NCBI GenBank assembly: GCA_905478325.1
Contig: CAJQIB010000037.1
Span: forward strand, 1-35,833
Origin: an uncultured Flavobacteriales bacterium
GTDB taxonomy: Bacteria; Bacteroidota; Bacteroidia; Flavobacteriales_D; Sanyastnellaceae
Direction: 5' to 3'
Length of the DNA stretch: 35,833 nucleotides
How positions within the stretch are numbered: position 1 is the stretch's first letter; every line of letters starts with the position of its first letter. Of this stretch, positions 1 through 35,833 are shown in pieces. The notes under the pieces are model-generated. The model was given only the letters and a program-made list of their open reading frames with translations. It ran no database searches and was not told where the DNA came from. The translations under genes and the position numbers were made by a program.

Positions 1-2
1 AC

Positions 3-113
3 GTTCCCATCGCTGGGGGCATCTACATCATCCACGTCGACGTTCCTGGTATCGGAAGTCGAACCCTCAAGTGGTTCGGAATCATGCGGCCGACTGACTT
101 GGATAATTTCTGA
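3..113 (+). CDS. C-terminal end of a probable secreted or surface protein (partial)
   Basis: An open frame enters from the left edge and stops with TGA at 111-113, giving the last 36 residues of a longer protein. The tail reads as a compact beta-rich end: VPIAGGIYIIHV, then a Gly-containing turn, then KWFGIMRPTDLDNF. From memory, this kind of ending (IASG-type strand, IHV, KWFG, RP-DL-F) recurs at the C termini of large secreted proteins in Flavobacteriales and resembles a type IX secretion sorting tail, though it is not the commonest type A pattern. That role is an inference from a short fragment. The reading frame is supported by the clean stop just before the cupin gene and by plausible composition. 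Confidence 0.6.
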   Translation, partial: VPIAGGIYIIHVDVPGIGSRTLKWFGIMRPTDLDNF

Positions 114-131
114 TTTGACCTTGAAATTGCC

Positions 132-431
132 ATGATTCGGAACCCGTTATCCCATCGTATTACCTCGTTTGGTTTCATGGAGTTGTTGGCTGAACAAGAC
201 GGTAAACCGCTTGTTGAGTTCTTGCATTTTGACGGGAATGGACGGACCCACCTTCATGATGAGTGGGAGCATTGTCGTGTGGTCAAAGGTGGCGGTATTA
301 TTCAGGTAGGACAGGATCGAATTGAGGTTGAAAAGGACAGTGTCTGTAGCATTCCTCCCAACACGGAACATTGGATGGAACCGGACGGAGTGATGGAGGT
401 ACTCTTGACTTATCTGCCAAAGGACGTTTGA
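132..431 (+). CDS. Small single-domain cupin protein
   Basis: The 99-residue product is about the length of one cupin barrel. It shows the first cupin motif with metal ligands H40, H42 and E46 followed by G53 at the canonical spacing, and the second motif around P75-P76 with H80 as the fourth likely ligand. It therefore probably binds one divalent metal in the cytoplasm. The substrate cannot be predicted, because stand-alone cupins of this size range from isomerases to sensors. The ATG at 132 is 18 nt behind the stop of the preceding gene, and no Shine-Dalgarno is visible. The efflux operon follows 73 nt downstream on the same strand; whether they are co-transcribed is unclear. Confidence 0.8.
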   Translation: MIRNPLSHRITSFGFMELLAEQDGKPLVEFLHFDGNGRTHLHDEWEHCRVVKGGGIIQVGQDRIEVEKDSVCSIPPNTEHWMEPDGVMEVLLTYLPKDV

Positions 432-504
432 ATCTTTTGGCGGGAGAGGAGTTCGTTCCGGGAGTTCTTGAGCGAAATTTGGTCTCATATATTTTCAGCT
501 TCCT

Positions 505-1647
505 ATGCATCCATTTCTGAAGAGCGCTTTGCGCTTTGCGTTAGGCGCCGCCATACTCGTTGTGGGCGTGGTCATCATGAAAGGGCTCATTTCTCTCAAG
601 GAGGAATTGCCTGTATCCGACCGTCCTACTCCGGCTCGAGCTGTGCGTGTTGTGCCTGTCGCAATTGCCTCCCATGTGCCGCTTATCCCAATAGAGGGCC
701 GTGTCGAAGCACGCTATCGCACAGAGATTTTGGCGGAAGTGACCGGAACATTGAAATTGGGAGGGAAGGAATTTCGCGAGGGGACCGCGTTCCAACAAGG
801 AGAAACGATGATGCAGTTGGATGATCGGGAAGCCCGATTGAATTTGATTTCACAGCGCAGTCAGTTTTTGCAGCTACTGTCCAATCAATTGGCTGACTTG
901 CATGCAGATTTCCCGGAAAGCGGTAAGGCTTGGTCTGCCTTTTCCGATTCGATGGATGTGGAAAAAACGTTGCCGATCCTACCCGCTTCCAGTTCAAATC
1001 GTGAGCGCTTGTTTGTTGCGAATCGAGGAATATTGAGCAGTTATCATGCCATTCGGTCTGCAGAAGAACGGCTGTCCAAGTATACCATTTTGGCTCCTTT
1101 TGATGGGATTGTTGCGGCTACGACGGTACAACCGGGAGGGCTCGTTCGCGCCGGACAGTTTGCCGGTTCTCTGATTGGACAAAATGATTTCGAAGTCAAA
1201 ACGGCCCTGCATGCGCGCTATCTGTCGACGGTGCAACGCGGTGATACGGTCTTGTTTCAGGATGAAAATGGTCAAACCATCGGGGTAGCGAAAGTTCACC
1301 GGATTTCAGGCATGGTGGATCCATCGACGCAAACAGCTACGGTCTTTTGTCGCTCCCTTTCAACCCAGGCAACCCGCTCCCAACTGCGCGACGGCCAATT
1401 TGTGTCAGGAGTCATTCAAAGCGAAGCGATCGAGGATGTTGTGGTCGTTCCCAACGCTTGGATCCAAACCGGACAAAGCATCTTTGTCGTTCAAGATGAA
1501 CGGCTAGTGGCCAAGTCCGTTGATGTTGTATTCAGTTCGCGCAGCGAGTCGATGATTCAAGGATTGGAAGGGTCGGATTGGCTTTTAGGTGAGGTGCTGA
1601 CGACTGCTTTTGAGGGCATGCCTGTTGCACCACAAACTGGCGAATGA
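505..1647 (+). CDS. RND efflux periplasmic adaptor (membrane fusion protein, HlyD/AcrA-like)
   Basis: The 380-residue protein begins with a hydrophobic N-terminal anchor (roughly residues 8-32), so it sits in the periplasm attached to the inner membrane. A barrel-sandwich half motif (VEARYRTEILAEVTGTL, then EGTAFQQGE) lies around residues 70-105. A short helical hairpin follows, and the second half motif (APFDGIVAATTVQPGGLVRAGQ) is at about 198-220. This is the adaptor arrangement that bridges an inner-membrane RND pump and a TolC channel. The stop overlaps the start of the permease gene by 4 bp (ATGA at 1644-1647), so the genes are translationally coupled. The hairpin looks short for the family, which is common among Bacteroidota adaptors. 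Confidence 0.9.
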   Translation: MHPFLKSALRFALGAAILVVGVVIMKGLISLKEELPVSDRPTPARAVRVVPVAIASHVPLIPIEGRVEARYRTEILAEVTGTLKLGGKEFREGTAFQQGETMMQLDDREARLNLISQRSQFLQLLSNQLADLHADFPESGKAWSAFSDSMDVEKTLPILPASSSNRERLFVANRGILSSYHAIRSAEERLSKYTILAPFDGIVAATTVQPGGLVRAGQFAGSLIGQNDFEVKTALHARYLSTVQRGDTVLFQDENGQTIGVAKVHRISGMVDPSTQTATVFCRSLSTQATRSQLRDGQFVSGVIQSEAIEDVVVVPNAWIQTGQSIFVVQDERLVAKSVDVVFSSRSESMIQGLEGSDWLLGEVLTTAFEGMPVAPQTGE

Positions 1648-4600
1648 TGCGCGGATTGATCCAATACTTCGTCCGTTACAACTTGACCGGCGATCTCCTC
1701 ATGATTGCCATTTTGGCCGGAGGATTCATCGGTCTGACCAATACGCGTTCCAACTTCTTTCCGGAAACCGATTCAAAAACCATTCAGGTTCAAGTGGTCT
1801 ATCCGGGCGCATCACCTGAGGAGGTTGAAGAAGGCATCATTGCCAAAATTGAGGAGAATTTGAAGGGCATTGCGGGCATTGACCAGGTCAAATCGGTCTG
1901 CAATGAGAATGCCGGCAACATCACGATTGCCGTCATTTCAGAAGACCGAACAGATGAAGTTCTCCAGAATGTCAAAAATGCTGTAGACCGCATTCCGAGT
2001 TTCCCTGTGGGCATGGAGCCCCCCATTGTATTTAAGCAAGATGCTGTCGGCGTTGCGATTTCTTTCGCAGTGGTCGGTGTCGATGACTTGAAGGTATTGA
2101 AGGAAGAGGCGCGTCGTATTGAACGGGAGTTGCGCAATGTGGAGGGCATTTCCCGAGTTCAGTTGAGTGGCTTTCCGAATGAAGAAATTGAGATTCGCTT
2201 GCGGCAGGACCGCCTGAGCGAGATGAATCTTTCCATTCAGGAAGTAGCCGCTGCTGTCCGAAATTCCAATTTGGAAACCACAGGAGGTCGCCTCAAACTC
2301 AGAGACGAGGAGATGATCATTCGAGGTCGATACCGGACGTACGAGGCTCAAGGTCTTGAGGATATTGTGATTCGGGCGGACCGGGATGGTCGTGTGGTGA
2401 GGCTCAGTGATGTGGCGGTCATCGAAGACCGTTGGGCGGAAAACGATCCGTCTCGTAACTGGTTCAATGGGGAACCCGCGGCTGTGATCACCGTCAACAA
2501 CCTCAATTCCGAATCGATTTTGGACATCGCTGAAGATGTGCGAACGTACATCGCGGCATACAATCGCCGAGGCGATGCAACCCGTTTGGAGGTCATCCGG
2601 GATTCGAGTACGGTATTGAATCAACGGATTGATCTGTTGGTCAACAACGGGGTCATTGGCTTCTTTTTAGTCCTCTTGTTCTTGGCGTTGTTCCTCAATG
2701 TCCGGGTCGCCTTTTGGGTGGCGTTGGCCATTCCAGTTTCCTTCATGGGCATGTTCTTGGTCGCTGCTCATTTGGGAGTGACCATCAATGTAATTTCCTT
2801 GTTTGGAATGATCTTGGTGATTGGAATCCTTGTGGATGACGGCATCGTCATTGCCGAAAATATCTACCAGCATTATGAACGCGGCGCCAGCCGATTGGAT
2901 GCGACCATCAACGGTACGTTGGAAGTGTTGCCCGCAGTATTCGCTGCGATCATTACAACCATTGTGGCCTTTTCATCCTTCTTTTTTATCGAAGGTCAAC
3001 TCGGGGATTTCTTTCGGGATATGGCGAAGGTCATTATCCTGACTTTGGTGTTTTCATTGGTCGAAGGCGCCTTGATTTTACCGGCACACATTGGCCACTC
3101 CAAAGCGTTGCGGCGGGACTTTAAGCCCAATCGATTGGAGCGCTTCATGCGGGATTTGATGAATGGATTGCGCGATCGGTTTTACGCGCCGATTCTGCGA
3201 TTTGCATTGCGCCAACCGTGGGTCATGTTCTGCATCATTTTTGCTGTGTTTTTGATATCCGTTCCAGGCTTGATCGGTTCCGGTCTGGTGAAGACCACGT
3301 TCTTCCCCTTCATTGAAGGCGACAACTTGACCATCAATCTGACCATGCAGTCGGGCACGCGAGACCAGCTGACAAAGGCGCAATTGGATCACATTGAGAA
3401 GGTCGTTTGGGATGTCAACGAGGAGCTTTCTGAACAGCGGGATGACTCCTTGCAAATGGTGGTGGCTGTGGACAAACGAATAGGACCATCCATGCACAAT
3501 GGATTGATCAATGTGCAGTTGTTGGACGGTGAACGGCGCAACATGAAGAGCACCGATGTGTCATCGATGATTCGAGAGCGTGTAGGGCCCATTGTCGGGG
3601 CGGAGAATCTGAGCTTTGCTGCCTTCTCGCCTTTTGGCCGGCCGGTTTCGGTTTCTTTGTTGGGCAACAATATTGACGAATTGATCGCAGCCACGGTCGA
3701 ACTCAAAGAGGCGATGCTACAACGCGAAGACCTCAAAGATGTCATCGACAACAACCAGAAAGGCATGCAAGAGGTAGAAGTCTTGCTCAAACCCATGGCG
3801 TATCAGCTCGGTTTTACCCGTCAAGAAATCATGTCCCAAGTGCGACAAGGGTTTTATGGTTCGGAGGTACAGCGTTTGCAGCGCGGACGGGATGAGGTGC
3901 GGGTGTGGGTCCGATTGGATGAAGAAGATCGGGCGTCACTGAACGATCTGCAGAATTTCCGAATTCGAGCGATCGATGGTTCAAGGATTCCTTTGAATGA
4001 GTTGGCAGACGTGGTCGTCGGTCGGGGCATCACCGCCATCAATCGCCTCTACGGTCAACGGGAAGTCCAAGTCTCTGCTGATTTGGCGGGACCTTGGGTG
4101 AGCGCAACGGATGCCAATACCGCCATCAAAGAAGATGTGCTTCCACCGATCCTGGCGCGTTATCCTTCGGTAACGCCGAGTTACGAAGGACAAAATCGGG
4201 AAGTGGCCAAATCGCAGTCGAGCATAGGCGCTGTGATGCCGTTGATCTTCGCCCTGATGTTGTTCATCATCATTCTGGCCTTTCGCTCACCTTTGCAAGG
4301 TTTGGCGGTATTTGGTTTGATTCCCTTTGGCTTCGTTGGAGTCAGTTTGGGACACTGGATTTTGGGCGCTCAAATCAGCTTGTTTTCCATCTTGGGCATG
4401 ATTGCACTCATTGGAATTCTCGTAAACGACGCCTTGGTCTTCGTGGCTTCGTACAATGTAAACCTCAAGAAAGGCTTACTGGTCAAAGAGGCCATCTGGG
4501 AGGCTGGAATGAGCCGATTCCGCCCCATCATCCTGACGTCTGTGACGACTGTAGCTGGCTTGGCCCCATTGATGTTGAACAAGAGTTTTCAAGCGCAATT

Positions 4601-4808
4601 TTTAATTCCCATGGCCATTTCCGTGGCCTTTGGATTGCTCTTCATTACGGTGATTATTCTGGTACTTCTCCCCATCTACTTGCAATGGATCAACCCGTTC
4701 CACCGCACGTGGGTGTGGGTGAAAAAAGGCAATTGGCCGGGAATCGAGGCGGCTGAACCTGCCATTCGAGAGGAACTTGCTATGGACACTGAAACACTGA
4801 AATCATGA
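1644..4808 (+). CDS. RND efflux permease (AcrB-type inner-membrane transporter)
   Basis: The product has 1054 residues, the usual size for AcrB-family pumps. It shows an N-terminal transmembrane helix with the FFPETDSKTIQV-like entry into the porter domain, two large periplasmic loops, and internally repeated bundles of hydrophobic helices. The fourth helix carries the acidic pair D398-D399 (GILVDDGIVIAEN), matching the AcrB proton-relay aspartates. The region matching AcrB helix 10, where AcrB has Lys940, instead reads LVNDALVFV (N928-D929) with no lysine nearby, a trait of a separate RND branch. It probably exports drugs or other amphiphiles by proton antiport; the substrate is not predictable. 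It overlaps both neighbours by 4 bp in an adaptor-pump-channel operon. Confidence 0.93.
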   Translation: MMRGLIQYFVRYNLTGDLLMIAILAGGFIGLTNTRSNFFPETDSKTIQVQVVYPGASPEEVEEGIIAKIEENLKGIAGIDQVKSVCNENAGNITIAVISEDRTDEVLQNVKNAVDRIPSFPVGMEPPIVFKQDAVGVAISFAVVGVDDLKVLKEEARRIERELRNVEGISRVQLSGFPNEEIEIRLRQDRLSEMNLSIQEVAAAVRNSNLETTGGRLKLRDEEMIIRGRYRTYEAQGLEDIVIRADRDGRVVRLSDVAVIEDRWAENDPSRNWFNGEPAAVITVNNLNSESILDIAEDVRTYIAAYNRRGDATRLEVIRDSSTVLNQRIDLLVNNGVIGFFLVLLFLALFLNVRVAFWVALAIPVSFMGMFLVAAHLGVTINVISLFGMILVIGILVDDGIVIAENIYQHYERGASRLDATINGTLEVLPAVFAAIITTIVAFSSFFFIEGQLGDFFRDMAKVIILTLVFSLVEGALILPAHIGHSKALRRDFKPNRLERFMRDLMNGLRDRFYAPILRFALRQPWVMFCIIFAVFLISVPGLIGSGLVKTTFFPFIEGDNLTINLTMQSGTRDQLTKAQLDHIEKVVWDVNEELSEQRDDSLQMVVAVDKRIGPSMHNGLINVQLLDGERRNMKSTDVSSMIRERVGPIVGAENLSFAAFSPFGRPVSVSLLGNNIDELIAATVELKEAMLQREDLKDVIDNNQKGMQEVEVLLKPMAYQLGFTRQEIMSQVRQGFYGSEVQRLQRGRDEVRVWVRLDEEDRASLNDLQNFRIRAIDGSRIPLNELADVVVGRGITAINRLYGQREVQVSADLAGPWVSATDANTAIKEDVLPPILARYPSVTPSYEGQNREVAKSQSSIGAVMPLIFALMLFIIILAFRSPLQGLAVFGLIPFGFVGVSLGHWILGAQISLFSILGMIALIGILVNDALVFVASYNVNLKKGLLVKEAIWEAGMSRFRPIILTSVTTVAGLAPLMLNKSFQAQFLIPMAISVAFGLLFITVIILVLLPIYLQWINPFHRTWVWVKKGNWPGIEAAEPAIREELAMDTETLKS

Positions 4809-6145
4809 ATTGGAGCGTGCTACAAATTGCAGTCATTGGACTGCTCGTGACACACGGCTTGACGTTCTCGGTGTTTTCTCAGTCAACGGTTCAGGACTTA
4901 AGTAAAGAAGAAGCCTTGGTGCTCGCATTGAATCAAAACTTCGGTATCCAATTGGCTCAAAAGAAGGCGCAGACCGCTGGTGTGAATACCGGTTGGGGAG
5001 CTGCTGGGGCCTTGCCCCAGATTGGCGTGACAGCGACGGCATCGAACGTGGTGAGCGATCAACGTGAAAACCCCACATCTTTCATTCAAGAAAGGCTCGA
5101 GTCGGAATCTTTAAACGCAACGGCGCAATTCAATTGGACCATTTTTGATGGAATGCGCATGTTTGCGAACAAACAGGCGCTTGACGTCATGGCGGAGCAA
5201 GCGGAGGGCCAGCTCTATCTCGTGATTGAGCAGACTGTTGTTGCGGTGCTTGGCGCATACGATGAGATGCTCATTCAAGAGGCAATGGAAGCGGTACTGC
5301 GCAATTCCTTGGCCGTTTCGGCGGAACGCTTGATTCGATTGGAAACAGCACAGGAGTTTGGAGGTGCGCGCGCTTTTGATCGGTTGCAGATTCAAAACGC
5401 AGTTTTTGCAGATAGCTTGGCCTTGATTCAACAGGGCCTGGCAAGGGAAACCGCGTTACAAAATTTCAATCGACTAGTGGGAGTTTCGGAATCAAAGCGA
5501 TGGAAGTTGACGTCTGAATTGGATGAACCCAAGGCACATGATTCATGGGAGACGCTGAAATCAGCCGTTTTAAACGATGCGACGGCGATCCGCAATGCCT
5601 TGCTGTCTCGTGAATTGGCACGGGTGGGATTGGAACAAGCTGAAGGGGGACTGTATCCAACGCTGCAGGTATCATCGAGTTTTGGTGATCAACGCAGCAC
5701 GTTTGCTGCAGGTGATTTGTCAGGTGAAGGGAGGAGTCTCAATCTCGCGGCCAACCTGACGCTTAACTTCAATGTATTCAATGGAGGAGCGACGCGACGC
5801 GCCATCCAACAGGCCAAAATTGAAATAGAAGTGGCAGCGTTGGACTTCGCGGATCAACAGAGCCAAATGGTGGTTTTTGCGCGAACTGCGGTAGACCGGA
5901 TGAATGCGCAGGAATCGATCTATGGATTGGCTGTTCGTATGGCAGACAATGCACGGTCATTGCTCAATATGGGGGCGGATCGGTTCGAATTTGGAGCGAT
6001 CAATTCATTGGATTTTCGAGAATTGCAGTTGGGCGTGCAACGCGCAGAAATGGAGGTGCTCCGTACCCAGCAGGAATGGGGCTCAGCTCACTTGGATCTC
6101 AATCGATTGCAAGGGTTTTGGAGCGGAGGGGTAGATACGGAATGA
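4805..6145 (+). CDS. TolC-family outer membrane efflux channel
   Basis: The 446-residue protein starts with a signal peptide (hydrophobic to about residue 22, then FSQS). Two tandem outer-membrane-efflux-protein repeats follow. The first contains LSKEEALVLALNQNFGIQLA, and both contain long coiled-coil helices and short strands such as FNWTIFDG and LNFNVFNGG that build the barrel. This is the outer membrane exit duct of the RND system. The start ATG overlaps the permease stop by 4 bp (4805-4808), making it the last gene of the three-gene operon. The length is typical for Bacteroidota TolC homologues. Confidence 0.92.
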   Translation: MNWSVLQIAVIGLLVTHGLTFSVFSQSTVQDLSKEEALVLALNQNFGIQLAQKKAQTAGVNTGWGAAGALPQIGVTATASNVVSDQRENPTSFIQERLESESLNATAQFNWTIFDGMRMFANKQALDVMAEQAEGQLYLVIEQTVVAVLGAYDEMLIQEAMEAVLRNSLAVSAERLIRLETAQEFGGARAFDRLQIQNAVFADSLALIQQGLARETALQNFNRLVGVSESKRWKLTSELDEPKAHDSWETLKSAVLNDATAIRNALLSRELARVGLEQAEGGLYPTLQVSSSFGDQRSTFAAGDLSGEGRSLNLAANLTLNFNVFNGGATRRAIQQAKIEIEVAALDFADQQSQMVVFARTAVDRMNAQESIYGLAVRMADNARSLLNMGADRFEFGAINSLDFRELQLGVQRAEMEVLRTQQEWGSAHLDLNRLQGFWSGGVDTE

Positions 6146-6194
6146 TTGACAAGGATGGCGTCAGCCAAACGAATGAAAATGACTGTTACGTGAT

Positions 6195-6226
6195 TTTGGC
6201 GGTGGTACTGAATTCGTCTATTTTCA
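6195..6226 (+). promoter_or_regulatory. Candidate Bacteroidota promoter for the GT4 gene
   Basis: TTTG at 6195-6198 is followed after 20 bp by TATTTTCA at 6219-6226, close to the TTTG/TAnnTTTG pattern, and the ATG lies 10 nt further on at 6237. The -7 box is imperfect, so this is a moderate prediction. It lies in the 91-bp gap after the efflux operon, where nothing else is evident. Confidence 0.4.
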
Positions 6227-6236
6227 CGATGAATCG

Positions 6237-7559
6237 ATGACCCAAGTTGACACCCCTACTTCAGTGAAGCTCCTGCTGATCACCTACTATTGGCCCCCTT
6301 CTGGTGGCATGGCTGTGCAGCGTTGGCTAAAGATGTCGGGTCACTTGGCCGATATGGGAGTGGAGGTGTACGTCTTGACACTGGATCCTAAGTCGGCTCA
6401 CTACCCAACGATCGATTCTTCCCTCGAATTCGCAGTGAATCCGAAAGTGCAGGTCAGTCACGTTCGTGCCTTCAACCCATTTGTGTTGGCCAAGCAGCTC
6501 CTAGGAAGTAAGGTTCCACAAACGGGTTTTTCTTCTGAAGCGCATTCAAGTCTCTGGTTAAAGGCTGTCACATTCATTCGAAGTCATCTGTTCATTCCAG
6601 ATCCAAGGAAGACGTGGAATCGAAATGCGGTCAATGCCGCTAAGAAAATAATCGATGAGCAGGGGATTGAAATTGTCGTGACTACGAGTCCACCTCAAAG
6701 TGTCCATTTGATTGGTCTTGCCTTGCAAAAGGTCCGTTCGATTCGCTGGATTGCGGACTTTAGAGATCCATGGACGGATATTTTTTATTACAAGAAGCTG
6801 CAGCATAGTGTATTGAGCCGGTTTTTGGACAAGCGGATGGAACTGGCGGTACTGCGTTCGGCGAATGCTGTCGTTGCAGTGACTCCCGGCTTTAAGAAGC
6901 TCCTGTCAGAAAAGGTGTTGCCAGCGGAACGCGATAAATTTACCGTCGTTACAAATGGGTATGATGGAGATGAGGTCGAGCAGCGACACGCGGAGAAGGG
7001 GGTGGTATTTCGTTTCATGTACAGCGGGACGCTGATTGAATCCTACCACATCGAGGCCTTTTTTGAATCGATTCGTAGATTGAGTGATGACTTCCCGTCT
7101 ATAGAAATCCAAATTGCTGGCGCAATTTCGAACCCTTATCAACAGCAGTTGGAGCAACGATATCCTTTTATCATTTTTGAAGGGATGATGGCCCACGAAG
7201 CGGTTTTGGCTGCGCAGAAAACGGCGAATGCATTGCTGCTAGTTGGTCCGGACGGGACGGAGTACAATGGAGTCGTTCCCGGAAAGCTCTATGAATATTT
7301 ACGCACAGGAGTGCCTATCGTGTATATCGGGGCAGAAGACTCGGATGTTGCCCAAATCCTTCAGACTTGTTTTGCAGGAGAGACGTTTGAACGCGTGGGT
7401 CAAGAAGCCGAGATGGATGCCTTCAACGTATCCTTATTGAAGCGCTACACTGAGGGCGCCAAGGAATCTTCCCACAATTGGACGGAGGTTCGTAAATTTA
7501 AAAGACGATACGTCGCTGAGGAATTTCTTCGCGTGATGGAATCGCTATTAAAACGCTGA
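6237..7559 (+). CDS. Glycosyltransferase, GT4-like
   Basis: The 440-residue cytoplasmic protein has a GT-B architecture. The N-terminal Rossmann domain opens with LLLITYYWPPSGGMAVQRW, a donor/acceptor loop typical of family 4-like enzymes. A central IADFRDPWTD segment and a VTNGYDGDEV linker follow. The C-terminal domain contains FRFMYSGTLIESYHIEAF and the nucleotide-sugar site region around VVPGKLYEYLRTGVPIVYIG, where the acidic residue of the EX7E-like motif would lie. It probably transfers a sugar during surface polysaccharide synthesis; the exact sugar is unknown. It converges on gmd with only 16 bp between stops. The ATG at 6237 overlaps an out-of-frame ATG at 6228. Confidence 0.85.
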   Translation: MTQVDTPTSVKLLLITYYWPPSGGMAVQRWLKMSGHLADMGVEVYVLTLDPKSAHYPTIDSSLEFAVNPKVQVSHVRAFNPFVLAKQLLGSKVPQTGFSSEAHSSLWLKAVTFIRSHLFIPDPRKTWNRNAVNAAKKIIDEQGIEIVVTTSPPQSVHLIGLALQKVRSIRWIADFRDPWTDIFYYKKLQHSVLSRFLDKRMELAVLRSANAVVAVTPGFKKLLSEKVLPAERDKFTVVTNGYDGDEVEQRHAEKGVVFRFMYSGTLIESYHIEAFFESIRRLSDDFPSIEIQIAGAISNPYQQQLEQRYPFIIFEGMMAHEAVLAAQKTANALLLVGPDGTEYNGVVPGKLYEYLRTGVPIVYIGAEDSDVAQILQTCFAGETFERVGQEAEMDAFNVSLLKRYTEGAKESSHNWTEVRKFKRRYVAEEFLRVMESLLKR

Positions 7560-7575
7560 GTCCACTCCAACGGGT

Positions 7576-8661
7576 TCACTCGTACTGATTGAGCACATCG
7601 TGCCCCCCGTCCTTCAAGTATTTGTTGCGCTGAAAAAGAGCAACATCGGATTCAACCATTTCCTTGCACAATTCTTCCAGGGTATAGGTCGCTTCCCACC
7701 CCAAGACGCGTTTGGCCTTTAATGCATCACCTACGAGTAGATCCACTTCCGCAGGACGGAAATAGCGCGGATCCACTTGAACCAAGATGTCTCCCGTTTC
7801 CTTGCAAATTCCTTGTTCGTCGACACCTTCACCTTTCCACTCTAGCGTCTTCCCAACATGAGCAAATGCCATGTTCACAAAGTCGCGAATCGGCACAGTA
7901 CGGCCGGTAGCCAAAACATAATCATCGGGCGTGTCCTGCTGCAGCATCCGCCACATGCCCTCCACATAATCTTTGGCGTGCCCCCAATCGCGTTTTGCAT
8001 CCAAATTCCCCAAATACAAGCGGTCCAATAAGCCCAAGTGAATTTGAGCCACGGCACGGGTGATTTTCCGGGTCACAAACGTCTCTCCGCGCAATGGGCT
8101 TTCGTGGTTGAATAAAATGCCATTGGAGGCATGCATACCGTATGATTCCCGGTAGTTTTTGACAATCCAAAACCCGTACAATTTGGCGACGCCATAAGGG
8201 CTTCTCGGATAGAAGGGAGTGGTTTCGCTTTGGGGCGTTTCCTGCACCAATCCATACAATTCAGAGGTGGAGGCTTGGTAGAATCGACACGTTTTCTCCA
8301 TGCCCAGGATGCGCATGGCTTCTAGGATACGGAGCGTGCCAATGCCGTCTGCGTTGGCCGTGTATTCCGGTGTGTCAAAGCTCACGGCTACGTGACTCAT
8401 CGCCGCGAGGTTGTAGATCTCGTCGGGTTTCACTTCTTGGATGATTCGGATCAGATTGGTTGAGTCTGTCAAATCTCCATAATGCAGCTTCAAACGAATA
8501 CCCGTGTCATGCGGGTCTTGATACAAATGGTCAATGCGGTCCGTGTTCAACAGGGAAGCCCGGCGTTTTACACCATGCACCTCATAGCCCTTCTCCAAGA
8601 GTAATTCTGTCAAATAAGCGCCGTCTTGCCCTGTAATCCCCGTGATCAATGCCTTTTTCAT
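7576..8661 (-). CDS. gmd: GDP-mannose 4,6-dehydratase
   Basis: The 361-residue product is a full-length extended short-chain dehydrogenase. The NADP-binding glycine motif is [10 protein letters not shown] (residues 8-17). Catalytic residues are visible as T132, E134, Y156 and K160 (STSELYG and YGVAK). It also has the GDP-mannose enzyme signatures [15 protein letters not shown] and [16 protein letters not shown]. It converts GDP-mannose to GDP-4-keto-6-deoxy-mannose, the first step to GDP-L-fucose and other deoxyhexoses. The second enzyme, fcl, lies about 20 kb away on the same strand. The gene follows the ABC exporter by 45 bp but has its own promoter candidate. Confidence 0.97.
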
Positions 8662-8679
8662 GGTACTCTTGTGTGAAGT

Positions 8680-8702
8680 GAAATATACGATTCCGCAAGA
8701 GC
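8680..8702 (-). promoter_or_regulatory. Candidate -7 box upstream of gmd
   Basis: On the minus strand TATATTTC (8687 down to 8680) matches TAnnTTTG at all but the last base and lies 18 nt before the gmd ATG. An upstream TTG in the right range suggests a weak Bacteroidota promoter in the 45-bp gap behind the ABC exporter gene. This would allow gmd to be transcribed on its own. Confidence 0.35.
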
Positions 8703-8706
8703 TTAT

Positions 8707-10569
8707 TCAAGTCATGCCGATCTCTTGGTTTTCGACCAATCTGAAATAGGTGCCTTGTGCGGCCATCAAATCCTCGTGATTTCCCCATTCTTGGATGGCT
8801 CCGTCGGCAATGACGGCAATCCGATCGGCACTGCGAATCGTACTCAGTCGGTGGGCGATAATCAAGCTGCTGCGTCCGTGCATCAGAACATCCAAGGCTT
8901 TCTGGACTTCCAGTTCACTGGTCGAATCAAGTGCGCTGGTCGCTTCGTCCAGGATTAAAATATCGGGATTGCGCAAAATGGCGCGCGCAATGGCGATGCG
9001 TTGTCGTTGTCCTCCAGAAAGTTGGACGCCACGTTCACCTACCAGCGTCTCAAAGCCCTCAGGGAATGAGTCAATGAATTCCTTGGCATTGGCTTTATCA
9101 GCAGCATCCATGATTTCAGCATCTGTGGCATCGGGTTTGCCATAAGCGATGTTGCTCCGGATATCTCCTCCAAAAAGAATGACCTCCTGAGGAACGAACG
9201 CCACCCGTTTCCGATACGCAGTCAATGGAAAGGAGGCCAATGATTCTCCATCGATGAGGATGTCACCGCTGACAGGATCATGAAAGCGCAAAAGAAGGGA
9301 CGCGATGGTGGATTTCCCGGCTCCCGATGGTCCCACCAAAGCAATGCGTTCTCCTGGAGCAATGTCCAGGTCGACACCACTCAACACATTGATGTCCTCT
9401 CGATTGGGATAATGAAACTGGACATTCTTGAATTGGACGCGTCCCTCAAGCTTCAAATCAACGAGCGTTTCAGAGCGCGTATCGACCGGCTCTTGCGGCT
9501 CATCCATAAGTTCCATTAAGCTCTCAATGGCTCCCAGTCCTTTTTGAAGCGCTGAGAATTGTGCTGCAATGCCGCCAATAGATCCAGCGACCAATCCCGT
9601 CATCAATAGAAAGGTAAAGAAATGCTCACTCGCCAAGCCTCCACTCGCCATGAGGTCTGCTCCTTTGAAAATGACCAGGGTGATGGCTCCGAAGATGAAT
9701 AGAATGATAAAGGAGGCAAAGGCTCCTCTCCAAATGGCTCCTTTCAAAGCGAGTGTGCGGATGTCGCGAATGCTGACTCCGTATCGGACCAACTCCAATG
9801 CTTCGTTGGCAAAGCTCTTCACGCTGATAATGCCCGTGAGGGTCTCTTGCACGATGGTGTTGGACTCTGCGACCTGGTCTTGGGTGCGCTTGGACAGTTT
9901 CCGAATGAACCGTCCAAACAAAATTGCCGCGATGATCATGACGGGCAGCGTTGCCAACATGAGAAGCGTCAATGTCACTGAGAAATACAACAAGGCCAAA
10001 ATTCCACCAATGATGATGATGATCTGCCGGAGCAATTCTGCCATTGTCGTGGTAAAAATGTCCTGTATGGCCGTGATGTCCGATGAAATTCTGCTGTTCA
10101 AATCGCCCACACGGCGTGTGTCAAAAAAGCGCATCGGCATGCGCACAATGGCTTCGAATGCATCACTTCGCATGTCCCGCATCATGTCTTCGGTCATGCG
10201 AGCAAACAAAACGACCCGGGCAAAGCTGAGTGTTGCTTGAACAAACAAGACGATCAAGATGGTCCACCCAATGCTCGACAAGTTGGTCATGTCGATGTTC
10301 AATGCCTGCATGGGCGACTCGACTTGAGCTGGACCATCGCCCATGGTCCCAACTCCACCGAGCTGGCCCCACAAGCGGGTCACGAGCAAGGTTAAAATAC
10401 CGCTGGCACTTATGATGAGAATGCCAAGAGCATACCCCCACGCATGAGGCCGCAGGTACTTGCCCATTTTTCCTAAGGCACCCCAGTTTTTCCAACTGAA
10501 TTTTCGCACCGTCTCATTTTCCTTCTCCGAGCCCGTCTGAGGGGAGTTTTGCCGTCCGCTTTTCGCCAT
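8707..10569 (-). CDS. ABC exporter, MsbA/MDR-like half transporter (fused membrane and ATPase domains)
   Basis: The 620-residue protein fuses a six-helix type I exporter domain (about residues 40-345) to an ATPase domain (about 375-620). The ATPase has Walker A GPSGAGKST with K419, the LSGGQRQRIAIARA signature, Walker B ILILDEATSAL, and the H-loop in IIAHRLSTIRS. It acts as a homodimer in the inner membrane. Lipids, lipid-linked glycans or drugs are possible substrates, and the sequence does not decide among them. Neighbouring gmd suggests but does not prove a role in envelope glycans. The N terminus carries a polar, charged 35-residue extension. The start ATG at 10569 lies 4 nt behind a TAATTTTG promoter box. 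Confidence 0.92.
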   Translation of the reverse strand: MAKSGRQNSPQTGSEKENETVRKFSWKNWGALGKMGKYLRPHAWGYALGILIISASGILTLLVTRLWGQLGGVGTMGDGPAQVESPMQALNIDMTNLSSIGWTILIVLFVQATLSFARVVLFARMTEDMMRDMRSDAFEAIVRMPMRFFDTRRVGDLNSRISSDITAIQDIFTTTMAELLRQIIIIIGGILALLYFSVTLTLLMLATLPVMIIAAILFGRFIRKLSKRTQDQVAESNTIVQETLTGIISVKSFANEALELVRYGVSIRDIRTLALKGAIWRGAFASFIILFIFGAITLVIFKGADLMASGGLASEHFFTFLLMTGLVAGSIGGIAAQFSALQKGLGAIESLMELMDEPQEPVDTRSETLVDLKLEGRVQFKNVQFHYPNREDINVLSGVDLDIAPGERIALVGPSGAGKSTIASLLLRFHDPVSGDILIDGESLASFPLTAYRKRVAFVPQEVILFGGDIRSNIAYGKPDATDAEIMDAADKANAKEFIDSFPEGFETLVGERGVQLSGGQRQRIAIARAILRNPDILILDEATSALDSTSELEVQKALDVLMHGRSSLIIAHRLSTIRSADRIAVIADGAIQEWGNHEDLMAAQGTYFRLVENQEIGMT

Positions 10570-10573
10570 GAGC

Positions 10574-10581
10574 CAAAATTA
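10574..10581 (-). promoter_or_regulatory. Candidate -7 box of the ABC exporter, leaderless
   Basis: On the minus strand TAATTTTG (10581 to 10574) is a perfect TAnnTTTG. It is followed by GCTC and then the ATG of the exporter gene. With transcription normally starting a few bases after this box, the mRNA would have almost no leader. No clear TTTG -33 element is seen. Confidence 0.5.
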
Positions 10582-10623
10582 CGTCCGATTCGGCGTTTAC
10601 TTTGTAATCTTTGTGTCATCCAA

Positions 10624-10654
10624 TTTGGAAGCACGTAATCTGTGACTATCTTTG
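10624..10654 (+). promoter_or_regulatory. rpmH promoter, TTTG-N19-TATCTTTG
   Basis: TTTG at 10624-10627, a 19-bp spacer and TATCTTTG at 10647-10654 match the Bacteroidota primary sigma factor consensus at both elements and in spacing. Transcription would start near 10660, giving a leader of about 40 nt without a Shine-Dalgarno. This is the best promoter in the window, as expected for a ribosomal protein gene. Confidence 0.8.
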
Positions 10655-10700
10655 CCGTCCCGAATTTGGGTGGTTAAATCCACCGAAACACTGACGCATC

Positions 10701-10868
10701 ATGAAAAGGACATTTCAACCCTCTGTACGCAAGCGCCGTAACAAGCATGGCTTTCGCAAGCGAATGGCTTCTGCCAATGGCCGCAATGTATTGAATGCTC
10801 GGCGGGCCAAAGGCCGCAAGAAATTGTCGGTGAGTACAGAACGACGCCACAAAGGCATTGAGCGTTAA
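10701..10868 (+). CDS. rpmH: 50S ribosomal protein L34
   Basis: A 55-codon reading frame from ATG 10701 to TAA 10868 encodes a very basic protein beginning [19 protein letters not shown], the L34 signature, and continuing with [20 protein letters not shown]. It is a structural protein of the large ribosomal subunit and binds 23S rRNA. Length and sequence are typical apart from a slightly extended C terminus ending RRHKGIER. The gene stands alone between divergent and convergent neighbours, with its own strong promoter and terminator. It is not next to rnpA or dnaA as in Gammaproteobacteria or Firmicutes. Confidence 0.98.
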
Positions 10869-10925
10869 TAGCGCTGAATGTGAAGGATGTTGTGCCTCCA
10901 CGAGGCATTGAACAGTCAATAGACC

Positions 10926-10954
10926 AAAAAAGGAGTTTTCGAACTCCTTTTTTT
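10926..10954. terminator. Bidirectional intrinsic terminator between rpmH and the phosphopantetheinyl transferase gene
   Basis: A perfect 12-bp stem (10926-10937 with 10942-10953) closed by a TTCG tetraloop has AAAAAA on one foot and a T run on the other. It therefore ends in a U-tract on either strand: seven T on plus, six on minus. It serves rpmH (stop at 10868) and the convergent gene whose stop is at 10962. Confidence 0.93.
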
Positions 10955-10961
10955 GTGCCCG

Positions 10962-11672
10962 CTATTTTGGTGTGTCAGAATCGCCCAGAGTCAACGGCTC
11001 GATCATCGGTCCGCAGCACATCCAAATCCGGGCATTGGTGATGGGTGAGACCCGGTTCCAGATTTCCCACGCGTATCGATGACCTCGGACGAGGCCTTCA
11101 ATAGTCCACGTTGTCTCGATATCTGGATTCCAATCAGGGGGTAAAATGACGCGGAGATCTCGTCGGAAATCCAGTTGAGGCCCCAGTGCTTTGAACATGG
11201 ATTCTTTCACCGTCCAAATGGCGCAAAGTTGGGCAAGAGAGGAATGTTCATCGCCTTCTTCCGTTGACATGACACGGTGAGCGATCTGCGGTAACGAAAT
11301 TCGCTCGCATTCGATGTCACATCCGATGGGAGAAGAGCCCAAAGCGACCAACGCATGGCACACATCGCCATCCGTTTGATGTGCTATGCTGATGGCTTGA
11401 TGGATGGCCGTTGAGTTAGGACGCTCAATGTGGGGTTTTAGATTGTCATCATGAACCACGTGAACGTCAGCGGCCTCGAGCCCCAAGCGTTGCAAAGCGT
11501 GATCCACGGAGAAATGCTCCAATTGGCGATGGGCGGGCATACAAACAACATCGCGCTTTGGGAACCGGATTTGATTTTTCGCCCAATGTTTCAAGTCAAC
11601 CGAGTTCGTCTGAACGGCTACGGCCACGGCGTTTGGGGCGGTTGATTCATAGAATGGGTGAATGACTGGCAT
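10962..11672 (-). CDS. 4'-phosphopantetheinyl transferase, Sfp-superfamily
   Basis: With the ATG at 11672 the product has 236 residues, the size of Sfp-type enzymes. These move phosphopantetheine from CoA to a serine of acyl- or peptidyl-carrier proteins. The magnesium site is visible as IGCDIE (D119, E121), and the second motif as WTVKESMFKALG (W153, K156, E157). In the cytoplasm it would activate the fatty acid synthase carrier protein and possibly others. A TTG at 11681 would add three residues, but the ATG fits better. The gene is divergent from ahcY; I recall this pairing from other flavobacteria. A TATACTTG box lies 6 nt before the ATG. Confidence 0.88.
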   Translation of the reverse strand: MPVIHPFYESTAPNAVAVAVQTNSVDLKHWAKNQIRFPKRDVVCMPAHRQLEHFSVDHALQRLGLEAADVHVVHDDNLKPHIERPNSTAIHQAISIAHQTDGDVCHALVALGSSPIGCDIECERISLPQIAHRVMSTEEGDEHSSLAQLCAIWTVKESMFKALGPQLDFRRDLRVILPPDWNPDIETTWTIEGLVRGHRYAWEIWNRVSPITNARIWMCCGPMIEPLTLGDSDTPK

Positions 11673-11678
11673 CGAGCG

Positions 11679-11686
11679 CAAGTATA
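11679..11686 (-). promoter_or_regulatory. Candidate -7 box of the phosphopantetheinyl transferase gene
   Basis: On the minus strand TATACTTG (11686 to 11679) differs from TAnnTTTG by one base and lies 6 nt before the ATG at 11672. It lies inside the 89-bp divergent region shared with ahcY. If used, the leader would be nearly absent. Confidence 0.35.
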
Positions 11687-11761
11687 AATCAAATGGTGAG
11701 TGAACCTTCTTGTCTCAGACCGGTTCATTCTTTGTAATTTTAACTTTCGAAATTAGAAAGC

Positions 11762-13081
11762 ATGAGCACGAGTTTGACAACAGAGAAATTGCCTTACAAA
11801 GTAAAAGACATTGCACTCGCCGAGTGGGGTCGTAAGGAGATTCGACTGGCGGAAGCCGAGATGCCGGGATTGATGGCATTGCGGACGAAGTTCGAAGGTG
11901 AGAAACCACTGAAAGGTGCACGTATCGCGGGATGCTTGCACATGACCATTCAAACGGCTGTTTTGATTGAAACCCTTGTGGATTTGGGTGCAGATGTGAC
12001 CTGGTCTTCATGCAATATTTTCTCAACGCAAGACCATGCCGCCGCAGCAATCGCCGCAGCGGGCATCCCAGTCTATGCTTGGAAGGGTATGACGGAGGAA
12101 GAGTTTGAATGGTGCATCCGTCAAACGCTGTTTTTTGGCGACGATCGCAAGCAATTGAATATGATTTTGGACGATGGTGGCGATTTGACCAACATGGTTC
12201 TTGACGAATACCCTGAACTAGGAGCGGGCATCAACGGTCTTTCCGAGGAAACGACCACAGGTGTTTTGCGTCTGTACGATCGAATGAAGGCCGGCACATT
12301 GCCGATGCCAGCGATTAACGTCAATGATTCAGTGACGAAATCAAAATTCGACAACAAGTACGGTTGTAAGGAATCTGCGGTGGATGCGATTCGTCGCGCC
12401 ACGGACATCATGATGGCTGGAAAAGTTGCTGTTGTTGCAGGATACGGAGATGTTGGCAAGGGCACGGCAGATTCGCTTCGCAGTGCAGGTTGTCGTGTCA
12501 TGGTGACTGAAATTGACCCCATTTGCGCCTTGCAGGCAGCCATGGATGGATATGAAGTGAAACGCATGGTGGATGCCGTGAAGGAATGTGACATCATTGT
12601 TACAGCCACAGGCAACAAAGACATCATTCGTGGAGAGCACTTTGAGCAGATGAAGGACAAGGCCATCGTTTGCAACATCGGTCACTTCGACAATGAGATT
12701 GACGTAGCGTGGTTGAACAATCACCAAAGCGCAACCAAGGATACCATCAAGCCGCAAGTCGACTTGTACAACCTCAACGGAAAGGACATCATCTTATTGG
12801 CGGAAGGCCGCTTGGTGAATTTGGGATGTGCGACGGGCCACCCGAGTTTTGTCATGTCGAACTCATTTACAAACCAAACCCTAGCACAATTGGAGCTTTG
12901 GAACAACGCGGCAGCGTACAAAAATGAGGTCGTCACCTTGCCGAAGCATTTGGACGAGGAAGTGGCACGGCTGCACTTGGACAAAATCAATGTCGTATTG
13001 GAAACCTTGTCGCAGGAACAAGCCGATTACATTGGTGTTCCAGTGAATGGTCCGTTTAAGTCGGACTTGTATCGTTATTGA
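11762..13081 (+). CDS. ahcY: S-adenosyl-L-homocysteine hydrolase
   Basis: The 439-residue protein matches adenosylhomocysteinase along its whole length. It has the N-terminal [23 protein letters not shown] segment, substrate-site residues in [21 protein letters not shown], the NAD-binding loop GYGDVGKG at 227-234, and the conserved C terminus [10 protein letters not shown]. It reversibly cleaves S-adenosylhomocysteine to adenosine and homocysteine, using bound NAD, to keep methylation reactions running. The exosortase-family gene begins only 8 nt after its stop, so the two are probably co-transcribed. A TAACTTTC sequence at 11741-11748 is a possible but weak -7 box. Confidence 0.98.
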
Positions 13082-13089
13082 TCATTCGG

Positions 13090-13668
13090 ATGGGAGCCAT
13101 CCAACAGCTTAGAGAATTCGTCCGGTCACAGCCGGACGTTTTCCGTTTTCTAGTGTTGGGTTTTGGCGGATACATTGTGTGGCACCTGAGCTATGAGGAA
13201 TTTCTGAAGCCCGCGACCTTCATGGATGAGTATGTGACCGAGAGTCTCATCGTGATCACCGAGTGGGCTCTGGAATGGCTGGGATATGGATTGAATGCGC
13301 AATTCCAAATTATGGACGAGGCCTTCAGAACACGAGTTGGAATCAAAGGCGCAGCCGGAGTGTTCGTGGGGCCATCGTGCGATGGCGTGGTCTTATTTGC
13401 TCTGTTTGCCATCTTCATTGCGTCGTTTCCAGGGCGTTGGACGCGGAAGGTGTGGTTCATTCCTTTCGGGATTGCCATTTTACACGCGGCCAATGCATTT
13501 CGTATTATTTGCTTGCTGATGATTCAACTGTATTGGCCTTCAGCAATGGAATTCAATCATGACTACACGTTTACAGTCTTTGTTTATAGCATCATTTTTG
13601 CGTTGTGGTATGTCTATGCGACGCAACAAAACGGCATGAGCTGGAAGCGCTCTACGGCACGATCATGA
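13090..13668 (+). CDS. Exosortase/archaeosortase-family membrane transpeptidase (possibly XrtX type)
   Basis: The 192-residue protein has about five to six hydrophobic helices. It carries the exosortase catalytic set in order: C97 in VGPSCDGVVLF, R138 in HAANAFRIICL, and H157 in EFNHDYTFTVFVYS. Family members cleave a C-terminal sorting signal of exported proteins in the inner membrane and pass them on for surface attachment. The ATG at 13090 is preferred over a TTG at 13078 that overlaps the ahcY stop. The next gene overlaps by 4 bp and encodes a membrane protein of the kind that accompanies flavobacterial exosortases. No substrate with a matching sorting tail was seen in the window. The subtype is from memory. 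Confidence 0.82.
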   Translation: MGAIQQLREFVRSQPDVFRFLVLGFGGYIVWHLSYEEFLKPATFMDEYVTESLIVITEWALEWLGYGLNAQFQIMDEAFRTRVGIKGAAGVFVGPSCDGVVLFALFAIFIASFPGRWTRKVWFIPFGIAILHAANAFRIICLLMIQLYWPSAMEFNHDYTFTVFVYSIIFALWYVYATQQNGMSWKRSTARS

Positions 13669-14222
13669 GGGGAAATACGGCAGCGCCCATCTTGCCCTGG
13701 AAACGGCCAACGTGGATCGTTGTATTACTGGGAATGCTCGTTTTTGGTTTTTACCAAGAACTTGCGAAGGTGCATCTCAATCATTACATCGAGACTTTGG
13801 AACGGAACCCTGAAATCGTGGATTTGGAGCCGTCGAGTCGTGCCATGGCGTGGAAACAACTCAGTCAACCCAAGCGCTTGCATTATTATGTTATTCGCGG
13901 GACTTGGGACGGATTTCATGCGTTTTCTTTGAAGGAGTTGAACGCGCTGAAATGGGCCATGAGTCTATTGATCCTCCTGGTGTTTTTTGTTTTTGACGGT
14001 CTTTTCTTGAAGACAACGGGCCACTTCCATCGGTGGCCTTGGCTGGTCGTTATTTATGGGATGGCCGGACTGATCATGGGGGTGTTCATGATCGCAGTTC
14101 GAGGGAAAGCGGGATACAGTGTTTCGCATGAATTCCTGGCGTTTTTGCAATCGCCGTTGCCTTCCTTCCTCATTGTACTGGTGCCGTCCCTTCTTGAACG
14201 AATGCGCCAAAAAGAGGCGTGA
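13665..14222 (+). CDS. Membrane protein associated with the exosortase
   Basis: From the ATG at 13665, which overlaps the exosortase stop (ATGA), the product has 185 residues. One helix lies near residues 16-33. A periplasmic-looking segment of about 60 residues follows, containing VHLNHYIETLERNPE, then three more hydrophobic helices at about 97-115, 124-145 and 158-176. I recognise no catalytic motif. Translational coupling to a transpeptidase, and memory of small partner proteins beside flavobacterial exosortases, suggest a subunit or substrate-handling role; this is inference. An upstream in-frame ATG would add 20 residues inside the exosortase gene and is less likely. The gene converges on its neighbour with a 3-bp gap. 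Confidence 0.75.
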   Translation: MRGNTAAPILPWKRPTWIVVLLGMLVFGFYQELAKVHLNHYIETLERNPEIVDLEPSSRAMAWKQLSQPKRLHYYVIRGTWDGFHAFSLKELNALKWAMSLLILLVFFVFDGLFLKTTGHFHRWPWLVVIYGMAGLIMGVFMIAVRGKAGYSVSHEFLAFLQSPLPSFLIVLVPSLLERMRQKEA

Positions 14223-14225
14223 TGC

Positions 14226-14663
14226 TCAGGGGTTGTAGACCCGGAGGATGGGAGGAGTCCAAGACGTAGCGTAGCGGTGCAAGGGCACCGAGGCATCGCC
14301 ATCGACAACTGACCCGTCAATGATGAGCCATTGTGCATTGCTGCAAGGGTCGGTCAAAATCAGTCCGTCTTCTTCGACTTGAACTTGACAGCCTGCGGGA
14401 ATGTCAGCCGTTGCATGGCGATCCAATGCGACGAATTGGTCCAATGTGTAGCGATATAAAATGAGGCCTTGCGAGCCGCCACTCACGGCGATGTGGCCGC
14501 TTGGGACGGACAAGTCTATGTATGCGGGCAAATCGATGTTGATTTCGAAATCCACAGGGACATACGGGATAAACTGGTCGCTATCGTTGCACTTGGATTG
14601 ACACAGCAAAAGGGGCAAGAAGCCAACCCACAAAATTCGAGGATACCGACGGGATTTCTTCAT
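14226..14663 (-). CDS. Degenerate Rieske-fold exported protein (likely without an Fe-S cluster)
   Basis: The 145-residue protein has an N-terminal signal (residues 1-21) ending in LLLC, so C21 might be a lipidated cysteine, although the lipobox is not canonical. After an IPYVPVDFEINIDL segment, the arrangement GGSQGLILYRYTLDQFVALDR, a Cys near 92, DPC at 105-107 and IIDGSVVDG follows the layout of Bacteroidota Rieske-like lipoproteins. The CxH and CxxH cluster ligands are missing: DRHATAD stands where the first Cys would be, and DPCSNAQW has no His. It probably keeps the fold without binding 2Fe-2S. Its start overlaps the tsaB stop by 4 bp. The function is unknown. Confidence 0.75.
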   Translation of the reverse strand: MKKSRRYPRILWVGFLPLLLCQSKCNDSDQFIPYVPVDFEINIDLPAYIDLSVPSGHIAVSGGSQGLILYRYTLDQFVALDRHATADIPAGCQVQVEEDGLILTDPCSNAQWLIIDGSVVDGDASVPLHRYATSWTPPILRVYNP

Positions 14664-15415
14664 GACGAGGGAGGGGAATCAATAGCACGGTTACGCAGAC
14701 CTAGAGGGTCTCGGGGTGTTCCCGCTATGAACTCTTTCAGGTAACGTGGCTCGAAGTAGGCGAGGTCTTCGAATTCGCGATGTACAAACCGCCGGGTTGC
14801 CGGTGCGCACGTATCCATTGCATTGGGATGTCCTTCGATGAACGACCAGGAATCGGTGAGCGAGCTTAGCAAGCGTTGGGTTTTTTGAGCGGCATCCCCA
14901 ATCACCACAACATGTGAATGGTTTGCTGCGAATGGGAACAAGTGATCTAAACCCACGTGCGGCTCCAAAATCAAAGCACGTGTAGGCTCTACTACAGTCC
15001 AACCCGAACCGTTTGGGGCATATGTCGCGGTGTACACCTCGTCCCTTCTCGCGTCTAAAACGGCAACGACTGCATCCGGTGGGCGTGTGGTCATGCGGCT
15101 CGCTTGAAAAGCCAAAGACTCAAGCGTGTCTGTCGCGATTAAAGGAATCTCCAATGCATGGCATAGCCCTTTGGCTGTTGCAACTCCAATGCGCAGCCCC
15201 GTGTAGCTACCTGGGCCGGCAGAAACAGCTATGGCGCTCAACTCTTTGCTGGCAATGCCGGCATCACGCAGAACGTCGTCAATAAAGGGCAAGAGGCGTT
15301 CGGCATGGACATAAGAAGGGCCAATGTCATGGCGATGGGCGATTACCTTCTCTCCTTGAAAAACGGCCACAGAGCATGCAAGGGTAGCGGTTTCTATGGC
15401 AAGGATGAGCGGCAT
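14660..15415 (-). CDS. tsaB: tRNA threonylcarbamoyladenosine biosynthesis protein TsaB
   Basis: The product from ATG 15415 has 251 residues. It opens with the ASKHA fold signature PLILAIETATLACSVAVF and contains the conserved stretch AIAVSAGPGSYTGLRIGVATAKGLC. TsaB is the scaffold that, with TsaD and TsaE, makes the t6A modification of tRNAs reading ANN codons. An upstream GTG at 15424 would add three residues. The gene follows the efflux adaptor stop by 12 nt and is coupled to the Rieske-like gene, so it is co-transcribed with functionally unrelated envelope genes. Confidence 0.95.
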   Translation of the reverse strand: MPLILAIETATLACSVAVFQGEKVIAHRHDIGPSYVHAERLLPFIDDVLRDAGIASKELSAIAVSAGPGSYTGLRIGVATAKGLCHALEIPLIATDTLESLAFQASRMTTRPPDAVVAVLDARRDEVYTATYAPNGSGWTVVEPTRALILEPHVGLDHLFPFAANHSHVVVIGDAAQKTQRLLSSLTDSWSFIEGHPNAMDTCAPATRRFVHREFEDLAYFEPRYLKEFIAGTPRDPLGLRNRAIDSPPSS

Positions 15416-15427
15416 ACTGGACACGTT

Positions 15428-16705
15428 TCAGTCTTCTTGTTTCTCGGGTGCTGCTTCTGCGGCGTCCCCATCCTCTAACGTACGCGACACCCGTTCATAC
15501 GGCCCCGTTATCACAACCGCCCCGGTGTCCAATCCAGCGTGAATGACGATGTTGCGATTGTCTTGAATCCCAGAAGTAACCGGGGTCCACACCGCTATTC
15601 CATCGCTCAAGAGGAACACACCGAGAATACTGACGCCTTCGTCATCGTCGTTCTCACGGGTGGTAACCGCTTGAATGGGAATGGAAATGGCGTTGCTCTC
15701 CTGTCGTGTCAAAATATCCACTTTGGCGCTCATCCCTGGGCGAAAAGGAGAGACCAAGGTGGAGTCGTCGGCGAGCAAATGAGCGTAGCTGTCGTGAAGC
15801 AGGCGGACTTTCACAGAGAAGTTGGTGACCTGGTCCATGGAGAACCCATTGAGTCCCGCATTGAGAGCGGTATTTCCAATTTCAGTAACCACGCCCGTGA
15901 AGACATCATTGAGATAGGCGTCCACTTCGATTTCGGCCATATCGCCGAGCCCGACTCGGACAATGTCACTTTCATTGACTTCAACATTGACTTCCATGGT
16001 CGATAAGTCCGACACTTTCATGACGACTTCTCCCGCTGTAAACCCATTGCCTTGAACACTCTCCCCAATTTCTTTCACCAACGCTGTAACCGTTCCAGAT
16101 TGCGGAGCAGTGAGTGTAGTCCGGGATAAATTATCGCGGGCTTCTTGGACAGAAGCAGAGGCGCTTGAAATGGCAAACTCAGCGCTGCGAATGGACTCTT
16201 GTGCGGACTTCTGCGTGGCATCAGCAGTCCGGAAATTTGCCTCAGCGCTGTCGTAGTCTGCTTGGGAAATGACGCCGCTGGCATGCAATTGTTGCGTGCG
16301 TTCCCAACTGCGGGTTGCGGCGAAATACTGTGCGTCTGCTTGATTCGCTTGTGCACGAGCGGAGGCCAAGTTGGATCGAGCGGAATTCAAGGCTGCTTCA
16401 GCGCGATTCAATGCCGCTTCGTACAAATCGGGGTTGATTTGCACCAATAAATCGCTAGAATGCACGGCGTCTCCCTCTTTAACGGGAAGTGCGGTGATCT
16501 GTCCGCTGACTTGCGCGGTGATGTTGACTTCGACTTCGGGTTGAATTTTCCCGGAAGCCGATACACGTTCAACGATGTCGCGGAGTTGTACGGATTCCAC
16601 ATCAACCTGAGGAAGGTCGGTTTTCCCCCCGTAAAACTTCCCTGCAATGAGCAATGCAACGAGTGCGACACTCAGAATAATCCAAAACTTCTTCGTGAAT
16701 TTCAT
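15428..16705 (-). CDS. Efflux periplasmic adaptor (MacA/HlyD-like)
   Basis: The 425-residue protein has an N-terminal anchor (about residues 7-22). A first lipoyl half follows (VSASGKIQPEVEVNITAQVSG and VKEGDAVHSSDLLVQINP), then a long Ala/Gln-rich coiled-coil hairpin (about 85-190). The second lipoyl half (TLTAPQSGTVTALVKEIGESV) and a beta-barrel domain come after. Charged residues end the chain (EAAPEKQED). This build fits adaptors of ABC-type MacAB systems or RND pumps. The TolC-like gene is 10 nt upstream, but no pump gene follows; tsaB does. It must work with a pump encoded elsewhere. The start ATG at 16705 is clear. Confidence 0.9.
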   Translation of the reverse strand: MKFTKKFWIILSVALVALLIAGKFYGGKTDLPQVDVESVQLRDIVERVSASGKIQPEVEVNITAQVSGQITALPVKEGDAVHSSDLLVQINPDLYEAALNRAEAALNSARSNLASARAQANQADAQYFAATRSWERTQQLHASGVISQADYDSAEANFRTADATQKSAQESIRSAEFAISSASASVQEARDNLSRTTLTAPQSGTVTALVKEIGESVQGNGFTAGEVVMKVSDLSTMEVNVEVNESDIVRVGLGDMAEIEVDAYLNDVFTGVVTEIGNTALNAGLNGFSMDQVTNFSVKVRLLHDSYAHLLADDSTLVSPFRPGMSAKVDILTRQESNAISIPIQAVTTRENDDDEGVSILGVFLLSDGIAVWTPVTSGIQDNRNIVIHAGLDTGAVVITGPYERVSRTLEDGDAAEAAPEKQED

Positions 16706-16715
16706 GGTGTCTGGC

Positions 16716-18197
16716 TTATCGGAATGTCATGGCCCGTCCCATGTAGAAATCGAGAATGCGGCTTTTGAAAGCGAGATCGTACTTCGCTCGAAGTGTGTTC
16801 ACCCGAGCGTTGTCAAGTAAAGAACGCGCATCGGCATAATCGATTGCGGTGGAAGCACCGGCTTCATATCGCTTTTCTGCATTGGTAAATGCTCTTTCTG
16901 CGGCGACCAAAGCGGCTTCTTGCGCTACGGCATTTTGGCTCGCGGCTCGTGCGTCAGCCCAAGCGGATTCCACATTGGCGGTCAGGGTCTGTCGCGTCTG
17001 CTCTAACTGATACTCGGCACTGAAGATTGCGACCGATGCCTGTTCCCGCCCCGATTTCACATTGAAGTTATTGAAAATCGGAAGGCTCATGGAGAAGAAC
17101 AAATTTTGGTTGAAGTTGCGCTCGATTTGATCCTGAAAAGGAGTCGTAATGAAGTTGTAGGTTTCTTGTTGAGCAATGATGGGATAGAGGACGTCTTCGA
17201 AGACCAAATTACCCAATGTAAAATCGGTAATGATGGGCTCTCCATCAATTGATCGGGCGGCTCCGGAATAACCAGAACCGAAATTGTAGCTGGCAAATAT
17301 GCGAGGAAGTGATGCGAAACGGGCGAGTTGGTAGCCAAGCTCGGCATCTTCGACACCGAGTGTCGCTTGACGAATTTCCGGAAACGAACTCAGCGCATGC
17401 GAGACGGCTGCTTTGGGTGATCCGGGCAAGTTGTTGCGTTCCAAATCACTATTTGAAGGTCGGACGACCTCAAAGGTTGCCGTTTCAGAGGCGGGAAGTT
17501 GAAGCAATTGCACCAAATTGAGTTTCGCCAAGCCTAAGGCATTGCTCGTGCTCACAATGGTGGCTTCATCCGCAGCGAGTTGTGCTTGGACATCGTACAA
17601 ATCCGCTTCCGCAGCTGCACCGGCATTGACCAGTTGGGTCATGCGGTTGACTTGGCGCTCAGTCGCTGTCCGATTGATTTCGGCAACACGCACAAACTCA
17701 TCCTGAAATAAAATGTTTAAATAAGCTCCGGCTATGGTCAACACCACGTTGTTCTCTACAACTTCGCGATTCGCTTCGGCGCTTTGTTGTGCGAGATACG
17801 ACCGCTTCAGACTGAGGTAGTTTTGAAATCCGTTGAATAAGGTCAGTCCAGTCGACAGTCCAAAACTGTTGGATTGAATGCGCGATGACTCTACGAATTG
17901 ATTGGTAAACGGATCAACAGTGCGGCCAAAATTATAGCCGTGGGAGGCGTTCCCATTCAAGTTGGGAAGAAAGGCACCCTTGGCGGACTGGGTGCCGATG
18001 TCAGCGCTAATTTCTCCAAGGCCGGCTAACTTGATTTGCAGATTGTGTTCAAAGGCGTGATCGAGACAACGCTGAAGAGTCCAAGGCTCCTGTCCTCGGA
18101 CTGTAGTTGAATACAGGCCAAGCACAAGAAGGCATGAGACCATGAAAAGCCTATGAAAAGTGGTCGCAGTTGTAGTGATGGAAACCGGTGTTTGCAT
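16716..18197 (-). CDS. TolC-family outer membrane protein
   Basis: The 493-residue protein has a signal peptide of about 35 residues ending near TVRGQEPW. The first efflux repeat contains TLQRCLDHAFEHNLQIKLA, and barrel strands such as HGYNFGRTVDPFTNQFV and GLTLFNGFQNYL follow. The C-terminal helix ends IDYADARSLLDNARVNTLRAKYDLAFKSRILDFYMG. It forms the outer membrane duct of an export system together with the adaptor encoded 10 nt downstream. It is distinct from the TolC homologue at 4805-6145, so the window encodes two export channels. Confidence 0.92.
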   Translation of the reverse strand: MQTPVSITTTATTFHRLFMVSCLLVLGLYSTTVRGQEPWTLQRCLDHAFEHNLQIKLAGLGEISADIGTQSAKGAFLPNLNGNASHGYNFGRTVDPFTNQFVESSRIQSNSFGLSTGLTLFNGFQNYLSLKRSYLAQQSAEANREVVENNVVLTIAGAYLNILFQDEFVRVAEINRTATERQVNRMTQLVNAGAAAEADLYDVQAQLAADEATIVSTSNALGLAKLNLVQLLQLPASETATFEVVRPSNSDLERNNLPGSPKAAVSHALSSFPEIRQATLGVEDAELGYQLARFASLPRIFASYNFGSGYSGAARSIDGEPIITDFTLGNLVFEDVLYPIIAQQETYNFITTPFQDQIERNFNQNLFFSMSLPIFNNFNVKSGREQASVAIFSAEYQLEQTRQTLTANVESAWADARAASQNAVAQEAALVAAERAFTNAEKRYEAGASTAIDYADARSLLDNARVNTLRAKYDLAFKSRILDFYMGRAMTFR

Positions 18198-18201
18198 GGT
18201 G

Positions 18202-18209
18202 CAAATCTA
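18202..18209 (-). promoter_or_regulatory. Candidate -7 box for the TolC-adaptor-tsaB operon, leaderless
   Basis: On the minus strand TAGATTTG (18209 to 18202) is a perfect TAnnTTTG followed by CACC and the ATG at 18197. The 4-nt spacing is the same as at the ABC exporter and purK genes and predicts a leaderless mRNA. No clear -33 TTTG is present. Confidence 0.5.
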
Positions 18210-18239
18210 CAGCAACGGACGGGAGTTCTATCGATGGCG

Positions 18240-18983
18240 TCAATAGTGCGTGACACGCACCGTGACCCGTCGATTGGCCTCCGCTTCTTCGATGGATTTT
18301 GGTTCCGGAAAGCGCATACGGCTGCTACCTTCACCTTCCACAGCGAGCCGATTTGGACTCACCCCTTTGGTGACCAAATATTCCCAAACTGCTCGCGCGC
18401 GTTCCCGGCTTTCAAAAGCGGTCTCAGAAGTCGTTGGAGACGGGTGTTCATGACCTACTACTGCAATGTCCACAGTGGGGTTGACGACAAGGAAGGCATA
18501 CAAGGCTTCCAACGTGGGAATGGACGTGTGGTAGATCTGACTTGCCCCGGGAGTGAATTCAATGGGCTCTAAATCGACTTCCAAGCCCATTCTCAGTGGA
18601 CGCAATCGCAGCGTATCAATGGTCGTTGCCGGATCTGCCCAAATGCGATCGGTATGCAGCATATAGTCTGGCTCAACGCAAATGCGTGTATAACGTCGAA
18701 ACGGTTGGAGGCTCACTTCCAAGGCGCGATCGACATCCAACCGAACGATCTTTCGAGGATTGATCCCCTCAACGATGAGTTCAACGTGCAAAGCTTCATT
18801 GGTCTCATCATTTGAAACGGCCCATCGTTGGTTGATGGGTTCGTCTGTGATTTCTGGACCGTCAAGCCACGGACTGCGTTCTACGGTAAATTGACTCCAA
18901 GAGGAAAGGCACAAGACCAGCATTCCAATCAAACAAAACACCTCCTTTGAGTGGGTGTGAAAATTCGATGTGGTTGAGGTCAT
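18240..18983 (-). CDS. Exported protein with C-terminal OmpA-like peptidoglycan-binding domain
   Basis: From ATG 18983 the product has 247 residues. A signal peptide (hydrophobic CLIGMLVLCLSSWSQ, ending near residue 31) precedes a unique N-terminal region of about 110 residues with beta-rich character. The OmpA domain follows: VEFTPGASQIYHTSIPTL, then VVGHEHPSP, then SRERARAVWEYLVTKGV, and the end EANRRVTVRV. This domain normally binds diaminopimelate in peptidoglycan from the periplasmic side. An upstream TTG at 18998 would overlap the preceding stop, but the ATG is preferred. It is the last gene after the oxidase assembly genes, 11 nt behind the CxxC protein. Whether it relates to respiration is unknown. 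Confidence 0.85.
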   Translation of the reverse strand: MTSTTSNFHTHSKEVFCLIGMLVLCLSSWSQFTVERSPWLDGPEITDEPINQRWAVSNDETNEALHVELIVEGINPRKIVRLDVDRALEVSLQPFRRYTRICVEPDYMLHTDRIWADPATTIDTLRLRPLRMGLEVDLEPIEFTPGASQIYHTSIPTLEALYAFLVVNPTVDIAVVGHEHPSPTTSETAFESRERARAVWEYLVTKGVSPNRLAVEGEGSSRMRFPEPKSIEEAEANRRVTVRVTHY

Positions 18984-18994
18984 TGGGGTGTAAT

Positions 18995-19237
18995 TCAAGC
19001 GGCGGAATTGGATTTCCAGCTTCTATAAATTACGAAGAAAAGCGCAGATAACAAAACATAGGGGATCCCCATCAGATACAAAATACCTCGATTGAGTCCT
19101 GCGCCAAGGCCTCCGTCTGAAGCACTGTCTTCAGCAACTGCTTTACACATAACACATTGTCCTTCCATCAGGCCCGGAAGGATCAAAATGAGTCCGGCGA
19201 CAATCAAGGATTTGAAGAGGAGATTTCTGGCGTTCAT
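18995..19237 (-). CDS. Small CxxC membrane protein of the cytochrome oxidase cluster
   Basis: The ATG at 19237 overlaps the DUF420 stop by 4 bp, giving an 80-residue protein. It has a hydrophobic N terminus that may be a signal peptide (about 8-23), then QCVMCK with C28 and C31, a small polar stretch, a GILYLMGIPYVLLSALFFVIYR helix (about 51-71) and a short basic tail. From memory, flavobacterial DUF420 genes are often followed by such a protein with a CxMC motif and a GILYL helix, but no function is established to my knowledge. The motif would face the periplasm, so a metal or thiol role in oxidase assembly is plausible inference. Confidence 0.75.
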   Translation of the reverse strand: MNARNLLFKSLIVAGLILILPGLMEGQCVMCKAVAEDSASDGGLGAGLNRGILYLMGIPYVLLSALFFVIYRSWKSNSAA

Positions 19238-19785
19238 CCAATGGGGTAATAAGGGGAGATCATCCAATAAACCAGCACACCTGTTGCGGTGACGTACAGC
19301 CAAATGGGCCATGTGATGCGTGCCAATTTCCGGTGGCGAGCGACTTCCATGCGCAGTCCACGATAGTACGTAAACAGAACCAACGGTATGATACCGGTGG
19401 AGAGTACAATGTGGGAAATGAGGATGGTAAAATACACCGTCCGCCGCCAGCCTTCTCCTCCATAGTGTGTGCTTTCAGTTGTTAGATGAAATGCGACGTA
19501 GCTCAATAAAAACAGCACGCTCAACGAAAGTGCGACCGTGTTGAACGCGCGGTGAAGCGGTACGTTTTTGTTTTTGATGGCGATCAACGCCCCAATCAAA
19601 CAGAAAAATGCGGTGCCATTGAACCAGGCGTTGATCTGCGGAAGAACATACAATGCCTGCCGCGTTTCCTCTGATAAATTTTCAGCTGGTGGAATGAAAA
19701 ACAACAAGGCGACGGCAACAGGAATAGCCACGGCCACCGTCCAAACAAAGCGCTTTACCGCGTTCTCTTTTTCTAACATGGTCAT
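19234..19785 (-). CDS. DUF420 membrane protein (cytochrome oxidase assembly-associated)
   Basis: The product from ATG 19785 has 183 residues and five hydrophobic helices. Histidines are placed at the membrane boundaries in segments resembling YVAFHLTTEST and ILISHIVLSTGIIPLVLFTYYRGL, as in the DUF420 family. The last helix ends WLYVTATGVLVYWM. Members sit beside SCO and caa3-type oxidase genes in many bacteria and are thought to help cytochrome oxidase biogenesis. The start overlaps the SCO stop by 4 bp (19782-19785). The TTG at 19800 would extend the protein into the SCO gene and is less likely. Confidence 0.88.
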   Translation of the reverse strand: MTMLEKENAVKRFVWTVAVAIPVAVALLFFIPPAENLSEETRQALYVLPQINAWFNGTAFFCLIGALIAIKNKNVPLHRAFNTVALSLSVLFLLSYVAFHLTTESTHYGGEGWRRTVYFTILISHIVLSTGIIPLVLFTYYRGLRMEVARHRKLARITWPIWLYVTATGVLVYWMISPYYPIG

Positions 19786-21017
19786 TGATTCAGGATCCAA
19801 AGTTGTTCAGCATCGTCCAACAGTTGATCGACCTCAGTTGTAGATGTGCCATCGTAATAGCCTCGGATCTGTCCTGAACGGTCCACCAATGCAAATAAGT
19901 CACTGTGAAAAAAACCTCCTGCAGTCGTATCGCTTTCCAAAGCAGTGAGGAAATAACCCTCCTTCGCCATGGCATAGATGGATGCCTTCTCGCCGGTCAG
20001 GAGCTGCCATTGATTCGGATTCAATCCAATGCGCTCTCCGTATGATCGAAGCTGCTCAGGACGATCGTGCTCAGGGTCAACGGAGTGGCTCAATAATAGC
20101 ACGTCGTCTTGCATGTCCCGTTCTCTCAGGATGTCTTGCATCCGGGCCATTTGACTGCTCATCATGGGGCAAATCGTCGGGCAACGAGTGAAGAAAAAGT
20201 CAACGATTCGCAACCGGTTTTTGATGTCTCGATGGGAAAACTCAAGGCTGTCCATGTCCAGAAAAACAAATGCGGGCACGGTGTGGTCTTCAGGGCCTAA
20301 GACGGGCAGGGGTGGCGCTTGAAGGGCTTTTTTAGTCGCTTTTTTGCGAGCATAAGCCTTTTCATCCATCTCTTTTTGCAGCAGTGCAATGTCTTCTACG
20401 GCATCTTTAATAGCATCTTCTGAGGCTGCGTGATATACCCCGCGCAAGTAGCCGTTGGAATCGACGAGCCACAAGGTGGCGATGTTGTCGGGCTCCGCAG
20501 GATCTCGTTGAATCATGAACGATTCTGAAATCAAGCGGTCGATGACCTCTTGGTCCCCTGTGAGAAATTGCCACTTGCCACTGTGGCTATTGTAACGGGT
20601 GTTGCGTGAGACATACTCCTGCAGTATTTCGGGTTGGTCGTGTTCCGCATCGAGGGTGAAGCAAATCGTGGCGATATCATCTTCTGCCCGGTAACGAAAA
20701 TTTGGCCATAGCAGCTGCTTCGTCATTTGAGCAACATGGGGTGCGCGGGTCGAGTAAAATGCGGCAAGCCAAACCGTGCCTTCCAATGAATCGGAATGAA
20801 AGGCATCTCCGTTCTGATTGATCAAGGAAAAAGCACTTACACGCCGGGCCTCAGGACTCCACGTTTCAATGAGTCCCTCTTCGGCATAGTACGGAAGGGT
20901 ACTGAAATGATGTTCTCCGTCAATCCCTAAGATGAGCAATCCAGCAAGTGGAAGCCCCAACATAATCGCAGCTAAGTAAAGAGACTGCTTCAGTTTTTTG
21001 GCGGAGATCAATGGCAA
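19782..21017 (-). CDS. Tandem-domain SCO protein: inactive N-terminal SCO domain plus active C-terminal SCO domain
   Basis: The 411-residue protein has an N-terminal anchor (about 10-31) and two thioredoxin-like SCO domains separated by a charged linker (about 210-235). The C-terminal domain has the copper site: C279 and C283 in FFFTRCPTICPMM and H371 in GGFFHSD. It should deliver copper to the CuA site of oxidase subunit II. The N-terminal domain aligns (FYSTRAPHVAQM, TLDAEHDQPEILQEY, GKWQFLTGD, LWLVDSNGYLRGVY), but both cysteines are Ala (A92, A96) and the His position is Asn (N178). An in-frame stop lies 15 nt upstream and no ATG precedes the anchor, so the start is TTG at 21017 or 21011. 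SCO proteins are usually half this size. Confidence 0.88.
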   Translation of the reverse strand: MPLISAKKLKQSLYLAAIMLGLPLAGLLILGIDGEHHFSTLPYYAEEGLIETWSPEARRVSAFSLINQNGDAFHSDSLEGTVWLAAFYSTRAPHVAQMTKQLLWPNFRYRAEDDIATICFTLDAEHDQPEILQEYVSRNTRYNSHSGKWQFLTGDQEVIDRLISESFMIQRDPAEPDNIATLWLVDSNGYLRGVYHAASEDAIKDAVEDIALLQKEMDEKAYARKKATKKALQAPPLPVLGPEDHTVPAFVFLDMDSLEFSHRDIKNRLRIVDFFFTRCPTICPMMSSQMARMQDILRERDMQDDVLLLSHSVDPEHDRPEQLRSYGERIGLNPNQWQLLTGEKASIYAMAKEGYFLTALESDTTAGGFFHSDLFALVDRSGQIRGYYDGTSTTEVDQLLDDAEQLWILNQ

Positions 21018-21096
21018 GGCGCGGTTCGTTTAAGTGACTCCATGAGGAGATGTAACCGCGCTCGGTAGCTCGAGGTTCAACGAGCGCAGACGGAAA

Positions 21097-21474
21097 TCAG
21101 TGAAAAGCGTTGAAATTGCCTAAGTGCCCGAATCCTTCGGTAATGGCAATGAACAACAGGTATGCAATGAAGAGCATGTAGGGCGCTAGCACAGCCTTCT
21201 TAAGATTGCTTCTTTCATCACCAAGGTGCATGAAGACAAGCACGATATAAGCGGCCTTGACCAACGTTAAAATGATAAACGTCCACTTGATCATGGTCCA
21301 TGAAAAAGCCTCTGACCGCTTAAAGAAGATGCCCATGATGACTTCTACGGTGGTCAGAAGGGTCAAAATACCAGTGACTTTCCAGGTGTTTCGGCGGATT
21401 TTGGCCCCCTCTTCTTCGCTATGGTGAGCGTTAAGTGCGTAGCTGTCGTTTACAATGAGGTCGTCGCGTTCCAT
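21097..21474 (-). CDS. Cytochrome c oxidase subunit IV (small membrane subunit)
   Basis: The product from ATG 21474 has 125 residues. An acidic/His-rich N terminus (NAHHSEEEGAKIRRNTWKVT) leads to three hydrophobic helices. The middle one carries IKWTFIILTLVKAAYIVLVFMHLGDERS, the pattern of prokaryotic subunit IV in caa3-type oxidases. The subunit supports assembly of the terminal oxidase in the inner membrane. It lies 38 nt behind the subunit III gene and 79 nt before the SCO gene. A longer frame to 21549 overlaps the subunit III coding end and is rejected as the start. Confidence 0.88.
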   Translation of the reverse strand: MERDDLIVNDSYALNAHHSEEEGAKIRRNTWKVTGILTLLTTVEVIMGIFFKRSEAFSWTMIKWTFIILTLVKAAYIVLVFMHLGDERSNLKKAVLAPYMLFIAYLLFIAITEGFGHLGNFNAFH

Positions 21475-21512
21475 GGGAGTCGTTTGTACGTTTGCGAAGT
21501 GGTGAAGGGCAA

Positions 21513-22493
21513 TCAGATGAGGTAGAAGAAGGTGAAAACAAACACCCACACTAAGTCAACAAAGTGCCAATACAACCCGATTTTTTCAACCATTTCGTAG
21601 TGCTTGCGTCGTTCAAAGACACCGCGATACGCCATGATGAAAACAATGATATTGATCACAACGCCTGAGAAGACGTGGAATCCGTGGAATCCGGTGATGA
21701 AAAAGAAGAAGTCTGCATAGGCCTGCTGCGAGGCGTACTCATTGTCGTGCAAGTTCGCACCGAATGAAAAGCTTTCAGAGCGTGCGTTCCACAACTTCAT
21801 TGCGTCATCACCGCTCACTTGTGATTCGTTGTTGATGTACTTGTTGAGCGTCAAGCTGTGCAGCTCCACCTCATGCGGGTGTGCGCCCATTTCAACCAAC
21901 TTGACACCGTGATCACTTTTGATGAGACTCACTTCAGGTTCGCCTTCAATCCACGGCTCAGCCAAATGACCAAAGTGATGATCCATGTAGACCACATCGC
22001 CTTTGTTCAGAGAAAAAACTTGCCCCTCATCTGATGTGACTTCAACGGATTCATTCAAAAGAAAAGAGCCTCCGCTTCCGTGGATGTAGTGAGACCATTC
22101 CCACGCTTGAGATCCCAAGAAGAAAAACCCACCAATGATGGTCAATCCCAACCACTTGATCACGCCTGATTTGTCATTGCGATGGCCCGCTTCAACGGCC
22201 AAGACCATTGTGACGGACGAGACAATCAGGATGAAGGTCATCAAAGCCACATAAATCAACGGGTATTCCCCTTCGATGAATGGCAATGAGCGAAACGCTT
22301 GCTCGCCAATCGGCCAAGGGTCTTCGCTACTGGCTCGAACAAAGCCATACGCGGTGAGCAATCCTCCAAACGTCAGAGCGTCTGATACGAGGAAGTACCA
22401 CATCATCATTTTACCGTAACTGACGCTGAAAGGAGACTGTCCGCCTCCCCAAAGTTCTTCTTTCGAAATCACTTTTGTCGATTCTCCTCCCAT
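21513..22493 (-). CDS. Cytochrome c oxidase subunit III (long form with loop insertion)
   Basis: The 326-residue protein shows heme-copper oxidase subunit III helices: KMMMWYFLVSDALTFGGLL at the start, SQAWEWSHYI in the middle, and FFFITGFHGFHVFSGVVINI then GLYWHFVDLVWVFVFTFFYLI at the end. About 110 hydrophilic residues (roughly 150-255) are inserted in a loop between helices and contain several His and acidic residues. I recall comparable insertions in other Bacteroidota subunit III proteins. It is the second of two subunit III genes in a row and has its own promoter box in the 140-bp gap upstream. Catalytic subunits I and II are not in the window. Confidence 0.92.
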   Translation of the reverse strand: MGGESTKVISKEELWGGGQSPFSVSYGKMMMWYFLVSDALTFGGLLTAYGFVRASSEDPWPIGEQAFRSLPFIEGEYPLIYVALMTFILIVSSVTMVLAVEAGHRNDKSGVIKWLGLTIIGGFFFLGSQAWEWSHYIHGSGGSFLLNESVEVTSDEGQVFSLNKGDVVYMDHHFGHLAEPWIEGEPEVSLIKSDHGVKLVEMGAHPHEVELHSLTLNKYINNESQVSGDDAMKLWNARSESFSFGANLHDNEYASQQAYADFFFFITGFHGFHVFSGVVINIIVFIMAYRGVFERRKHYEMVEKIGLYWHFVDLVWVFVFTFFYLI

Positions 22494-22509
22494 GGGTGCA
22501 ATTTGGCGG

Positions 22510-22517
22510 CAAATTTA
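22510..22517 (-). promoter_or_regulatory. Candidate -7 box for the subunit III-IV-SCO-DUF420 genes
   Basis: On the minus strand TAAATTTG (22517 to 22510) is a perfect TAnnTTTG, 16 nt before the ATG at 22493. It suggests that the distal half of the oxidase block can be transcribed separately from ctaB and the first subunit III gene. The rest of the 140-bp gap (22494-22633) shows no gene or clear terminator. Confidence 0.5.
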
Positions 22518-22633
22518 TGCAATTGAAGCCATACAGTCCACCCTTTTTTATGCTATCGAGAACCAATCAAAATAGAAGGCCATGAAAACAGAGTCAAAAG
22601 TGGAGGGGAAAGAGCCGGAATTAGCCTATTTGG

Positions 22634-23440
22634 TCAGTGTAAAAAGAAGAGGAAAACAAACAGATAAAGCCAAAGGGCACCCATGAAGTGCCAGTAAATG
22701 CTCAGGCTTTCGAGCTGAACAACATCTTTTGCGTGGATGGTTCCTTGAACAACGCGAATGCCGTTGATCACCAAATAAATAAACCCAAAAGTCAAGTGAA
22801 GAATGTGCACTGCAATCAGAATCCACAGGTAGCTAGCTCCAGAATTGGACGTTCGGGCCACATCACGCGTGATTGGACGTACCATGAGCGCGTCATTCGA
22901 CGCGTAGAATTCATTTTTCGACGCGTCAAACAAAAGGGGTTCTCCACCACGTGAAATCGTATAGTCTTGGCCATAAATAGCATCACTTTCGAGCAGCGAC
23001 TCAATGCTATTCCATCGGTAGGCTTCCAGGCCGGACTCATGGTCCGTAGTGGTCCATCCCAGTCCCATCTCGGCGAGCGTCTTCCATCCTTCGGCTTGAC
23101 TAATCGTGAATCCGATGCCTGAAATCAACGTAAAAGCCAAAGCAAGTACCGCACGTTGTTTGTGATTCTCTCGCATGCTCCGGACAGCCGACCAGAGGCC
23201 AATGGAGGAGAGAACCAGGAGGACATTGGAGACCCAAAATGCAGAGGTGGGCTCAATATTGACCCAGTATTGGCCCATATTGGAAACGATGTAAGCGCTG
23301 GTAAAGCCAGCAAATAGCATGACCACGGCGAAAATGATGAAATACATCAACATTTTCTTTGTTCGCTCGCGTACGGCGGGTTCGACGCCATCGAAAACAT
23401 CGCGACGATTGGAAGGTGCGGGTGTAGTGTTCTTAATCAT
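22634..23440 (-). CDS. Cytochrome c oxidase subunit III (first copy)
   Basis: From ATG 23440 the product has 268 residues. The helices MYFIIFAVVMLFAGFTSAYIV and FWVSNVLLVLSSIGLWSAV come first. A loop of about 60 polar residues follows, then ASYLWILIAVHILHLTFGFIYLVINGIRV and SIYWHFMGALWLYLFVFLFFLH, matching the end of subunit III. It differs clearly from the next copy, so the two are old paralogues rather than a recent duplication. The pairing is usual in Bacteroidota. The start is 4 nt after the ctaB stop, indicating co-transcription. Confidence 0.9.
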   Translation of the reverse strand: MIKNTTPAPSNRRDVFDGVEPAVRERTKKMLMYFIIFAVVMLFAGFTSAYIVSNMGQYWVNIEPTSAFWVSNVLLVLSSIGLWSAVRSMRENHKQRAVLALAFTLISGIGFTISQAEGWKTLAEMGLGWTTTDHESGLEAYRWNSIESLLESDAIYGQDYTISRGGEPLLFDASKNEFYASNDALMVRPITRDVARTSNSGASYLWILIAVHILHLTFGFIYLVINGIRVVQGTIHAKDVVQLESLSIYWHFMGALWLYLFVFLFFLH

Positions 23441-23444
23441 GAAT

Positions 23445-24308
23445 TCAGAGCTTGTCCAAAACATATGCAATTTGAACCACCGGCAAATAGATGAACGAAG
23501 CGAACATCAAGCGCCGAGCGGCTTTGAGATCTAGCGTACGATAGAGTTGAATGGCAGGCACCAGAAACATGATGCCACACAGGATTGCCACAATCAGGGC
23601 GTAGTTGCCGACCATCGGACTGCCATTGGGCAATGCCCATGGAAGAAGTGATGCCGGAATGCAAAAAACGGTGTAGGCCACGATTTGCCAGGCGCTTCGC
23701 TTTGTACGGCCTCCATTGAATGGAAGCAGCTGGTAGCCGGCTTTCAAGTAGTCGTCGTGTGCGAGCCATGCGATGGCCCAGAAGTGAGGGAATTGCCACA
23801 TGAATTGAACAGCAAAGAGGGACCCGGGTTCAATCCCAAAATCACCTGTAGCCGCAACATACCCAATCATGGGTGGGAGTGCACCAGGGAAGGCCCCAAC
23901 GAACACGCTCAGGGCCGTACGTCCTTTGAGCGGGGTATAAATAAACGCGTAGCTGACCAAGGCAGCGACACCTAACCATCCGCTCAAGGCATTCAAAGAA
24001 AAGAGACAACCCAGGCCAATCGCCGCAGCAAGGATGCTGTATATCCAAGCTTCCTTTGCAGACATCCGGCCCGTAGGCAGGGGACGATTGGATGTGCGTG
24101 CCATAAGTCCGTCGACACGTGTTTCGATGATTTGATTCAGGCCATTGGAAGCTCCTGTGAGGAGATAGCCTCCGATCGATAGCCTCAGAAAAGCGGTTAA
24201 ATCAATCGTGTCTACGGCCATGAACCAGCCAAGAATGGCTGAGAGCACAACAAAAAATCCCAAACGGATTTTAAAGAGGAGGGCGATGTCTTTGATGCGA
24301 TCGGGCAT
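23445..24308 (-). CDS. ctaB: Protoheme IX farnesyltransferase (heme O synthase)
   Basis: The 287-residue protein belongs to the UbiA prenyltransferase superfamily. It has about nine hydrophobic helices and the first prenyl-diphosphate site NQIIETRVDGLMARTSNRPLP, with two Asp/Glu-containing turns near residues 55-75. The loop after GAFPGALPPMIGYVA and the second site region WQFPHFWAIAWLAHDDYLKAG also match CtaB/CyoE. It farnesylates heme B to heme O in the inner membrane for terminal oxidases. It heads the oxidase block. The promoter box TACTTTTG lies 16 nt upstream of the ATG. Confidence 0.95.
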   Translation of the reverse strand: MPDRIKDIALLFKIRLGFFVVLSAILGWFMAVDTIDLTAFLRLSIGGYLLTGASNGLNQIIETRVDGLMARTSNRPLPTGRMSAKEAWIYSILAAAIGLGCLFSLNALSGWLGVAALVSYAFIYTPLKGRTALSVFVGAFPGALPPMIGYVAATGDFGIEPGSLFAVQFMWQFPHFWAIAWLAHDDYLKAGYQLLPFNGGRTKRSAWQIVAYTVFCIPASLLPWALPNGSPMVGNYALIVAILCGIMFLVPAIQLYRTLDLKAARRLMFASFIYLPVVQIAYVLDKL

Positions 24309-24324
24309 GGGTTCTAAATCGATG

Positions 24325-24332
24325 CAAAAGTA
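24325..24332 (-). promoter_or_regulatory. Candidate -7 box of ctaB
   Basis: On the minus strand TACTTTTG (24332 to 24325) is a perfect TAnnTTTG, 16 nt before the ATG at 24308 and within the 73-bp gap after the Wzi-like gene. No TTTG -33 element is obvious at 19 bp spacing. Confidence 0.5.
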
Positions 24333-24381
24333 GGGCGACCCGCTCGATGAATTTCGATGAATTTCCGATCTCTAACCAAAC

Positions 24382-26028
24382 TCACCAATTGCGCTCTTCG
24401 AGGATATTCTCCAACCGAATTCCCAATTCAATTCTCCACCAATCGGGCGCTGCTTGGGCCATCGTCTCATTCCTTAAAAAGCCACGAATGAAGACTTCCT
24501 GGCCTTCCAAAGGCGGAAGCGAGAATGCGATGTCGCCCCACCAGCGCAAATTCTCTTGAATTCCCGCCTGGTCAATGAGTCCGCCACCGTCCCAAATAAG
24601 ATCGATGCCATAATCGGCAGGCCGGGTTATGTAAGAATTGAGAGGGTCGGCGCCAACGGTCAAATTGGGAGTAACTCCCAAAGGCGTCGGTTCGTCCATT
24701 CCCTGCCGCATCCAAACGCATCCCAACCGCACCTTCCAATCATTGCGTTTCCATTGCATGTGGAGGCGACCTTCGATAAAATTGCTTCCCGCAGGATGCG
24801 CTAGAGGCCCGTTTCGGTGGGTCCAACTTTGCACGTTTGACGCATGGGAATACGTAAAAGGCCGCACTGCAGCTCCCTCCGCCACCAATCGCCACATCCG
24901 ATTCGGGCTGATCCATTGAATTGCGCCTAAAGCACCCCATTTGTTCGCCCACCAACCGTCGCCCGAGCGTATTTCGCTCACAACCAACTCATCCAGCACG
25001 ATTTGACTGTAGAAAAGAAGGCGCTCATCTGCCCAGCGGGGAGCCCAACTGAGAGAAGCCCCCATTATAGCATTGTCGGCTGACCCAACGGCATACTCCG
25101 TTGGGCGAAAGGAGATGAAAGGAAGCGCGTAAGCGGCCTCAAAACGGTGGGTGTATCCGCTATCATTGTTTAACCACGTGACAGCGCCGAAAAGGGCTCC
25201 TTTCCAGCCCCGACCCAATTCAACTTCGACGGCATGCGCCGCCATCCAAGCACCCCGTCGTGTCGCATACGAACCGGGATGATTTCTGCCATTTGTAGGG
25301 ATCGCTGGGGGACTGCCGACTCCAAGGTGCTGCGTTCGTGCAATCAGGTGGGTGTACTCCAAGCGCTTGAGGCGCACCTGCAGGCTCGCGAAGGGCAATG
25401 GGGAGGCTTGCCGGTCCATCCACAAGGACCTCCATCCTTGACCCCAGTGATGCGGTTCTTGTCCGCACTTCAGTTGGACTGAAGGGCTCACTTGATACGC
25501 TAGATGACCGGTTGTTCTGAGGACAGCGATGTCGGCTGCGTTGGGGTTCCAAGCGCGCCCCATTCCATCCCAGACCCCCCATTGCCATGCTTCGTTCCAA
25601 TCGCTTTCGCGCACCCCCGCTACCCGCCAATGATCCAGGTTGGCCTGCCAGGTTAATTTATGATGCTTTCCGAATACATCCAGTCCGGTCACCCATCCCA
25701 ACCCGCCAGCGGTAGGCAATTGCACCCAGCTGCCCTGCAAGCGTGCACCGGGAGAATATTGAACGGTCGCGTACGCACTCCATTCGATGAAAGAGTCTGC
25801 GGTGCTGCTAGTTGCTGAGTTGGAAGCATGCCGAAGAACCAGGGGGTCGGACAAAGAACGTTCGAGCGGATGCCATGACGAAGAGTCCAGCGTCCCTCGA
25901 GTTGAATGACCAGCGGCGAACAATGATTGAACGAAAAGTAAACTGAAGACCAAGACAAAAGGGGCTGACTTCTTCTCCGGAGTCCATGACGCAATCGAAG
26001 GAAATGAAGTGCAGGAGAATGGGGCCAT
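24382..26028 (-). CDS. Outer membrane beta-barrel, capsule assembly Wzi/RemB-like
   Basis: From ATG 26028 the product has 548 residues with a hydrophobic signal segment at about 23-39 behind a long polar N-region. The rest is aromatic-rich alternating strands typical of an outer membrane barrel, ending in a strand RIELGIRLENILEERNW. A diagnostic stretch at about 189-216, GQEPHHWGQGWRSLWMD then QASPLPFASLQV, matches the G-x-GxRSLxxSD-A-P-P-L pattern I recall in Wzi capsule-anchoring proteins and in flavobacterial RemB. It probably contacts surface polysaccharide. It follows the WecA-like gene by 14 nt. The TTG at 26046 would overlap the upstream stop and is less likely as the start. Confidence 0.72.
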   Translation of the reverse strand: MAPFSCTSFPSIASWTPEKKSAPFVLVFSLLFVQSLFAAGHSTRGTLDSSSWHPLERSLSDPLVLRHASNSATSSTADSFIEWSAYATVQYSPGARLQGSWVQLPTAGGLGWVTGLDVFGKHHKLTWQANLDHWRVAGVRESDWNEAWQWGVWDGMGRAWNPNAADIAVLRTTGHLAYQVSPSVQLKCGQEPHHWGQGWRSLWMDRQASPLPFASLQVRLKRLEYTHLIARTQHLGVGSPPAIPTNGRNHPGSYATRRGAWMAAHAVEVELGRGWKGALFGAVTWLNNDSGYTHRFEAAYALPFISFRPTEYAVGSADNAIMGASLSWAPRWADERLLFYSQIVLDELVVSEIRSGDGWWANKWGALGAIQWISPNRMWRLVAEGAAVRPFTYSHASNVQSWTHRNGPLAHPAGSNFIEGRLHMQWKRNDWKVRLGCVWMRQGMDEPTPLGVTPNLTVGADPLNSYITRPADYGIDLIWDGGGLIDQAGIQENLRWWGDIAFSLPPLEGQEVFIRGFLRNETMAQAAPDWWRIELGIRLENILEERNW

Positions 26029-26042
26029 GGCCCCGAAGATAA

Positions 26043-27203
26043 TCAAGCCAACGCTTCTCGCTTTAATTCGGCGTCTTTAGTCGACGTCTTCTTCTTTTGG
26101 CCCTCAACGGGAATAGTCTCAGCGGCTAGACTGCGGTGGTAGTCCATTTTGGTCCGTCGTAGTGTGGGGTAAAACACACCGGATGCAATGATCAACAGTC
26201 CCGAAAACAAAATCTCGACGGGTAAAACTCCACGCAACAAGGGGGTTGAAAAAGCCAGGGCAATCATGAAAATTGAATACCCATAGACCACGAATACCGT
26301 TTTGCGGTGCGTTCCGAATCGCATCATCAAACGATGGTGCAGGTGATTTCGGTCAGGGTGAAAAGGGGAGATGCCCCTCGCGGCGCGCAAAATAAAGACC
26401 CGCAAGGTATCGACGAGAGGAAAGGCGAGGATTCCCATGACCAACACTTCTTTGGAAACCAAAAGCAGGTGGTCCGGTATGGCCTCGGTGGGAGTGCTCA
26501 TTACAGATGTAGCGAGAACGTATCCAATCACACCGACAAACAAGGAGCCACAATCGCCCATGAAGATCCGTGCTGGGGCGAAATTAAAAACCAGAAAAGC
26601 GAGCATAGTTCCCCCGGTTGCTATGGATAAGAGGGCCTCCGCTTGAGCCCCGACGCTCAGGAACCAAAACGTAAAAGCACTCATGGCGATGACCGTGAAC
26701 CCCGCGGCCAAACCATCCAAACCATCAATCAAATTCCAAGCGTTGACGATGACGATGTACACAAAAATGGAAAATCCAATGCTTAGCATTTCAGGCAGTT
26801 CGTTGATGCCGAACAAGCCTCCGAATGATTCAATTCGATATTGACTGATGGTGGTCAACGCAATCCCAATGAAGAGATGCACCATCAATTTCTTGCTGGG
26901 TGACATGCCGATGATATCGTCCTTCAGTCCCGTAAAGAAAATCAAAACGAGGCAGGCCATTGTTAATGGCTGCGCATTGAAATTGAAACTGGCTTCAGCG
27001 TCCACGAATCCCACCCAGAATAAAACATTGAAAAAGACAGAGATGAAAATCATCACGCCACCGATTGTAGGGACACTGCGATGATGGACTTTGCGGTCTT
27101 CTCCGGGCTCATCGACGAGCTGTTTCAATTTGGCCACCTTGATGAGGGTGGGCATGCCGAAAAGCGTCATGAAAAACGAGGAAATAGCGACGAGTACTAT
27201 CAT
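26043..27203 (-). CDS. MraY/WecA-family undecaprenyl-phosphate sugar-1-phosphate transferase
   Basis: The 386-residue inner-membrane protein has about eleven hydrophobic helices. The family motifs are visible: DRKVHHRSVPTIGG (36-49), GLKDDIIG with the catalytic pair D95-D96, NAWNLIDGLDGLAAG (154-168), FMGDCGSLF with D217, and the cytosolic HPDRNHLHHRL loop. The last marks WecA/WbpL-like enzymes rather than peptidoglycan MraY. It loads a sugar phosphate, probably an N-acetylhexosamine, onto undecaprenyl phosphate to begin a surface glycan. A charged Lys/Glu tail of about 40 residues ends the protein. Wzi/RemB-like barrels flank it on both sides. Confidence 0.92.
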   Translation of the reverse strand: MIVLVAISSFFMTLFGMPTLIKVAKLKQLVDEPGEDRKVHHRSVPTIGGVMIFISVFFNVLFWVGFVDAEASFNFNAQPLTMACLVLIFFTGLKDDIIGMSPSKKLMVHLFIGIALTTISQYRIESFGGLFGINELPEMLSIGFSIFVYIVIVNAWNLIDGLDGLAAGFTVIAMSAFTFWFLSVGAQAEALLSIATGGTMLAFLVFNFAPARIFMGDCGSLFVGVIGYVLATSVMSTPTEAIPDHLLLVSKEVLVMGILAFPLVDTLRVFILRAARGISPFHPDRNHLHHRLMMRFGTHRKTVFVVYGYSIFMIALAFSTPLLRGVLPVEILFSGLLIIASGVFYPTLRRTKMDYHRSLAAETIPVEGQKKKTSTKDAELKREALA

Positions 27204-27300
27204 TTCATCGGTAAGTTACGAAAGGAAGTGGCCCTAATTTCAAGACTCTCTAAAAAGTCCTATGGCAAACCTGTTGATAATTCCAGCCGAATAGGTGCAT

Positions 27301-28749
27301 TTAGTCCCTTCTCAAGCCGGAGCAGACCCCCACTTGCCAGTACCGAAAAGTCGAATCGAAACGGTCACTTGTTCCGATTGAATAGGATGCGAAAGCACTC
27401 AATGGCCAAGCCGACTGGAGAACAAAAGCAATTTCAGGTGTCGCCCATGTAAACGACGCGTTATGTTCTGCATGCAAACGAAGGGAAAATCCACCCTTTG
27501 GGTTCCACAGTGCATCCATACGAAGGGCTTCACTCCACGGGTTTTGGACAGAAATTCCGCCATTTTCGAGCAATGCCCTGTCTGGACCTGCAGGAACGAA
27601 TGCCCCCGTGCTTAAGCTATCAACAAGACACGCTTTGCAATGGCCATGTTCTCTTTTGACGTATTCGAGACGAAAAGCAAGGGCATCGCCTTCTACCTTA
27701 AAACCGATCAGGTGGGTAAGCGTATTGGTTGGATTGATTCCGGACTCTACTTGTCCTAGCCGAGGGATAAGATCCAAGGCGCTCTGCAGATAGATGGTCC
27801 AAGGCACTGAAGATTTCTTGGAATTTTGGAGTTGCAATTCGAGTCCCCCCCAGTGCCGTTGTGCATGATACGCGTCGCCTTCCTCCCATCCATCCCAATG
27901 GCCCAACGCTTTCGACGCTTCTTTTTCTCGAACAAAGGAATACACCCCCTGCACCAAAATCCGGGGATGTGCTTGCCACGCTTGCACGGCGAACAACGCG
28001 CTAGAGCGATTGAGCAACGATTCAGCAGTTTCTCCCAAAGGTCCTCGGATGGTTCCAATCCACCGTGTGAGCCAAATTGAACTGAGGTGATTTCCTGTTT
28101 TACGCGAGAGACGGAGGTACGGTGCAGGAGCGGCCTCGAGCGATAAAAAGGCACTGCTGTTTCCTGCGCCAATGTGCAGCGCATCAATACCAGCATCAAC
28201 AAACCAGGTGGAGTTGCTCCATCCGCACCAACCGCGCGCACGCGACACGTCGTAATAGGCCTCGTCGGCCGTGTTGGATCCATTGTCTCTGCCCAATTTC
28301 GATCGTCCCCAGCCAGGAATCCTGTTTTGTGCAGCCCAATGACCGAGCATGGGGCTCGCAACGCCTTGCCGCTCTAACAATTCGCCTCCGACATACCACA
28401 TCCCATCAATCCGTGCTCGAAATCGTGCGCCACGAATGTTGTTCCAAATGGCATCAGATTCCAGGCCTTGGGTTTGACCCCAATGCGCTTGAACGACAGG
28501 GTCCACTACAACGGAGTTGATGGAGTCAGAAAAGTCAAATAAATGCCTTCGCTGCAATTGTTGCCAGGCGTTTCCAATCACGGGTTGAATGGATTCGGGA
28601 TGCCGAATAGCAGGGATGTTCCCGTTCGCGTCTTGCACAATTTGAGCCTGCATTTTAGGAGCACATAAGAATGCGCAAAGAGTCAATACGGCCAGGCTAA
28701 ACCCAAAAGACCTGCGGCATGCGCGGTGCAAAGCCGATCCCTTTTTCAT
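27301..28749 (-). CDS. Outer membrane beta-barrel, RemB/Wzi-like
   Basis: The 482-residue protein has a basic N terminus and signal peptide (hydrophobic 14-30, ending APKMQAQ). Its N-terminal region is [30 protein letters not shown]. The stretch [20 protein letters not shown] is followed at about 187-211 by [28 protein letters not shown], which parallels the RemB/Wzi motif. Amphipathic strands make up the remainder. Similar flavobacterial proteins have been linked to gliding and surface polysaccharide; the role here is inferred. The ATG overlaps the fcl stop by 4 bp (28746-28749). The 97-bp gap to the next gene shows no convincing promoter or terminator. Confidence 0.72.
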
Positions 28750-29693
28750 GGGGCTTCAAACGTGTCTTGAACTTCCGCATAGACCCGCTCAATGCCTTCT
28801 TGCAATCCGATGGTTGCCTTCCATCCGAGAGCATTCATTCGACTCACATCCATCAGTTTTCGGGGAGTACCATCCGGTTTGGAGGTGTCCCAATCCAAGG
28901 TGCCTTCATACCCCACAATGCTGCAAATCATCTCTGCGAGCTCGCGAATGCTCAGGTCTTCTCCTGTTCCAATGTTGACCCAGTCACTGCTATTGTACGT
29001 ATCCATCAAATGCACACAACCCGCTGCGAGATCATCCACGTGTAGAAACTCTCTTTTGGGGGTGCCGGTTCCCCAAAGAGGCACCGATGGTGCGCCGGTT
29101 GCCTTGGCCGTGTGGATTTTACGCAACAAAGCCGGTAGCACATGGCTGGTTTCGAGATCGTAATTGTCACCTGGCCCAAACAGGTTGGTCGGCATGGCGC
29201 TGATGAAATTCGCACCGTATTGATTTCGATAGGTTTCGCACAGTTTGATCCCGGCAATCTTGGCGATGGCATAGGGCTCATTGGTTGGTTCCAACGGACC
29301 GGTGAGCAATGAATCCTCGGTCATAGGCTGTGGAGCAAGCTTTGGATAGATGCAACTCGATCCGAGAAAAAGCAACTTGGTCACGTTGTGTTTCCATGCG
29401 GAATGGATGATGTTGGCTTCGATCATCAGGTTCTCGTAGAGAAACTGTGCCCTGTAAATATTGTTGGCATGGATTCCACCCACTTTCGCCGCGGCCAAAT
29501 AGACATATGCGGGCTTTTCTTGCTCAAAAAAAGCATCAACCGCTGCCTGGTTGATGAGGTCCAACTCTTGCCGCGTTCGCGTGACGATGCTCGTGTGGCC
29601 CCGCGCTTTTAAGAACCGCACGATGGCAGACCCGACCATGCCGCGATGCCCTGCGATATAAATTTTAGCGTGCAAATCAAGCGGTGAGTTCAT
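28746..29693 (-). CDS. fcl: GDP-L-fucose synthase
   Basis: The 315-residue extended short-chain dehydrogenase has the NADP motif [13 protein letters not shown] (14-26) and the epimerase active site [17 protein letters not shown], with S112/S113 and C114. Its catalytic pair is Y141 and K145 in EPYAIAK. The remaining signatures ([11 protein letters not shown] and [16 protein letters not shown]-like) are typical of Fcl/WcaG. It turns GDP-4-keto-6-deoxymannose into GDP-L-fucose by epimerisation and reduction, completing the path begun by gmd at 7576-8661. It overlaps the RemB-like gene by 4 bp, hinting that a fucose-containing polymer and this barrel are used together. Confidence 0.96.
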
Positions 29694-29737
29694 GGGGGTA
29701 AATTACGAACGAATGGGAAGTGAGAGGGGCAGCAGAA

Positions 29738-30607
29738 TCAATTTTCCGATTGATGCCATTCTCGCATTCCATCGCCTACAAACGTGAATGCGAGCACGAC
29801 ACTGACGATGAGGCCTCCGGGAAGCAATGCGAGCCAGGCATGGCGACCGGTGATGAGGTGGTAATGTTCCTGGACGAGATTGCCCCAGCTTGGCATGGGG
29901 ATTTGCGCTCCATATCCCAGAAAACTCAATCCAGATTCGATGAGGATGGCAGCGGCGAAATTGGCAGCAGCGACCACGATCACTGGGCCTGCGGCGTTGG
30001 GCAACATGTGACGAAACATGATGCGCAAATTGGAGTATCCAAGCGATTGCGCTGCTTCGATGTATTCCTGTTCTCGCAAGGAAATGAATTGCCCGCGAAC
30101 CACCCGAGCGACGTCCACCCACATGGTCAATCCGATGGCAACGAATACTTGCCAAAAGCCTTTCCCGAAAGCCAGGGTAATGGCCAGGACCATCAGCAAG
30201 GTGGGCAGGGTCCAAACCACTTGTATGAGCCAACTGATCACCGCATCGACCTTCCCTCCACGATAGCCTGCCCAAGCACCCAAAAAAACACCGATGAGCA
30301 AGGAAATAAGGACAGCGATTGCGCCGACGCTCAAGCTGATAGCCGATCCAGCCATCAAGCGACTGAGGTAGTCTCGTCCATAGCGGTCGGTGCCTAAAAC
30401 AAAATCCTGCACCGTCCCATCGGAATGTTCCATGCTGGTACCTGGACTGAGCAAGGCCCATTCAAGATGCTGCATGTTGGCGTGGGGAGTCGAATCGGGC
30501 CGAAGGGAAGCACCCCCCACAGCAATAACAACGAGGCATGCAATCCACAGGGCACCGAAGACGGCAGGCCGATGACGTAAGAAGGGTTGAAGTGCTGGGA
30601 AAGCCAT
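29738..30607 (-). CDS. ABC transporter permease, OppC/DppC family
   Basis: The 289-residue inner-membrane protein has an N-terminal helix (about 16-33) and a periplasmic loop with LGTDRYGRDYLSRLMAG, a hallmark of OppC/DppC permeases. Five helices follow, with the coupling loop EYIEAAQSLGYSNLRIMFRHMLPNA that contacts the ATPase. Such proteins import peptides or nickel together with an OppB-type partner, a binding protein and ATPases. None of those partners is nearby, so the complex must be completed from elsewhere. It starts 9 nt after the GT2 stop and precedes fcl by 44 nt within the glycan block. Confidence 0.9.
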   Translation of the reverse strand: MAFPALQPFLRHRPAVFGALWIACLVVIAVGGASLRPDSTPHANMQHLEWALLSPGTSMEHSDGTVQDFVLGTDRYGRDYLSRLMAGSAISLSVGAIAVLISLLIGVFLGAWAGYRGGKVDAVISWLIQVVWTLPTLLMVLAITLAFGKGFWQVFVAIGLTMWVDVARVVRGQFISLREQEYIEAAQSLGYSNLRIMFRHMLPNAAGPVIVVAAANFAAAILIESGLSFLGYGAQIPMPSWGNLVQEHYHLITGRHAWLALLPGGLIVSVVLAFTFVGDGMREWHQSEN

Positions 30608-30616
30608 GCGAGCAAG

Positions 30617-31741
30617 TTAAATGCGCCGTCCCTTCCAAACCACTCTTCCGCGGAGGATTTGTCCCCATGCCCCTAACACCATAATCAGGTAGCGCGGTGC
30701 GAAGGTGATGTAATCTTGTTTTCGCGCATGGATTTTGAAGGCCGAATTAACCTGTTTCAACAAGCGAAAATCAAGCATCATTTTAACAGCCCATAGCGCA
30801 AGGGTTGCGAGTCCCAGAGGAAGGTTGAGCAGCACAAGGCTGGCCAATGTCCACGCCAATAAGGTGCATTGAACCGTTCCGATGAGCACGGCAATGAAGA
30901 TGGTTTCCCGGTCATCGAGCCGGGTCGTTTTGGAGGCCCAGCGACCGCGTTGCGTCCAAAGCGACCGCCAAGAAAGGACTCCTGCAGTCAGCACCCCTGC
31001 GCGCGGGTCACCCTGCCAAACGAGGTGCCCTTGTTGTTTTTGAATGGCTTCCAACGCAAAAGTGTCATCCCCAGAGGCTATCGCAGGTGTTAGAAAATCA
31101 GAGGGGTAGGCACTCCGCTTGAACAGCAAGTTGGCTCCGCTTCCCATGGCCAAGCCCTTGGAATGTACGCCCCCGCCAATCCACACCATCATCGCCCCGT
31201 ATTCCAACGCTTGAAAACGATCCCAAGCCGAGCGGTTGGGTCCCAGAGTCACGGGACCGACCACGGCTGTGGCTTCCTGACCAACGGCAGCTTCCAACAT
31301 GGCCTGTGCCCATGTTTCGCCAAGCCGAACGTCTGCATCAAGCGTGGCGACCCATTCGGTTGTGGCTTGCGCAATACCCGCAATCAACGCGGATTTTTTA
31401 CCGGGTGCTGGACTGCTGATGCAGGTTGCCCCAAGATCTACTGCGGCAAGGGCTGTCCCGTCTTCGCTTCCGTCATCCACGACCAGGATCTCGACGGGGT
31501 GGGTTTGTTTCCGCAGGTCCGCAATGAGTTGGGGCAAATTGCCGACTTCGTTGCGGCAGGGGATGATTGCGGTTAATCCTGAGCGGACCGGATCAAGAGG
31601 GGTCGCCTCTCCTTGCGGAATGAGTCTCCAACGCTTGATCCAAAGATGAACGGCCCCGGCATAAAAACCCATGATGATCAAAGAGAGGCCCCACCAACTG
31701 GAGACGACAATCCAAATGAAGTGGGTGAATGCCGCGTTCAT
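30617..31741 (-). CDS. Membrane-bound glycosyltransferase, GT2 family
   Basis: From ATG 31741, which overlaps the flippase stop by 4 bp, the product has 374 residues. A first helix (about 8-28) precedes the GT-A catalytic domain: AIIPCRNEVGNLPQLIADL, the nucleotide-binding VVDDGSEDGT, the metal site TLDADVRL and the acceptor motif QRGRWASK. Three to four C-terminal helices complete it. It would move an activated sugar onto a lipid or growing chain on the cytosolic face. A longer frame to 31846 reads into the upstream gene and is rejected as the start. Confidence 0.9.
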   Translation of the reverse strand: MNAAFTHFIWIVVSSWWGLSLIIMGFYAGAVHLWIKRWRLIPQGEATPLDPVRSGLTAIIPCRNEVGNLPQLIADLRKQTHPVEILVVDDGSEDGTALAAVDLGATCISSPAPGKKSALIAGIAQATTEWVATLDADVRLGETWAQAMLEAAVGQEATAVVGPVTLGPNRSAWDRFQALEYGAMMVWIGGGVHSKGLAMGSGANLLFKRSAYPSDFLTPAIASGDDTFALEAIQKQQGHLVWQGDPRAGVLTAGVLSWRSLWTQRGRWASKTTRLDDRETIFIAVLIGTVQCTLLAWTLASLVLLNLPLGLATLALWAVKMMLDFRLLKQVNSAFKIHARKQDYITFAPRYLIMVLGAWGQILRGRVVWKGRRI

Positions 31742-32685
31742 GAGGCGCTGTTTTGATGACGAAAAGAGAGTGCTGTTCCGGCCATTGCAGGCACGCCTAG
31801 ATTGACGATCCAAACAGAAAACGCTGCCAGCACAACGGCCCACCATTGACTTGCGTCCGGTTGAAAAAGTGCAATGGTCAGCGCCTCCCGGGTGCCCATT
31901 TCAGAAAGTGCTGCACTTGGGATGATCATGTTGCCGAGATAAACGAGCGGGACATACCACGCTTGCAGTCCATTCAAGGAGATTCCCCATCCGAGCAAGG
32001 CTGCAAAAAACTGGACTGCAAAAACAAGGAACCGCAGAGCACTCCAAAGCAGCGTTTCAAGACGCAAGGCCAAGGGGACCGGTTCAGAGTGCAGAAGCGA
32101 TGAGGCCAACGCGAGTCGATTCCATCCCAATGGCCACTTCCAAAGGAGGTACACGCACAAGGTCAATAGAGAAAGGCCGCTGAGGATGAGGCCAAGTTCG
32201 AGGGTCCACGAAGAGAGCATTGCGATGTGATTGGGATCGTCGGAGGTGACAACCCACCAAGCGCAAGTGCCCATGAACAAGGTGATCCACATTTGCGCAA
32301 AGGCACCGGTCAGGAATGCCCGTGTTCCCTGAGTGCGGTTTTCCTTCGGCAAGAGGGCCACCCGAGCAACGACATCACCCGCGCGATTCGGGGAGATGAA
32401 AGCCCATGATGATCCAATGAGAACTTCGCGGAACGAATCGGCGAATGGCCCGGTCCGCTGAAGTAAGCGGTGCCATTTCCAGGATTCGAGGAGCCAGTTC
32501 AACGGCATGGCCAAAATCAACCCCACCAACCACCACGGGCGGGAAGGGATGAGGTCCGAAGAATGTGCGTTCCACGCTTCATGCTGGGATGTTTCCCAAA
32601 TCAGATATGCCACGATGGCACCTGTGGAGATCCACGGTAAGGTGCTCCGGAAGAGCCGTTTTGATGAGGGTGAAGTGAGACGCAT
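31738..32685 (-). CDS. Flippase-like integral membrane protein (UPF0104 / LPG-synthase TM family)
   Basis: The product from ATG 32685 has 315 residues and about eight hydrophobic helices. It has the family features NWLLESWKWHRLLQ, SFREVLIGSSWAFISPNRAGDVVARVALL, and a late ALSEMGTREALTIALF segment, as in the membrane half of lysylphosphatidylglycerol synthase. Stand-alone members occur beside glycosyltransferases and are suspected to flip or handle lipid-linked intermediates. Here it is coupled by a 4-bp overlap to a GT2 enzyme, which supports that reading. It is divergent from ruvC across a 36-bp gap with overlapping promoter boxes. Confidence 0.82.
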   Translation of the reverse strand: MRLTSPSSKRLFRSTLPWISTGAIVAYLIWETSQHEAWNAHSSDLIPSRPWWLVGLILAMPLNWLLESWKWHRLLQRTGPFADSFREVLIGSSWAFISPNRAGDVVARVALLPKENRTQGTRAFLTGAFAQMWITLFMGTCAWWVVTSDDPNHIAMLSSWTLELGLILSGLSLLTLCVYLLWKWPLGWNRLALASSLLHSEPVPLALRLETLLWSALRFLVFAVQFFAALLGWGISLNGLQAWYVPLVYLGNMIIPSAALSEMGTREALTIALFQPDASQWWAVVLAAFSVWIVNLGVPAMAGTALSFRHQNSAS

Positions 32686-32700
32686 GAAGAAACAGTATTC

Positions 32701-32714
32701 CAAATGTACCTTCG
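32701..32714. promoter_or_regulatory. Overlapping divergent -7 boxes for the flippase operon (minus) and ruvC (plus)
   Basis: On the minus strand TACATTTG (32708 to 32701) is a perfect TAnnTTTG, 15 nt before the flippase ATG. On the plus strand TACCTTCG (32707-32714) is a one-mismatch box, 7 nt before the ruvC ATG. They share the TA at 32707-32708, so both promoters would compete for the same 36-bp gap. Confidence 0.45.
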
Positions 32715-32721
32715 TTGACGC

Positions 32722-33297
32722 ATGCCACCTGCTAAAAACATCAAGGAACAAGTCATTTTAGGAATCGATCCCGGTACCACCATCATGGGATATGGTGTTA
32801 TTCGATGCGTGGGCAAGGAACTTGAAATGTTGGAGATGGGTGCCTTGCATCTTTCTAAATATCCTGATCACGCGGTGAAATTGAAGCGAATATTTGACCG
32901 GTGTCTCGCCTTGATTGAAACGCATGCGCCGGATCATTTGGCTGTGGAAGCCCCGTTTTTCGGCAAAAACGTACAATCGATGTTGAAGTTGGGAAGGGCA
33001 CAAGGTGTTGCGCTTGCTGCTGCGTTGTCTCGGGATATTCCTGTTTCTGAATACGCTCCCCGAAAAATCAAGCAATCCATCACCGGATCTGGAAGTGCCA
33101 GTAAAGAGCAAGTCGCCGCGATGGTCGCTCGAACATTGAACATTCCCCTGGCCTCGATGCCAAAGGAGTTAGACGCGTCAGATGGTCTGGCAGCGGCGTT
33201 GTGCCACCATTTTCAATTGTCTTCTCCTCGCATGCAAGCGGGGTATAGCGGGTGGAAGGCATTCGTGTCTGACCAGTCTGAACGAGTGAAGCGCTGA
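32722..33297 (+). CDS. ruvC: Crossover junction endodeoxyribonuclease RuvC
   Basis: The 191-residue protein has the RNase H-like fold markers of RuvC: GIDPGTTIMGYGVI with D16, LAVEAPFFGKN with E76, the basic APRKIKQSITGSGSASKEQV loop, and LDASDGLAAALCHH with D151 and D154. These acidic residues bind the two magnesium ions that cut Holliday junctions in the RuvABC complex. It is transcribed away from the flippase operon and followed by a 203-bp gap with a hairpin. The C terminus is about 15 residues longer than the minimal domain. Confidence 0.97.
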   Translation: MPPAKNIKEQVILGIDPGTTIMGYGVIRCVGKELEMLEMGALHLSKYPDHAVKLKRIFDRCLALIETHAPDHLAVEAPFFGKNVQSMLKLGRAQGVALAAALSRDIPVSEYAPRKIKQSITGSGSASKEQVAAMVARTLNIPLASMPKELDASDGLAAALCHHFQLSSPRMQAGYSGWKAFVSDQSERVKR

Positions 33298-33432
33298 TAA
33301 ACAAGTCTTTACGGCCTTATTTTCCCTGCTCATTAAAATTTTCTGAACCCTTTTGTAACTTATTTGAACTCGCTCCGTATACCCGGTCGAAGCCTAGCTT
33401 CATAACAGTTTACTTGTTTTCATTCAACAGGG

Positions 33433-33458
33433 GAGGGTCGTCCAACGGGATGACCCTC
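33433..33458 (+). terminator. Intrinsic terminator-like hairpin downstream of ruvC
   Basis: GAGGGTCGTCC (33433-33443) pairs with GGATGACCCTC (33448-33458) with one G-U pair around an AACG loop. An interrupted T-rich stretch follows, and a ten-T run begins at 33473. It lies 135 bp after the ruvC stop and fits best as its terminator in the plus direction. The 203-bp gap 33298-33500 otherwise shows no gene. Confidence 0.6.
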
Positions 33459-33500
33459 TTTGTTGTTGGATGTTTTTTTTTTACCCCACCGCATAAGACC

Positions 33501-34481
33501 TCAGTCGGCCAGTATGGTGTGATCGATAATGCGGCTAATCAGTTCCTGATTCGAAAGCCCAAAGGCTTCTGCCTGTCTAGGAATGATGCTGAACTCGGAC
33601 AAGCCAGGAACGGCATTGACCTCAATGATGGAGCAACGTTGACCTGGAACGAGCATCATGTCCACACGCGCCAATCCGCGGCATCCCATTGACGTGTATA
33701 CATCGATTGCTTGCTCTTGGAGGTGCATCCGGTCTTTCGTGTTTAAATCAGCTGGGGTAATCTCCTCCGCTTCTCCTGAGTATTTGGCCTCGTAATCAAA
33801 AAAGAGGCGCGAGGTGCGAATTTCTGTTACCGGCAATGCTTCGGGTTTCCCTTGCTCATCGGGAATGATACCAACGGAAAACTCTCGGCCTTCAAGCATC
33901 GATTCAACCAAAACGCCGCCTTCTCCAAAACGCATGGCATAGGCAATGGCTGCATCGAGGTCACGTTCGTGCTCAACGCGATTGATTCCCAGGCTTGAAC
34001 CGGCTTCATTGGGTTTGACAAAACACGGAAGTCCGAGTTTAGCGACGAGCGATGCTGCATTCCAGGCTTGGCCGGGTGCAATGGTGTCAAACACGGCGAC
34101 TTGAATCCCTCGGTCTTTCAAAAAGGCGTTGGTATGGCCTTTGTGGAATGTCCGAGCAACACTTTCTGAATTGCCTGTAGTATGCGGAATCCCCAGTGCG
34201 TCCAATTCGAGTTGGAGTTTCCCGTCTTCGCCAGGTGTGCCATGGATCATGATGAATGCACCGGCAAAAGGAGTCGCACCCCCTTTCAATTCGGAGATAT
34301 CCATGGGGGCTTTCCCCCCGTCTTTTTCAACCCACCATCCGTCGGTGTCCACGTGGATCAGGGTCGCTTCAAAACGCTCTGAATCGATGTGATGCATCAC
34401 CAATGCAGCAGATTCCCTTGAAATATGAGCTTCGCCGGAATAGCCTCCAGTGAGCACGGCGATGGCAATACGGTCTGACAT
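33501..34481 (-). CDS. ddl: D-alanine--D-alanine ligase
   Basis: The 326-residue ATP-grasp enzyme has the N-terminal TGGYSGEAHIS motif (E17), the IHGTPGEDGKLQ segment (80-90), the ATP-binding loop CFVKPNEAGSSLGI, and the metal-binding end ARVDMM then IIEVNAVPGLSEFSIIP. It joins two D-alanines for the peptidoglycan pentapeptide in the cytoplasm. Length and motifs are normal. It lies 82 bp behind purK on the same strand. No TAnnTTTG box is obvious before its ATG, so it may be read through from purK. Confidence 0.96.
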   Translation of the reverse strand: MSDRIAIAVLTGGYSGEAHISRESAALVMHHIDSERFEATLIHVDTDGWWVEKDGGKAPMDISELKGGATPFAGAFIMIHGTPGEDGKLQLELDALGIPHTTGNSESVARTFHKGHTNAFLKDRGIQVAVFDTIAPGQAWNAASLVAKLGLPCFVKPNEAGSSLGINRVEHERDLDAAIAYAMRFGEGGVLVESMLEGREFSVGIIPDEQGKPEALPVTEIRTSRLFFDYEAKYSGEAEEITPADLNTKDRMHLQEQAIDVYTSMGCRGLARVDMMLVPGQRCSIIEVNAVPGLSEFSIIPRQAEAFGLSNQELISRIIDHTILAD

Positions 34482-34563
34482 GCGTCAAAAAAAAAGGACA
34501 ACGCCAAAGCGAAGTCGGGGTTCAAGGTGAAAATTAAGATGAACGGACACTGCTATTGGCAGT

Positions 34564-35733
34564 TCAATCAGACATTCCATCCACGGCCAATTGTTCACGG
34601 AGGACCATCACCAATTCGATGGCTTCAGCTCGGGTCTCAGCAGTAACCGTGACATGGCCCATTTTTCGAAACGGTTTGACTTGAGACTTCCCATAGAGAT
34701 GCGGATGAACTCCAGGTTGCTTCATGGCATGGGACAGTCCGCGGTATACCGGTGTTCCCATGGCTTCTCGACTGCCAACTAAATTCACCATGGCACCAAA
34801 AGGGAGCACCGGTGCGGTCGACCCCAATTCCAAGTTCAGTGTCGCACGCAAGTGCTGTTCAAATTGTGAAGTCCGGTTGGCTTCGATGGTGTGGTGGCCA
34901 CTGTTATGTGTTCTCGGGGCCAATTCATTGACGAGAAGTTGGCCTGTTTGATCCAAAAACAGTTCAATGGCCAGCAGTCCTTCAAAATCCAAGGCTTCGA
35001 CAACCCGCAATGCGAGGGATTGTGCTTCTGCCGCGGTATCGGTTCCAATGTCGGCCGGAGCAATGAGGTAATCCACCAAGTTGGCTTCTGGATTGAATAC
35101 CGACTCAACCACAGGAAAGCTAGCGGTTTGACCAGAAGCATTGCGCGCAACAATGACACTCAATTCTTTGTGGATGTCGACGGCATCCTCGAGGACACAC
35201 GGCGCGTCAAAGGCACGGCTGGTGGCGTCTGTGAGATCCTTTAGTATTTGAACTCCTTTTCCATCATAACCGCCCCTGCGGAGCTTTTGCACAATCGGAA
35301 ACCCTTTGTCTCCTGCTTGAGAGGCGGTCTCAACGAGTACAAAAGGTGCCGTTGGGATTCCATGTTGTTCGAAAAACGCTTTTTGTGTCCCTTTGTCCTG
35401 TATGACGTCCAAATGATCCGGTTTTGGGACAACGCGCACCCCATGTTGCTCCAAACGCCGCAGTCCGGGGACAGAAACATGTTCGATTTCGATCGTGATG
35501 ACATCGAGGTCTTTTCCAAAGGCAAACACCGCATCGGCATCGTTCAAGTCCCCTTGCACAAAACGGTGAGTGAGGTGTCTGCAAGGCGCGTCAGCAGCAG
35601 GATCCATCACCTCAACACGTACGTCTAAGTCGATGGCAGATTGAATCATCATTCGGCCCAATTGACCACCTCCAAGCACGCCGATTTTTAGCGCTGGACC
35701 CAATTGAAGTGACTTTTCAGAGGTTGTTTGCAT
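34564..35733 (-). CDS. purK: N5-carboxyaminoimidazole ribonucleotide synthase
   Basis: From ATG 35733 the product has 389 residues. It starts with the nucleotide-fold LKIGVLGGGQLGRMMIQSA (GGGQLGRMM at 21-29). It continues with TIEIEHV and the ATP-grasp core QKLRRGGYDGKGVQ, then LLAIELFLDQTGQLLVNELAPRTHNSGHHTIE. PurK uses ATP and bicarbonate to carboxylate aminoimidazole ribonucleotide in purine synthesis. A longer frame to 35796 is an upstream extension without support. The ATG lies 4 nt behind a TATCTTTG box. A divergent gene begins at 35765. Confidence 0.97.
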   Translation of the reverse strand: MQTTSEKSLQLGPALKIGVLGGGQLGRMMIQSAIDLDVRVEVMDPAADAPCRHLTHRFVQGDLNDADAVFAFGKDLDVITIEIEHVSVPGLRRLEQHGVRVVPKPDHLDVIQDKGTQKAFFEQHGIPTAPFVLVETASQAGDKGFPIVQKLRRGGYDGKGVQILKDLTDATSRAFDAPCVLEDAVDIHKELSVIVARNASGQTASFPVVESVFNPEANLVDYLIAPADIGTDTAAEAQSLALRVVEALDFEGLLAIELFLDQTGQLLVNELAPRTHNSGHHTIEANRTSQFEQHLRATLNLELGSTAPVLPFGAMVNLVGSREAMGTPVYRGLSHAMKQPGVHPHLYGKSQVKPFRKMGHVTVTAETRAEAIELVMVLREQLAVDGMSD

Positions 35734-35737
35734 GCCG

Positions 35738-35745
35738 CAAAGATA
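35738..35745 (-). promoter_or_regulatory. Candidate -7 box of purK, leaderless
   Basis: On the minus strand TATCTTTG (35745 to 35738) is identical to the rpmH -7 box and is followed by CGGC and the purK ATG. The 4-nt distance predicts transcription starting at or next to the start codon. This supports ATG 35733 over the longer open frame, which would be interrupted by the promoter. Confidence 0.55.
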
Positions 35746-35764
35746 TTCGCACGATTTTCGCTGC

Positions 35765-35833
35765 ATGAATTTCTTGAACACAGAATTTTTAGGCAACCCA
35801 CTTTTGGAATGGGGAATCGCTTTGGGTTGGGCT
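35765..35833 (+). CDS. Start of a divergent gene, possibly a mechanosensitive ion channel (partial)
   Basis: An ATG at 35765 opens a frame that runs without a stop to the right edge. Its 23 codons begin MNFLNTEFLGNPLLEW and become hydrophobic (GIALGWA). From memory, Bacteroidota MscS-type channels often begin with a short FFGN-L-like stretch before the first helix, so that is my best guess, but 23 residues cannot settle it. The 31-bp gap to purK would hold both promoters. Confidence 0.5.
   Translation, partial: MNFLNTEFLGNPLLEWGIALGWA

Follow-up and report, generated by a model that had tools for sequence, protein, structure and literature searches.

The closest described counterpart of the locus reported here is the exosortase X system, whose components, namely the enzyme XrtX (NF046081), the XrtX-associated membrane protein (NF046082) and the PID-CTERM tail (NF046080), are already modelled in NCBIfam. 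A literature search confined to open-access papers found no discussion of XrtX/exosortase X or of PID-CTERM, nor of exosortase Y. In the same phylum, the XrtF system of Flavobacterium johnsoniae (Fjoh_1448/1449) likewise combines an exosortase with an adjacent partner gene, and mutants in xrtF and in the partner gene are reported to fail in biofilm formation and colonisation (PMC10936215). The targets of XrtF are stated to be unknown in PMC12188702, and PMC10936215 leaves them to future work. The PEP-CTERM/EpsH system belongs to the same superfamily and resembles the XrtX relatives in its tripartite tail and in the polysaccharide genes nearby (PMC1569441), but the PID motif replaces PEP in the XrtX system, which usually has one substrate in the order sample described below, and the window protein scores only 10.5 bits with TIGR02602 against a cut-off of 105.55. 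For GlyGly-CTERM/rhombosortase, genomes with a single target are described as tending to have adjacent enzyme and target genes (PMC3237569), and XrtX/PID in the order sample is a dedicated system in the sense of that paper, although rhombosortase, being a rhomboid serine protease, is not related to XrtX. Archaeosortase A, again of the same superfamily, shares the conserved Cys and Arg. ArtA of Haloferax volcanii is reported to need Cys173, Arg214 and Arg253 (PMC9263693), whereas XrtX, in a comparison by description and not by aligned columns, has His157 where ArtA is reported to need a second Arg.

The window, i.e., the whole stretch of 35,833 nucleotides that was analysed, is one of the 59 contigs (C37) of a genome of 2.375 Mb (G000). 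Its enzyme, partner and tail type match the models of the exosortase X system, and the two genes follow each other as they do there, but the enzyme lies 1.2 bits and the partner 51 bits under the respective cut-offs, the candidate substrate of the genus is Cys-rich and unlinked, and ahcY stands upstream in place of the substrate gene. We think that the pair supplies the enzymatic part of an exosortase X/PID-CTERM system, usually a one-substrate system, whose cassette has come apart in this genus, and we give this reading a probability of about 0.7. It draws on computed homology, catalytic columns, co-occurrence, gene order and purifying selection. The features of the window are as follows.

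11762 to 13081, plus strand: ahcY, adenosylhomocysteinase (TIGR00936 632.5 bits, cut-off 497.6), not part of the sorting system as such.
13090 to 13668, plus strand: xrtX, exosortase X, 192 residues (NF046081 168.8 bits, cut-off 170; TIGR04178 and PF09721 above cut-off).
13378 to 13380, plus strand: codon of Cys97, the presumed nucleophile by its role in the superfamily, in an invariant column.
13501 to 13503, plus strand: codon of Arg138, in an invariant column.
13558 to 13560, plus strand: codon of His157, in an invariant column.
13665 to 13668, plus strand: ATGA overlap of the xrtX stop and the partner start, read in the sequence.
13665 to 14222, plus strand: probable divergent XrtX-associated membrane protein, 185 residues (NF046082 24 bits, cut-off 75; assigned by profile comparison).

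A first-pass annotation had described an exosortase-family enzyme with a co-encoded membrane partner lying 8 nt behind ahcY; the family matches and the ATGA overlap bear out the former, and the sequence confirms the gap, since the ahcY stop ends at 13081 and the xrtX ATG follows after 8 nt. An alternative TTG start at 13078 would give an XrtX of 196 residues, but the ATG at 13090 is the likelier start. The xrtX pair would be co-transcribed with ahcY. Convergent with the pair, an ORF of 145 residues on the minus strand (14226-14663) has a start resembling a signal peptide and matches nothing in Pfam or NCBIfam at E up to 1. On the other side, a gene resembling 4'-phosphopantetheinyl transferases (10962-11681, minus strand; PF01648 43.2 bits, cut-off 25) points away from ahcY and has a homologue at the same place in all of the 23 other genus loci examined.

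As judged from family profiles, the product of 13090-13668 is a member of the already modelled exosortase X family. Its match to NF046081 has an E value of 9.1e-50, and the cut-off of that model is passed in two of the seven genomes of the genus (G143 with 173.9 bits and G122 with 171 bits). The superfamily models TIGR04178 (50.7 bits, cut-off 23) and PF09721 (27.7 bits, cut-off 25.7) are matched above threshold. When the exosortase subfamilies were compared by their HMMs, exosortase X came out best by a margin of about 98 bits, and membership in XrtF (TIGR04128, 70.8 bits against a cut-off of 90) and in exosortase Y (NF046083, 45.1 bits against 160) was rejected. Cys97, Arg138 and His157, which had been proposed as the catalytic set, are not displaced from the catalytic columns by alignment: they are invariant in 18 of 18 XrtX sequences of the genus, and after addition of 74 non-genus sequences with MAFFT, Cys is found in 73 of 73, Arg in 72 of 72 and His in 73 of 73 of the rows with a letter there. 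The three residues correspond to the conserved Cys, Arg and Arg/His of the superfamily, from which the name transpeptidase would be carried over to XrtX. In a quick tree of 71 of the 99 rows (28 were dropped as duplicates, fragments or sequences of <140 residues after automatic start trimming), the XrtX proteins of the genus form a single clade within the family (SH-aLRT 99), and its neighbours in the tree are genera in which a Cys-rich PID gene is linked. It is on this clade membership, and not on the NF046081 cut-off, that the protein is called XrtX. The named relatives of the window XrtX are marine Flavobacteriales assemblies. A structure prediction from 18 close sequences (pLDDT 48, pTM 0.37) was too poor for a fold search, and phmmer of XrtX against the sequences of the PDB found no convincing relative, the best matches being aminotransferases (E 0.043).

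The partner matches NF046082 weakly on its own, and profile comparison is more informative: partners from the genus against those from other genera of the family gave 100%, the latter against a set holding three members over the cut-off gave 99.8%, and the direct comparison of the genus partners with the set containing over-cut-off members gave 96.8%. The partner gene occupies position +1 of xrtX in 68 of 74 non-genus loci, the same position as in the window. By these profiles, the window partner would belong to the XrtX-associated family as a divergent member. It is predicted to be a helical membrane protein (pLDDT 81, pTM 0.73), and Foldseek of the model against the PDB returned nothing better than E = 3. 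For xrtX and for the partner gene, dN/dS was 0.036-0.107 in seven pairs each.

The relation of the enzyme to PID-CTERM proteins can be best appreciated in the relatives. Among the 150 genomes of an order sample, 64 carry both, 16 XrtX only, one PID-CTERM only and 69 neither (80 with XrtX at E up to 0.001, 36 of them over the cut-off, and 65 with PID-CTERM at E up to 0.01, 59 over the cut-off). A class sample of 295 genomes, some of them common to the order sample, was scored with stricter thresholds (XrtX E 1e-15, PID E 1e-3) and gave 126 with both, 43 with XrtX only, five with PID only and 121 with neither; the genome of the window counts there as XrtX only, its PID match having E 0.0026. PID-CTERM is present in 70 of the 78 class-sample genomes with XrtX over the cut-off and in 56 of the 91 with XrtX under it, which may hold other exosortases. 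The Fisher p values for co-occurrence, which ignore relatedness, are 8e-26 and 2e-38. In 14 named control genomes, the order-sample thresholds gave XrtX matches in three archaea and a PID match in one archaeon, all under the cut-offs, and the class-sample thresholds gave none of either. The PID match of the XrtX-negative genome G030 was rejected as a probable chance match, being partial and inside a frame of 1434 residues. In the class sample, G410 and four other genomes have PID matches without an XrtX match at E 1e-15.

Gene order adds to this pattern. The non-genus survey comprised 75 loci from 73 XrtX genomes of the order sample, and in 68 of these 73 genomes a PID-type ORF lies directly upstream of xrtX. 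One pattern recovered 65 same-strand ORFs ending close to the xrtX start, each from a different genome, and reading by eye added divergent tails upstream of xrtX in G006 and G016 and the end of a tail at a contig end in G128. The five exceptions are G113, where the contig ends; G028, with the PID gene about 7 kb off on the other strand; G100, with two PID genes elsewhere; and G049 and G134, two other members of the family in which NF046080 and three profiles (A1, A2, A5) found no PID-type protein beside their XrtX. In G028, two small ORFs that look by eye like an antitoxin-toxin pair separate xrtX from the partner gene (L124:5513-6087). Altogether, 74 of the 80 order-sample genomes with XrtX have a PID-type protein, in several cases recognised by its pattern or on visual inspection rather than with the curated model, and 63 of the 65 PID-positive genomes of this sample have a single match. 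The class sample is less uniform, and the system is not always dedicated: 32 of 131 PID-positive genomes have two or more matches, up to five. G206, G333, G383 and G410 have four or five each. XrtX-type systems can, then, also serve several targets.

Most of the PID-type proteins are small. Of the 71 extracted, 62 were classed by eye as Gly/Pro-rich, and a simple cleavage heuristic gives them a mature part up to PID of 16-48 residues (median 23.5); by the same heuristic, the nine Cys-rich ones, including four from the genus, have mature parts of 35-82 residues. The last Cys is placed 1 to 3 residues ahead of the P of PID in 68 of the 71. This near-constant residue recalls the invariant Cys of MYXO-CTERM, which is predicted to be lipidated (PMC11980579), but a disulphide with the preceding Cys would be just as likely.

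The first-pass annotation had stated that neither the substrate nor the role of the partner was visible. For the substrate this no longer holds, as a PID-CTERM-type candidate was found on another contig. It was the single match of NF046080 in the genome at E up to 10:

Contig C55, 7490 to 7834, minus strand: candidate substrate, 114 residues (NF046080 match).
Contig C55, 7858 to 10662 (locus L153; neighbours in L154 and L155): large secreted protein beside the PID gene.

The candidate has a start resembling a signal peptide, a Cys-rich middle, CTPIDSG, a hydrophobic stretch, RRR and a short end. It scores 19.9 bits with NF046080 in one search and 18.2 in another (cut-off 26), with its tail aligned to positions 1-19 of 25, and its orthologue in G143 reaches 26.3 bits, above the cut-off. 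Three orthologues from the genus align with it at 36-51% identity. Four of the seven genomes (G000, G122, G140 and G143) thus keep a PID protein whose tail has all three parts, and in each of them its gene and xrtX are on different contigs. That PID-CTERM proteins are the targets of XrtX is what co-occurrence and adjacency suggest.

Several observations concern the surroundings of this gene. In three of the four genomes (G000, G143 and G122, not G140), the gene immediately before it encodes a secreted protein of 917-943 residues, and the last 61 residues of this protein are similar to the Dockerin_1 end of an M43-type metalloprotease encoded nearby. The large secreted proteins that accompany the substrate genes in G000 and G006 show a weak likeness (E 5e-6, database of five proteins), which was set aside as too slight. 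In G122 (contig C68, L188), the N-terminal Cys-rich domain of a large secreted protein is similar to the ectodomain of the genus PID proteins (E 1.4e-19), but the protein continues into other repeats, with no PID tail at that place.

The other three genomes of the genus, G056, G065 and G146, have XrtX and no PID protein by NF046080, a genus profile and two tail profiles (A1, A2, A5). These profiles include the genus PID proteins, and A5 also the tails of G006 and G016, so that strong hits in the four PID-bearing genomes are given by construction. The site behind the metalloprotease gene, where relatives carry the PID gene, is without it in G065 and G146, and in G056 the contig ends there. Two of the profile searches gave weak tail hits (16 each); of these, six and four loci were inspected and all ten rejected, since they proved to be terminal or internal segments of other proteins (most of them polytopic) or frames opposite longer genes. 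In pairs with the G146 gene (L171) or the G065 gene (L173), xrtX and the partner gene have dN/dS of 0.045-0.086, so in these two testable PID-less genomes the pair is under purifying selection and not decaying. As the pair is kept without a recognisable PID protein, either an unseen substrate exists or XrtX does something more. It might be that XrtX of this genus has changed or broadened its substrates, the profiles missing the tail of its main targets and the PID protein of G000 being one of several or a remnant. The retention of a selected pair in PID-less genomes and the broken linkage of enzyme and substrate speak for such a change; nevertheless, a full-tailed PID protein is conserved in four of seven genomes and no other tail was recognised in G000, with searches that find PID-like tails only, and we consider it unlikely, if worth keeping in mind.

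Our preferred reading, a PID-CTERM system with a dispersed cassette, also accounts for the genomic setting. In 59 of the 74 non-genus loci, an upstream neighbour comes from one protein family, which we take for Wzc-like polysaccharide tyrosine kinases having a Tyr-rich end; of the 15 other loci, eight show no upstream ORF of at least 100 residues on the available piece. The sole member scanned against families, that of G000, has 166.5 bits with TIGR01007 (cut-off 108). G000 keeps one such kinase, on contig C36, with 46% identity, and the gene of 180 residues beside it has homologues in 24 non-genus loci, at position +2 of xrtX in 23 of them, for which reason C36 looks like the old locus minus pid, xrtX and the partner gene. 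The cassette of the genus is thus broken up, with xrtX and its partner behind ahcY, the Wzc gene on a second contig and the Cys-rich PID protein on a third. As a separate observation, G083, of the same family and with neither XrtX nor a PID match, has a best Wzc match of only 26% identity, the 11 other genomes searched reaching 39-55%. The difference hints at a joint loss of the system and the XrtX-type Wzc.

The Wzc-family neighbour in most loci, mature parts of down to 16 residues among the 62 Gly/Pro-class proteins and the report that F. johnsoniae needs XrtF and the XrtF partner to form biofilm and to colonise surfaces (PMC10936215) all speak for XrtX and its partner working mainly in polysaccharide assembly, e.g., by joining the peptide to a glycan or lipid carrier, with the PID peptide as linker or primer and not as a displayed product. 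The candidate substrate of the genus is, on the contrary, larger, Cys-rich and not near the Wzc gene, and we regard this as improbable.

As for ahcY, it is the gene immediately upstream of xrtX in all 19 distinct loci of the genus (24 loci with five duplicates), so that the suggested linkage is constant there, but it was not seen in relatives, where none of 74 non-genus loci gave an ahcY match (within flanks of at most about 5 kb, which contig ends sometimes shorten). The genus XrtX is one clade next to genera with linked Cys-rich PID genes, which makes relocation likelier than horizontal gain, and the linkage looks like a relocation out of the polysaccharide locus. A functional link, by which the pair would depend on the methyl cycle or its product be methylated, was rejected as very improbable in spite of the 19 loci, because the linkage exists in one clade only and can be one event; the coupling is probably incidental, a genus-level accident of gene order.

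The mechanism that we propose for the PID-CTERM system starts from the residues needed by ArtA, from which we infer that XrtX cuts near PID and may pass the substrate to a membrane acceptor. XrtX would sit in the inner membrane, where Cys97 with Arg138 and His157 would cut a secreted protein at or near the C-terminal P-I-D motif. The cut would remove the helix-plus-basic tail, and the cut end would probably be passed to a lipid or glycan acceptor with the assistance of the partner. In most relatives, the substrate would be a micro-protein with a mature part of some 16-48 residues, its gene lying just ahead of xrtX and close to that of a Wzc-type polysaccharide co-polymerase, a vicinity from which the product most likely belongs to the surface polysaccharide. 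In the genus, the Wzc gene would have stayed in place and xrtX and its partner moved behind ahcY, with the Cys-rich substrate of about 114 residues at a third locus. It is plausible that the pair is independent of type IX secretion.

A more speculative extension, which we hold for rather doubtful, is that XrtX systems display a Cys-bearing peptide of about 20 residues (e.g., C-W-P-P-P-C just before PID) that covalently links the cell surface to a Wzc-dependent polysaccharide. In the genus, this peptide might have been replaced by the Cys-rich protein beside a secreted protein with a dockerin-like end, so that the exosortase would now anchor a protein assembly in place of a polysaccharide.

Three points are new here: a candidate substrate can be named, the cassette of the genus is broken up, and some relatives retain the enzyme although no substrate is visible in them. 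Across most of the order sample, the XrtX pattern points to a single small candidate substrate whose gene adjoins that of the enzyme, and cleavage can therefore be tested with one tagged protein. The genus is a natural experiment in which the genes of enzyme, substrate and polysaccharide kinase now lie apart and in which the substrate is sometimes missing, with the enzyme still conserved.
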